Positions 1 through 64,000 of a stretch of DNA of 64,000 nucleotides are shown one piece after another. Under the pieces are notes generated by a model. The model worked only from the letters and a program-made list of their open reading frames with translations, made no database searches and was not told where the DNA came from. Each line of letters starts with the position of its first letter. The stretch's first letter is position 1. The translations under genes and the position numbers were made by a program. Source of the stretch: Erodium maritimum. Lineage: Eukaryota; Streptophyta; Magnoliopsida; Geraniales; Geraniaceae. The DNA lies in contig OY997594.1 of the NCBI GenBank assembly GCA_963921825.1, positions 10,235,001 through 10,299,000 of the forward strand, written 5' to 3'.

Positions 1-1935
1 CTATCTCGTTTAGTCCGAACACGTTGCCAGAAAGACGAGAAGGGATTGCAGCTATTCTGGGGATGTCTCAGGTCATGGATGTGGGCACATACTTGGGGCT
101 CCCAGCAGTGATAGGAAGAAGCAGATACAAGGCATTCCGATACATAAAGGATCGCATAGCTCGTAGATTGACAAACTGGGATGAACTGTTGTTGAGCAAG
201 GCCGGTAAGGAAATTTTACTGAAATCTGTTATTCAAGCTCTCCCTATGTATTCGATGAGTGTTCATTTATTACCCAATACTCTAATCCGAGAGATTGTGG
301 TGATTATGAACAGGTTTTGGTGGTCTCATAACACCAAGACGGGGTCGGGTATAAAATGGCGCAGATGGGGGGCTTTATGTGACCACAAACTGCAGGGTGG
401 TATGAGTTTTAAACACTTGCATGATTTTAATCTAGCGTTGTTGGGAAAGCAAGGGTGGAGATTGATGTCGAACCCGGAGAGCCTTGTCAGTAGAGTGCTG
501 AAGGCGAAGTATTACCCATTGACTGATTTTATTCATGCTGTCAAGAAGCCCAATTCCAGTCCTATTTGGAATAGTATTATGGCTGCTCAGGAGGTGGTGA
601 GGAGTGGTATCAGGAAGAGGATTGGGCCGGGCAATCAGACTTTTGTTATGGGGGCTCCGTGGGCAGGGTCGGCGTCCGGTTACCTGCAGGATGTTGACGG
701 CCCAATGGAGTTCTGGCTGGTGAACAAACTTTTTTGGCCGGGTAGACGAGAATGGAATGTGGAGTTTGTTCAGCGGGTTTTTTCAGAGAGAGATGCAGAG
801 GCAATCCTCAGAGTCCCGCTCAGTTTAGATTGTGATCATGACTCTTGGTACTGGAAAGGTACTAGAGATGGAGACTATTCAGTGAAGATGGTTTACAGGG
901 AGATCCAGGCAAATGCAGGTAGATGGGGGCCGAATAGCAGGGACGAGTTTTGGAAGACACTTTGGTCTTTAAAGATCCCTCCAAAGGTCGCACATATGCT
1001 ATGGAGGGGATCTTCTGGGATATTACCAACTAGTATCTGCCTCAGATCCAGGAGGCTGGATGTCTCAGGGCTTTGTGATGTTTGTGGTGAAGAGGAGACT
1101 GATACCCATGTCTTAATAACTTGTCCAGTTGCTTGTGATGTGTGGAGCAGGATTCCGAATGTGTCTTTGAGCCCAACTGAGTCGATTCGAGGGTGGTTAG
1201 CTCATAATTGGGCAAACTATACTCGAGAGGATGCGGAGCTGATTGAAGTTGTTTGTTGGGAGCTGTGGAAGGCCCGGAACAACAGAGTATGGAACGATAA
1301 AGCGACTCCGGCTGAGGCTATATACAGGGCGGCGATCAAATTACAGACGGAGTGGAAAGCAGCTCAGACACACCAGTACCCTTCTGGAGTTGTGCAACCG
1401 GTTGGGCCTGTTAAATGGAGCAAACCGGTGGTTGGCACTGTGAAAGTGAATTCAGACGGAGTAGTGGTAGCCGGACAGGGGGGCGCAGGCGGTTTTATTT
1501 GCAGGGATAGTCAGGGTATGGTGGTGGGAGTACGATGTCTCGTAATCCCTCACATCACCGACCCCGAGATCTTGGAGGCTTGTGCTGTTAAGGAGGCCTT
1601 GTTGTGGGTGAGAAACAATGATTGGTTAGCAGGTACAGTGGAGACTGACTGTATTGGAGTAGTCCTTGCCATTAATAGTCCAGCTCGTCTGCTTTCTCCT
1701 TTGGGTGGGATTATTGATGATTGCAAGGCTATTTTAACGCAGCTGCCAGGTGTGAAGGTTAACCATGTTCGTAGATTAGCCAATAGAGTAGCACATGAAT
1801 TGGCTCGTAATGCTTTCGATTGGGTTCATTTTGTACTGAATTTGAATCATTTTCCAGACCCTATTCCGGGGTTACTGGCTTCTGATTCTGAGTAATGAAA
1901 TATATTTCCCTCAAAAAACAGTATATTAATTCTCG
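1..1935 (+). mobile_element. L1-type LINE, 3' half of ORF2 (RT tail, zf-RVT, RNase H)
   Basis: This is the C-terminal part of a plant non-LTR retrotransposon ORF2, open from the window start to a stop at 1893-1895 (623 codons). About residues 45-110 match the RT thumb and connection region, with the typical KAGKEILLKSVIQALPMYSM block. About residues 310-385 form the zf-RVT zinc-binding domain (FWKTLWSLKIPPK, then CDVCGEEETDTHVLITCP). Residues from about 473 onward form an RNase H domain with candidate acidic residues in NSDG, EACAVKEA and VETD and a late His in VAHELA. This RNase H tail marks one group of plant L1 elements. The catalytic RT core and the endonuclease lie outside the window. 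The A-rich end after the stop (TAATGAAATA, then CTCAAAAAACA) fits a LINE 3' tail. The frame is uninterrupted, so this copy looks younger than the LINE pieces at 7.4 and 11.3 kb. Confidence 0.92.
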
Positions 1936-2818
1936 ATGATTTATTCATATGACCTCTTTGGTTTATATATACCAAAGAGGTTTCCCCTTCCTAAAGCAAC
2001 ATTAATGATAATTGATTCTACCCAAAGATATCCAAATCTTAATATAATTGAAATAACAATAAAAGGAAATACTAGATTGTATCCTAACCACTTTCTGATT
2101 CTCCTTGGCTACGGATCCTTCTCTTGTACACGATTCCATACCGGCCAATCCGGTCCATAACATTTTCCGTTGGCTGAAACAAGTTAAAAAGATATAAAAA
2201 GATGCATGAAAAAGGATCTTTTACTTTGAGAAAAGATGCGCGAAGAGGATATTTTTCTTTGAGATTTTGTCGTCTGAAGCTTAAATGAGTTTATGTATAT
2301 CTAGCCTTGCCTTCAGATTGTTGTTCAATTCATTTGGTTCAACTTATTGCACTTCATTTATAACCCCCCGCACCTTGACGATCAATTCATTTGGTTCAAC
2401 TTATTTCACTTCATTTGTTTACTATAGTATTGAGTTCGTTTGAGGGCTTTAAATCAATATTGCATTTTCGTCATTTTAGCTATCAGAAGGGGTTTTGAGT
2501 TACAACTCGTAACTTCAGAGTATGCATCAATTAACTTTAAACTTCAAGGTAATCATCACTTAAACGTGACAACTTCAGGGTATGCATTTGTAGTTTACCC
2601 CTATGAAATAATCTTACACTATTACCACCGTGTTGGCCTGATTGGTTAGGTTAAGTTAGGAATTGCTGATAAAATCATAAAAACAATTACTGTACCTATA
2701 GCTCAACAGCAATGAACTAGTATCAATTTTAAAACTTTTTTGTGGTTTTTTTAACTCATTGCTTCGTGAAGGTTAAGTTACTGTTTTAGACCTGGCTGTA
2801 AGGAATCATTTGTTTAGG
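1936..2818. other. AT-rich spacer without a gene; short direct repeat
   Basis: No coding signal is visible. A 36-bp stretch starting TCAATTCATTTGGTTCAACT occurs twice, at 2325-2360 and 2382-2417 (period 57, one difference seen). Two copies of a shorter phrase, AACTTCAG(A/G)GTATGCAT, sit near 2511 and 2570. Confidence 0.5.
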
Positions 2819-3107
2819 TTGTTGAAGCAGTTCAATCAATAAAAACCACTAATCCTTGTGGGGAGACTAGATATCCTATCAAGATATGAGCCATGTTCCT
2901 TGTAGTTGTTAGATCTTTACCTTTTTTATGTTGCAGTGCATCAATAATTCTCAAAGCTCATGGTAAGTGCGCAAGGGACAGTTATTTGTTGAAGGGATAT
3001 GCTCTCAATACCAAAAGGATAGCTTGCCTCGATTTCAATCTTCAGAAAACCAAGATGCAGATGGGTGTCCAGGTCTTGGTTAGTGATCCAAAGGAGCTTG
3101 AGAGGTA
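2819..3107 (+). pseudogene. CCT1 (TCP-1 alpha chaperonin) gene fragment with intron remnant
   Basis: Two pieces match the middle of the cytosolic chaperonin subunit CCT1, which is part of the TRiC ring that folds actin and tubulin. The first, at 2819-2881, reads VEAVQSIKTTNPCGETRYPI, close to the CCT1 segment ending in KYPIK. After an intron-like gap the second, at about 2938-3107, reads ILKAHGKCARDSYLLKGYAL followed by IACLDFNLQKTKMQMGVQVL and SDPKELER. Relative to the family, about 14 residues after GYALNT are missing, and no other part of the roughly 545-residue protein is present. The retained intron position means the piece was copied as genomic DNA, not from mRNA. Together with the CBL pieces next door it looks like captured gene cargo. 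It cannot encode a working chaperonin. Confidence 0.82.
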
Positions 3108-3289
3108 ATTAATCAACTATCCCACACATCTTTTATCATTTTTTGATGTGCCATTTTTATTAGTTTGTTTATGTATATATGATTGAGAGAAAAAGGTGTG
3201 TTGGGTGCTTATAGTTAAGGTTTTTTCCCTTCTCATTGGCAAGGTTAGTGTCATGTTTAAAATTGAGCTTATACCAGTTGTCTGACAAA

Positions 3290-3590
3290 CTAGGCTTGTT
3301 CTTGCGACATTTGCAGATGTTGATACTGATAAGGATGGTAATATCTATAAAGAAGAATGGAAGGAGTTTGTGCTTCGAAACCCGACCCTTCTCAGGAACA
3401 TGACACTGTATGTTAATCCTTCTTCATATGAACTCATTGAGTTCTTGTTATGCTTACAAATTTAGAAGAAGAAAAAAAACATGTTTTGTATTTGGGAAGA
3501 GATTGTAAATGACTGTTCTTAATGCTCCTCTATTACTGCAGTTAGTGTGAATGAGGTGGAGACGTTACACGAGCTCTTTAAGAAAGAAAA
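3290..3590 (+). pseudogene. CBL calcium-sensor gene fragments (CBL10-like), out of order
   Basis: An exon-like piece at about 3308-3408 reads TFADVDTDKDGNIYKEEWKE then FVLRNPTLLRNMTL. This is the last EF-hand and following segment of calcineurin B-like proteins, the calcium sensors that activate CIPK kinases; the wording is closest to what I recall of CBL10. It ends at a plausible GT donor (TATGTTAAT follows). A second piece after the acceptor TTACTGCAG (3541) reads VNEVETLHELFKK, which resembles the N-terminal FTVNEVEALYELFKK segment of CBLs. In a real CBL gene the second piece precedes the first, so the order here is scrambled. Only two of the usual eight or so exons are represented. This is a non-functional fragment, probably moved by a transposon. 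The first match is strong and the second is weaker. Confidence 0.68.
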
Positions 3591-4110
3591 AAACATGTTA
3601 CTCAAGTTTGTCCAGACTCTCAGGACCACCCCAATCTTGTGTTAAACGATTGTGTCTCAAGTTAGACTTCTGCCTGAGCACAAGCTCTGGCAGCAACAAG
3701 ATGACAGGCTTTGCCTGCCTGAGAATGGACATCGACAATATTGGATCAAACCCAACAACCGTGGCAGCGTGCAGTGAACATCAATGTCTAATGACGTTCA
3801 AGTTTGGTCATTTTCTTCATCTTCTCATAATTTTATCAATGTCCAATGAACATCAATCACCATTTAAAGTTTTTTAACTCCTTCAACTTCTGCTTTTGCA
3901 ATGCTCTAAACTCGAGGTTTCTTTGGTTGACCAGGAGCAACTTCATGAAAGAAAACAAGCTATGCACGAGCTCCAAAGGAGAATGGAACAGAAGGATAGA
4001 GAAGTGTAAGCAATTAAATTTGAAAATGAAGCTGTTCGATGTTCTCTTATATATAACTATTGCAGGCTTGGGCGAAAGACTCTTCTCAGAGAATATAATG
4101 AAGAATTGGT
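3591..4110 (+). pseudogene. Exon-like pieces of an unrecognised coiled-coil protein
   Basis: I do not recognise the source gene. At about 3935-4006 one frame reads QEQLHERKQAMHELQRRMEQ followed by KDREV, a charged heptad-like stretch typical of a coiled coil. It stops at a GTAAGC donor-like site. After TATTGCAG (4068) the frame resumes as LGRKTLLREYNEELVTYRHAF and then a stop, giving an intron of about 60 bp. Upstream, 3665-3775 reads LLPEHKLWQQQDDRLCLPEN in one frame and could be another captured exon. The pieces sit directly after the CCT1 and CBL fragments on the same strand and share their exon-plus-short-intron look, so they may belong to the same captured cassette. No function is proposed. 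Confidence 0.4.
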
Positions 4111-5700
4111 AACCTATAGGCATGCATTTTAGTCAACTCTTTATTGTCTCAATAGTTTTTTTTGTGGTCTTAATATGTCTTTGATATACACTCGCTCAAG
4201 TTGATCGCAGTGTAAGATTTTTCTAACTTCACTTGTTATATGGTCTAAACTTTTGATTCTTCTTGAATTGAATTCTATTACGTTTTGAATTCGTTGAAAG
4301 ATGATTCACTTTATTTGAAAGATAGCAACAAATGAGTTTATGATACTTCTCATTGTTATATTTTCTTTGATTTTTTTAGTTGAATGTAGTATACCTGTTC
4401 TTACATCAAAGGCCACACATTGGCGGTATCCACACCTAGTAATAGTAAATGTAATGTTACCGATAAAAAATTGATTTGTTTGAACTTTTTTTTCCAAGAA
4501 AATAACGGTAGATTAATTAAAGCCAATATATTCCTAACGTTTGGCCTATGATTTCTAAATAGTCACGAATGCTTTAAGCTTGAATTTGATTAGACATTGA
4601 ATAATTAATCTGGCGTCAACGTGCCACTTAGATATGGGAGACCTTCATCGAATAGTCTGGATGCAACTCACCATTTTATATAATAAGTTTGGGCTTACAT
4701 ATATCAATTCAAGCTTATAGATGGGTAGAGTATTAATAGGATATTTTTGACCATTTGAAAATGAAAAATCCCATATTTTTCGATTGAGATACCTTGTGCG
4801 CATTACAATGTCCAACCAGAAGGACAGCTTTTCTTTGATTTTGTATGTGAAGAGCTAGGGCTTATCAACACAAGCCTTTACCCATCACTATTTTCCTAAA
4901 AGATGAGTAATAGGCCCTTTTCCTCTTCTTTCGATCTTTATCTTTGTCGGTGACGGTCGTGGCTCAGTCTCGATTGTTACCGACGGAGGCCACCTTTACA
5001 TTTTCTCTATCTTTTCTCGAGGGTTCTATTTCGTTGGCTATGACTACTCGGTTCTCGTTCGTTTGTCAGATTCCTTTTTTCTCCTCTTCCAGTTTCGACT
5101 TCTTCTGTCTCTTCGTTGCGCCGTATTTCGTGAATTAGGCAGAGAGTCCGTTGAAGCAGCCCCAGATTTTTAATCTGATTGTGGAAGGAGCGTTTTGGGA
5201 GAAGAGTTGAAGTGTTATGTGTGGGACTACGTGTTCTCCGGTGTTGTTCTTCTGATGTCGGTGCTCAAAATCAGATGGAGAAGTTCCGAGATGATCGGTG
5301 TGGTTGGATCCCAAGGAAACATGGTTACGTTTCTATTTTCTCATTTGTTGTTAGGTTTTGGGTTTGGTTGTGACCTTTTGGAGTCAAGTGACTGCACTTA
5401 TTGCAAAGTCGATGTGCACTAGGTGCACTTTCTGTGCTCTAGTTGCACTTTGGTGTGTCCGTTAGGTGGTACGGTCTGGTGTGTCGTTATGTGACACTTC
5501 CGACATGCACGTTGTTTGCACGTTGTGGAGCGCCTGTGTTTGCGTTCTGGTTTTGATAGGGAGTCAATAATATTATAGGTTAACTAATATAGAGTCTATA
5601 ACATTTATCGGTCGTTTGTGCACTTTCAACAGATTATATGTACGTCACTTTGACTGATATATAAAATTGATGCCTACCATTTTTTTCCTCAAAACATAAC
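4111..5700. other. Spacer without a supported gene
   Basis: Mostly AT-rich. A pyrimidine-rich stretch at about 4915-5110 has several short open frames on the plus strand, but none resembles a known protein and their start and stop contexts are unconvincing. At 5395-5540 the word TGCACTT/TGCACGTT recurs about six times without a clear period. Confidence 0.4.
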
Positions 5701-5990
5701 AGGTTGTAGAAAGTAGTTTTAAGACAGATAAGATGCCAAGTAGACGTCTTAGAATGTAGTTTAAAGACCTAAAAGATACGAACCCAAGTATATGTCTTGG
5801 GAAGCAGTTTACTAACATAACAAACTATCCATAGTATACGTCTTAGAAAGTAGTTTTAAGACAAAAGATACATTTCCGAGTATACGTCCTAGAAAGTAGT
5901 TTTAAGACATAACATATACAATCCTAAGTAGTTTTAAGACATATAATAGATACGATCCCAAGTCAAGTAGACGTTATAGAAAGTAGAGCA
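5701..5990. repeat. Degenerate minisatellite, unit about 55-60 bp
   Basis: About five diverged copies of a unit built around GTAGTTTTAAGACATA, then a GATAC(G/A) phrase, then AAGTA(G/T)ACGTCTTAGAAA. Copy starts lie near 5709, 5757, 5850, 5898 and 5930. Units differ by many substitutions and small indels, so the array is old. Confidence 0.7.
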
Positions 5991-6540
5991 CACAAAAGTC
6001 GGAAATTATTACATTTGATAAGTAGGCTACTAGTAGTACGTAGATGGAAGGATATCTTCCTCTTAAACAAACCTGAGAAAGTCAAAACCAATAACTTCCA
6101 TTAACATACACACACTCGATGAATGTGGAAACAACATACATGTATATGATCTCAAGATATGTATAATGCTCACAATATGCATAATAAAAGCATACCACAA
6201 GAGAGTTGTTATGGTTGCATTAGGGAGGAAATTATATGCAATGCAAGTATAACTAGATGGTGGTAATGGGCAACAACAGAAACAAATCCCTAAAGAATTA
6301 AAATCAAGCAGTATTCTAAAAATGAAGATATCAACACAAGAACTTGGTCAAACCTAACCACAAACCGGTAAGAGGAACTGAAATCAAAACTCGGGCAAAC
6401 ACTATCACAAATCTTTCACACAAAATACAATTCTTATGTAAAATACGTGCATGACATGAAGACAGTTGTAAGTTGAATTCGAGTAAGGATCAAGCTTATG
6501 GATGATCAAAACGATAGGCAGCACTAGTAGAGTACCTGAA

Positions 6541-7224
6541 TTAAGAGGAAGAGGGCTTTGGCCTGCATATGAAGACCTTGAGTTCGTCATGGTGCTCAAG
6601 AACCTTAGCTTGATATAGTGATTCTTCTCCAGATAACAAATCTAGTGTTGTAAAAGTGATGTAGTATTCGTGGGATATCCCCTCATCAGCAAAGATATAT
6701 TGTGTATTGGCCTGGACTACATTCACCAACTCCAATTCTGTGCCCTAATATCATCAACACACAAAATTAAGATATTCGTTATCAATCTCAACGATACAGT
6801 ATGGCTAGTGTTAGCATCATTACATATTTCCTGGTGTACCACTTAATTGCAGATTCACAGTGATTCCTCGGCGTATCACTTTCGAGGATGAGTTCTTGGG
6901 GGCAGAGGCGACGAGGACCGAGATGCCAGAAAGTTGGACTAAGTACATATGCATCTGACTCAAAGCCCTAGAATTGGAATAAAAAATCATATACATACAT
7001 ACATACATACATATAATTTAGATCGATGAACAGATGTAGTAGCAATTGATTTATATACATACCTCGCTTTCCCGGACCTTTTGACGGTGTCTTTTGATAT
7101 CATCTCCAGTCATATGAACCACCCTAAGGTTGAGATCGTCAGGGGATGTGCCGTCCTCCAACTTGCATATCATGGCCTCTGTCTCGTCGTCTGACTCGTC
7201 GTCTACGTCATGGAAACTCGCCAT
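6541..7224 (-). CDS. Cystatin-like fold plant protein, 3 exons, 169 aa
   Basis: The exons on the minus strand are 7224-7063, 6967-6824 and 6744-6541. Every intron is GT-AG in phase 0, and the joined frame is open for 169 codons. The N-terminal exon is acidic (DDESDDETEAM) and ends in DDIKRHRQKVRESE. Exon 2 carries the family-like block FESDAYVLSPTFWHLGPRRL. Exon 3 has ELVNVVQANTQYI, then HEYYITFTTLD, then YQAKVLEHHDELKVFICRPK. This strand-loop-strand pattern with a closing CRPKP is typical of a plant-specific cystatin/monellin-like family (UPF0725 and relatives) whose biochemical role is not established. The QxVxG loop of inhibitory cystatins is replaced by VVQAN, so protease inhibition should not be assumed. 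The start at 7224 is preferred over an upstream in-frame ATG at 7242 because MASF opens the acidic segment, but either could be used. A TATA-rich stretch at 7276-7300 lies upstream. Confidence 0.78.
6990..7012. repeat. (CATA)n microsatellite in intron 1
   Basis: About five tandem CATA units lie in the first intron of the minus-strand cystatin-like gene. Confidence 0.8.
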
Positions 7225-7374
7225 TCCCCGATCCACACACAAACCCTAGAACGCTTTGTAATCGTGGCTAGGTACGTAGAGGTATATATATATATTTTAT
7301 ACACAAGAAGAGAAAACTAAACTCTGATTTTATGTCGGTGTGAGGAGAATTTGGACAGGAGAAACTACGTGGGT

Positions 7375-8830
7375 TGCAACAGGCCTGGGGTTGTCTTGCT
7401 CGGGACTGTTGAATAATGTGTCCCGTTAGGTTCAGGGCCGGCCCTGAGAATTTGGAACCCCAACCTATGTTTATATAAAATTAGTATTAATATTAATGTT
7501 TATTAATAAAATATTTTATTATTAATAAAAAATTACATATATATCCTAAATTTTTTTTTATTTTTCTTGAGCCCCAAGCCCATGCTTGGGCTGCTTGGCC
7601 TCAGGGCCGGCTCTGGTTAGGTTGAGGGCCGGAGAGTTAGTCGTTTGATAAAACCGGGTAGAAGAGAGTAGAATGTTGATCTCATTCAGAGTCTATTTGA
7701 TACTCAGGAGGCGGCTGAAATTTGTAGGATCCCACTTAGTCATGACGTGGGACAAGATGTATGGTTTTGGGGCTCATCTAAGGATGGTTGGTATTCAGTA
7801 AGACAAGTTTACAAGGAGCTTCAGGCAAAGGGAGGTCGTTGGGTTATTGATGGTGGTGTTGATCTTTTTTGGGGGCAGATTTGGAAATTGAAGGTTCCCC
7901 CAAAGATCCATCATTTTCTTTGGAGAGGGGCTTCAAATTTTTTACTGGTGGCTAAGGTGTTAATTAAGGGAGAAAAGAGTGGAAATTGCTCTGGAATGCT
8001 TGTTTTGAGGGGAGGAGGAAACAGGAGTCCATGTGCTTTTTAACTAGTCCTCGGGCGGTGGAGGTGTGGAGTTTATGTCCTGATATTCAGCTGGGAGACA
8101 GTGGTTCGGTGAGGGAGGTGTTGAGGTCGAGCTAGCTCGGTTTGTGCATGCGGCCTTAATGGTTGTCACTTGTTGGGAGATTTAGATAGCTCGTAATAAG
8201 CTGGTGTGGAATGGGAAGTGGATGTCGGGGTGGCGGTTTGTAGGGCTGCATAGAGTTTACTCTCGGTTTGGAAAGAAGCTCAAAGCTCGGGGACGCAGGA
8301 GAGGAGATGAGAAGCAATGGGTTGGGGCAGATGGGAAAGGCCGCCAGTTGGTAGCCGGAAGGTGAATGTTGATGGTGCTACGGGAGGTCCAAATGGAGGA
8401 GGAGTAGGTTTAATCTGTAGGAGTTCAACATGTATCGTGGATGGGTGTAAATATGTTATTTTCCATAGTATTTGGGACCCGGAAACAATGGAAGCTTTAG
8501 TAGTTCGGGAGGCTTTGCTGGGACCGGGAGAATGGGTGGGATACTAGGATGGTTGAATCACATTGTCTGAATGTGGTGCTCGCTATTTCCAAGGAGTCGA
8601 TTTTGGCTCCCATTGGGAGAATTATTGATGATTGTAAGCGTCTCTTGCAGGATCTACCGGGCTTTCGGGTGGATTTTGTTCGATGAGAGGCGAACAAAGT
8701 GACACATGAGCTGACTGTGAATGCGCAAATTTGAATGAATCAAGTTCTTGATTGTAATTTGTTGCTGGGACTTATTATAAGTCTCGTGCAAAATGATATT
8801 TGCGTAATGAAATACCAGTTTTCAATAGAA
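7375..8830 (+). mobile_element. Decayed L1-type LINE tail (zf-RVT and RNase H), split by a MITE
   Basis: This piece is related to the LINE at the window start. At 7640-7740 the translation resembles its REWNV block, and 7747-8043 encodes the zf-RVT start (WFWGSSKDGWYSVRQVYKEL, then FWGQIWKLKVPPKIHHFLWR). The RNase H domain follows in 8317-8700 (RKVNVDGATGGPNGGGVGLI). Stops and shifts between these blocks break the frame, and the RT core is absent. A 183-bp hAT MITE sits at 7433-7615. The 3' end near 8808 shares the TAATGAAATA motif with the LINE at 1.9 kb, which supports one family. Confidence 0.83.
7425..7623. mobile_element. hAT-type MITE, 183 bp, with 8-bp TSD GTTAGGTT
   Basis: The element at 7433-7615 has terminal inverted repeats: CAGGGCCGGCCCTGAG at the left, and at the right the reverse complement of CAGAGCCGGCCCTGAG. 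The 8-bp sequence GTTAGGTT flanks it exactly on both sides (7425-7432 and 7616-7623). The interior is AT-rich and non-coding. An 8-bp duplication with CAGRG-type ends is diagnostic of the hAT superfamily. It inserted into an already present LINE tail and is therefore younger than that LINE. Confidence 0.93.
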
Positions 8831-8869
8831 TTAATGAGGATATTAGTTTAATTTTTTTGTTAAAATATC

Positions 8870-9060
8870 CCGTCTAAAGTGATGAATTTGTGATGTGTTA
8901 TAGACATTTATTGTCTGGGTTAAAATTATTTTATGACATCCGCAAATGCATCTCTTGCTTATTTAAACCCATGCTATTGACATTTAATGTTTGGTTAAAA
9001 ACATTCCATACCAACTGTAAATGCACCCGTTGTTCATTTTAAAAGCACGATACAATTTTT
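8870..9060. repeat. Diverged tandem duplication, unit about 85 bp
   Basis: Two copies of a unit running GACATTTA(T/A)TGT, then GGTTAAAA, then AAATGCA, then TTCATTT/TTATTT begin near 8903 and 8977. They differ at many sites. No coding content. Confidence 0.55.
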
Positions 9061-9285
9061 TATTTATCGAAAACGATTTTATTAAATTTCGAAATTAACT
9101 ACAAGTTACTGTGTCAAGAATAACATTTCTGACCACTAACATAAATAAAACATAATTATTCGCGGTTCTTTTAACCATATAACTGTCATAGACGCTATTG
9201 GAACGCCACATAGGCATGAAGGAAGGTCGGGGTTGGAAAACGAAACTGAAAATCATGCGCAAGGTAGTGCCTAAATGTTGCATCT

Positions 9286-9313
9286 GGGGGGGGGGGGGGG
9301 GGGGGGGGGGGGG
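9286..9313. repeat. Poly-G tract of 28
   Basis: Uninterrupted G28 on the plus strand, the longest homopolymer in the window. It could form a G-quadruplex, or its length could be a sequencing or assembly artefact. Confidence 0.9.
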
Positions 9314-9399
9314 AAGCGACCGAACGTGAACTGCACCAGTTGTATTGGAATGATATACGTGAATCAAGGTTCCCTCCCAGGAAAAGTATCTGAATCTAT

Positions 9400-9935
9400 G
9401 CTCGCTAGTTTTTGACCCTGCAAAAAAAATCATATAAAAAAAAAGACCTACTCGATGAGCCCGATCCATAATCGAGAAAGGGTCGAGGAGGGTGCGGTGG
9501 TGGAGGCCTGGGAAAAGGAAGTGTCGGTGGCGTCTTTAGGGACGACGACGACGACGACGTCATCAGAGACGACAACGGCTTCAAAGATGACGAGGGTCGA
9601 TCGGAAAAGAAGATCCGATACATGGATATTGCGAGGCTCCGAGGCGGTGAGGTCGATCGATGCCGGGAAGAGCCAGACAACAACCATCGGAGTTGTAGAG
9701 GGGAGACCGAACAAGATCGGGAGAGAGCCAACGTCGTGGTGGCTAGAGGCGGCTCGAAAGAAACCCTAACAAGAAAAAACCTAGTAAAGCCCATAGGTAA
9801 GGTGCATGAAAGAGAATGTATGAAAAAAGGGAAGCAGAACCATGACATAGGCCGTGACAGAGACCATGGCCATAACCATGACTTTTTCCTTCGTACGACG
9901 GCAAGCACAATACAAATTTAATCAGAATTAACAAC
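9400..9935 (-). other. Gene-leader-like stretch of unknown origin
   Basis: Read on the minus strand, 9790-9450 is C/T-rich with an AGGGTTT leader-like motif and GTC/GTT triplet runs, followed at about 9430 by a pyrimidine tract and TTGCAGG that looks like a splice acceptor. Downstream, KTSEHRFRYFSWEGTLIHVY is open until the poly-G tract. This could be the 5' end of a host gene or the leader of a LINE. The protein frames on either strand are of low complexity and I recognise none of them. Confidence 0.25.
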
Positions 9936-11236
9936 ACGAATAACAATTTTTTGTTTATTTATTGAATAATTAATTCTTTACACTTTGAAAAACTATCTCA
10001 ACAAGTTGAAAGGGTGAAAGCTCTCTGGCTTTGCGATAGAAAACATTCATCTTAATTTTAGCTGTCATCGTCATCGACATAAGTTCTATTTATATCTTTG
10101 TTATTATGTCCCGTTCCTATGGAATTTTCTCGTTATGTTTCATGATTTAGTGCTGACAATTCTTTTTTATTACGCCGGTGAGGATTGATCCGATGATGAT
10201 CTACATAAACTAGAGCAATCTAGTTTGCCTAGAAGCATCGGTGAAACTGGAGTATGCTATGTTTTCCTTATCACATCTAAAACAAGTCCCATCACAAGGA
10301 CTTCCTAAATGATACCAACGACTCAATACGACGGGTCGACAATACCAGGACGCTCCACTACACAAGTTACGAATTTAAAAAGAACAGACATCGCAAACTC
10401 TCTAGTTTTTTTTTGTATTTATTTGTTTTCTTTATTATTATGTTGTTTCCCACTCAATCTACATGATGACAAATATATCTTTTCTACGATCCCAAGAGCG
10501 TCGGTACACCCGTTAGAGTACCAGTCTACATTTTAGAATGCAAAATCCTCAAACATATACCTTTAGACAAATTAACTAATTAATTGTTTAACATGCATTA
10601 ATACGTATCGAGGAAACACCAAGATTATCTCTCGCAACGAATCTAACTATGAATATCAAAAGTACAAACAAATAATATACGATGAGAGCCGCAAGGGTTC
10701 CAAAGGAAGGGATGCCAGATGTCGCGACGATTACGCCCAATCGGCGCTGGTAGACCATGGGCTCCTTGCGAAACTGTTACGGTGACGATGCAAGGAAGGT
10801 AATCAATTTCTTCCTTTTTAAAACTGTCTCGATTTCTTAGTTTTGGTACTTTAATTCAGATCAATTGATCTGTCGTTGGTATTGGAGTTGGTCGGACTGA
10901 TCTACCGCTCGTCACAACCATTTCCTATCTAGTTTGTACTCTAGGAGGGTTGGTTTTGTTATTATTTTCGTCGTGTGAATCTGTTTTGTCGCCGAACCTG
11001 CTCGACGTCGATGCTCTGCCCTTTGGTTTCGTTCTAGGAAGTAATTGTCGGGATAGTAGGGTTTTTGGGCAACGTACAATATCGTATTTCTACTTGTCCG
11101 TGCTGTTTTTGCCGAGTTTCATTATTGACAGTGTGGGATCAGAGGAACGGATTCTGGGACGTTTTGGATCTTTTGGGAATGGGTATAGTGCTTGGGTGGG
11201 GTGTGAAATTTTACTTCACGAGGTTAATTCATAGTT
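9936..11236. other. Spacer without a supported gene; may contain the 5' part of the next LINE
   Basis: 10680-11230 is less AT-rich than its surroundings and directly precedes a LINE endonuclease start. It may be leader or ORF1 remnant, but no ORF1 motif is legible. Nothing else is recognised. Confidence 0.35.
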
Positions 11237-11257
11237 TTGGGCCATAGTCACAACACC

Positions 11258-14200
11258 ATGAGGATCCTGTTTTGGAATTGTAGGGGCCTAGGGAAATTGA
11301 CCTCGATAGAATGCCTTCAGGGTATCATACGTTGTTGTAAACCTCAATTTTTTTTTTGTGAGACATTAGCCAAGGTGGACCGGGTAGAGGTCTTAAAACT
11401 TCAACTTGGTCTATTAGGAGGTTGCGAGGTACCGACAGACGGCCATCAATGGGGCATTATGTTACTTTGGACAGAAGAATTCTAGGGTACGGTTTGAGGG
11501 ACATGTCCTCCATATATCGATGTCAATATCCAAGGGATTGATGTCGAGGAATTTCCCTTCTTGGGTATTTATGGAGAAGCTAATTGTGAGCTCCTATGGA
11601 AAACTTGGGATCTACTTAAATACCTATGAGAACTCAATGACTCAGTCGACGCCAAGTGGATCTTGATGGGTATTTCAACGATATTTTAAATCACTTCACT
11701 CGGGGATGTCTTGAGTGACTTGAAATTACATGATTTTCCATTACAAGGGTACGAGTTTACCTAGCTCAGTGAACCGTCTACTAGGATGGAGGTACAACTG
11801 GACATGGCCATTTTATCTACTGGCCTTCATGATAGGTGGCCTCAAGCCCACCCAGATAATATGAGTATTTCCATGTCAAATCACCTTTTTACCCTTATGG
11901 ATACGAAACTAACGGTGGAACCACCAAGCTCCTATCAGTTTCGTTTCGAGAATATCTAGGCGGAAGACCTAGAATTTAGGCACCTTATTCAAGATGTATG
12001 AGGTGAAATAGAAAATAAGCCTATCTTCGAAAAGACTAAGGAGACGGGGGACAGAAGTCTATCATGATATAGCTCAAAAGATTATTTATTGCGAAAGGGA
12101 TATCCCCTAGCTGAATGGTAAAGGGGGCAGAATTAGTATACGGATATGCATGACATTCAAAATCCAGAATAACAATGCTCTGGACAAAATATAGGGTCTT
12201 CTGGAGACAGAGAGCTAAACAACATTGGCTGACGGATGGGGACCATAACACAAAGTTCTTTCAAGCCTCGGCATCTCATCGCAAAAGGCCCAACAAAGTT
12301 TCAAAGCTCAAGGACGCGGACGGGACGGTGTTAACCTGAGACACTAGTCTAGGGGATCGCATTCTTTCCTTTCACAAGACTCTCTCGGGGAAGTCGGAAA
12401 GATCGGGTTCCTCCTAGCTACCTTAGTTTTCTCGACAGATCACAAAAGCGCAAAACGCTTCTCTATTTGCCTCTATTTCGTCAGAAGAAGTCCGGGATGC
12501 CACCTTATCAATGGGACCCGACAAATCGTCAGAACCGGATGGCCTCAACCATTATTTTTATCATAAGTATTGGTCTACGGTAGGAGAAGATGTTGTCTCT
12601 TGTGTGCGTCGTATTTTTGAAGAGGGAGAGGTACCATCCTCACTAAATGAAACGACTATAATGTTAATCCCAAAAGTTGAGGCCTTAATTAGTCTGGAGG
12701 ATCTTTGGTCTATCACCCTCTGAAATGTCATGTTCAAAATAGTGTCAAAGGTGGCAGCTAATCGGATCAAGCCTTTACTGGATGGGATTATATCGCCTTC
12801 GAAGGGGGCTTTCGTCCCTGGACGCTCGATCTAGGACAACATAATTCTATCTTTTGAAACCCTCCATTTCATGAAGTGTAAGAAGAACGGCATGGAAGGC
12901 TGGGTAGCCCTCAAACTAGACATGAGCAAGGCTTATGACATAGTATAATGAAGTTTCTTATGGGATATGATGAGAGGCTTCAGTTTCGGGGAAAATTGGA
13001 TTTCCCTCATGCGTCACTATACTTATTCGGTCACATACAACATAGTGGCAAGCAGTCGTCAATTGGGGTTTGTCCAGCCGGAAAGGGGTATTTGTCAAGG
13101 GGATCCTCTATCTCCGTACTTGTTTCTTAGCTCGTCTTCTCCAAACAGTAGAAAGTCAAGGACTTATTCATGGAGTCAATATAGCACCATCAGCCCTTCC
13201 TCTCACCATCTTTTTCTTCGCAGATGACTGATATGTTTATTGCAAGGCATCACATCTCGAAATGGGAAGGACCAAGAACTATCTCAAGATGTTCGAGGAA
13301 GCTTCGAGCTAGGTAGTAAACCTTCTGAAATCCTCGTTATTCTTTAGCACCAACACACCTCCAGACGCGCGAGGGAAAGGAATACGATTGTTGGGTATAC
13401 CTGAGATCAATAGGTGGGATGGGAAAATGCTGAATGGAGCAGGCAAGGAGGTTCTGGTAAAATTGATCTTGCAATCTATCCCTACCTATGTGATGAGTGT
13501 CATGCGCCTCCCGCAAGGAACAATTGAGAAAATAAATGTGGCTTTCGCATGTTTCTGATGGAGATCGTGGGGGGGGGGGGGGGGGGAGTGACATGCCGAT
13601 TATTGGGAATCCCAATCAGTCATGTGTCCGAAGAAAGTCGAAGACTTGGGTTTCAGAAACCTACATTACTTTAAACACTGCTCTACTGGGTAAATAACCA
13701 TGGAAGATTGCGACAGAGGAAACAATCTTAGTAGATCGGGCTCGAAAGGCACGATATTTCCCAGACTCGTCGGCATTGGAGGCATAGAAGGGTTTGGACT
13801 AGAGCTTCATCTAGCAAAGTCTACTATCGGCCAAGGAACTGGTCAAATAGAGGCCCCGAAGATCCATAGGCCCAGGGAAGATAGCATGTCTTTCGTCATC
13901 CCTAGCTAATAGGGACAGATCCCTGGATTTCCTTGACGAATAAGGGCCTCGAGCATCTGAACTCATGATGTCAGAATTAAGACAGTGGAACAAAGAGGTA
14001 ATTCGGGAAATTTTCGTAGAAAGGGATAGATTAGCCATACTGGAATTCCCAACGAGCAATTCGGTCCCCTCAGATTCGTGGTACTGGTCGGGCGAACAAC
14101 TCGGGTAATACTCAGTAAAATCAGCTTATGGCCTACTCAACCATAACCATCCACCAGATAGTAATCCCTCGAGCATCTGGACTACAATTTGAGATCTCGA

Positions 14201-15060
14201 CGTGATCCAGAAGGTATGAACTTTTTTGTGGCGAACATGTGCAGGCTGTCTTCAAGTCGCTACCAAACTTCGAAGTCGGAGAGTGGGAATGGAAGACTCC
14301 TACCTTGTTTGTCAAGTAGGGGTGGAGTCGGAAATACACTTCCTGGTCCTCTTCCCGATGGCGATAGAATGTTGGAAACTTAATGGCCTGATGTTACCCC
14401 CGGCCACCGAGGACATGTCCGAGTGGCTGAGGAACATTCTTACTATAATCTCCCCGGCTAGAAGGGTAGAGGTGGGGTGCCTCCTATGGGAACTATGGAA
14501 AGCCATAAATTAGAAGGTCTGGGATAATGTGACCCTTATAGCAACGACCATCCAGTACACAACATCTTTTCTAAATGCAGGATGTTTGGAGGCCAAAACC
14601 TGTCGGACGAGAGGATCATCTCACCAGTCCCAACCAACCACTGAAACAACATTTAAATGGACGCGTCCCTCTCAGGGGTCTTTGCCCATCAACACAGATG
14701 ACGCTTTATTTCCATCAACGGAGCAAATGGGAACAAGCTAGGTGTGTTGGGATGATGCATGTCAGATCACCCGGTCTAGGTCTACCTCTTTTTAGGGCCC
14801 CAGAACCCGGGATTAGTGGAAGCATACGCCATCATGGATGCTCTACAATGGATTGCGCAAGAACCACGTCAAAAAGTCACTATTAGAAGTGATTGTAAGA
14901 TCATAGTGGATATGATCAACAAACGGGGAAGATCTTTTTCTCCTATAGGGATAGTCGTCATCGATTCTATTTCCTTAATGTCTAAACTTAAGGCCGTGCA
15001 ACTCGAATTTGCAAAGCGGATATCGAACAAAACAACGCATTGACTTAGCAGGACGGCTTG
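11258..15060 (+). mobile_element. Heavily decayed L1-type LINE ORF2 (EN, RT, zf-RVT, RNase H)
   Basis: The order of domains is that of a full plant L1 ORF2. The endonuclease start is at 11258 (MRILFWNCRGLGKLTSIECL). The RT entry is at 12511-12722 (GPDKSSEPDGLNHYFYHKYW, then ETTIMLIPKVE). The RT palm follows at 12770-13230, with RGICQGDPLSPYLF and the catalytic FADD near 13210-13222. The thumb region is at about 13430-13560 and the RNase H domain at about 14690-15043 (EAYAIMDALQWIAQ, IRSDCKIIVDMINK). The frame is interrupted many times by stops and shifts, so it cannot encode an active enzyme. An 18-base poly-G tract lies in the thumb region at 13569-13586. The element ends about 400 bp before the TATA box of the PHL-like gene. 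Confidence 0.88.
13569..13586. repeat. Poly-G tract of 18 inside the LINE
   Basis: Uninterrupted G18 within the RT thumb region of the decayed LINE. It is not part of the conserved LINE sequence. Confidence 0.85.
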
Positions 15061-15457
15061 TTCCTCCCCTATCTGAGAATAACAAAGAAGATACATACCC
15101 GAGCCATTCCATCGTATCTTTATTGTTAATATATAAATAATATATCTCGTTTAAAACTAAAAAAACGTATCCAGAAAACACGAATAATATAACTCGCCTA
15201 CAAAACCGTAGATGGTGAATCGAAACTAATATCTGGACAGCCCATTTCTTCCGGGAACATAAAGTCGAAAAATTAAATTACGGGCTGGAGACCAAAAGCC
15301 AAAAGGCATTAATGAAAAATGAGAGAAATAGAAGCTCAACAAATTGTTGAGACTGTGGAGATTGAAGAATCCGAATAGAGAGGTAAATAAGCCAAAAGTG
15401 AAGTCACCAACCACAATACCACCCTACGTGTTGGCGTTCATGGCAAAGTTGGCCACC

Positions 15458-15464
15458 TATAAAT
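15458..15464 (+). promoter_or_regulatory. TATA box of the PHL/SPT20-like gene
   Basis: TATAAAT follows GGCCACC. It is followed by a pyrimidine-rich leader (CCTTTCTCTCTCGTCTTCAC) typical of plant 5' UTRs. The ATG lies 162 bp downstream of the box, at 15626. Confidence 0.6.
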
Positions 15465-15625
15465 CGGGTCTCTACTCGACAGTTTCTTTGATCCTAGCCT
15501 AGCCTAGGGCACACTCATCCCCTTTCTCTCTCGTCTTCACTCTCACCCTCTGCTCCGTTCCTCTCTTCGCCACCACCCGCAACCTGTTTGAAGAAATTCC
15601 TCAATGAAATGAACTAACTCAGACA

Positions 15626-18600
15626 ATGGGCGTGTCTTTCAAGATTTCCAGTACAGGTACGAGGTTCAAGCCAAAGCTACTCCAGATTGAGGGCTCGCCC
15701 TCGAGCAATGAGAATGACGGCGCAGTAGCCGAGCCGCAGCATATTAATGCCGAGGTATTTATATGCCCATACGTATGGTGCTGTCCTTGTTGTGCTTTTC
15801 GCTGATCAAGCCAGCATCTGCCGTTACCGTGCTTGTGCTTTTGTGGGGTTTTGGGCTTCTGGGTCATCTACTATCTGGTTGTTTTGACAGGGTTTTTGTT
15901 TCTTTTGTTTTGTGGGTCTCGATCGATTGGTAGAAAGGTAGATGCTTTATGTTCATTTCTCGGGGATAATCATCTTCTTACCTTCGTCCTTTATTTGCCC
16001 CAAGTTTTGGAGCACATGGAGTGATCTTTGGTTGGTGATTGGGCCCCATTTGGGGGTTATCGGTTGATCGAACAAATGTTCTTTAGCAACCGATTTGTTT
16101 AATTACGCTTGATGAGTTTGATTAGGGTATGGATTGAACAGTGGTTGTGCATTTTTCTGCTCTTCAACTAATTTGAGGTTTTCACTTTTGCTTTTAGTTA
16201 CATGTGTTGAAATGGTATCAAACTATTCGGGTTCTTTTGCTTAGATATTATCTTAATTGATTTAAAGACTTTTCTCAAATTGCCATGGCATTTTTCTATG
16301 GGAAGTGAGCAACTTACAATGGTGTAAGGAATTGAAGTTGACAACTGTTGGATTCAACTTTGCATTTAAGGACCAACTGATCATGTTTAAGCAAGGTTGA
16401 AACTAGCAGATCTTGGGTCAAGCGTAAAAAACCCTTACTTCTTCAACTTCTTGTTTTTGTTCCGCCATTCTTTTTTTCATTATTTTGTAGTCACCATTCA
16501 TTTGGAAAAATAAAATAATAGTCATAATATCAACAAGGAACAACAGTCTAAATCCATGAAAATCTCGAGGGTACTGTCCTATCACTTTTCCATGAATAAT
16601 TAACTCACTGAAAAATGAGTACACAGTTAAACATTTATATGTTTTTCAGTAGTAGATGCTTTGCTTTCTGATTGAGTAAAGTTGAGTGTCTATTTATACT
16701 TAGTTGAAAGGGATTTGCATCTGTTACATAGACACTGCGCTACTTCATCAAATATAACTTATCTACCAACTTTTACTACTTGCATGCTAGAAAGTATTTC
16801 ATCCCAAGAAAAAAAAAATACAGAGTGCATTCAACTTTTTGAAGACAAACTGTTCAGTGAATAATAGTCCCATGCATATCTGTATAAAAATTAAACAATA
16901 GAAGAGGAGTCATTTTGACAATACTTGTCCCACAAGATTTTTCAATACAATTATGTTCTGGTAGAAGAAAATAATGGAAAGCTAAGAGAATCACCATCAA
17001 ACCTATTTCAAAAAATTGACAATACATCTTGGAGTTCTATCAGTAACAACTCTTTGCTTCAAGCTATTGCGATTAGGAGTCACTCTATTGGTATTCAAAG
17101 TGATTTTAAACTACAGTCTTTTTTATGTAGGGCGCTTACACTAAGATAGGAGGTAATGTTGCTGATCATGCAGATGTAAGAGCCAGTTCTGGACCGCACT
17201 CAGCTTTAGCAGGTAATGCAAATGACTTGTGTATGATGCAGTGTTGTAATTAAAAGCCATGATTAATGTTTTGTTTTAAATGCAGATCTTGAAGCATCTT
17301 TTTCATTGAATCTGTTCCCAGATGGCTTTTCTGTTGGAAAAACTACTCAGGTTAGCAATATTACAATGCTTTAGTATCATATTTGTCCTTAAATCTACTG
17401 ATTATCATAATTCATGCCACTCTTTCAGGTCTTTGATGATTTACCAAGGCAGTTACATCCATATGACAGGGCATCAAGGATGGTTTTCTCTGTTAGTGTT
17501 TTCAGTCCCATTAATCATGATATGATTTTCATCTAGATTTTTCTTTATTTTACTAATACTTTGTTTGCATATCTATACCAATTCTGTACCCTTATTTGGC
17601 CGTAAGTTTAGAAGTATTAAAGTCAATGGCCCAACAAGTTATGTTGTACTTAACTTCACTGCTTAGATAGAAACTAGCAGCAAATAAGTGCTTTGCTACA
17701 AGCCTATGGCTCACCATGAATATAAGCAAACAACTGATAGATGAACAACACTGATGAGTAACAAGCATCTTTACATCATATCACACGCCTCTCATTCCGT
17801 TTCTCTCATGCATTTTATTTGGACAATCCGTTTTCTCCAAACAAGCTAGTGAAACATCCTAGCTCAAGCATGCAATGTATTGATACAAGTGCAAAATTAA
17901 ATGTAGTCAAGTGTAGCCTGATTGATAGCGAGGCAAAATATGTTCAGATCTTTAGCTCACCAGCACAAGGCTAAGCTCCTTAGCTCCCCAGCACAAGGCC
18001 AAGCTCCTTCAATATGCTCTTTTTCCTCTTTGAAAACAAATAGATCATCATGTTGTCACTGTGTTTAAATGTCATGGATGAGGTTGTTTTGGTGTTTCAT
18101 GGATGCCTCATCATCCATAATTAGCATAATTATTTACTCTTATTTTCATGGATGCCACTTCTCCATAAAAAAAACGTGGCGGTTTTGATGTTTCATGGGA
18201 GTTTTTTTAGTTACTTACGTTCGGTCAAATATTCCCCAGAATCCTCATAACAATGAACATTGAACAAAATGCTTAGTGGAAGTTCCCACTGAAGAAAGAT
18301 TAGTAATATAGGGAGGTCATGATCCATACATGTTTTATTGAGTTTTATGCTAAGAGTTTTATCTTTGCTACTGAATGAGATGCCAGGATCCAATATTTGG
18401 GCATCAGACCCCGCATTTCTTCTGATAAACCAAGTAAAGAAAATAATGTCTAAGCATTTGAAATTGTGATGATTCGTCCATACTGGGGCATAACATGTTT
18501 TAATAGAGTAATTAAGTTAATTTACAAGCATTTGGGTTCCTTATTTTCCTTAAAATATATGCTCCATAAGAGAGGCAGGCTGCAAATTCTTGATTGTGTA

Positions 18601-21600
18601 CTGTCTCTTTTTCTCCTTTCGTATATGTGCCAGGCAATTGAGTATGGATGGCTACCCGGAGAAATTCTTGATGATTTACCATGCAAATACATCAATGGAG
18701 CTGTGTTGTGTGAGGTGAGATAAAAGCCAGGAGTATGTATGAACTTCATGAAGATTCGTGCTTCTGCTTAGAGTGTTGATTGACACATAGTGCTAGAACT
18801 TATCTTTGTTTTAGTTTCCCATCTATATCTTTCTACTTATTCTACATGTAGTAGAGTTCTCTTAAGTCTGTTATATTCTTTATTGTTTGAAAGAGTTACC
18901 AGTGCAACTTTTATTTATTTCTTTGCACAAGTTGTTGGTGTATAGATTGAATAATCAGTTAATATGTACCAAATGATATGAAGGGTGATACAATAAGATG
19001 GTAATGATGATGAATCAACTAATTTAAATCATTAATAACAGTTATCATCATGGAATTATTTAATTTCCAAGATATGTCAAAAGCACCTTTTTAGAGATGT
19101 TATGGCATTATGAAGGACATTGTGTTTTGCTTTTAGTCTGATAGAAAAATTGCCTACTCTGTAGGTCCGTGATTATCGTAAATGTCTGTTCGGTAAGGTA
19201 GATAATGCTTCTGCAGAGAAATCTCCCGTAGTTCATAAAGTGATGCTACAGATGTGTATGGAGAATGTTGTCAAGGACCTCTTGTCATTATCTGATGATT
19301 CTTGGACTTACAGAGATCTACTGGTTAGTGGTGCAATCATCATGTATAAGTTTTTTATTTATTGCAGTCCTTGCCCTGATGCCTGATGTTGTTGTGTTCA
19401 TTACTACATTCTTGGTTCAGGATGCCGAGTTTTGCATTCTTAAGGCTTTACAACCAGATCTTCACTTGAATCCCCAGTTGGCATTGGACAGAAACCCCCC
19501 AACAAAAAAGGTGAACATATGATTACTTTTGATAGTTTTGATAAGTTCTTAACATGAAAAGGTGCCCATTATTCCAAAAATCGCTAACTCAATGTTCCTC
19601 CTTTATGGTTTACTTTATATTAATGTTGCATATGACATGTTTATCACAGAACCTCTTACTGTTTCTTCCATGCGTACAGGAATTTAATTCACAAGAAAAC
19701 TGTTTGCTAATTCTTAATGTTAGTTGCAGCTTGATCTTGAGATCACCTGGAGCTGGAAAAAGAGAGAGCTGAATTCTCCACCAGCAACTAACTCAGAGTT
19801 TAACAACCTGTGCAATGTAACCAGTAATAGTATTCTCGATACCAATGGTGTTCAAAGTTCCAACTCAGAGTTATTTCAAGCATATCAAGATAGTGGATTG
19901 TCATCTTTAGAGCAGCTGAACCCAAGCATCACATCACTATGTAATCCTTTCACATCAGATACAGCCTGTCAAATGACAGATAGTTATAATCAACCTGTTT
20001 TGGAATTTTTGACGAACCCAACCAATCTTGTCTCTGTACCCAGGCAAGTTGTTGCTAACAGCAGTGATCCAATGAAAGCCAGTTTCTCTGGTGTTGGAGG
20101 GGGAACTGGATGCATAACACAAGCAATTGAAGAACATATTGTGAAGAAACCCAAGACAGAGCTTATTGAATTTGACCTTGATTCTGAATTTCATTGGTGG
20201 AACGATATGTTACAGCGAAGGGATATGGTAGAAAAAATTCAATATGAAAGACCTCTTGCCAAAAGTGGTCTCCTTATGTCAGAAGGTAATAATCAACAAG
20301 TTCTGAAAGTTTTGTCAGTGCCCGTCACTGTGAAACAAGAGCCTGTTGAAACTAGTACCCTTGGCAGTTCAGAAGTTGTTAAAAGAAATGACAAGGACAC
20401 CTCGATGTGTCAAAGAAGCAACCAGACTAATCACCAGCAGCCTTGTATGCAGTATCTACCACCATCATTAAGGGCCAAGATTGCTACCAATGCACCGGGC
20501 AATCAACAGGATCTGTACCTTGGCAAAAAGCCAAGAGAAAATTCTGGGGGCCAAAAGAGAAAACCTTTGGCGAATCCTCCGGTTTCAATCAGTGCTAGAA
20601 GTGAATCTTTAAGTTCTTTTCACAATGAAGTCATGCAAGGCGAAGCATCTAGACCTGGGAAGCGGCCAAAAAAGAGTTGTGGTTATAATGCAGCAAATTT
20701 AATTAGCCCTCCGTTCTGTAATCTTCCATTGCAACAGCCTTCAACAGTCAAGTGTGATCCTGACAGATTATTTGACAGGTTTATGAAGGTTAAAATGGTG
20801 ACTCAAAGGTGAGATGCTTATAATATCTAATTCTGGTCCTTCAGAATTCACTTTCTTTGATCTGTCTTGGCCTCATGGGCGGTGTTGCTTTTTCATGCAT
20901 TCAGGCATGGGCTGAACAAGCGGAAGTGCAAGTTGGATTGTCCTTTGCAAAAGAAAGCAGTTTCCTACAAAACTCCACTGATTGCTCTCCACCTTTTGAA
21001 TTGTGATGGTAATCAAAATTCGGAACTGAATAGGACATTTACATTTGTTCGTCCAGGTATTTTTTAATTGATTTTTGCTATCTCATGTTTGAGTGTTCTC
21101 TTGAATGTAATGATTCGTATCCTCCTTCTATGTCTGGAGATTCAGAGATTGATTATGAGACTCGTGTTAAACTGGTCCTATCAAAGAAACTGCATGAGAG
21201 GATGGCGGGATCTTGTGTTCTCTATCAACCTACAAAAGAGACTGAATCCATTGATGTTCCTATCACACCAAGTTTTCCTAGCACAGTGAGTTCATTCATG
21301 TTTGCTAGTAGATATTGACGTGAAGTTATCTAAGTCATCCTAGACCTTTTTATTGAGCATGATTATGATGTTATTAAGCACCTCATCTTATTCACATGGT
21401 CCAATGTTGAGTGTGCCTTATCTGTAATCCCTCACATCCATTCGTCTTCAGTGCCCTTGAACCCATACAGTATAATTGGCCTGTCTCTGATTCCATTTGC
21501 ATGGCCAATACCTTGATGATTGTATATCTCCTAAAGTAGGATTCAGCATACACTTAACATTACATTAAACTAGGGTGTTCCTTTTCCTGAATACTTGGTT

Positions 21601-23524
21601 AATAAACCTTATACTTTAGCTCAATGGTAATATGAATTTGGAAAAGTAATTTGAAATGGTAGGTTAACTTAAATAATCTTTATATGTCATGTTATCAAGT
21701 TATCTAAGTTCTATGAGGTATTCATCTTCACCATATTGTTAATTAATCTAGCACAATAGACTCAGAAGTTGGTTCTTATTCTTGTATGATCTCTTGCTAT
21801 GAACATTATCCTTTCCCACGATGAATATCATATTGGCATTATGGGGCTTTGTAGCTGATTTTTAGGTGGTACATAATATAATCTAGATTCTGTATCATCT
21901 GATTCAGTTGTATCATTCTGACCTTTGTCAAATACTTTTGCTCATAATCTAGATTCTTGTATCATTCTGACCTTTGTCAAATACTTTTACCAGCTTTTTA
22001 CAGATCTGTTTGCCGCTCAATTCAAATCATTGGTAGGTTTATTGCATTGAATATTCTTTCGTTATGAGTATTTTGCTTCTTTTAGTGCATTATGTGATCT
22101 TTGTTCTTGTTTAGATGGTACGTGAAGGATACAGCCTAGGGAGCGATCAAATAGAACCTACTCTTCTCAACAGTGATGATAACTCAAGCAATCACCAGTG
22201 GAGTGTTCAAAGTAATGACACTCCACAAGCTAAAATAATTGGTCAACATTTGCCAACACTAGCTTCAAGACCATCACCTGTCATGCCGAGATCAACTGGC
22301 ATGTCAACTGACATCCCCCCTGTGTCAACTTTACATCTCTCTGCTAACCCTGTTATGAAATCACAGCTTGCCAATGCTGGCCAAGGGTGCTCCAATAAGT
22401 CACCTAATCCTCTTTCAAGATCCCAGGTTGATACAGGGAAATCTTTGCAGTCATGTAACCCTCTTTCAAAATCCTCTAGAAAAGGGATCTCCGTGCAGTC
22501 ACAAAATCCTATTTCAAAATTGGAGCTTGACCTTGCTGGCAACGGGTACTCTAATCCTCTGTCAAAATCTAAGCTTGACATTGATGTGAAAGGGAGCTCT
22601 GAGCAGTCATATTACCCTCTTTCAAAACAGAAGCTTGACAAAGGGAACCCTATGCAGTTCTATAATCCTCTTTCAACTACTCAGATTACCAGTTCAGATA
22701 AAGGGCACCATATTTGGCAGCAGATTCTGAAAAGGCAAGCCCATTTACAGTTCCAGATGCAGCAAAGACAGAGACAAATGGAGCAAGTCATGAAGCAGAA
22801 GGCAGAGGTAGGAAAGTTGGGCATGGCAGCTTGTGGCCCTGGTAGGATGCAATCCAGGGGTGGAATTCAAGGGCTTGGAAATAGAAGTCTTGCTTCTTTG
22901 AGTGGCCTTATGGGCACAGGTGGTTCCATGCCTTCATGTATTCCTTGGACCGGTAATTTGGGACAGCTCAACAATCCTAGTGACAATATCTTGAGCTCAA
23001 ATGAAAGCAAGCAGTTTTCCGGTTGTCCTGCAGTTTCTGATGATCCTACTGATGTTATACCAAACCCAAGAATGCCAAGTGGAGTTCCTATCCCAAAAAA
23101 TGCTGGTGTGGTTCCAATACAGACAACAAATGTCTTGGACATGGCTAGTGACCTGAATCACCAGCAGTGGAGTCGGTTTCCACAGGAACAGAATCTGCAA
23201 AAGCAAGTAGGGGAGGCAATGAGTTCTTTCTTCCCGGCTCCAGAAACTGGCTTCTTGCTAGAGCATGTGCCTGTGGTGAATTATCCTCTTAGTCAGGGAA
23301 ACTTTCAACAACTCAATGAACAATCTGAAACGAGCTCGCAACAACCGTTCCCAGGATTTTTCTATCAGTGTCCTGAAAGTCAGCATCTGAGCTCACCAAC
23401 TCATGGGTCCATGGGCAGTAGTAGCAATGCAAGCTCAAACAAGCTACTTGATTTGCACAAGAACAAAAGTGCTGCATCTGGGGATACAAAATCTAGCAAG
23501 TGGCGGGGGAGGCAGTGGAATTAA
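15626..23524 (+). CDS. PHL: PHYTOCHROME-DEPENDENT LATE-FLOWERING / SPT20-like protein, 12 exons, 1,162 aa
   Basis: Homolog of PHL, the plant relative of SAGA coactivator subunit SPT20; in Arabidopsis PHL promotes flowering and works with phytochrome B and CONSTANS in the nucleus. My exon model is 15626-15754, 17131-17212, 17286-17350, 17429-17491, 18634-18714, 19165-19323, 19421-19510, 19730-20808, 20905-21056, 21146-21285, 21994-22032 and 22115-23524. It sums to 1,163 codons including the stop, with no internal stop. The family start MGVSFKISSTGTRFKPK is present. The Spt20 core runs from about residue 72 to 220: SFSLNLFPDGFSVGK, then QLHPYDRAS, then GEILDDLPCKYINGAVLCE, then VRDYRKC, then NVVKDLLSLSDDSWTYRDLL, then ILKALQP. 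Exon 11 encodes DLFAAQFKSL and exon 12 begins MVREGY, matching the PHL phrase QFSSLMLREGY. A glutamine-rich stretch (LQFQMQQRQRQMEQVMKQ) follows. The least certain splice site is the exon 10 acceptor (21140 or 21146, both in frame). Arabidopsis PHL is somewhat longer as I recall it. The exon 2 sequence is weakly conserved. Confidence 0.88.
22388..22705 (+). repeat. Internal protein repeat in the PHL-like gene, six copies of NPLSK type
   Basis: The last exon encodes six imperfect repeats of 14-20 residues, each starting NPLS(R/K) or a variant (NPLSRS, NPLSKSS, NPISKLE, NPLSKSKLD, YPLSKQKLD, NPLSTT). They are often followed by LD and a Lys-Gly pair. The DNA shows the same period with TAATCCTCTTTCAAAA-like starts. 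The repeats lie just before the glutamine-rich segment. Confidence 0.8.
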
Positions 23525-26377
23525 CAAGGGTGGATACATAGTTATGTATATAATTAGAAATGCAGGAAGATATATATCAGAGTAGTGGAGGAAACACAGG
23601 GCCATTACCTCCCTTTGTGTTTTGTTTTTCAGAAAACACAGGTTTTGCTGTTGTTACATTCAGCAGTTTTTGGTAAGCATGCACCCGTAAAGAGCCCCGA
23701 GTTAGGATGTTAAGTGAATGAAACAATTGTTGTTAGCCTTTAAAAGGGTGAACTTCCAGTACAGTTTATAAAATACTCCTTTTATTTTGTACAACTTTAT
23801 GTGCTTCTTTGTTATTCACTACACTACATGTGAAAACTACTCTCCCCATACTGACATTGCTTATGTGTATCTAAAAAATTAAGATATTATAGTTTAATCT
23901 CTTGATTCAAGTAAGTTTTATATTTATTTTGATTTTCCAAGTAATATAGGAAGTTCACAACTATTTGCTGTTCTAGATGATTTTGGCCTCAATAATAGGC
24001 TAGAGAATTTTTTTTGAGGGTAGGCATTTTTTTCTTCTTCTTTTGTTTAAAGGGAAGTGTAAACACATTGAAGGAAGGTAGAAGATGTGTGACTGGTTTA
24101 TGGTTGACTGACCTCGATGAGAACTACAAGCTTGTATCGGTAGGTTTCTCAATGTTAGATTTGGCGAGGAACTCAAAGGGGGCGGTTTCTTCTTTAATTG
24201 TTTTCGATACAATGAACACATGAATACAGAAACTCAATGCCAGATCTTAGTGAAATCGTAGCTCCAACATTATGTCTGATGAAGATTAAATACTTGATTA
24301 GAGCATGTTCCCCACTTAGTTTTGATACAGGTGGTGTCTCTTTGATGTCTTCCTGAAAGTAAGTATTGCGTCATATTCCCATCTGTCATGCCCAAATAAA
24401 TAAGACCTTCAATTTACTGCCAAGTTTAAGAAAACCTTAACTAGGTTGAGCAAAATAAGTTAATCTGGATATCCTTGTCAAACAATCTGCAAGACCAATA
24501 ACTTTCAATAATTAACCTATTAAACAACATATTCACTTTAATACCAAACACATTATCTAGCTAGTACATGAACCTGTCAATTTCGCTTGTACAGAATCAC
24601 TACATCACTCATCACCATTTAAGTTCAGTAGCTAGAATTATAAAATCAGCCCCATAACCACCATGTGGGCTGTGACCATTATGCAAATAATAACATTTCC
24701 CTACTCTCCCCTGTTATCATACTGTGATTCTAAGTGAAGCTCCATTTCTTGTTTGGATGCAAGGAAAGGGCTGGAAAATGAGAAGAGCCTGATATGAAAA
24801 CTTTTCTTGCAAGCAACAATATCCTGTCTCCATCATATGGCCTTTCTTATCCTCAGCTCGAGGCATAGAAAATGTTCTTTTCCTACGAAAATTACATGAA
24901 AACAATGAGAGAGCAAAGTTACAGTCATCTGTTCTCTAAAATGTCAAATGCTTCCTTACTAAGAAGAAAAACAATAAAGAAGCTGTCAATTTGGGTTTTT
25001 GTTTGTTTGTTTATTTGTGGTCCAAGTCATTGCCATAAATAAAATAAGTGAGTGCTGTAGCTATCAATCACATTTTTTTTCTCGACTCTTCCTCAGAAAA
25101 ATAATAAAAACACATATTGATCATGACTTGTAAGAGATGAGACAGTGACACGGTATTAAAAAATATCCACACAATGTCCCATCTACACAAACTGGAATTT
25201 ATCAAGAAGATTCCTATTTTCTGGACTTAGTTAACAATCTTTCCCACCACTTTAATAGTCATTGTTGATTACCTTAATTTATCCTTAAACAGGATCAATC
25301 ATTGATGCAGAATGGCATTCTAGGAGGAGTCATAAGTAAAAGTCTAATTCTAACCCAAAAACTAGCCTAGTATATCAACTGCTTATTGATTTCATAATTA
25401 CCGGATGTGATTCCTAAAAGCAGAAAGTGCAAAGAAAACCATATACTAATTACATAAAAAAAGGTCTGTCAGTAAAAGTGAACTTTCTAATTGGTTATTA
25501 GCAACTTGTAATTCTTTACTAGTGTGGATCAACTAATAGGTGGAGATTCCATCATTACCCACTTCTTAATTCTCTCAATTATGTTTATTCTAATTACATA
25601 TTTAAGTATTATTTGTTAGCGGAGATCATGCCAGATCTTATTTCCAGACCTGGGTTTGTCTAATATTCCGCCGCCCAACCCAACAAGTCTTCTACCTGTA
25701 ATTAATTGTTTATTAATCACATCCATGTTGGAGAGTTTAGGGACAAAACTTTTGCCAACTCCTCCTGCCTAATCCTGAAACTTAATTCTATCCAAATTCC
25801 TCCATTAACCTATGAACTAGCTGTCTATGTGATCTAGTCAGTTCAGGTTTTCAATCAAGGAAGTTTTGCATCTAAAACAAAATATTGGAGTAAAAGCTTA
25901 CTTGACCAAGTGATCAGAAATGAACGGCTCAGAGTTGCTTTGCAGAGATGTTGCTTTCTCAACTCGAAAGTGTGATCTCAACGTCATAGAAGCAACAACT
26001 TCACCATAGCGCCGAGACCTAGTGCTGCAAGAAAATGTGAATTTATAAAGTAAGCAATCCAAATTTTCTTGTTTGAAAACATAATATGTTACAACCTGGG
26101 TTTCCCTTGCTCTTCACAAAAAAACTACCGGTCCTCAAATCAGTATATCTTATATAGTTCTATTTTTTTTCTTCCAATCTCAACTTTCTCTAGCACATGA
26201 CATGTAAAACAAATCTCATGCTTAGCTGGATCAATTTTATATTGATTATTGCCTATAATGCCGTATTCAGAATCTCAGACCCTAAAATCAACAAGGTTTA
26301 CAATTTTTGTATGCTAATACAATAAATGATACTATAATATCCAGTGGTTTATGTTGTGCATACCAACATTCAACGAC

Positions 26378-26414
26378 CGCTCGGTCGACTATAGAAGCCA
26401 TAGAAGACCGAGCG
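26378..26414. repeat. Hairpin, 9-bp perfect stem with 19-nt loop
   Basis: CGCTCGGTC at 26378-26386 pairs perfectly with GACCGAGCG at 26406-26414. The GC-rich arms stand out in AT-rich DNA. No element boundary or gene is evident. Confidence 0.6.
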
Positions 26415-27728
26415 AGCTCCAATTGATTACCTACAAATATCCTTGATTGATGGCTATTGAAAGGACATAGGATTTATTCCTTACCTCATATTTTATTTGT
26501 GCTTTCTTTTTCTTTTACCAGTTCAATTCATCTCTATAATAGGAAGTAACCTCACCATCATGATGTTTTGTTTCATCTATAACAAATCAGACATGCAGAC
26601 CTAACAGGAAGAAAGTTGGGCATTAAAAAAACTATATTTTCCCATCCAAAAACCTACAAAGAATCTACTCATGCCCTGGAACCTGAAAGCCAGTTCAGTA
26701 AATTTATTTTAAGCATCTCATAATAAATTCCAATTTTGGTTAACTCAATAATTCTTGTTAATGTGAACTTTCATGATTGTTACCATCTATGATTCAAATT
26801 CTAACAAGGTCCAAGAGCACACAGGCCAAGCAAAGACTTCCAATATTATGATACATGTATACTATCTTATATTTATATATATATAAATTATACCAAGAAG
26901 TTGCTGGTATGCAAGTATTTTATCCAATTAGCATGCAAGAGGCCAATAATTGAGTGGTTGGAGAAAATGAAGATTAGAGATAAGATTGGTTATGAAGATG
27001 TGACCAACAAAAGACATGAAAAAAGGAGCCAGAGATTGAAAATAATTGTACTTTTCTACCTAGTTGGAGCCATCCTCTAGTTTGGACTTGATAGACTCTT
27101 CATCAAATTACCTCTAGTTTCTCTTATAAATGATATGGCATTCACAATTCAGAACAAGAATGATTAACAGAAACTTCTGGGTGCAATGTGAATGCCCCTT
27201 TCACTTTTCACTTTTGAGTTAAAAGTTCAATCTGGTACCTAACTTTGGCCCCCCTGAAATCTCTAAAGGAGGATCAGCCATGTCATCTCTTTGTCTCCCT
27301 CACAGAAAAAAGTCCAAGGTTCTGTTAATCATGTGGCCAAGTATCATCACATGGCTTTAAATTATACCCACAATTTAACACAACTTTCTCTTCTTCTATT
27401 TCTCATGCCAATATCAACTTGTATAGTATACTTGTTTTCATTTTATCACGATTGAAATAGCTCCAAGTCTTTCTATAAACTTCATGTCATTCACAATCAC
27501 ATGCAATTATAAATAAATGGGAATAAACTCACCAAAGAGTCTCCTGTTATGCACCATATGCGCAATAACCTCAAATATGTCCAACACATCCCATGGTCGG
27601 TGCAAAGGTCTTGGTTTCAGATTCCTTTCTCATCTGCCCACCATCAAGGTCAATGAAGAACATCAAAATCTTACCGACCAAGAAAACCCAATTGTGAAGT
27701 TACTATAAAGCTGGAAATGCTCCATAAA

Positions 27729-27810
27729 ATCAGTAATGCTTTCAACTACATGTAAACGGGACACATGACAATCAGTAATGCTTTCAACTACATGTAAACG
27801 GGACAAATCC
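27729..27810. repeat. 42-bp direct tandem duplication
   Basis: A unit beginning ATCAGTAATGCTTTCAACTA starts at 27729 and again at 27771. The first 35 bases are identical before the second copy diverges, which suggests a recent duplication. Confidence 0.85.
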
Positions 27811-28166
27811 AAAGCCAAACTACAAATACAGTGGGACTGAAAAAGAACAAATATTTGGAATGGAAAAGACCCCACAACACATGGCCTCGATTAAGAGAGC
27901 CAATACCATCCAGACCCTACCTCTCCACCCCCCACCCCCCACCACAGGCCATGTTAGATTGAGACCTCTCCCAACTTCTTCTGAATGTTGAAATATAAAC
28001 ATGAACTAAATACATTGGTTAGGATTATGCATGAAATTAATAAGATTGATCTTTAATTAGGAGATATCTTAAAATAATCAGAAACACGTGATACAGAGTA
28101 CTAGTAGTAGCAAGCACCACACAAGACAATCCAAGTCCAACCACATCATTCGACCTCTCCTCTGTG

Positions 28167-28174
28167 TATATATA
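28167..28174 (+). promoter_or_regulatory. TATA box of the RHA2-like gene
   Basis: TATATATA lies 96 bp before the ATG at 28270, with a plausible leader between. Confidence 0.6.
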
Positions 28175-28269
28175 CATAGACCCATTTCCTTCTCTTTTTT
28201 CTGAAGACCCCCTTTTACCTACAACAAGACCACAGCAATACGGACCCAAAAAAAGCACATAGAGAGACG

Positions 28270-28731
28270 ATGGGCTTACAGGGGCAGCTGAACGACGTGT
28301 CGGATTCGATTCCTCTACTCTTCCTGGCGCTCATAGCCCACTGCATCGGATATCTCCGCTCGTTGCTCTTCACCCTCCTCCACCCAACCCCAACCCGGTT
28401 CTACCCGAACCGGGCTGCTGAAGACGAAGATTCGAGCCTCATAGTCCTCGCGGAGCAGCTGAATCTGAACCGACGCTGCTCCCACCGGTTCGGCGCCGAG
28501 GGAGAGGATGGAATCCGCGCCGCCCCGGACTGCATCGTGTGCCTGAGCACGGTGAGGGAAGGCGAGCAGGTGCGGAGGCTCGCCTGCCGCCACGTGTTCC
28601 ACAAGGACTGCTTCGACGGGTGGCTGAATCAGCTCAAGTTCAGCTGCCCGCTCTGCCGCTCTCCTCTGGTCTCGGACGAGCGCGTCGCCTCCGCGGGGAG
28701 GCGCGTGGGGACGTGGCTCTCCCTTCGTTGA
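28270..28731 (+). CDS. RHA2-like RING-H2 E3 ubiquitin ligase, 153 aa, single exon
   Basis: The start MGLQGQLNDVSDSIPLLFLA is the hallmark N-terminus of the Arabidopsis RHA2A/RHA2B family, E3 ligases that act in abscisic acid and drought or salt responses. Residues about 13-37 (IPLLFLALIAHCIGYLRSLL) are hydrophobic and probably anchor the protein in a membrane. The C3H2C3 RING is complete: C88, C91, C106, H108, H111, C114, C126 and C129, with a Trp (W118) at the usual E2-contact spacing. Length and lack of introns fit the family. Codon use is GC-rich (CTC, GCC, CGC), in sharp contrast to the AT-rich flanks. It is distinct from XERICO, whose N-terminus differs. RHA2A and RHA2B cannot be separated from sequence alone. 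Confidence 0.93.
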   Translation: MGLQGQLNDVSDSIPLLFLALIAHCIGYLRSLLFTLLHPTPTRFYPNRAAEDEDSSLIVLAEQLNLNRRCSHRFGAEGEDGIRAAPDCIVCLSTVREGEQVRRLACRHVFHKDCFDGWLNQLKFSCPLCRSPLVSDERVASAGRRVGTWLSLR

Positions 28732-29840
28732 TGCGATGAGAAAGTTGTTGACGACAAGATGAAGATGATGGTGATGGCTCTGCCGCCCCATGATTATCAC
28801 GACGCTGGTAATTGATTGGTGGTTGCGTTTTGCTTCCTTCACGTTTTTACCGTTTTTTTTACACTTTATTGGGGACGCTTTTAGTGGCAATTTTGATCCT
28901 AGATGTTTTTTTCTTCTTTCATATGGTTTTTGAAGAGCTCAATAGGGTTCTTTTTTTATTTTATTTTATGTGTGTACATTGGCTGCTGCTGTACAGATCT
29001 GAGCTTACTAGCAAGTAGCAAATTAGCAATAAGAAAGAGGATTTGCTTCTTCTCTATGCTTGCCTTTTTGTCCATCAACTTGTTATTTATTTGTATACTG
29101 TAGAAAACTCAAATAAACACTAGCGTCAAGGATATTAGCCACTCATTGGTCTGTATCAGTAGTACAGCTTTGTTGCAACTTGTTTTGGGATTGGTGTACC
29201 AACATTCATGGCTAAAGGGCCCAATTTCTTTCGGTGTTAAACCTTCATGTCCCCTGGTGATGATTAGGTTTCAATTCATTACATCTCATTCCATCTTTTA
29301 ACTTTTGTATTGTCTAGGTGGTTCCTTCTCTTCTAAATTAATTATTCATAGATTCGTGTGATAACTTGGATATGAAGGATCAAAGCTAGAGCTAAATTTG
29401 GACTTGCTAATTATTATAACTGAGTTGGAAAAAAAATAAGATTAAATTGAGAAAGCAGACAAAAAAATACATTATATAGGAAGGTGAGTGTGTGTCGGGT
29501 CAAGGAAGCTCCTGGAAAGGCATCCGTGGATGAACGAATCGTTGTTTCGAGATGAAAGCTACAGATCAAGAGTGTAATATTTTACTTTCTTTAATCTATC
29601 TTATATTGACAAATTAGTGTGTAAATGATACTAAAAATCAAAATACAAGATGGGTAACATAATCTAGAGTTAGAATGAAAAACATATTAAGAAAAGGACG
29701 AGATTTTTTTCTAACCCGTGGGTATGGAACACTCAATCTTGTATCCGGCTATCCGTTTATATCAGGGATTAACGAAACAGGCTCCTAAATTTGGGACAGT
29801 ATCAGCGAACTTCATCGCATATCTTAATTCGGCCTGACAT
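28732..29840. other. 3' flank of the RHA2-like gene, no further gene seen
   Basis: T-rich 3' UTR-like sequence to about 29110, then AT-rich DNA without coding signal. Confidence 0.45.
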
Positions 29841-29903
29841 TCGTGGTTGAAGTTTGAGGGAGGTTGTGGGATGCACAAAATGTCAGGGAGAACTCTAGGA
29901 GAT

Positions 29904-29917
29904 GGGGGGGGGGGGGG
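29904..29917. repeat. Poly-G tract of 14
   Basis: Uninterrupted G14 at the left edge of the nested transposon island. Confidence 0.85.
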
Positions 29918-29962
29918 ACCAAGGCCTCGGGTTTACACCGAGCATAGCATGACGGAGTGTGC

Positions 29963-31773
29963 ATCCCCATTAGGAATGACAATGAGGCGGGGTTCGGCCA
30001 GGGACCCTAGTCCCCGTTACTCGCTATGTCCCCGCCCCATCCCCACGTTGACCCCGCCTCGTGGGGATGGGACGGGGAACAGGGATTTTATTCCCCGCCC
30101 CATTCTCGCCCTGCGGGAGATTTTATTCCCTACCCCGTTCCTGTCCCATTCTCATCAGTGATGGGATTCCCTGTCCGTTCTCATCACCCAAAAAATGTGT
30201 GATTAAATATAGTTGTATCACCTTAATAAGAAAATAGCATATGTAAAAAAAGATTAAATGTAAAATCCAACCAAATTGCACTTACAATTTACTTGATGTG
30301 TAAATAATAGGTTGATTACATTCAAAAACTAGTTAATAAAAAATCAGTGTTACATATACATAAGGTGATACAATTATATTATATATGATTAGCATTTATA
30401 TCAATATCAATATCAAATCATAATCACAACTCAAGTATTTTAACAATTGGAATAACAAGTTAAACTTAAAATTTCCAAAAATATACAGTGTTGTGAATAC
30501 AATTTCATACACAAAAGCTATAAACTCTATCACGGTATTAAACAAGAACAATTTTATTTTTTTGGATAAGCGCTAAAATTTTATTAAAGGTCGATCTCCA
30601 AGGAGGAGAAAGCCAAAAGAAGCAACCACGATTACAAAAAACTCCAAAGGAGAAACAGGGAAAAATCCCTTAACAAAAAACTAGGCCAAAATATGACCTA
30701 ATCTTCCTCATACCACTCGCTTTCCGAGCTCGGATTAATGGGGTCCTTCCGGTTGGGGTTCTTGGACCTGATATTGTGAGTACGAGGTATCAAATTGGAT
30801 CTAGGCTTGCCCTTACGAGCCTTAGTCGCAAGGGCTTCATCCAAGCTTCTATTAAAAGATTGTATATGGGCTATCACATTTTGGGACGCGTTCTGAATGG
30901 GTGGGAGTTTCACACCAAAAACTTAATCAGTAACGTAGTCCGAAAGATGAGCAGGAGCCCGACTCAGACGTTTCGGAGGTTTGAGGAGAGCATCCTTCCA
31001 CGGACCAGATTGATCCCCATAAGAACCACCCTGCTCAAGAGTTCCTCCTTCATTCACCTCGGGCTCAGCGTCTTTTTGATCCGAAACCAATAACTGTAGC
31101 CCATCACTGTCTCGGGCCTGCTCCATACCAAAGCCCAACCCAGACCCAGAACCAATGACTGGATCGGATTGGGTTGAGTCAGGCCCAACTAGAAGCCCAT
31201 TCAACCCAAAAGACACGACTTCCTCTTCCACACGCAATCCCTCTGCATCTTCAAGTGCGCGTATATCGCGACTAACAAAAACAGTCACGCCGTAATCACC
31301 GATACTCAAATTCTGAGATGAGATCTCATGAATCACGGGCACCACGCGATCTCTGGTACGATCCGATGCTGGAGAATCAAAAAACTGAGATTCCGAAATA
31401 CCGGCCTGCGTCTCCTCCGAGCGTCCTGCCTCCATCACAGCCATGGCCGAAGATTCATGTTCTGTAAATGAAGAAAAGGACATTGTTTTATTTCTACAAA
31501 CATGACCACACTGCAAAGGTTTAAACGTGAAAAAATGTTCTTAGACAAGTGTATTGTTATTATTATGTATATAAAAATTATAATATTTTATTGAGAAATA
31601 ATGGTGCGGGGTGCGGGGCGGGGAGTGCTTGCCCCACCCGCCCCGCGCCCCACCAAAATCCTCGTTTATCTCCCCGTACCCCGCCCCGCTTCAAAAATCC
31701 TCGTCCTGAATCCACCCCCGCGGGGATGGGGATCCACGTTGGGGCGGGGAGTTTTTCCATCCCTAATCCCCAT
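29963..31773. mobile_element. hAT-type non-autonomous element, 1,795 bp, TSD ATCCCCAT
   Basis: The element spans 29971-31765. Its ends are TAGGAATGACAATG at the left and, reverse-complemented, TAGGGATGGAAAAACTCC at the right. The 8-bp duplication ATCCCCAT flanks it at 29963-29970 and 31766-31773. Both subterminal regions, of about 150-180 bp, are very rich in GGGGCGGGG/CCCCGCCCC words, while the middle is AT-rich. I see no transposase. A LINE ORF1 fragment in reverse orientation (about 30545-31516) lies inside it, either as an insertion or as captured DNA. A related but shorter element with ends TAGGGGTGGGCA lies at 58373-58945. Confidence 0.88.
30545..31516 (-). mobile_element. LINE ORF1-type retroposon fragment inside the hAT element
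   Basis: On the minus strand, 31516-30923 is open (197 codons) and ends PWKDALLKPPKRLSRAPAHL then SDYVTD. A second short frame at 30913-30698 ends in an acidic SSESEWYEED. The 3' end (reverse complement of 30545-30590) has a TTAATAAAATTTTAGCGCTT tail like plant LINE 3' ends. The PWK(D/E)xLLKPxKR motif recurs in the LINE ORF1 at 53.5 kb, which links the two. No RT is present. It is probably a truncated or internally deleted LINE copy that landed in, or was carried by, the hAT element. Confidence 0.6.
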
Positions 31774-32059
31774 ACACATTCTGTTTCACGACATACTACT
31801 CATTTACTCTAACAAGGCTTCTTTGCTGACCTCGCCTCTTCTTATTCCGGGGCAGCTTGCGCCTTGACCGGTGTGGGGTCATCCAAGCTTCTCTTTTTCA
31901 CTGTTGGCATTGTGGCTATGACCCTCTCGTCCTTGATACTAAATTTTGGGGTCCCCCCTCTGTGTTTGATTGGTGGTCGGGGCCTCAATGGGGATGGTGG
32001 AGATAGGCATTTTTCACGTGCTAGGGGCAACACTTTCCTGCTTGATGACAAGCTGGATC
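31774..32059 (+). mobile_element. LINE ORF1-type retroposon, left segment
   Basis: Sequence between the hAT element and the first LTR. The frame through ADLASSYSGAACALTGVGSS and GDRHFSRARGNTFLLDDKLD is open up to the LTR insertion point. By position and TSDs it continues at 49042 after two LTR insertions. It is weakly recognisable alone; the assignment rests on the downstream part, which holds an RRM. Confidence 0.5.
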
Positions 32060-33829
32060 TGTCACGCCCCAAATCCGGTTTTGACCGGACTCGAGACGTG
32101 AGTTAGGAATAGTAGTAAAATAATAATAAAGTTAAAGTAATTGGGAAACAACTCAAAACCTTTAAAATTACAAGTAACGATCGAGATGTAAACAAGTTAA
32201 ATACTCAGTCCAAACACGTAAGAAAAGTAGTTCGATACAAGTGGAAAGTACGTCCAACTACAATAAGCCACCCGGATCCTCCAGGAACTCCCGAGTTCCG
32301 AAACAATATCTAAGTCTACTCACCAAGGAAACTTGTACAAACAATAAACATGAAGGGGGTGAGCTTACGCTCAGTAGGAAAAAGGTAGTGAAGTAAAAGG
32401 AACCCCGCTTGGCAAGAAAACACCGTTTGTACAATTATCCAAAGGTGCCGATTAGTACGATTAACCAAAAGAACGCCATAATCAACTATCAACAAGAATT
32501 GCAATGCTTAATAAAACAGTAACTCAAGGAGATCAAGGAGCGGCAATTTATTTTTTAATAAAACAACTAAAGAAAGTATGTATAACGTCACATAGATAAC
32601 TTAAACTACAATACTCCGATCCACAGCTGGTCAATGTATCATATCGGATTGCCCCTCGGCCCAGAGGAGACACATATCGTCGAGGCTACCGGAAACATCC
32701 CTAAGGGGACACATATCATCGGAACTCTCGGAAATGTCCCCAAAGGACCATAGATCATCGGGGTGAAGTAAGATGTCCTCCCGGAAACGCTCCTGCAGGA
32801 ACGCATACCCTCGGGGTGAAGCAACAAGTAAAAAAATCCCCTCAGGGTAAACAACCTCATGTAAGAACCGCCCCCGGTCGATCCCGATCGAACCGGTGAA
32901 CTTTGGCGAAGTTTGACTTTCGGCCGGAAAAGTCAACCGATGACTGCGGGAGTCATTCGGGACCTTTCCGGGGCCCAAAAAGCTTAGCCGTCATCACGGT
33001 TAGCTTAGTTGGGCCATTTCCTTTCGTTTGACTGTAATATTGGAAAAGTCAAATTTTGGTCAAACCCGAACTTTTATCGACTAAATCCGATTTAATTTGG
33101 ACTGCTGGAAATTAATTAAAGGAGAGTGGTCCTCACTAGGACACATGTCCTTAGTGGCTTGGAGGAAAAGAAAAGAGCCTTCAATGACCTTCATACCTCA
33201 CTAGTTGTCCTTAAAGGGGATAAGAACTAAAGGGTTTTTGGTCTTTTCAACACACTAGGTCATTTAAGGCAATTGGATGACACAATTCAGCTCATTTTCT
33301 ACTGTTGCAGCCGAATAGTGCTAGAGAGAGAGTGAGAGAGAGAGAGAGAGAGGAGCAAACTTGCTTGAGGAAGAAGAAAGGGAGAGAAATGAGCCATCTT
33401 CAAGGCATTTCTTCATCAAAACGTCTCCAAATTCATCTTTTCTTCACCATCTCACCTTCCTAAAGGTTTGTACACTCTTAGTTTCTCATTTCAATCACTT
33501 TCTAGTTGTGGATTTTTGTGGGTTTTGCTAGAACTTGAAAAACTTGCTTCCTTGATTGTTAGAGGTTGGTTTTGGAGAAGAATTAGTGAAGAATATGTTG
33601 GTTTTGTTGTGTTGGTTGAAGTTTTGATGGAACCCATTGAGGGTGTTGAAGTTTGGGGTTTTTTTATGACTGTGTTTGGAGCTTGGTGATGTTGAAAATG
33701 GAGGTTTTGGTGTGGTTTTCGCAGAATTCGAGTTGGGGAAGAGCTGTTCTGGTTCGGCACTGAAGGGGACCTGGAGAGGGAAACGTTCCGGTACGGTACG
33801 CGGCACGGAACGGGCCAGGTACCGGCACG

Positions 33830-36708
33830 GTACGTGTCACGCCCCAAATCCGGTATTGACCGGACCCGAGACGTGACTTATTGAAATTCAAATAAAAGCA
33901 GTTTAAATCAAGTAATAACTGGAAAAGATAAGTAAGTAGTTCAACAGAAGTTCAAGTGTTGAGTCCCACGCTCAGACAATACAAAATCCGAAATAAACGG
34001 TACGTCTCTACGAAAACATAAAGTAAATCTAAGCCCGGACCCTCGCTAGCCCCATGCTCCGCGATGTCCTCTACTCCAAGTCAAGGCCACTACCTGTAGA
34101 AAACACGGTAAAGGGGTGAGCTTGACGCTCAGTAGGGAAAACCATAAAAGCCTTCTTATCACGGATTTACCAAAACGCAATTCCATACTTTAGAAATATT
34201 ATAAAGGGTTTGAAACACGATATGACACTTAAGACAAAATAAAGTCAACAACCCTCGTTAAACTCTAACACTCAAAGTCCAACTATACCAACGTCAACTC
34301 CGCCAACTACTATACTCAGGCACACACCGAAAGGAACAATCCAAGTAAGACACCCAAAGTTACGGAACTACAGATGATTTAAGCCACAAGACTCCGAATC
34401 ACACGCAAACCAGTACTTCGTACCAAAATACCCCTCGGTCGCGATGGGACACACATCATCGGGACTCCCGGAAACGTTCCCACAAGGAACACATATCATC
34501 GGGATTCCCGGAGATGTCTCCAAAGGGACCCAGATCATCGTGGTGAAACAAGATATCCTCCCGGAAACATCCCCGAAGGGACACATATCATCGGGGTGAA
34601 ACAAGTCTCTCCGGAACACGTAGCATCGGAGTAAGACAACAAATAGCACGGAAAACACTCAATGTCACAGACACAACAACACTCGTTCAATCCAAAACAT
34701 AAATAAAACACACAACTTATAACCAATGCTCGGTCTCGGGAGCAACCCGCTCAGCCCGGCGTAGCCGCACGCAACTTTCCCCTAACACAAAGTCAGGAGG
34801 GGCGGTCGACCCCATCGCGGCACACAGCGTTTTACCGATCGACGGAAGGCAGGGAACTCGCCTCTTCGCGGCCTGGAACCTCGCGGCACACAACACGGCG
34901 TTTTACCGAGTGCTAGTCGAAAGGTAGGGAAACCACCTCTTCGCAGGACACATCGTTTTACCGACTCACGGTCGGAAGGTAGGGAAACCATCTTTCTCGT
35001 GTACCGCGGTACACCAAGCCTCACACTTTACCGATCGCGCTCCAGAAGGTACGACTCACCTTTTGGGCACAACTCATAATAAATATCACCAGGACAATCA
35101 CAATCACAATCATGTTTCAACAACGTACACAGCCATCAGGCACTTACCATCACTTACCGACGCTACTCTCCACGTGGTCATCCCCACCGGCTTAACCAGT
35201 ATTCGTCCCCCAACATTCTCAATCCAACATATCAGGTAAAACAGGAAATAGCACTCAAATCACTAATCATGTATTCTCAAGCCAATTCTACTCATTTTCA
35301 TGTTTATTGTTTATTAATCGATTCAGACAGGACAACACAAATCCAAACAATCAGCAATCAATCCTACAGGCACGACATGGCCCGATTCTACCAGCACGAC
35401 AATTTTCCAAGACAATAATCGTAAAAGTTCACAGTTCAATCGTCTACGCTAGTTGTTCTCATCCTACATGCATACTAGTTCTTTATCTGATTATTAGGTT
35501 TCCCTATATGCCTTCTAGAACAACCGTAAATAAGCGGGTTTCGAGGTAATCCCTACCTCAGTCTCTATCTGGGTCGCCAAGCTGCTGACGCCTTGGCCAA
35601 CTCCGGTCTTCTCCGTGCTCGGGGTAAAGGCCTAGTTTTAACACAAAAGAGACGATCATCAATCCCGGTCAAAGTTGTAACGGTTCTCTAATTAATGTTT
35701 TAGTCCAACAGTTTGTCCAAAAGTCCGATAAGTTGTCCGATAAGTCCAGGTATTTATCTGATTTTAAGTCTAAATTATTAATTAATTATTTAATTAACTG
35801 GTCTGACCCGGATCCGACCCGAGTCCGAAACCCGGACCCGACCCGTCCAAGTCATCAGGCCCGGACCTGACCCGAGCCCGACCCAGACCCGGATCCAGAC
35901 TCGAGTCAGGACCCGGACCTCAGATCCAGTCCAGGCCCGAGGCCCGAACCAGGTTCAGGCCCGAGGCCCAAACCAAGTCCAGCCCAAGGCCCAGACCAGA
36001 GCTGAAGCCCAAGGCCCGAGTCTCGATTCATGCCCGAGCCCGTCAGAGACGAGCTAGGGTTGGCTTCGGTCCGGTACAGCTCCGGTGACGGCGGCGGCGT
36101 CGGGATCTCTCGGGGTGGCTCTCCACGTTTGCAACGACGACAGGGGGGTTCGGGAGAGGCGAAGGAAGGTCGCTGGTGAGAGCTCCGGCACCTTTCCGTT
36201 CAGATCAACGGCGAGAGAGCTTCACCGGCGCGGAAACCCTAGATCTGAACTCGTGGGTTCCAGTGAAGCCTCTCCAGCCAAATCCGACCACCACGACTCG
36301 CGGCGTGTGGATTTTAGGGGAAAGGAGAGTTGGGGAAGACGAAATCAAGCTCGGATGGTGGTTTACCTGCTCTGGAACTCGTCGCCGGAGTGGCGAAGCT
36401 CGACGCGAGAGTGGATGCGTCGTTGATTCGCTGCGAATCGAGGAAGGAGAAGAAGGGAAGGGAAATGAGAAGAGGAAGCGGCGCGATGTAGGGTTTTGAC
36501 CCGCGCGGGTTTGGGCCGGTTGGGCCTGAGTGCTGAAGCGTGGGCTTCGTCTGGCTCGGCCCAAGCCCGAGCCTGGGCTAGCCCAACTCACACCTTTTTT
36601 TTGCTTTTCATTTTGCTTCGCACTCGTTCCAAAATCCAATCCGTTTTCCAACCCCTCCGTTTTAAAACCGTAATTTAAGCTATTAAATTATCAGGTCTTT
36701 ACAGTACG
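33830..36708 (-). mobile_element. Nested solo LTR (Ty3/gypsy), 2,869 bp, TSD GTACG
   Basis: A reverse-oriented LTR spans 33835-36703, from TGTCACGCCCC at the left to GGTCTTTACA at the right, flanked by GTACG at 33830-33834 and 36704-36708. Its outer end (TGTAAAGACC when reversed) differs from the TGTAAGAACC of the other LTRs, so it is a separate subfamily. It carries a GACCCGG-rich patch at about 35800-36010. It sits inside the 5' LTR at 32860-38792 and is younger than that host. No internal region remains. Confidence 0.9.
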
Positions 36709-38795
36709 CGGCGCGGAACGGTCCTGACTCCAGCATGGCACCTCGCACGGTCCGTGTCCTATTCCGTGCCGGTGCGTTGCGCGGTCCGTGTCTGGTTCCG
36801 GGCTGGTCTGTGACGCGGTCCGTGTTTGGCTCCGGGCCGGTACGTGACACGCTCCGGTTCTGGTTCCCGTCCGGACTGTGGTATGGGTCGGGTCAGTTTC
36901 CAGGCCTGATTTCCAGAAGTGTGGGCCATCCTAATTGGGCCTAGTTCGGGCCCAATTTGTTCCTCTGGCCCTAGAGCGTTTTTAGGTAGATTAAGTTAAA
37001 GACCGTCTTCATTTAGTTATTAATTTTAGTATTGTTTGTGATCCAAGACCGTGGACCCGAGCTCGAGGAAAGAAGAAGACTTTGGGACCCATGAGAAGAC
37101 GGAGAGAAAGCTAGCCCGAACGTCAACAGCTAGGAGTATTTTTAGCTTTGGAGTTCGAGGTAGGGAAAGTACTAAACTCCTCATTTAAATTACCGCTTTA
37201 GTATGCCTACAGGATAATAATAATCGGAAAGGTCCTAGTTTTCATATAGGATGTGATTCACTAGAATAATCATTTTTCAATTACAATAATAACCGGACGA
37301 GTCTAGTATGCATGTAGGATGTGATTCACTAGTTTAATCGCTTTCAATACTTAGGAAATTGCCGTTCTGGTATAATGGCCATGACGAGCCTTAGGATTGT
37401 CTGTGATTGTCTCATATGCCGTGCTTGCTTAGTATTTAGGTTGAGATAAGAGTCGAACTAAACTAGATAAATTCTGATGATCGTTATCTGAATGCTTGAA
37501 TGATTGATTGAATGAATTCTTGAATGAATGTTTGAGTGTAAATTGGTTGTGCCAAAGTGTATGATCGGGTGAGTGATAGACCGATGGGACGTGGTTGGTA
37601 AGTATGACAGTAAGTGTGATTGTTAATGTGAGTTCTTTGTGGCGTGTTGTGGTAAGATTGTGAATTGCTAAGCTTTGGTTGTACTATGACCGTTTGGTAT
37701 GTTGCTCTCTTGTGTGTGTGTTAAGAGAAGTTGTATTCCGGTATGGTACCCACACTGAGGGGGTAAGCCGGTGTGGGGTAGTACCTAGGCCGATGACTTG
37801 TGATCCGGTATGGTACCTACACCGAGGGGGATACGCCGGTGTGTGGTAGGACCATAGCCGAGAGTTTGTGTTCAACCCGATGTGAATCCCGGGAAGACGT
37901 CTAGGCTGAAGGGAATTTCGGCTTGACGCGAGATTGTTTACCCTGTGGGGATGGTTACTTGTTGATTCACCCCGGGTGTATGCGTCCTGCGGGAGTATTT
38001 CCGGAAGTTTATCCTGTTTTCCCCGATGATCTATGGTCCTTTGGGGACATTTCCGAGAATCCCGACGATATGTGTCCCTTCAGGGATGTTTCCGGTAGCC
38101 CCGACGTACGTGTCTCCTCTGGACCGAGGGGAAATCCGACATGACACAAGGACTAATGGTGGATCGGAGTATTGTATCCGACATGACACAAGGAATAATT
38201 GTGGATCTGAGTACTGTGATTTAAGTTATCGATGTGACGTTTAAATACTCTCTCTTTAGTTGTTTTATTCAATATTACACCGCATTTCCTTAATCTTCTT
38301 GAGTTACTGTTTTACTTAAGCTTCGTAATTCTTATTGTTTTCTATTTATAGCATCTTGTTGGTTAATCGCATTAATCGTAACATGTAGATAATTGTGCTA
38401 ACTCAGTTTTTATTATCAAAGTGGAGGTTCCTTTACTTTATTATTTTCCCTACTGAGCGTAAGCTCACCCCTGTTTGTCTTATTTACTGTTTGTACAGGC
38501 TTACTTGGTGAGTAGTTCCTAGAGTTGGGCTCGAGGCTTGGGAGCTTCTGGGAGAGTCCGGGTGGAGTTGATGTTAGAGACGTGTTTGCCGTTGTATTGA
38601 ACCTTGTTTTATTTTGTTATATTCTGAGCTTTAACTCGTAACATCGGTTTTGGGATCTTATTTTATCAAAGTTATTTGATCGAAACTAAATTTGGAGATT
38701 TAAATTGTTTGAGTTTACTTTTATATTTATTATTTAATTGTTAGTTTAACTCACGTCTCGAGTCCGGTCAAAACCGGATTTGGGGCGTGACAATT

Positions 38796-38807
38796 TGGTA
38801 TCAGAGC
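38796..38807 (+). other. Primer binding site (initiator tRNA-Met type)
   Basis: TGGTATCAGAGC lies four bases after the LTR end GTGACA. This is the standard plant LTR-retrotransposon primer site complementary to the tRNA-Met 3' end. Confidence 0.9.
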
Positions 38808-39894
38808 CTGGTTTCATTTTGAACTTGTTTTCGAAACCTCGGACCGTACGTCAATTAGGTGGGTAGAGTTAGGTGGTCTAAGTCGTAGTACTCGGTGACG
38901 CAAGTCAGAAATATTTTATGCGGAGAGTCGAAACGGCAAAGTTCTCGATTGTTGAAGTGGTTCGTTTAAGCATTGATCTCTTTACGTTATGTTGTCTGCT
39001 TTACTTGAATTGTATCTTGTGCTCTATGTGTTGTACGCCTCAATTGATCTGTGATGCTGGCCGGTTGAGAACGAAGTTGATTTAACAAGAGTTGATCGAG
39101 CTGTTGTGAATTGGTTGTTTTGGTAAGTTGTTCGTTACGTGGGTTGTCGCCTTGATCGGTCGTTGTTTAATTGGTGAATTGGAAAGGTTGATCCGATTGG
39201 ATGTCAGTCGAGTAATTCTAGAAACCCGAGTGGTACTGCGATACTTTACAGTGATGTGTACTTTTGCTGGTTGTGGTATGTGCTGGGTGTTGTGTGCAAT
39301 TGTTTATTAAATGTCCCGCTTAAGCGGATGGTTGGTGGAATATACAAACGGGTCATGCCGAAATTTCTGTAAAACTGAAGTGTTTGCGCTATCACGGTTT
39401 GACTCAGGGGCGCCACTGTAGTTGAACGTGATAGGGGGATGTCTAATGGTTACAACGAGATTAGGGGATGCCTGAATCGGGTTGTAACGACGTGAGATCG
39501 ACGTGAATGTTAAGATAGAAAGATAAAGTGTTAAGAACTTGTGGAAAGTAGTTAATGCTAAATTTGTGGAATTGTTTGTGTTATGATTTTAGACCCCACG
39601 CGATGGGAAGATACCCGATCAAGGTATATGCCGGTCTGGTATGTTGTTTGTGCGAATTGTTTGAAACTGTGCCTCCGTGGGAGTTGGTTGAATTGCTTGT
39701 TTGTTGTTGTGAGATGCACAAGTGTGCGGAATTCTCTGCTTATATAAAGTATTATATATGACTACTAAGACTAAGTACTGTTGGTCCGAGTATGACCCTT
39801 GTGAAACGCGTTTGAACGTCTTTATGTTTTAATCGAACCGCTTTGTGCTAAACTGAGAAACTGAACATGTGCGTTATCCGTGCAGCGGGTATAC

Positions 39895-41590
39895 TCTTAA
39901 TGACAACACTTGGTCCAAAAGGACAAATTAGGCCCAAACTAGGCCCAATTCGGATAGCCCACGGATCTGGAAACCGGCTCGGAATCCGACCCGACCCGTG
40001 CCACAGACCGTCCCGGTAACCGACCCAGACCGTGCCTCTCAGAGGCCCGGAACCAGGCCCGAACCGTGCCTCTCAGAGGGCCGGAACCAAGCCCGAACCG
40101 TGCCGCTCATAGGGCCGGTACTAGGAACGTTCCGTGCCGCTCAGAGGGCCGACACCGAGCCCGTTCTGCGCCGCTCAGAGGGCCGGAACCAAGCCCTTCT
40201 TGTGCCGTATTCCGCGTCAGATCTGGGCAGCCCCCAACCCTTCTTCCCCAACTTCGTTTCCACGGAAAACCATTCCAAAAACTCCAATTTTACCAACATC
40301 AAGCTCCAAAACAGTCATAAAAAACCCAAAAACTGCAATACCCACAATGGGTTTCATCAAAGCGTCAACAAACACAACAAAACCAACCTAACTTCACTAA
40401 TTTTTCACCAACAACAACCATCTAACAACACTAACATTAAAACTCAACAAGTTCTAGCAAAACCCACAACTTGAATTGGATTGAAAGAATGATTTGAGAA
40501 GCTACTTACCTTGGTAATTGAGAGGGGATGAAGGAGAGATGGTTTTGGAGAGGTTTGGTGAAGAAATCCTTTGAAAGATGCTTCTTTTTCTCACTAGATT
40601 CTTCTCCAAGTCAAGTTGTTCTTCCTCTTCTCCTCTTCTCTCTAAAATTTCGGCCACCACTAGTAGTTATGGGCTGAAATTGTAGCTTCTCTTGCTTTTA
40701 AAAGACCTAAAAGTGATAAAGTCCAAAAAGCCCCTTAGCATTTAACCACTTAAGGACAACTAGTGAGGGTAAGATGGTCTTTTTGGTCTCATTTCTTCCC
40801 CTCCAAGCTAGCATGGACAAGTGTCCATGTAGGGACCACTTTTCCTTTTCTAAAAACTCCAGCACCTTAATTTAATTAGGATTTGTCGATATAAAGTCCC
40901 GGTTTGACCAAAAATTGACTTTTCCAATATTACAGTCAAACGAAAGGAAATGCCCCTACTAAGCTAACCGTGATGACGGCTAAGCTTTTTGGGCCTCGGA
41001 AAGGTCCCGAACGACTCCCGGAGTCATCATTTGACTTTTTTGGCCGAAAGTCAAACTTTGACAAAAATCACCGGTTCGACTGGGATCGACCGGGGGCGGT
41101 TCTTACAGGATCGGCCTGTAAGAACCGCCCCCGGTCGAACCGGTGAAATTTGGGAAAATTGACTTTCCGTTGGAAAAGTCAACCAATGACTTCGGGAGTC
41201 ATTCGGGACCTCTCCGGGACCCAAACAGCTTAGCCGTCGTTATGGTTAGCTTAGTTGAGTCGTTTCCTTTCTAATGACTACTTTTGCGAAAAAAAGTCAA
41301 ACGCGAGTCAAACATGGTCAAATTAGAGGCTAAATCGGATTAATTTAAATGTGCTGAAATTATTTTCGGTAGAGGTGGACCCCACATGTACACATGTCCA
41401 TGGTGTCTTGGAGGAGAAGAAATGGGGAGGAAATGACCCAATCACCCTTATTTTGGGCCTAAACAAGAAAGGGGATATAAGGGGAAAACTAGACCTTTTC
41501 CTTTTAGGTTAAATGCCACATGGGAGCAACAAATTCAGCCCATTTTGTTGTCTTGGCCGAAACACACCCAAGGGAGAGAGAAAGTTGAAG
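39895..41590. repeat. Head-to-head LTR ends forming a large inverted repeat
   Basis: The reverse LTR ending at 41107 and the forward LTR starting at 41117 face each other across nine bases (GGATCGGCC). The two arms pair over about 470 bp at an estimated 75-80% identity, so a long imperfect palindrome is centred near 41112. Confidence 0.8.
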
Positions 41591-44500
41591 CCGCGTTCCA
41601 GTTGGAGGGAGATGCATATCATTGGTGGCAGCGCGAGCAGGCGCGAATGAGGGATGACTTTCCGCTGTTTGGACAGCGTTTCCTGAAGCAGTACTTCCCG
41701 TAGTCAGTATTGGATGACAGGCACCAGCAGTTCCTGGAACTGCGTCAGGAGGGGATGATAGTGTCCGAGTACGAGGCGAGGTTCACTTCCTTGTCCCGAT
41801 TTTCCTCGGAGATGGTACAGACTGAGGCTCACCGCTGTAGACAGTTTGAGGGAGGGCTTCACCCTGCGATTACGGATCGGGTCGCCGTTCTGAGGACCTA
41901 AGTATACTCGGACCTGGTGGACCAAGCACTGGCAGTGGAGCGACGCTTCCGTGAGACAGACAGAGTTCGGGAGAGCAGGCCGAGACCGAGCGGCTCCTTA
42001 AGGCCGTCTAAGGCCCGTGATCCGAGGAGACAGAGGACCTCGGGATCGTTCCAGTCCTAGACACAGCTGAGAGGGACGCGACAGGTCGGATCAGTGGCAT
42101 CCGTGGGACCTGCCCCGTTAGAGCGGGCGTGTTTTCGGTGCGGGCAGTAGGGCCACGTGGCTCGAGACTGTCCGAGGAGCGGACCAGTAGATCGACCAGC
42201 GGGCAAACCGGAGGGGAGGCAGAGTGTCGGCCTGCCGTTATGCCACCAGTGCGGACGGCCAGGGCACTTCGCTGCTAGGTGCCCCAATCAATTTGGGGAG
42301 ATGTCGGCCCCGCGACCACAACAGTCGCACACTGGGCAGTCGCCGCAGTTCTATCAGCGTTAGGCTCAGGCGTCGAGGGCTCCACGGCAGGCAGCGAGCG
42401 CTCCAGCGCCGAGACAGAGAGCTGCGCAGCAGGTGGCACTTCCACCACCCCCGAGAGGCGGACCCTAGGCACCGTAGGGCAGGGTGTACGCGGTCACCGA
42501 CTCTCGAGGTGAGGGACGTCACTCCGGCCATGAGGCTACTCAGGGTACGTGTTTGCTTTACAATTCGTGGGCGTCTTTCTTATTTGATACTAGGGCATCA
42601 CATTCTTTCATATCTTCTTGTGTCGCTGGTATGTTGGGGTTGAGGGTAGAACCTTTGAGTCGACATTTATGTCTTGACACCCCTGTTACGGGAGAAGTGG
42701 TTCTGAGTACCATTTGTCGTGCATGTGAGATTACAGTTGCTGATTGCCCTTTTTCTGGTGATTTTCTTGTGTTGGACATGACGGCATTTGACGTGATCTT
42801 GGGGATGGACTGGTTAGCGAGGTACCGGGCGTCGATCGATTGCTATCGACGACAGGTGACTGTAGTATCGGGTGACACAATCGTCACTTGTGTCTTGGGC
42901 ACTAAGAGCAGAGTTCTCCTGTCTACATTGACCGTGGGTGATGAGGCGGAGACCGTGCATAGTAGAGATCTGCTGCGAGTGGTGTGTGAGTTCACAGAGG
43001 TCTTTCCGGAGGAACTGTCAGGATTACCACCTGCGCGCGAGGTTGAGTTCTGGATCGACTTGATACCGGGTACGGCGCCGATATCCATGGCCCCATACCG
43101 GTTTGCACCAGCCGAGTTGGTTGAGCTGAAGCGACAACTCGAGGAGCTTCGGGAGAAGGGATTTATCCGACCGAGTGCTTCACCGTGGGGAGCACCCGCC
43201 CTCTTCGTGAAGAAGAAGGGTGGAGCGTTGAGGATGTGCATCGATTACCAGAAGTTGAACCGGGTCATTGTGAAGAACCGTTACCCGATGCCGAGGATCG
43301 ATGACTTGTTCGATCAGCTGAGAGGAGCGAAGTGCTTCTCGAAGATTGATCTATGATCCGGGTATTATCAGTTGAGGGTTCGGGAGGAGGATGTGGCGAA
43401 GACCGCATTTCGGACTCGGTATGGGCACTACGAGTTCCTGGTGATGCCGTTCGGGCTGACGAACGCGCCTGCAACGTTCATGGATCTGATGAACGGGATC
43501 TTCCGACCGTACCTGGACTAGTTCGTCGTGGTGTTCGTAGATGATATTATGATTTATTCGCCGAGTGAGGAGGCGCGCGAGGAGCATCTGAGGACAGTTT
43601 TGATGTTGTTGCGCACTCACCAGTTGTACGTCAACCTGGAGAAAAGCGAGTATTGGCTCGCCGAGGTGAAGTTCCTCGGGCATGTTGTGTCCCGAGAGGG
43701 TATACTAGTAGATCCGGCGAAGATCGACGCGGTCTCGAAGTGGGCATGACCCAAGAGTGTCTTCGAGATCCGCAGCTTCCTAGTCTCCGCTTGATACTAT
43801 CGACGGTTCGTCCAGGACTTCTTACGCCTGGCCGCGCCGATGACTTCCCTGACACGCAAGGGAGCCGAGTTTATGTGGACTGATGATTGTGAGCACTCCT
43901 TTACCGAGCTGAAGGCTCGTTTGACTATCGCACCCGTGATGATAGTGCCGGAGCGCGGGATCAGATATGATGTGTATTGTGATGCGTCCGGTGAGGGAAT
44001 GGGATGTGTGTTGATGCAGTTCGGGAAGGTAGTTGCTTATGGCTCCAGACAGTTGAAGACACATGAGCGGAACTACCTTACCCATGACCTAGATTTGGCA
44101 GCAGTCGTCTTCGCGTTGAAGAGCTGACGACATTACTTGTATGGAGAGCGATTCCGGGTGTTCTCGGATCACAAGAGTCTCAAGTACATCTTCTCCCAGC
44201 GCGACTTGAACATGCGCCAGAGGCGGTGGATGGAGCTACTTGAGGAGTACGAATTCGAGCTACTCTACACTCCGGGCAAGGCGCACGTCGTCGCCGATGC
44301 CCTGAGTAGGAAGTCGACTTACTGCCTGGCCCGTATATCAGTCCGAGAGTGGGACATGATGGAGGAGTTGAGCACGTTTGGGCTCGAGCTTGAGGAGATC
44401 ACCGATGGCGTGGCCATGTGTTCGCTGGTGGCTCAGCCCACACTAGTTGCTCGTGTGCTGGAGGCACGGGCCGAGGATGCCGAGGCGGTAGAGATCCGGG

Positions 44501-46524
44501 AAAGGATTATCAGTGGTGTCGATACCAAGGCTGGGAGCAGGGTACTGATCTGGGTCTACGTTACCGAGGAGGGATGTTTGTGCCGCACGGTTGTAGAGAC
44601 GCGGTGCTGAGAGAGTCTCATCACTCCCGTCTTGTTGTGCACCCGGGTGGCACCAAGATGTATCGGGATATCAGACGGCAATTCTGGTGGAGCGGGATAC
44701 AGAGAGCAGTTGCAGAGTTCGTCTCGAGATGCCTCACCTGTCAGCAAGTAAAGGCCGAGCATCAGCGTCCCGCCGGTTTGTTACAACCATTGTCGATTGC
44801 GCAGTGGAAGTGGGACCACGTCACGATGGACTTCGTGTGTGGCTTACCGAGGTCGCCAAGAGGGCACGACGCATTTTGGGTAGTGGTCGACCGATTGACC
44901 TAGTCGGCACACTTCTTAGCCATGAGGATGACTGATACGGTTAACACTCTGAGTCGTCTGTACGTTCGAGAGATTATCCGTCTTCACGGGGTTCTGGTGT
45001 CGGTTGTGTCCGACAGAGATCCTCGATTCACCTCCAGGTTTTGGGAGAGCTTGCAGAGAGCACTAGGGACCGAGGTCTTGCTCAGTACAGCGTATCACCC
45101 GCAGACGGACGGTCAGCCAGAGCGCACGATTCAGATCTTAGAGGATATGCTACAAGCATGTGTGTTGGACTTTCAAGGGTCATGGGAGGACCACTTACCA
45201 TTGGCTGAGTTCGCCTACAACAACAGCTTCCAGGCCAGTATTGGAATGGCACCGTTTGAGGCGTTGTATGGTAGGCCTTGTCGTTCGCCCGTGTGTTGGG
45301 CAGAGGGAGGAGACATGAGTTTACTTGGTCCGAAGCTTGTCCGGGAGACGACCGAGAAGGTCGCACTAATTCGGGAGGGGTTGAGGACCGCGCAGAGTCG
45401 ACAAAAGAGTTACCCTGACAGACGGCGCCGGCCTCTCGAGTTTATAGTTGGTGATCATGTGTTTCTGAGGGTGAGCCCGAAGAAGGGGCGAGTGCGATTC
45501 ATCCGCGGCGGAGGCAAGTTGGCCCCGCGGTTTATTGGACCTTTTGAGGTTCTGGGCAGAGTTGGAGCCGTTGCTTACCACCTTGCATTGCCACCGCAGC
45601 TTGAGAACGTTCATAACGTCTTCCACGTTTCCCAACTGCGAAAGTACACTGTGGACCCCTCCCACGTTATTGAGTGGACGGACATCGAGGTAGCTGAGGA
45701 TGTTTCGTATGAGGAGCAGCCAGTCAGGATTCTGGATACGCGGGAGCAGGTCTTACGAGGCAAGACTATCCCACTGGTACGGGTACAGTGGCAGCACCAC
45801 GGGTACATGGACGTCACTCCGGCCATGAGGCTTTCTAGGCCGACGCGGCGTGAGCCGGTGTGATATATTGTGACTGTGCCCCGATGCGGTTCCGGGAAGA
45901 CATCTAGGCCGATGTTGTGTGATCCGGTATGATGTATTGTGATTGTGCCCCGATGTGGTTCTGGGAAGATATCTAGGTCGATGATGTGTGATCCAGTACG
46001 ATATGGTGAGTCGGGCTGCTGTACGGGACGTGTGATTGCTTTATTATGTGTTGTATGCTTGAGGATATGATAAGTGATGTGAGTACGTTGTGATAGTGGT
46101 CGTGACAGTGTGTTTGTGTTTGTGTGTTCTCTATGGCTGTCATTAGTGTTGTGGCTTACTAGTATGCCCTAATTGGACGGTTACTCGTGGTGGTAAGCGG
46201 ATACTCGTCACATTAACTACTTTTCCTACTGAGCGAAAGCTCACCCCTTACTTTTCTGTGATAGAGGTCTTGAGCGGGATTTGGACTAGCGGTATTCTCG
46301 GAGTTAAGGAGCTAGCGAGGGTCTTAGGCTAGTGTGGTCTAGAGACGTACTTTCTATTTTGAGCTAAACATTTTATTAATGGATTTGTGAGTTGTTGACT
46401 CACTTTATCGGATTTATTGATTTGGGGTACTACTTTTGGAGTTCATTTCCTTTTAAATTGCTTTATCATTTATTTTCTCAGTTCACGTCTCGAGTCTGGT
46501 CAAAACCGGATTTGGGGCGTGACA
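41591..46524 (+). mobile_element. Decayed Ty3/gypsy (Tekay/Del-like chromovirus) gag-pol body with 3' LTR tail
   Basis: Parts occur in canonical order: gag with zinc knuckles (41591 to about 42470), protease with a [10 protein letters not shown]-type active-site region (about 42590), reverse transcriptase (about 43000-43560), RNase H (about 43850-44310), integrase with its HHCC zinc finger and core (about 44630-45400) and a C-terminal domain ending near 45860. The last 660 bp are the tail of an LTR ending GTGACA at 46524. Order and wording place it in the Tekay/Del chromovirus clade. The 5' LTR and the start of gag are absent. The body is broken, with roughly eight to ten interruptions, and looks old. 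It lies inside the LTR at 41117-49041. Confidence 0.9.
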
Positions 46525-47849
46525 CCTCCATTGATTGAAGAAAAAGAAAGGAAAGACAAGGGAGGAACTTGGCTTGATTTTCACCTCAAATCTCCTCAAA
46601 TCTTTCATATTCCTCTTCCCCTCTCTATTTCCTAAGGTAAGCCCTTAATCAAATATCATTTTGATGAAGTTTGAGTTATGGGTTTGATAGAAAAAGCTTG
46701 AACTAGGTTGAGTTTCTATGGGTTTGAGATTTTAATGTTTAAATAGATGAATTGTAGAGAAAAGTAGAGATTAATGATGAAATTTCAATGGGTTTTTGTT
46801 GTTTTGATGAAACCCACTATGGGTCTTGGAGTATTGAGGTTTTTGGACTAATTTTGGAGGTTTTAGAGGTTAAAAATGGAGTTTTGAGGGGTTAAATTCG
46901 GGGAAAAGAATCTGGAGGAAGAAGAAGGACGGAACTATAAGACCCGTCACGGATCCGTGACGGCACACGTCACGGTTCCGTGACGTCACCCGTGACGGTG
47001 CAGGTCACGGTTCCGTGACCCATACCATAACGAAGCCCATCAAGGCTCCGTGACCCGAACCGTGATGGATCAGATGGGACCTTTTAGGTCCATTTTGATG
47101 GTTTTCGAGTAATTGGGACGTTTAACTATAACCGAGCTTATTTTGGGTTAGTTTAGGGTGTTTTCTCTTTAAACCGCCTTTGAATTACTATTAATTCTCG
47201 TATTACTTGTGATCTTAGACGTAGTTCCCGAGCACTGCGGAGGAGACTACCGGTTTAAATGCAGTTGAGGTAGGGAAAAGTAGCGAATACCGGTTTAAAT
47301 GCGGAAAGTTACTAGAATTGCATATAGGATTTAAGTAAGCGGAATATTGTAGAATCACATGTAGGGTGTGAATAACTATGGTAGTCGTTGCTAACATGGA
47401 ACCACCTGCGGGCCAGGTCGTGCCGTAGGTGTGGAAATTGATGTGCTGTAGAATTGCATGTGGGTCTCTGGTTGGGCCCATAGGATTGTGTGATGATTGC
47501 TCTTGGTTGTGATTAGTAGATTTGGTATAATTAATTTGTGGTATGTTCCGTTGTTAATTAATGATCATGGTATGATATGCTCGGTATGAGATGTTGGTAT
47601 GATATGTCTGGTATGATATGTTCGCTATGACGTGAACTATTGCCTTATGATATGATCGGGTGAATGATAGACCAATGTGGTGTGTTCCGTAAGATATGTT
47701 GTGGTGAATATTGGTGTGCATTATTGCTTGTGATGTGTTTAAGACCATGTATGTGTGTACCCCGTTGGGATGTCTAGATTGAGGAATGTGTGCCGATTCG
47801 ATATCGTGGCTGATGCTGTGTGTTCCGGAACAATATGTTCCGAGGTGGT

Positions 47850-48455
47850 GTGTTCCGGTACGATATCTATATCTAAGGAGGATTCCGATATAGGATATCT
47901 AGACCGAGGCTTCCGGTATGATATCTATACCGAAGGAGGATTCCGGTATAGGATATCTAGACCGAGGCTAGGTGTCCCGGTATGATATCTATACCGAAGG
48001 AGGATTCCGGTATAGGATATCTAGGCCGAGGGTGGTGTGGCGGGACGATATCTAGGCCGATGCTGTGTGCCGGATAGATATGTTCCAAGGCTAGGTGTTC
48101 TGGTATGATATCCGAACCAATACTGTGTGTTCTGGTATACGTATATCCTGACCCATATTGTGTGTTCCGGTATGATACCTATATCGAAGGAGGATTCCGA
48201 TATAGGATATCTAGACCGAGGCTAGGTGTTCCGGTATGATACCTATACCGAAGGAGGATTCCAATATAGGATATCCTGACCTAGGCTATGTCTTGTGATA
48301 TACGTATATCAATATTGTATGTTCCGGTGTGATACCTCTACCGAAGGAGGATTCTGGTATAGGATATCTAGACCGATGTTATGTGTTCCGGTGTGATACC
48401 TATGCCGAAGGAGGATTCCGGTATAAGATATGTAGACCGATGATGTGTGTTCCGG
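47850..48455. repeat. Minisatellite within the LTR, unit about 64 bp, 8-10 copies
   Basis: Units start CCGGTATGATA(T/C)CTATACC, continue GAAGGAGGATTCCGGTATAG and end GATATCTAGACCGA followed by GGCTAGGTGTT. Related LTRs carry fewer copies; the LTR at 36709-38792 has about two near 37735-37900. Confidence 0.8.
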
Positions 48456-49041
48456 TGTTATTGGTAATGATTTACTGTGTGTATTTACTCGATGACTCTT
48501 TGAGATATGGTTTGGGTGTGAACATTGAGAAATTGTTAATTGTTGAGCAGGGTTGATCTCATACGCCAAGTGTAACGATTATGTAAGTGATGTGATCACA
48601 CGAGGTAGGGTTAAGTGAGGTTGATTATGATTGTGGTTGTGATTACCGTTCGGCTCGTTAGTTATTATGCTTTACTAGTATGCCCTATTTGGACGATTAC
48701 CCGTGGTGGTGAGCGGATAGCTCATCCCCTTAACTACTTTTTCCTACTGAGCGAAAGCTCACCCCCTTTATTACTGTTTTATAGGTTTCGATCGTGAGTT
48801 GGTCTAGAGGATGTCTCGGAGCCTGGGAGCTTAGCGAGAGTCCTAGCTTGGCGGTTGTCTAGAGACGTAATTCCATTATACTAAACTTTTTCTAATTGGA
48901 TTTTGAGCATTTGACTCTCGGTACCTGAATTACCGGTTTTGGATTATTTATTGGAGGTTTATTTCGTTTAATTTTACTTTATTTATTATCACTTTTAGTT
49001 CACGTCTCGAGTCCGGTCAAAACCGGATTTGGGGCGTGACA

Positions 49042-49959
49042 CGACCTTTCTATCATTGACTGGCTCCCAACCCACTGCCACTAAGCCCCCACCCCCCACC
49101 CCCCCCCAAATTCAAACCGGTACTTGTTGTTTCACCAGGGGCCGTTGCTCTCAACCTACTCCACGTAGGTACCAGTGTCATAGGCCGGCGGTCCTACATC
49201 AATAATGAGGATGGTAGGGCTAGGGGTAAAGCATTGAGGTATTTTCGGCCTGGGTGTAGTGAGGGTTGGTGGGATGTGGCCCATGTGGGTATGCTTTATC
49301 CCCTATCCCTATCGAGATTGATGCATGGAATGGATGAGTTCCGACCAATCTCTCCTTATACCTGCTTTAATATGAGGAGTTTCAGGAGCCTTGAGGGAGA
49401 GGTAGAACCCGAGAGGCCCCGTCGTAGGTCCCTCCGCCGACATTCGGTCTCCAAGTGACCAAATCCAAGGAGAAGAAGCATGCCTATGTTTCTTGATCTA
49501 CCACAGATAAGAAGGGTAGGCCGAAATAACAAAGGGCGGGTGGAACCGATGAGTCCAACCTGGGCGATGAGGCCAACCTGGGCGATGAGGCCCGCGGCCA
49601 TGTGCCTGCTTCGTCTCGGCCTGGTGTTCTGTTAGGGATGTATGTCGAGAAGGTTGGAGCAAACGATGTTTGCATTCGGGATCTCTCAACAAAAGACCAT
49701 GTTGGGGAAGGATCTCACCGGTCTAAGAGACGGTATCGACGGAAACATCACCGGAAGAAGAAGCCCTATTGCGTGCTGGTTTGGAAGCTCCGAGCGGTGA
49801 GTTGAGTGGCTCCCTCGAATGAAGGCTGAAGCCCAAATTTCAGTTACAAGAAAACAAGGTATTTGTATGCAACTTACCATATGGAACCAAGGAAGAGTGG
49901 GTTCGTAACGTCTTTGGTGCTTTTGGTACTATATCGTCGACCTCAGTTTTGTCCTGACC
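49042..49959 (+). mobile_element. LINE ORF1-type retroposon, middle segment with first half of an RRM
   Basis: Proline-rich and basic stretches are followed near 49850-49959 by VFVCNLPYGTKEEWVRNVFG and AFGTISSTSV. This is the RNP2 strand and first helix of an RRM, the RNA-binding domain found in ORF1 of one branch of plant L1 elements. The RRM is cut after this point by a solo LTR (49965-52653) and resumes at 52654. Several frames are needed upstream, so this ORF1 is decayed. Confidence 0.65.
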
Positions 49960-52658
49960 AAATCTGTCACACCCCAAATTCGGTTTTGACCGGACTCGAG
50001 ACGTGAACTAAAAAGTAATTAATTAATAAAGGTAAGGAGAAAGTAAATGAAACAAACTTCATAATTTTAGTTCCAAAATAACAATTCCGATAAATAAAAT
50101 ATGAGTTAACCGCTCAAATCCGAATAATTTAAAACATAGTTTAGTAAAAAAAAAAAGGAGTACGTCTCTAACACAGACACCATTCGGACCCTCAACGGGC
50201 CCCCGAGCCCTGAGACGTCCTCAAGGCCTACTCCGCAATGAAACTTGTAAAAAAACAGTAAACACGAAGGGGGTGAGCTTACGCTTAGTAGGAAAAAGTA
50301 GTAAAGTAAAAAGAACCCCCGCTTTAACAACAAAAAACCCGATAAGTACGATTATCCAAAAGACACCATAATTAGAGATCAACAAGAATTGCAACACTTA
50401 ATAAAATAGTACTCAAAGGAGATCAACGGGGAGACAGCTTATTCACCAATAGAATCAACTAAAGAAACACACGAGTACCAAATATAGATAATCAAACCAC
50501 AAGACTCCGATCCACACACAAACCAACACATCATACTGAATTCCCCTCGGTCAAGAAGAGACACATATTGTCCCCAAAGGAACACATATCATCGGGGCTC
50601 CCGGAAATGTCCCCAAAGGAACACATATCATCGGGGTGAAGCAAATAATCCCGGAAATGTCCCCGAAGGAACACATATCATCGGGGTGAAGCAAGTAATC
50701 CCGGAAATGTCCCCGAAGGAACACATATCATCGGGGTGAAGCAAGTAATATATCATACCGGAAACGCACATCGGCCTAAACGTCTTCCCGGAAACACACA
50801 TCGGGGTAAACAACGTACATCATACCAGAAACGCACATCGGCCTAGATGTCTTCCCTGAGTTACCCCCTCAGGGCACACAATCATATACCATACCGGAAA
50901 CACACCTCGGCCTAGGTATCTTCCCGGAAACACACCTCGGGATTCACAAACGAAACCACACAATAGCATATCAAACACAATACAACCACACACGTTGTCA
51001 AACCAAGCTTACCGGCATGACTTACCAACCACGTCCCGTCGGTCTATCACTCACCCGATCATATCACAAGGCACAATCATATAATCATTCCACACAATCA
51101 CTCAACCAATCATGTCACCAAGTAATCATTCATATCATGCTTATCATAATTCACCCAATTTAATAAGACTCTTATGTTAATCAAAACATGGAACATGCAT
51201 CGAAATTTGAAGACTAAAGGTCACAATCCAACACAACCACAATCAACCTAAGGCTCGACATGACCATTCTACCAGCACGACAATTTCCCATAATTGAAAG
51301 CGATTAATCTAGTGAATCACATCCTACATGCAAACTAAGACTCGTCCGGTTATTATTGTAATTAAAAGCGGTTAATCTAGTGAATCACATCCTATATGAA
51401 AACTAGGACATTTCTGGTTATTATCATCATATATGCCTACTATTAACATTCAATAGTTAAAAGCGGAAATTTACTACTCTTCCCTACCTCGAAAGCTATC
51501 CAAACTTGCGCTGACGACCTTGGCTAATCACCTCTTCCGTGGACGAAGCCGGACTCTAAATTAACATGGAACACGATAAATTAATAACGAGTCCAACATT
51601 GATTTAAAGTGACGAAAACCGAAATTAAACCAACAATTGGCCCTTTTTCAATTTAAACGGTTTTAAGCACGAAATTCCCAAAAACCGGGTTTCGAACACC
51701 CGAGCCCTGAGTGCACAGTTCCCGGTGCACGGACCTCGATGCACGGGTCCCCATGCACGGGTCCCGAGGTGCCCGGCTCATGTTCCCAAACTCTGGCACC
51801 CGTGGCCGGTCCTCCGGCGAGCCTCCGGTCGCCGGAAAATTTCTCTTTTTCTACAAATTCGTTACAAATGTGCTTTAGGTTCTTAATCCAACAAGTTTCA
51901 TCAAAATCCCCTTAATAATAGTCCCAATTTTACATTTTCCCCAATTCTCCAAGTTAGGGTTTCAACTCCAATCTTTAAATCCAACGTTTTCTTTACATCT
52001 CCTTACAAATCCAACCTTGTTTTCTTGTTTCCAACCACACCCACTCCAAAACAAGTTGATTCTTCTAAGACCCACGGATTTTAGTTGCTCAAAAACGAAA
52101 ATAAAAGAGTTCCTACCATAGGGAATGAAGAGAGGAGAAGGAATATGGAAGAAAAATGGAATTTCGATGGAGAAATAGAGCTTGGATGACCTTTCTTCTT
52201 CTTCTTCCTTGAGCAACAATAGAGTTCAAGAGAGCTTCTCTCTCTACAATTTTCGGATTTGGGGTGTAAATGATGAATATTTTATTCAAATGTGGGTTTT
52301 ATCCAAAAAAGGGTGGAGCCAAAAAGCCTTTTTTCATATTTCCACAAATTAGGTAAAAGCAAGGGTAAACTAGACCTTTCCCACCTATTTTGTCTTTCCT
52401 CCAATTATTTAAATTTCAAATTTCCTTGTGGGGTCCATGTCCAACCAAAATTCCCAGCTCACTTATTTTATTCGATAAAAACCCGATTCGAGCCCTCGTT
52501 TGACCAAATTTGACTTTTCCCGCGAAGACCCTTTTTCGAATGGAAACGACCCAACTAATTTGACCGTAACGACGGCTAAGATTTTTCCGGCCGGAAGTCA
52601 AACTTTGCCAAAAATCACCGGTTCGCCAGGATCGACCGGGGGCGGTTCTTATAAAATC
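49960..52658 (-). mobile_element. Solo LTR (Ty3/gypsy), 2,689 bp, TSD AAATC
   Basis: A reverse-oriented LTR spans 49965-52653, from TGTCACACCCCAAATTCGG to GGCGGTTCTTATA, with a perfect AAATC duplication at 49960-49964 and 52654-52658. A tandem block of about 55-57 bp units (CACATATCATCGGGGTGAAG) occurs at about 50580-50750. It interrupts the RRM of the LINE ORF1. No internal region is left. Confidence 0.92.
50560..50750. repeat. Tandem block inside the solo LTR, unit about 57 bp, three to four copies
   Basis: Units share CACATATCATCGGGGTGAAG, then CAAGTAATCCCGGAAATGTC, then CCCGAAGGAA. The two central units are nearly identical. Confidence 0.85.
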
Positions 52659-53886
52659 ACAACCATAACTTCTATGCCTTTTTGCGCTACGGATCCCCGG
52701 GCGAGGCGTCCCAGGCCGTTTCTTGCCTCAATGGTTTTAAGATCAATGGCTTTTCACTATTTGTAGCTATTGCCCGACGTCTGATGGATCAGTCGGTGGA
52801 GCACGCTCAAGAAAAGAGCGTTGGAGAAGTCGGGTAGAACATGCTTAATCTCGCTATGGTTGAGACACATTTGATGCTTCATGGGACTGGAGAGTTGGTC
52901 GAGGCCCTTGCCGGTGTTTCACCGGAGTTTTATCCTCAGATTGCTAGTGATTCTTCGTCGGTTTTGGATACGAATCATGATCCCGAGGTGCAGGGGATTT
53001 CGAATCTTGATTCTCAGTCGGATGTGCAATCTACTTGTGATCTTGTTTTGAATACGATTCGGTCGTCTGGGGTCAGCGCTGTTTCGTCGCGTGATTTGTT
53101 GCGAGATTCGTGGTGTGGGAAGAAGAAACACAAGTAGAAGATGACGCGTGTTATGTAGGAGGGCTCTACGTAGGAGGGCCTGATCGAGCCCAGCCCGTTG
53201 TGGTTGTGGTTCATGGGCTTGGTGCTGGGCCGTTTTCGGCCCATGTCTCTCAACAGGTTGTGCCTGATCCGTTTAATGTTGGGCTTGCTCCAGCTGACCC
53301 ATTGATTGGTTGGTTGAGGGTCAAGCCCACGATCTGAGTTAGGTAATTCTCCATCCCCTTCAAGCATCCGTTGACTCAACTCCGGTACACATTGTCCAAC
53401 AGGATAAGGGTAGCCCGACGACTGCTCAGGATGAAGTTATTGATCCCTCGGAGGGTAGTCCTTGGAAGGAGGTCCTACTCAAACCGTCGAAAAGGGAGAG
53501 TCGGCCTCCCAAGCACTTTTTGGATTTTTATATCGCTCATTGTAAACCAAGGAATCGTTCTTTGGATCGGGAAAGGTATGCCCGTCTTGTCGACATCGGG
53601 AAACAGGTTGAGCAAGAATCTCAAGTTACAACTTTGTCTCATGGAATCGGCGCTTGGACTACAATCCGTGCTTTCAAAAACAAAGTTGCGAAGATTTGAT
53701 TGGCGGGGTTATCTTTTGTTTTTTTTTGTCTCTTTGTTTCTTTGTAGGAAAAGGTCTGGCCTTTTGGCTCTCTTTATTGGAGCCCCTTTGTAATCATTGA
53801 CTTTTACCCTGCGTTTTTTTGATTCAGGGCATTTTGATTTTTTTTTAAATCGGTCTTATTAATGAATTTTCGAGCTTATAAAAAAA
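52654..53886 (+). mobile_element. LINE ORF1-type retroposon, right segment: second half of RRM, C-terminal tail and 3' end
   Basis: The RRM resumes as NFYAFLRYGSPGEASQAVSC (RNP1 strand) then FKINGFSLFVAIARR. A C-terminal tail reads SPWKEVLLKPSKRESRPPKH then FLDFYIAHCKPRNRSLDRER and ends at a stop at 53697-53699. The 3' end near 53886 has TCTTATTAATGAATTTTCGA and a short A run, as in LINE 3' tails. There is no endonuclease or RT between ORF1 and the tail, so the copy is internally deleted or was derived from an ORF1-only transcript. Confidence 0.65.
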
Positions 53887-54575
53887 GGTATGAGACGGCA
53901 TCATGATGTAAGGTAGACCCTCACACTTCTCTATATAGTTAGCTTTTAGAAGTTATTGTCATGCACCGATGGTCTTATATCTCCATCAGATTTGCATATC
54001 CCATGCCATCATTTGGAGCTCTATGATGGATAAAACTAGTGCACTATATAAAGATGCGTTTGGTCCCTAACCCCACACAACTCAATACACTACACTCCTT
54101 ATTGTTCATAGTGTGCATTTTCGTTTTTGGAGAGATACACCATTATAAGGAGAGTTGTGCAAGGGCTTAGAAGCACCAACACCCCAAAATATCTCAAGTT
54201 TTATGACTATAACGGGAGATTAGTCAATCTACATGTTTCCATACTTATTGGTTTATTTGATTGTTGAAAACATACTAGATCGTATCTTCGGACTTTCAAC
54301 CCCATATTCCAAGTCCAACTTGGAGAAACCTGTATGCACCACTTTATATGCCTATTATTCCATTCTACAGTGAAGACACTGACTTGTCTCAGATTTTAAG
54401 AGATATTTTTGTTCTATCTCCTATAAATTACAGGATGTTCTCAGAAATTTCTTACTGCTTATAATGGTTGAGTCAGCATCTAGATATGACTGAAGGAGAT
54501 ATATCATAAATGGACCCATAAATAGTTAACTCCTCTCTTCTTCACCCATTCTTGATCCAACTTCAGAAAGAAGAA
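53887..54575. other. 5' flank of the receptor-kinase cluster
   Basis: TATATAAAG at 54045-54053 followed by a leader-like CA-rich stretch could be a promoter for a non-coding transcript or the remnant of a short LTR. From about 54345 the sequence is homologous to the flank of the second kinase unit (from about 59068), marking the left edge of the segmental duplication. Confidence 0.45.
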
Positions 54576-55894
54576 ATGGTAACATCATCATCATCATCAT
54601 CAGTTTTGATGATTCTTGTATGTTCTATGTAGTTGAGCCATCTCCAACAGTGATCCAATGGTGGCTCAGATTCTCGGGAGTTCCCTGTTTGGTAAAATCT
54701 ACCCACAAGCTATCTTGATAATCAGCAACTTAGTACTAGTATGTTTTTCATTTTTGTTCCCTTGCTATTGCAGGTGCTGTTTTGTTTGTTAGACTCGTTG
54801 GCCTTCCTCTGGCTCTTGTTGTGTTCCTAATCCACAAATACGTCAAGACACGCAAGAAACTCGACGATGTGGAGCAGTTTCTGCGCGACCAAGAGTCTGC
54901 AATGCCCAAGAGGTACTCTTACACTAATATCACGGCCATCACCAACCATTTCCGGGACAAATTGGGACAGGGAGGGTTCGGGTCCGTCTACAAAGGGCAG
55001 CTCCCCGGTGGCTACTTCATTGCCGTCAAAATGCTCAACGCCTCCTCCAAGTTCAGCGGCGACGACTTCATCAGCGAGGTCTCCACAATTGGAAGAATTC
55101 ACCACAGAAACATTGTGCCATTGATAGGTTTCTGCTCTGAAGGATCGCATCGCGCTCTTGTGTACGAGTACATGCCTAACGGGTCTCTTGACAAACATAT
55201 ATTCTCCAAGAAAGGGAAAGGCCAAATGTTTAGTTGGGAGAAACTCCTTGACATAGCTCTGGGAGCAGCCAGGGGAATCAGTTACTTACATGAAGGCTGC
55301 GATGTTTGCATCCTTCATTTCGACATCAAGCCTCACAATGTCCTTCTCGACCATGACTTCGTCCCCAAGATAGCGGACTTTGGACTCGCAAAGTTTTATC
55401 CTAAAGAACGTGACATTGTGTCCGTTAGCACTGCTAGAGGAACGATAGGGTACATAGCTCCTGAACTGACATCTAAAAACTTTGGAGCTGTTTCTTCCAA
55501 AACTGATGTTTACAGCTTTGGGATGGTACTTCTTGAAATGGCCGGTGGGAGAAGGAACGTTGATGTGAGGGAGGAGAATTCGAGCAGGGTTTATTTCCCT
55601 TCGTGGGTGCATGACCATTTGATCGCTGGGGAAGGCTTAGGACTCGTAAATGTGACCCAAAGTGAGTCAAAGATTGCCCAAAAGTTGTGTTTGGTTGGGC
55701 TGTGGTGCATTCAGGTGATGGCAACGGATAGGCCATCGATGAGTAGAGTGGTGGAAATGCTAGAAGGGAGGCTTGAAGATCTGCAGGTACCTCCTAAGCC
55801 CGACTTCTCGACTCCTACATACATGTCTAAGAGGGACTCTCTATGGGATTCTTCTATAGGGTCAAGCTTGTACATGAGTGAGCCCAGTGTGTAA
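54576..55894 (+). pseudogene. LRK10L-type receptor kinase, ectodomain deleted (gene A1)
   Basis: The ATG at 54576 opens a serine-rich signal peptide like that of the gene at 59319 (MVTSSSSSSVLMILVCSM), but a stop follows at codon 19. After the equivalent of SHLQ the sequence jumps to the short exon before the membrane segment, so the whole GUB_WAK ectodomain exon is gone. The kinase exon (from 54774, open to 55894) is intact: membrane segment LVGLPLALVVFLIHKYV, glycine loop GQGGFGSVYKG, Lys in YFIAVKML, HFDIKPHNVLLD (non-RD), DFGLAK and IAPEL. It is about 90% or more identical in protein to the gene at 59319. As a receptor it is broken. A shorter kinase could start inside the kinase exon, for example at the Met of SAMPKRYSY, if the locus is transcribed. 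Confidence 0.85.
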
Positions 55895-56252
55895 CCATTG
55901 TATGTACTAGAATCGTAAATTTTAATCAAAATACGGTACGAGCGTATATGATACTGTATATTTATGGGAACAAGGCAGAGTCAAGAAGCATTCAAGCCCC
56001 AAGAGGCACGCTTTGACAAATCTACAAATTGATGCCAATTCCAAATTGAGTTTGGTACCACTATGGTTCCAGGAAAGTATGTGGTGTAGAAGCAATCACA
56101 AAACACCAGTCAACTTCGTAGACAAGTATACGCACTCAAAGTCAGTGAAAGAGTACAAATACATCGACAACAAAGAACAAAATATCTAACTGTACATGTA
56201 CTAGAAACTTTCTCAAGATAGAGCTTCAGACCCCTCAATTTCATGTCAACAC

Positions 56253-57687
56253 ATGGCCTTCCTCTTGTTCATCATCTTTTTCTTCTTCTTCTTCCAAGAT
56301 GCAACAACTTATGGACAAAACGGCCAGGACAATCTCACCATAGGTGAGTTATCAATCCTAAGGTCTTGTTCTGCAACTTCATTGATATGTATAATAAGTC
56401 CTTTTTGTGAATTGATATGCAGGTTCTTCTAATGACAATATCACCACAGGTGAGTTATGAATCCCAAAGTCTCGTTCTGCAACTTAATTGATATGTATAC
56501 TAAGTCTTTTTTTGAATTGATATGCAGGTTCTTCTCATCACAATTTCACCATAGGTGAGTTATCAATCCTTAAGTGTTGCTCTCCAACTTAATTGATATG
56601 TATACTAAGTCCTCTTGTGAATTGATATGCAGGTTCCAATAAAGATCTCACCATAGGCTTAAGTGTTGTTGGCACCATTATTCTGATCGTGGTGGTACTC
56701 TTTTTCTCCTACAGAATCCGAAAATCAAACAGAGAAAAAGAAATTGAAGTAAAGCTAGACAAGTTCCTCTTAGCCTACAAGAGCCTAAGTCCTGTTAGAT
56801 ACACTTACAGTGATGTCAACAAAATGACTAATAGGTTCACTCACAAACTCGGGCAAGGAGGACTTGGAAGCGTGTACCGCGGAGAGCTCTTGAACGGAAT
56901 GCCAGTGGCAGTCAAAGTGCTGAAGAGCTCCGGCAATGAGTTTATGAATGAGATCTCAACTATAAGTAGGATACACCATATCAATGTTGTCAGGCTCCGA
57001 GGCTACTGCTCGGAGGGGGCACGAAGAGCTCTGGTGTATGAGTACATGCCTAATGAGTCGCTTCAGAAAGTGATGTCCAGAGAAGCTAAAGAGCTGAGTT
57101 GGGAGAAGATGGAGCAGATAGCAATTGGAATTGCACATGGGGTTGAGTACTTGCACCAAGGTTGCAACCAGACGATACTCCATTTGGACATCAAGCCCCA
57201 AAATATCTTGCTTGACCATAACTTGCAGCCCAAGATATCTGATTTTGGTATGGCCATGTTGTGTGGTAAGGAGCGTGGCTCTGTGTCCATGACAGGGGCT
57301 AGAGGAACGGAAGGATACATGGCACCAGAGGTCATGTCGAGGACTTTCGGGGAGGTTTCTGACAAGTCTGATGTGTACAGCTTCGGGATGGTGTTGCTAG
57401 AGATGGTTGGTTCTAACAGGAAGAAGGAGATGGATGGTGAAGGAAGCCAAATTGGCCTTTCCGAGTGGATATATGAGAGAGTGAGTAGAGAGGAAGAGCT
57501 TGGGTTAGAGGGAGAGGAGGAGACTGCGAAGAAGCTCGCCATTGTTGGACTTTGGTGCATACAATGGGATCCAACACAGAGGCCTTCCATGAGTATGGTC
57601 ATTCAAATGCTTGAAGCTGACTGTAACCTCTTGGATATACCTCCCAAGCCATTTGTTTCTTCTCATATTGTAATGGGAATGAGTTGA
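56253..57687 (+). CDS. LRK10L-type non-RD kinase with miniature ectodomain made of micro-exons (gene B1), 399 aa
   Basis: Exons are 56253-56343, 56423-56449, 56528-56554 and 56633-57687, all introns GT-AG and phase 1. The joined frame is 400 codons without a stop. It encodes a signal peptide (MAFLLFIIFFFFFFQDATTY), about 36 residues outside the membrane, a membrane helix at about 58-75 (LSVVGTIILIVVVLFFSY), a basic stop-transfer (RIRKSNREK) and a kinase from about 115. Kinase motifs are GQGGLGSVYRG, VAVKVL, LHLDIKPQNILLD (HLD, non-RD), DFGMAML and MAPEV. Compared with the gene at 61756, about 210 residues of GUB_WAK and Cys-rich ectodomain are missing. They are replaced by a nine-residue unit (GSSxxNxTx type) repeated about four times, carrying sequons at N27, N36 and N45. 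Exons 2 and 3 are 27 bp and symmetric, so skipping them keeps the frame. It may act as a membrane kinase without ligand binding, or as a co-receptor. Expression is unproven. Confidence 0.8.
56344..56632 (+). repeat. Tandem triplication of an intron plus 27-bp micro-exon unit (105 bp)
   Basis: Intron copies start GTGAGTTAT at 56344, 56450 and 56555 and end TTGATATGCAG at 56422, 56527 and 56632. Between them lie micro-exons of 27 bp. The unit corresponds to the single intron of the gene at 61756 (62468-62545) plus the first 27 bp of its second exon. Each copy begins exactly at the splice donor. Confidence 0.92.
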
Positions 57688-58372
57688 ACATCAAATGCAA
57701 GCATTGCAACTTGCAAGTGATGATCAATGTAAATAGCTTATCATCAGATATCTCAAATTTGAATTTCCAAGTTAAGATCTTGGAATCCAAACCCTTTTAA
57801 CATTTATGAATCGTGCAATTTGAGTTTAAGGCCAATTGACTGGTACAGCCGTACAGGAGTTTAGCATTTAGTCCAAATCAGATACCTATGATTAGATCAT
57901 CATAGGAGTACTAATCAAAACAGTACTATTGATATCTTGTGTATTTTTTGAAAGAGAAAGTACATACTTATTTTAAAATATTGAAATTAAAAAAATAACT
58001 GGACAACAAACTTTCTCTGTAGTGGTGAATGGTATTGAGAATATGTTTTGTTTTGGTTACTTCAATTTGTAACTTGGATTCTAAACCAAATGACGACAAT
58101 ATAAAATTCCTCCTAAGAAAGATTGTGGTCAAAATAAAATTAAAAAGTATAAAAAAGAACATTATCATACGCCACTGCATATAATGGCAAAACATCAGGG
58201 TCGGGTCCAAAATTAAACTATATTCTTATGTATAAATGGTCCAAAAGACTCCACCAAGCCTGGAAAACAAAATTCCCAAAATTATCAAAACCATATTTTC
58301 AGATGAAGATAGGAAATTCTGGGTATTAAACCTGTTTTATCCGGTGTTAAATCTCGGTTATGTGGTTTGAAG
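57688..58372. other. 3' flank of gene B1, no gene
   Basis: 57688-57912 is homologous to 63607-63865 downstream of gene B2, marking the right edge of the duplicated unit. The remainder is AT-rich without coding signal. Confidence 0.5.
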
Positions 58373-58953
58373 TAGGGGTGGGCAAAAAAAACCGAAACCG
58401 CTAAAACCAACCACCACCAACCGCAAACCGCACCGGAAAACTCGAAACCGGAAAGTTAACGGTTGGTTGCGGGTTCTTGACGATCGAACTGGAAAGTTAA
58501 CGGTTGGTTGTCGGTTCTTGAAACGCCAAACCATCGGTTAACCAACCAAACCGGTACTGTTCATCATATACATGTGGCTTCATAATAACCATTGATCTGA
58601 TATAGTTCAATGACCCATGAGCACTCTTTTGTGTCACACGGATTGCTAACATAGAACACGATGACTTATATGTAATTTTTCTTTTGTTTTGGAGAATGTA
58701 GTAATATGTTTTGGCTTGAAATAGAAATATGTGTATGGTTATTGGTATCTAAATTTGTACTTACATGTAGTAAAGTGGTTGGTTGGTTAAAACCATTAAT
58801 CAACCGGTTAGTGAACTGGTTGGTTTCACTGTAAAAAAAATGGTTTATGGGTTAGGGTTGGTTCCAAGATATATCAAACCAGTGATATCGGGTTGGGTTC
58901 GTAAAGGGTTCTATTGGGTGGTTAACCACCAAATGCCCACCCCTAGTTTGAAG
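58365..58953. mobile_element. hAT-type MITE, 573 bp, TSD GTTTGAAG
   Basis: The element at 58373-58945 has ends TAGGGGTGGGCA and, at the right, TGCCCACCCCTA. The perfect 8-bp duplication GTTTGAAG lies at 58365-58372 and 58946-58953. Subterminal parts are full of AACCGG and GGTTGGTT words, giving internal inverted repeats. It is non-coding and lies between the two kinase units. Confidence 0.94.
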
Positions 58954-59318
58954 TGTCAATTTGACATGCTTTTGTTTTGTATTTGCGAAAGTTCAGTTTT
59001 CTTTTGGGTGTCTAGGATTTCAATTCTAATAGGAAAAAAATCTTTACTAATAAACACAACCCACTTTATATACTTATTTTTCCATCCTGCAGTTAAGACA
59101 ACGACTTCTCTCAGAATTTTTTTACCATCTGTTATAAAATACAGGATGTTGTCATAAATTTCTTACTACTGAGTACTGACAATGGTTGAGTCAACATCTA
59201 GCTATGACTGAAGGCAGCACATCATAAACGAACCCATCCAAATTGAAAAATCGGTTTCCCAATAATTAACTCCTTTTCCCTTCTTCACCCAATCTAGATC
59301 CAATTTCAGAAGGAAGAA

Positions 59319-61421
59319 ATGGCAATATCATCGTCATCATCATCATCATCAGTTTTGATGGTTCTGGTATGTTCTCTGTTGTTGAGCCATCTCCAAGCAA
59401 TAACCCTCGAACCAGGTGTTAACTGCTCTTCTTCCTGCGGCGACATCAGAAACATCAGCTACCCTTTTCGCCTGAGCACCGACCCTCCAAACTGCGGCGA
59501 TCCCGGCTACGAGCTTTCTTGCGACCAAAGCAACCGGGCCGTCCTCCAATACTTTTCCCAAAGCTACTATGTGAAGCATATCTGGTACCACAACTCCACC
59601 ATTCGCCTTGTCGATCCCAATTTAGCCGCTGGGAGCTGCAGATTCCCATCAAGATCCTTGTCTTATGACCAAGTAGTGGACGGAACCGATCCTCGCTTCA
59701 TGAGACCTTCTCAAACCTCCTCGGCGAGCTTTGTCAATTGCACCCAGAACGTCTCTGATCCGCAATACACAAGAGTCCCCTGTTTGAGCACCACAACCGT
59801 TGCTTCTGTCTACATCGCTTACGGTGGCCTCACCTATTCTGCCCTCAAGCCTTCCTGCTTCTTCCTCTTCATGGTGCCGGTACTTCCTCAAGGCCCCAAA
59901 AACACCTCCTACGCAGCTACAATCGAATTGCTCGAGTCTGGCTTCGATCTTTCCTGGTCTTTGTTTTGCAGAGACTGCCTTGTTTCAGGAGGCTCCTGTG
60001 CTCTAACTTTGCTCAATGACTCATTTGTCGACTTTTGCGACAAAGGTACCATATAAATTCGTTCAAATTTCAAGCTAACCTATGCTTAATTAGCCTCTTT
60101 AATGCTTGTTTTTATGCAGACAACTACATAGTTACAACAGTGATTCCACAGGTGGCTCGGATTCTCGGGAGTCTCTTGTTCGGTAAAATCTAGCCACAAG
60201 TTGTCTTGTCTTGATTGATAATCAGCAACTCGGTAGTAGTATGTTTTTTTCATTTTTTGTTCCCTTGCTATTGCAGATGCGGTTTTGTTTGTTAGATTCT
60301 TTGTTTTTCCTCTTGTTCTGCTTGTGTTCCTAATCCACAAATACGTCAAGACGCGCAAGAAAGTGGACAATGTGGAGCAATTTCTGCGCGACCAAGAGTC
60401 TGCAATGCCTAGGAGGTACTCTTACTCTGATATCACGGCCATCACAAACCATTTCCGGGACAAATTGGGCCAGGGAGGGTTCGGGTCCGTCTTCAAAGGG
60501 CAGCTCCCAGGTGGCTACTTCATTGCCGTCAAAATGCTAAATGCCTCTTCCAAGTTCAGTGGCGATGACTTCATCAGTGAGGTCTCCACAATCGGAAGAA
60601 TTCACCACAGAAACATTGTGCAATTGATAGGTTTCTGCTCTGAAGGATCGCATCGAGCTCTTGTGTACGAGTACATGCCTAACGGGTCTCTTGACAAACA
60701 TATATTCTCCAAGAAAGGGAAAGGCCAAATGTTTAGTTGGGAGAAACTCCTTGACATAGCTCTGGGATCAGCCAGGGGAATCAATTACTTACATGAAGGC
60801 TGCGATGTTTGCATTCTTCATTTCGACATTAAGCCTCACAATGTCCTGCTCGACCGCGACTTTGTCCCCAAGATAGCTGATTTCGGACTGGCAAAGTTTT
60901 ATCCTAAAGAACGTGACATTGTGTCCGTTAGCACTACTAGAGGAACAATAGGGTACATAGCTCCGGAACTGATATCTAGAAACTTTGGAGCTGTTTCTTC
61001 CAAAACTGATGTTTATAGCTTTGGGATGGTACTTCTGGAAATGGCCGGTGGGAGAAGGAATGTTGATGTGAGGGAGGAGAATTCGAGCAGGGTTTATTTC
61101 CCTTCGTGGGCACATGACCATTTGAACGCTGGAGAAGGTTTAGGACTCGTAAATGTGACCGAAAGTGAGTCAAAGATTGCCCAAAAGTTGTGCGTGGTTG
61201 GGCTGTGGTGCATTCAGATCAAGGCAACGGATAGGCCATCGATGAGTAGAGTGGTGGAAATGTTGGAAGGGAGCCTTGAAGATCTGCAGATACCTCCTAA
61301 GCCCGTCTTCTCTACTCCGAAGTACATGTCTAAGAGGGACTCCCAATGGGATTCTTCTACAGGGTCGTTGATATCAGAGTCTGTGGAGGAAAGCTTGTAC
61401 ATGAGTGATCCAAGTGTGTAA
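59319..61421 (+). CDS. LRK10L-type receptor-like kinase, full length (gene A2), 644 aa
   Basis: Exons are 59319-60045, 60120-60182 and 60277-61421; the joined frame is 645 codons including the stop. The serine-rich signal peptide is residues 1-27 (SVLMVLVCSLLLSHLQA). The GUB_WAK galacturonan-binding-type ectodomain follows (NCSSSCGDIRNISYPFRLST at about 35-54). A second Cys-rich block ends at CDK242. The membrane segment is about 265-287 and the kinase about 320-610: glycine loop G328-G333, K349, HFD at 445-447 (non-RD), DFG at 465-467, then IAPEL. The family (LRK10-like, with wheat LR10 neighbours and Arabidopsis PR5K-type kinases) is linked to pathogen and stress signalling at the plasma membrane; the ligand is unknown. 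It is the intact counterpart of the gene at 54576. A second gene of a different subtype follows 334 bp downstream on the same strand. Confidence 0.92.
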
Positions 61422-61755
61422 CCATTGTATGTTCTAGACTAGTAAATTTCAATCAAAATAGTGTAAAAGTATATATGATACTGTATTTTTATGGGAACAA
61501 GACTAAGTCAACAAGCCATTAAAGTCCCTTCAGGAGGCATATTGGACCACAAGCTTTGACAAATCAACCAATTGATTCCAATTTCAAATTGAGTTTGGTA
61601 CCACCATGGTTCCAGGAAAGTATGTGTTGTAGAAGCAACAACAAAACTACCAGTCAATTTTGTAGACAAGTATATGCATTCAAACAAAGAAAATAAAATA
61701 TCTAACAACTGTACATAGAGATAGAGTTTCAGTTCCCTCAATTTCATGTCAACAC

Positions 61756-63606
61756 ATGGCCCTCCTCTTGTTCATCTTCATCTTCTTCTTCCAAGATGCA
61801 ACAACTCATGGACAAAACTTGTCCGAACTCTGCACATCTACCAGATGCAATGAAAATGGACCAGGAATCAGTTTCCCTTTCTGGCTCAATACTCAACCAT
61901 CCTCTTGTGGCCTTGAAGGGTTCCAATTATCTTGCTCCAACGATCACAAGACCCTCCTCCACCTTCCTCTCTCAGGGGACTTCTATGTCCAGGAAATCTC
62001 TTATCAACACAGAACCTTCACAATCTTGGACTCGAACGACACCAGATGTCCAATCCAGACCCTTGTGTCTCTTAACCTCTCAGGCTCCACCTTCAGCATC
62101 CCAGCTGTTTATCAAACTTTTTCTATTGTCAACTGTGCTGAGAGGGTTTCATGGACCGGAACTGATGGAGGCATAGGACCTATCAGCTGCATGAGCAGTC
62201 AAAACAATTTCGTCTACATAGTGAACGCCTATGGTTCATACAACAAGCTGCCTCAGATTTGCTCTTCCTCTGCATATTCACAAGTCAAAATTCCAACTAA
62301 TCAGGGTCTCAAAAAAAGTATTGATGGGCTCTTGAGGACCAAAGAGATCATGATCGGGTGGGAATATTCTAACGGATGCCGTTCTTGTGAGACTTTGGGG
62401 GCATATTGTGTTGGATTCAATAGTACCACAAATTCTCCTCGGTGTCGCAAACTTGGCAAGTCTGAAGGTGAGTTATCAATCCTAAAGTCTTGTTCTGCAA
62501 CTTCATTGATTTGTATACTAAGTCCTTTTGAGAATTGATATGCAGGTTCTTCTCATGACAGTCTCACCATAGGCTTAAGTGTTGTTGGCACCATTGTTCT
62601 GATCGTGGTGGTTCTCTATTTCTCCTACAGAATCCGAAAATCAAACAGAGAAAAAGAAATTGAACGAAAGCTAGACAAGTTCCTCTTAGCCTACAAGAAC
62701 CAAAGTCCCGTTAGATACACCTACAGAGATGTCAAGAAAATGACTAACAAGTTCGATCACAAACTCGGGCAAGGAGGACATGGAAGTGTGTACCGCGGAG
62801 AACTCTTGAGCGGAGTGCCCGTGGCAGTCAAAGTGCTGAAGAACTCCAAAGACGGGAACGAGTTCATGAATGAGATCTCAACTCTAAGTAGGATACACCA
62901 TTTCAATGTTGTCCGGCTTCTAGGGTACTGCTCGGAGGGGGCACGAAGAGCTCTGGTGTATGAGTACATGCCTAATGAATCGCTTCAGAAAGTGATGTCC
63001 AGAGAAGGTAAAGAGCTGAGTTGGGAGAAGATGGAGCAGATAGCAATTGGGATTGCACATGGGGTTGAGTACTTGCACCAAGGTTGCAACCAGATGGTGC
63101 TCCATTTGGACATCAAGCCCCACAATATCTTGCTTGACCATAATTTGCAGCCCAAGATATCTGATTTTGGTATGGCCATGTTGTGTTCTAAGGAGCATGG
63201 CTTTGTGTCCAAGACAGGGGCTAGAGGAACGGAAGGATACATGGCACCAGAGGTCTTGTCGAGGTCTTTCGGGGAGGTTTCTGCCAAGTCTGATGTGTAC
63301 AGCTTCGGGATGTTGCTGCTAGAGATGGCAGGATCTTACAGGAAGAGGGAGATGGATGGTGAAGGAAGCCAAATTGGTTTTTCCGAGTGGATATATGAGA
63401 GAGTGAGTAGAGGGGAAGAGCTTGGGTTAGAGGGAGAGGAGACCGCCAAGAAGCTTGCCATTGTTGGACTTTGGTGCATACAATGGGATCCAACGCAGAG
63501 GCCTTCCATGAGTATGGTCATTCAAATGCTTGAAGGTGACTGCAAGTTCTTAGATATACCTCCCAAACCATTTGTTTCTTCTCATATTGAAATTGGTGTG
63601 AGTTGA
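61756..63606 (+). CDS. LRK10L-type receptor-like kinase, full length (gene B2), 590 aa
   Basis: Exons are 61756-62467 and 62546-63606, joined by a phase-1 GT-AG intron; the frame is 591 codons including the stop. Signal peptide MALLLFIFIFFFQDATTHG is followed by a GUB_WAK-like ectodomain starting LCTSTRCNENGPGISFPFWL and a C-terminal Cys-rich block (WEYSNGCRSCETLGAYCVGF). Exon 2 starts GSSHDSLTIG, then a membrane helix at about 248-265 and a kinase from about 305: GQGGHGSVYRG, VAVKVL (K333), LHLDIKPHNILLD (HLD, non-RD), DFGMAML, MAPEV. It is the intact counterpart of the gene at 56253, with highly similar kinase and near-identical leader. An out-of-frame ATG at 61745 overlaps the start codon region. 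The role is inferred from the family: plasma-membrane immune or stress receptor. Confidence 0.92.
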
Positions 63607-64000
63607 ACATCAAATGCAAGCATTGCAACTGCTAATCAATGTAAATAACTTATCTGATATCCCAAATTTGAATTTCAAAGTTTTGATCTTTGATTTCTGA
63701 AACCCTTTCACATTTATAAATTGGGTAATTTCAGTTTTAGGCCAATCTTCAAGATTGACTGGTACAGGAGTGGGCAATAATTTTAAGTTAGGAAGGTAAT
63801 TTCAGTTTCAGTTTTAGCATTTAGTCCAAAACAGACAGCAATGATTGGATCGTCATAGGAGTATTATTGAACTGACTATAACCAATTTCATATAAGGACT
63901 ACTGAGCAAGTAATTGTTGCTAACCTTGCCGGAAAGTTCATCGGAGTTGGAGGTTAGACGGTGGAGAAGTCGCGGGATGTTCTTCGGGATACTCCTTCGA
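63607..64000. other. 3' flank of gene B2, no further gene within the window
   Basis: 63607-63865 is homologous to the flank of gene B1. The last 100 bases are slightly GC-richer (GTCGGAAAG-like words) but no frame can be assigned. Confidence 0.45.

Follow-up and report, generated by a model that had tools for sequence, protein, structure and literature searches.

The 64,000-nucleotide stretch of Erodium maritimum DNA analyzed here (the window) lies on contig C7 (73.7 Mb; genome, 763 Mb). Toward its end it carries two tandem gene pairs, A1-B1 and A2-B2, with kinase exons in all four genes; all gene features described below are on the forward strand. The named protein matches all come from plants, and many of the best ones bear the name rust resistance kinase Lr10-like. 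Elsewhere in the window, open frames at 42191–45863 resemble a retrotransposon polyprotein, with reverse transcriptase and integrase parts recognized by eye, and Tandem Repeats Finder reports tandem arrays of 32/64-bp units at 47850–48458. A 32/96-bp array of similar consensus adjoins a kinase locus on contig C1 (L033).

The second gene pair displays the full-length architecture. A2 (59319–61421) is divided into exons at 59319–60045, 60120–60182, and 60277–61421, with a 63-nt small exon before the helix. In B2, exon 1 (61756–62467) encodes a signal peptide, assigned by eye, and an ectodomain with a GUB_WAK_bind domain. The sole intron (62468–62545, 78 bp) is followed by exon 2 (62546–63606), in which a 27-bp micro-exon module (62546–62572) is fused to the transmembrane/kinase exon, without the following intron of most module-bearing paralogs. 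The B2 product is 590 aa long, and GUB_WAK_bind scores 68.7 bits in B2 and 74.3 bits in A2 against Pfam. An earlier, sequence-only reading of this DNA had described B2 as a single-intron gene with its ectodomain kept, which agrees with this structure. The six top protein matches to B2 (P0121–P0126) measure 892–1028 aa, and their length and high scores suggest two kinase regions, pointing to either fused models of tandem gene pairs or genuine tandem kinases.

B1 is organized differently. Read with GT-AG introns, it comprises exons of 91, 27, 27, and 1055 bp and introns of 79, 78, and 78 bp, all in phase 1, with an open frame of 399 aa. Exon 1 (56253–56343) encodes a signal-peptide-like N-terminus, identified by eye, followed by 6 bp (56322–56327) and a 16-bp micro-exon remnant (56328–56343). 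Intron 1 (56344–56422, 79 bp) is 67% A+T and shares 74 of 78 aligned bases with the B2 intron; the B2 intron is homologous to all three B1 introns. Two 27-bp, phase-1 micro-exon copies follow, copy 2 at 56423–56449 (peptide SSNDNITT, with the sequon NIT) and copy 3 at 56528–56554 (SSHHNFTI, with NFT), separated by intron 2 (56450–56527) and trailed by intron 3 (56555–56632). Exon 4 (56633–57687) begins with the last micro-exon copy, fused with no intervening intron to the transmembrane/kinase exon. The exon part of this final unit measures 24 bp (56633–56656), a 3-bp in-frame deletion relative to B2.

The B1 kinase scores 160.6 bits with Pfam Pkinase and follows a transmembrane helix that was read by eye. 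Over the best local alignment, B1 is 41–63% identical to its 120 best-scoring relatives among the candidates scored. It resembles LRK10L/Lr10-like receptor kinases in its kinase and transmembrane region but differs from them in having no GUB_WAK_bind domain, which B2 retains. B1 is a derived, ectodomain-less relative of the LRK10L-type (rust resistance kinase Lr10-like) genes.

Tandem Repeats Finder identifies the B1 array at 56329–56636, with a period of 105, 2.9 copies, 88% matches, and a score of 481. Together with the GT-AG reading, this confirms the initial description of an intron plus 27 bp repeated in tandem, with matched phases and an open 399-aa frame. All three units begin GTGAGTTAT, in keeping with the GTGAGT start that had been reported; the reported ACCATAG end is present in two of the three, the first unit ending in ACCACAG instead. 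Units are 84–89% identical to each other and 86–92% identical to B2 when gap columns are excluded, with 12–16 aligned-site differences between B1 units and 8–14 between units and B2. Because another 16 bp of the unit remain at the end of exon 1, at least four exon copies seem once to have been present. The repeat, its phases, the divergence of its copies, and the 16-bp remnant are real. A scan of 30 kinase loci, with ~1.5 kb on each side, detected a ~105-bp array at B1 alone, where it is seen in L012 and in the overlapping A1 locus L031; this bears out the earlier view that the array is a derived feature.

A tandem repeat in a coding region could in principle be an unspliced coding repeat or an assembly error. 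The frame of B1 is kept in all four combinations of micro-exon inclusion, and each retained intron introduces an early stop (seven of seven intron-retention combinations), so we rejected an unspliced repeat. The B1 copies are not an assembly artefact because they differ at 12–16 sites, unlike a doubled read stack; the sequence-only reading had itself raised the possibility of an erroneous triplication, and this divergence rules it out. We regard both options as extremely improbable. When the four introns are aligned, 16 of 79 columns are variable, none of them among the first 9 or the last 14 (P = 0.002, with limits picked post hoc); for the 11 core splice positions, P = 0.07.

Searching the genome with the kinase exon of B2 gave 1801 first-look candidates, of which 115 were scored. 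We inspected the interval between the ectodomain and the transmembrane exon in 22 family loci, using candidate lists, some of them re-read, where the gap exceeded ~1 kb. Paralog micro-exons were called from splice consensus and peptide similarity, and AG-27-GT candidates also arise by chance in the stretches inspected. Seven of the 22 loci (L013, L014, L016, L020, L021, L022, and L023) contain a separate candidate exon of 27 nt in phase 1, flanked at either end by splice consensus. The intron that follows it was traced to the transmembrane exon in all seven (in L022 by eye only), and the joined peptide was translated for five. L017 and L018 carry the 27-nt module fused to the ectodomain exon, with a donor at the module end, and L046, which belongs to the gene of L015, carries it fused to the transmembrane exon as in B2. 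The module is thus borne by 10 of the 22 loci, 9 of which have an intron after it; B1 and B2 lack that intron. No 27-nt module was recognized in the inspected interval of the other 12. Five of these show other small-exon lengths by eye (~33 nt in L019 and L040, 42 nt in L027, 30 nt in L032, and longer in L051), the remaining seven being L024, L034, L041, L043, L044, L047, and L048. A similar peptide lies just before the helix in some of the 19 annotated plant proteins viewed, including P0050, P0067, and P0155.

Given this recurrence among paralogs, the 27-bp piece of B1 and B2 is most simply read as an old native micro-exon, and the unit's 3′ edge as an old splice junction. The gene of L015 shares the joined state, so loss of the intron after the micro-exon is not confined to the B genes; it may have happened repeatedly, or may predate the B line. 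The two internal B1 exons, called by splice consensus, lie within the size range of plant microexons (<51 nt). Like the plant microexons described in passages of PMC8831610 and PMC10808074, they are internal and shorter than 51 nt; in B1, short A+T-rich introns flank them. Those passages describe single microexons, in contrast to the tandem array of B1. The word "tandem" does not occur in the main text of PMC8831610, and no tandem micro-exon array in the LRK10L family was found in the open-access papers searched, as judged chiefly from titles and the openings of abstracts.

We propose that B1 arose by tandem duplication of a native micro-exon together with its intron, plus a deletion of the ectodomain, and assign this reading a probability of roughly 60%. 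The ancestral order, as in several relatives, would have been the ectodomain exon, intron a, the 27-nt phase-1 micro-exon, intron b, and the transmembrane/kinase exon. Loss of intron b before or within the B line would have fused the micro-exon to the transmembrane exon. Intron a and the micro-exon would then have been copied in tandem, probably through a short AG|G homology common to both edges, to give at least four exon copies with ready-made splice sites. A deletion of ~0.74 kb (on a B2-like layout), beginning immediately past the signal peptide and ending within an early micro-exon copy, would have removed the GUB_WAK ectodomain. Splicing, exon inclusion, glycosylation, the loss of intron b, and the order of these events in B1 are what we infer. 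The edges in B2 are GAAG|GTGAGT on the left and ATAG|GC on the right; both share AGG, so the B1 joint follows from a microhomology-driven duplication or an unequal exchange. Had intron b still been in place at the time of duplication, the shared stretch would have been the donor itself, and longer.

The sequence-only reading had instead attributed the array to a model of intron gain in which an AGGT-bearing exonic segment is tandemly duplicated. The joined B1 copies do read ATAG|GTGAGT (ACAG|GTGAGT after the first unit), as that model expects. The copied segment, however, holds a complete intron whose relative in B2 has the same donor, and the right edge in B2 is ATAGGC rather than AGGT. In the AGGT model, as presented in passages of PMC4974935 and PMC3443670, an exonic segment is duplicated to make an intron; in B1, no exonic segment supplies GT and AG in the manner of this model (the Rogers model). 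We therefore rejected AGGT intron gain, which we consider very unlikely. Since the copied segment includes the entire intron, the B1 array represents multiplication of an existing intron and not intron creation, two processes that are set apart in PMC4974935. The B1 unit, an existing intron plus exon in compatible phase 1, corresponds to tandem exon duplication with intron propagation. A close parallel is Arabidopsis TOUCH3 (Knowles and McLysaght 2006, as related in a passage of PMC4974935), in which a whole intron was copied along with coding sequence and the splice sites were inherited, as in B1. B1 differs from TOUCH3, as described there, in that a single 27-nt micro-exon module makes up the exon part that was copied, and in that the copies adjoin an ectodomain deletion. 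In the potato RdRp gene, given in PMC4974935 as a case where an intron was gained when a segment spanning an intron-exon boundary was tandemly duplicated, a cryptic exonic donor is used according to the passage, whereas the donor in B1 is the original intron's own.

A more elaborate version of the duplication reading can be drawn for the B1 breakpoint. The intron that once separated the micro-exon from the transmembrane exon might, after its loss, have been regained at precisely this position. The scar, AG|G, would have paired with the neighboring donor, and the tandem duplication would have put a copy of the upstream intron there; the ancestral micro-exon would have been rebuilt and then multiplied into a stalk with sequons spaced by nine residues, and the ectodomains of both A1 and B1 lost. 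We offer this history tentatively and judge it doubtful.

In B1 exon 1, the signal peptide is followed by 6 bp and then by the last 16 bp of a micro-exon copy (56322–56343). On a B2-like layout, the ectodomain deletion spans ~61819–62556, with its right end within an earlier micro-exon copy. Since B1 intron 1 is a copy of the unit intron, matching B2 at 74 of 78 bases, the deletion occurred after at least one duplication, or with it. Amplification of the micro-exon had earlier been proposed to have replaced the ectodomain. Both events are borne out, but not as a single event, since a separate deletion ends inside the earlier copy. A1 displays a parallel loss. Its signal-peptide exon survives as a remnant (54576–54647) with a stop codon at 54630–54632 (codon 19), and the ectodomain is deleted just after it; relative to A2, ~738 bp are missing, the gap beginning right after the signal peptide and reaching into the small exon that precedes the helix. 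The transmembrane and kinase part of A1 (54658–55894; intron 54692–54773) can be read from an ATG at 54658, which is absent from A2, and the kinase exon stays open. The two similar deletions in the A1/B1 pair reflect either shared relaxation or shared advantage. Among 15 kinase matches in the series L041–L051, a search of 5.0–6.5 kb upstream returned an ectodomain-like match on the same strand for 12 and none for the other three (L045, L049, and L050).

B1 and B2 are separated by a synonymous distance of 0.126–0.144 and a flanking noncoding distance of 0.15–0.16. The mean distance is 0.137 between units and 0.108 between units and B2 (0.111 and 0.085, respectively, for introns alone). The array is not much younger than the gene-pair duplication: in a clock fit its age is best at 1.0 of the B1/B2 split, and an age of 0.5 is worse by 3.6 (intron) to 6.1 (intron plus exon) log units. 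By the clock, the array dates from about the time of the split or earlier, and B2 may be a contracted array. The array could accordingly predate the separation of B1 and B2, with B1 keeping the older state, a timing variant that is compatible with the duplication-plus-deletion reading. Consistent with this, unit-unit differences are not below unit-B2 ones (bootstrap share 0.92; 0.88 for introns only), and joining B2 to unit 1 fits better by 1.7–2.1 log units at the cost of one extra parameter, which is not decisive. Set against the flank distance of 0.15–0.16, however, the intron unit distance of 0.11 dates the array to ~0.7 of the split. Within the 30 kinase loci, just one gene has a unit array, which favours an origin within the B line, and a later origin takes fewer steps. 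We hold the older array to be a serious possibility, though at somewhat less than even odds. The unit tree is star-like and, drawn from 105 bp only, weak in order and polarity. It stays unrooted because no third close B-type gene that could act as an outgroup is present among the 115 matches scored, in which B1 is 88% identical and the next kinase at most 56%. B2 had been taken as a plain ancestor in the sequence-only reading; this is not supported, given that 9 of 10 other module loci have the intron absent from B1 and B2 and that on the clock the array is not clearly later than the split.

Could B1 be a decaying copy whose array and open frame persist passively, with no functional protein made? 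The neighboring A1 gene suffered a comparable deletion of its ectodomain, and its signal peptide is interrupted by a stop codon, damage that makes decay of the A1/B1 pair plausible; B1 itself has no ectodomain. The substitutions in the kinase argue against decay. Over 342 codons (NG86), B1 and B2 differ with dN = 0.055 and dS = 0.144, giving an omega of 0.39 (bootstrap 0.23–0.68). The whole B1-B2 difference amounts to 39 residues, 15 of which were assigned to B1 and 20 to B2 from the frequencies in 120 family proteins, compared to ~50 amino-acid changes (38–63) on a simulated neutral B1 branch, which stayed stop-free in 4.8% of 500 runs (B2 as ancestor, no indels). At positions conserved in 80%, there are four changes on B1 and four on B2. 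The corresponding counts for A1 and A2 are 18 and 12 residue changes, with one each under the strict threshold. From these substitution patterns, the B1 kinase looks to have been under constraint during most of its history; damage may nevertheless have occurred recently. We consider decay unlikely.

The predicted B1 product comprises a signal peptide, a stalk of ~35 residues, a transmembrane helix, and a kinase with the usual motifs (recognized by eye). The stalk contains three candidate N-glycosylation sequons at N27, N36, and N45, nine residues apart, one from each of the first three exon copies. The last copy lacks a sequon (D53), and B2 has a serine at that place. Neither three sequons spaced by nine nor the B1 unit peptide pattern was found in any of the 189 fetched relatives. 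No B1 orthologue with the same stalk was found in public proteins, where the nearest match is 63% identical for B1 and 56% for B2 (best 120 of 7989 and 7972 candidates, respectively). According to passages of PMC8831610, intron retention is commoner than skipping for plant microexons, and according to PMC10808074, GRP20 promotes the retention of some micro-exons. By analogy, inclusion of the B1 micro-exons in the mature mRNA is plausible. Arabidopsis LRK10L1 gives two transcripts from distinct promoters, as stated in a passage of PMC10573068, and several annotated relatives start just before the helix (P0004, P0016, and P0036), perhaps as isoforms or partial models; short forms may thus have precedent in the family. 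A stalk that is short, putatively glycosylated, and devoid of a sensor suggests a partner or constitutive role. B1 is likely a membrane kinase that would no longer be able to bind the ancestral ligand and would act, if at all, as a partner or constitutive module.

B1 offers a clean and dateable instance of the multiplication of an entire micro-exon plus intron with splice sites intact, beside single-copy relatives in the same genome, and a small natural example of exon-intron unit multiplication. If its breakpoint coincides with the place where an intron had earlier been lost, the gene would link the loss and regain of introns with proto-splice sites in one testable history. For the receptor kinase family, B1 represents a natural experiment on what becomes of a receptor kinase after the loss of its sensor, with signal peptide, stalk, membrane helix, and kinase kept.
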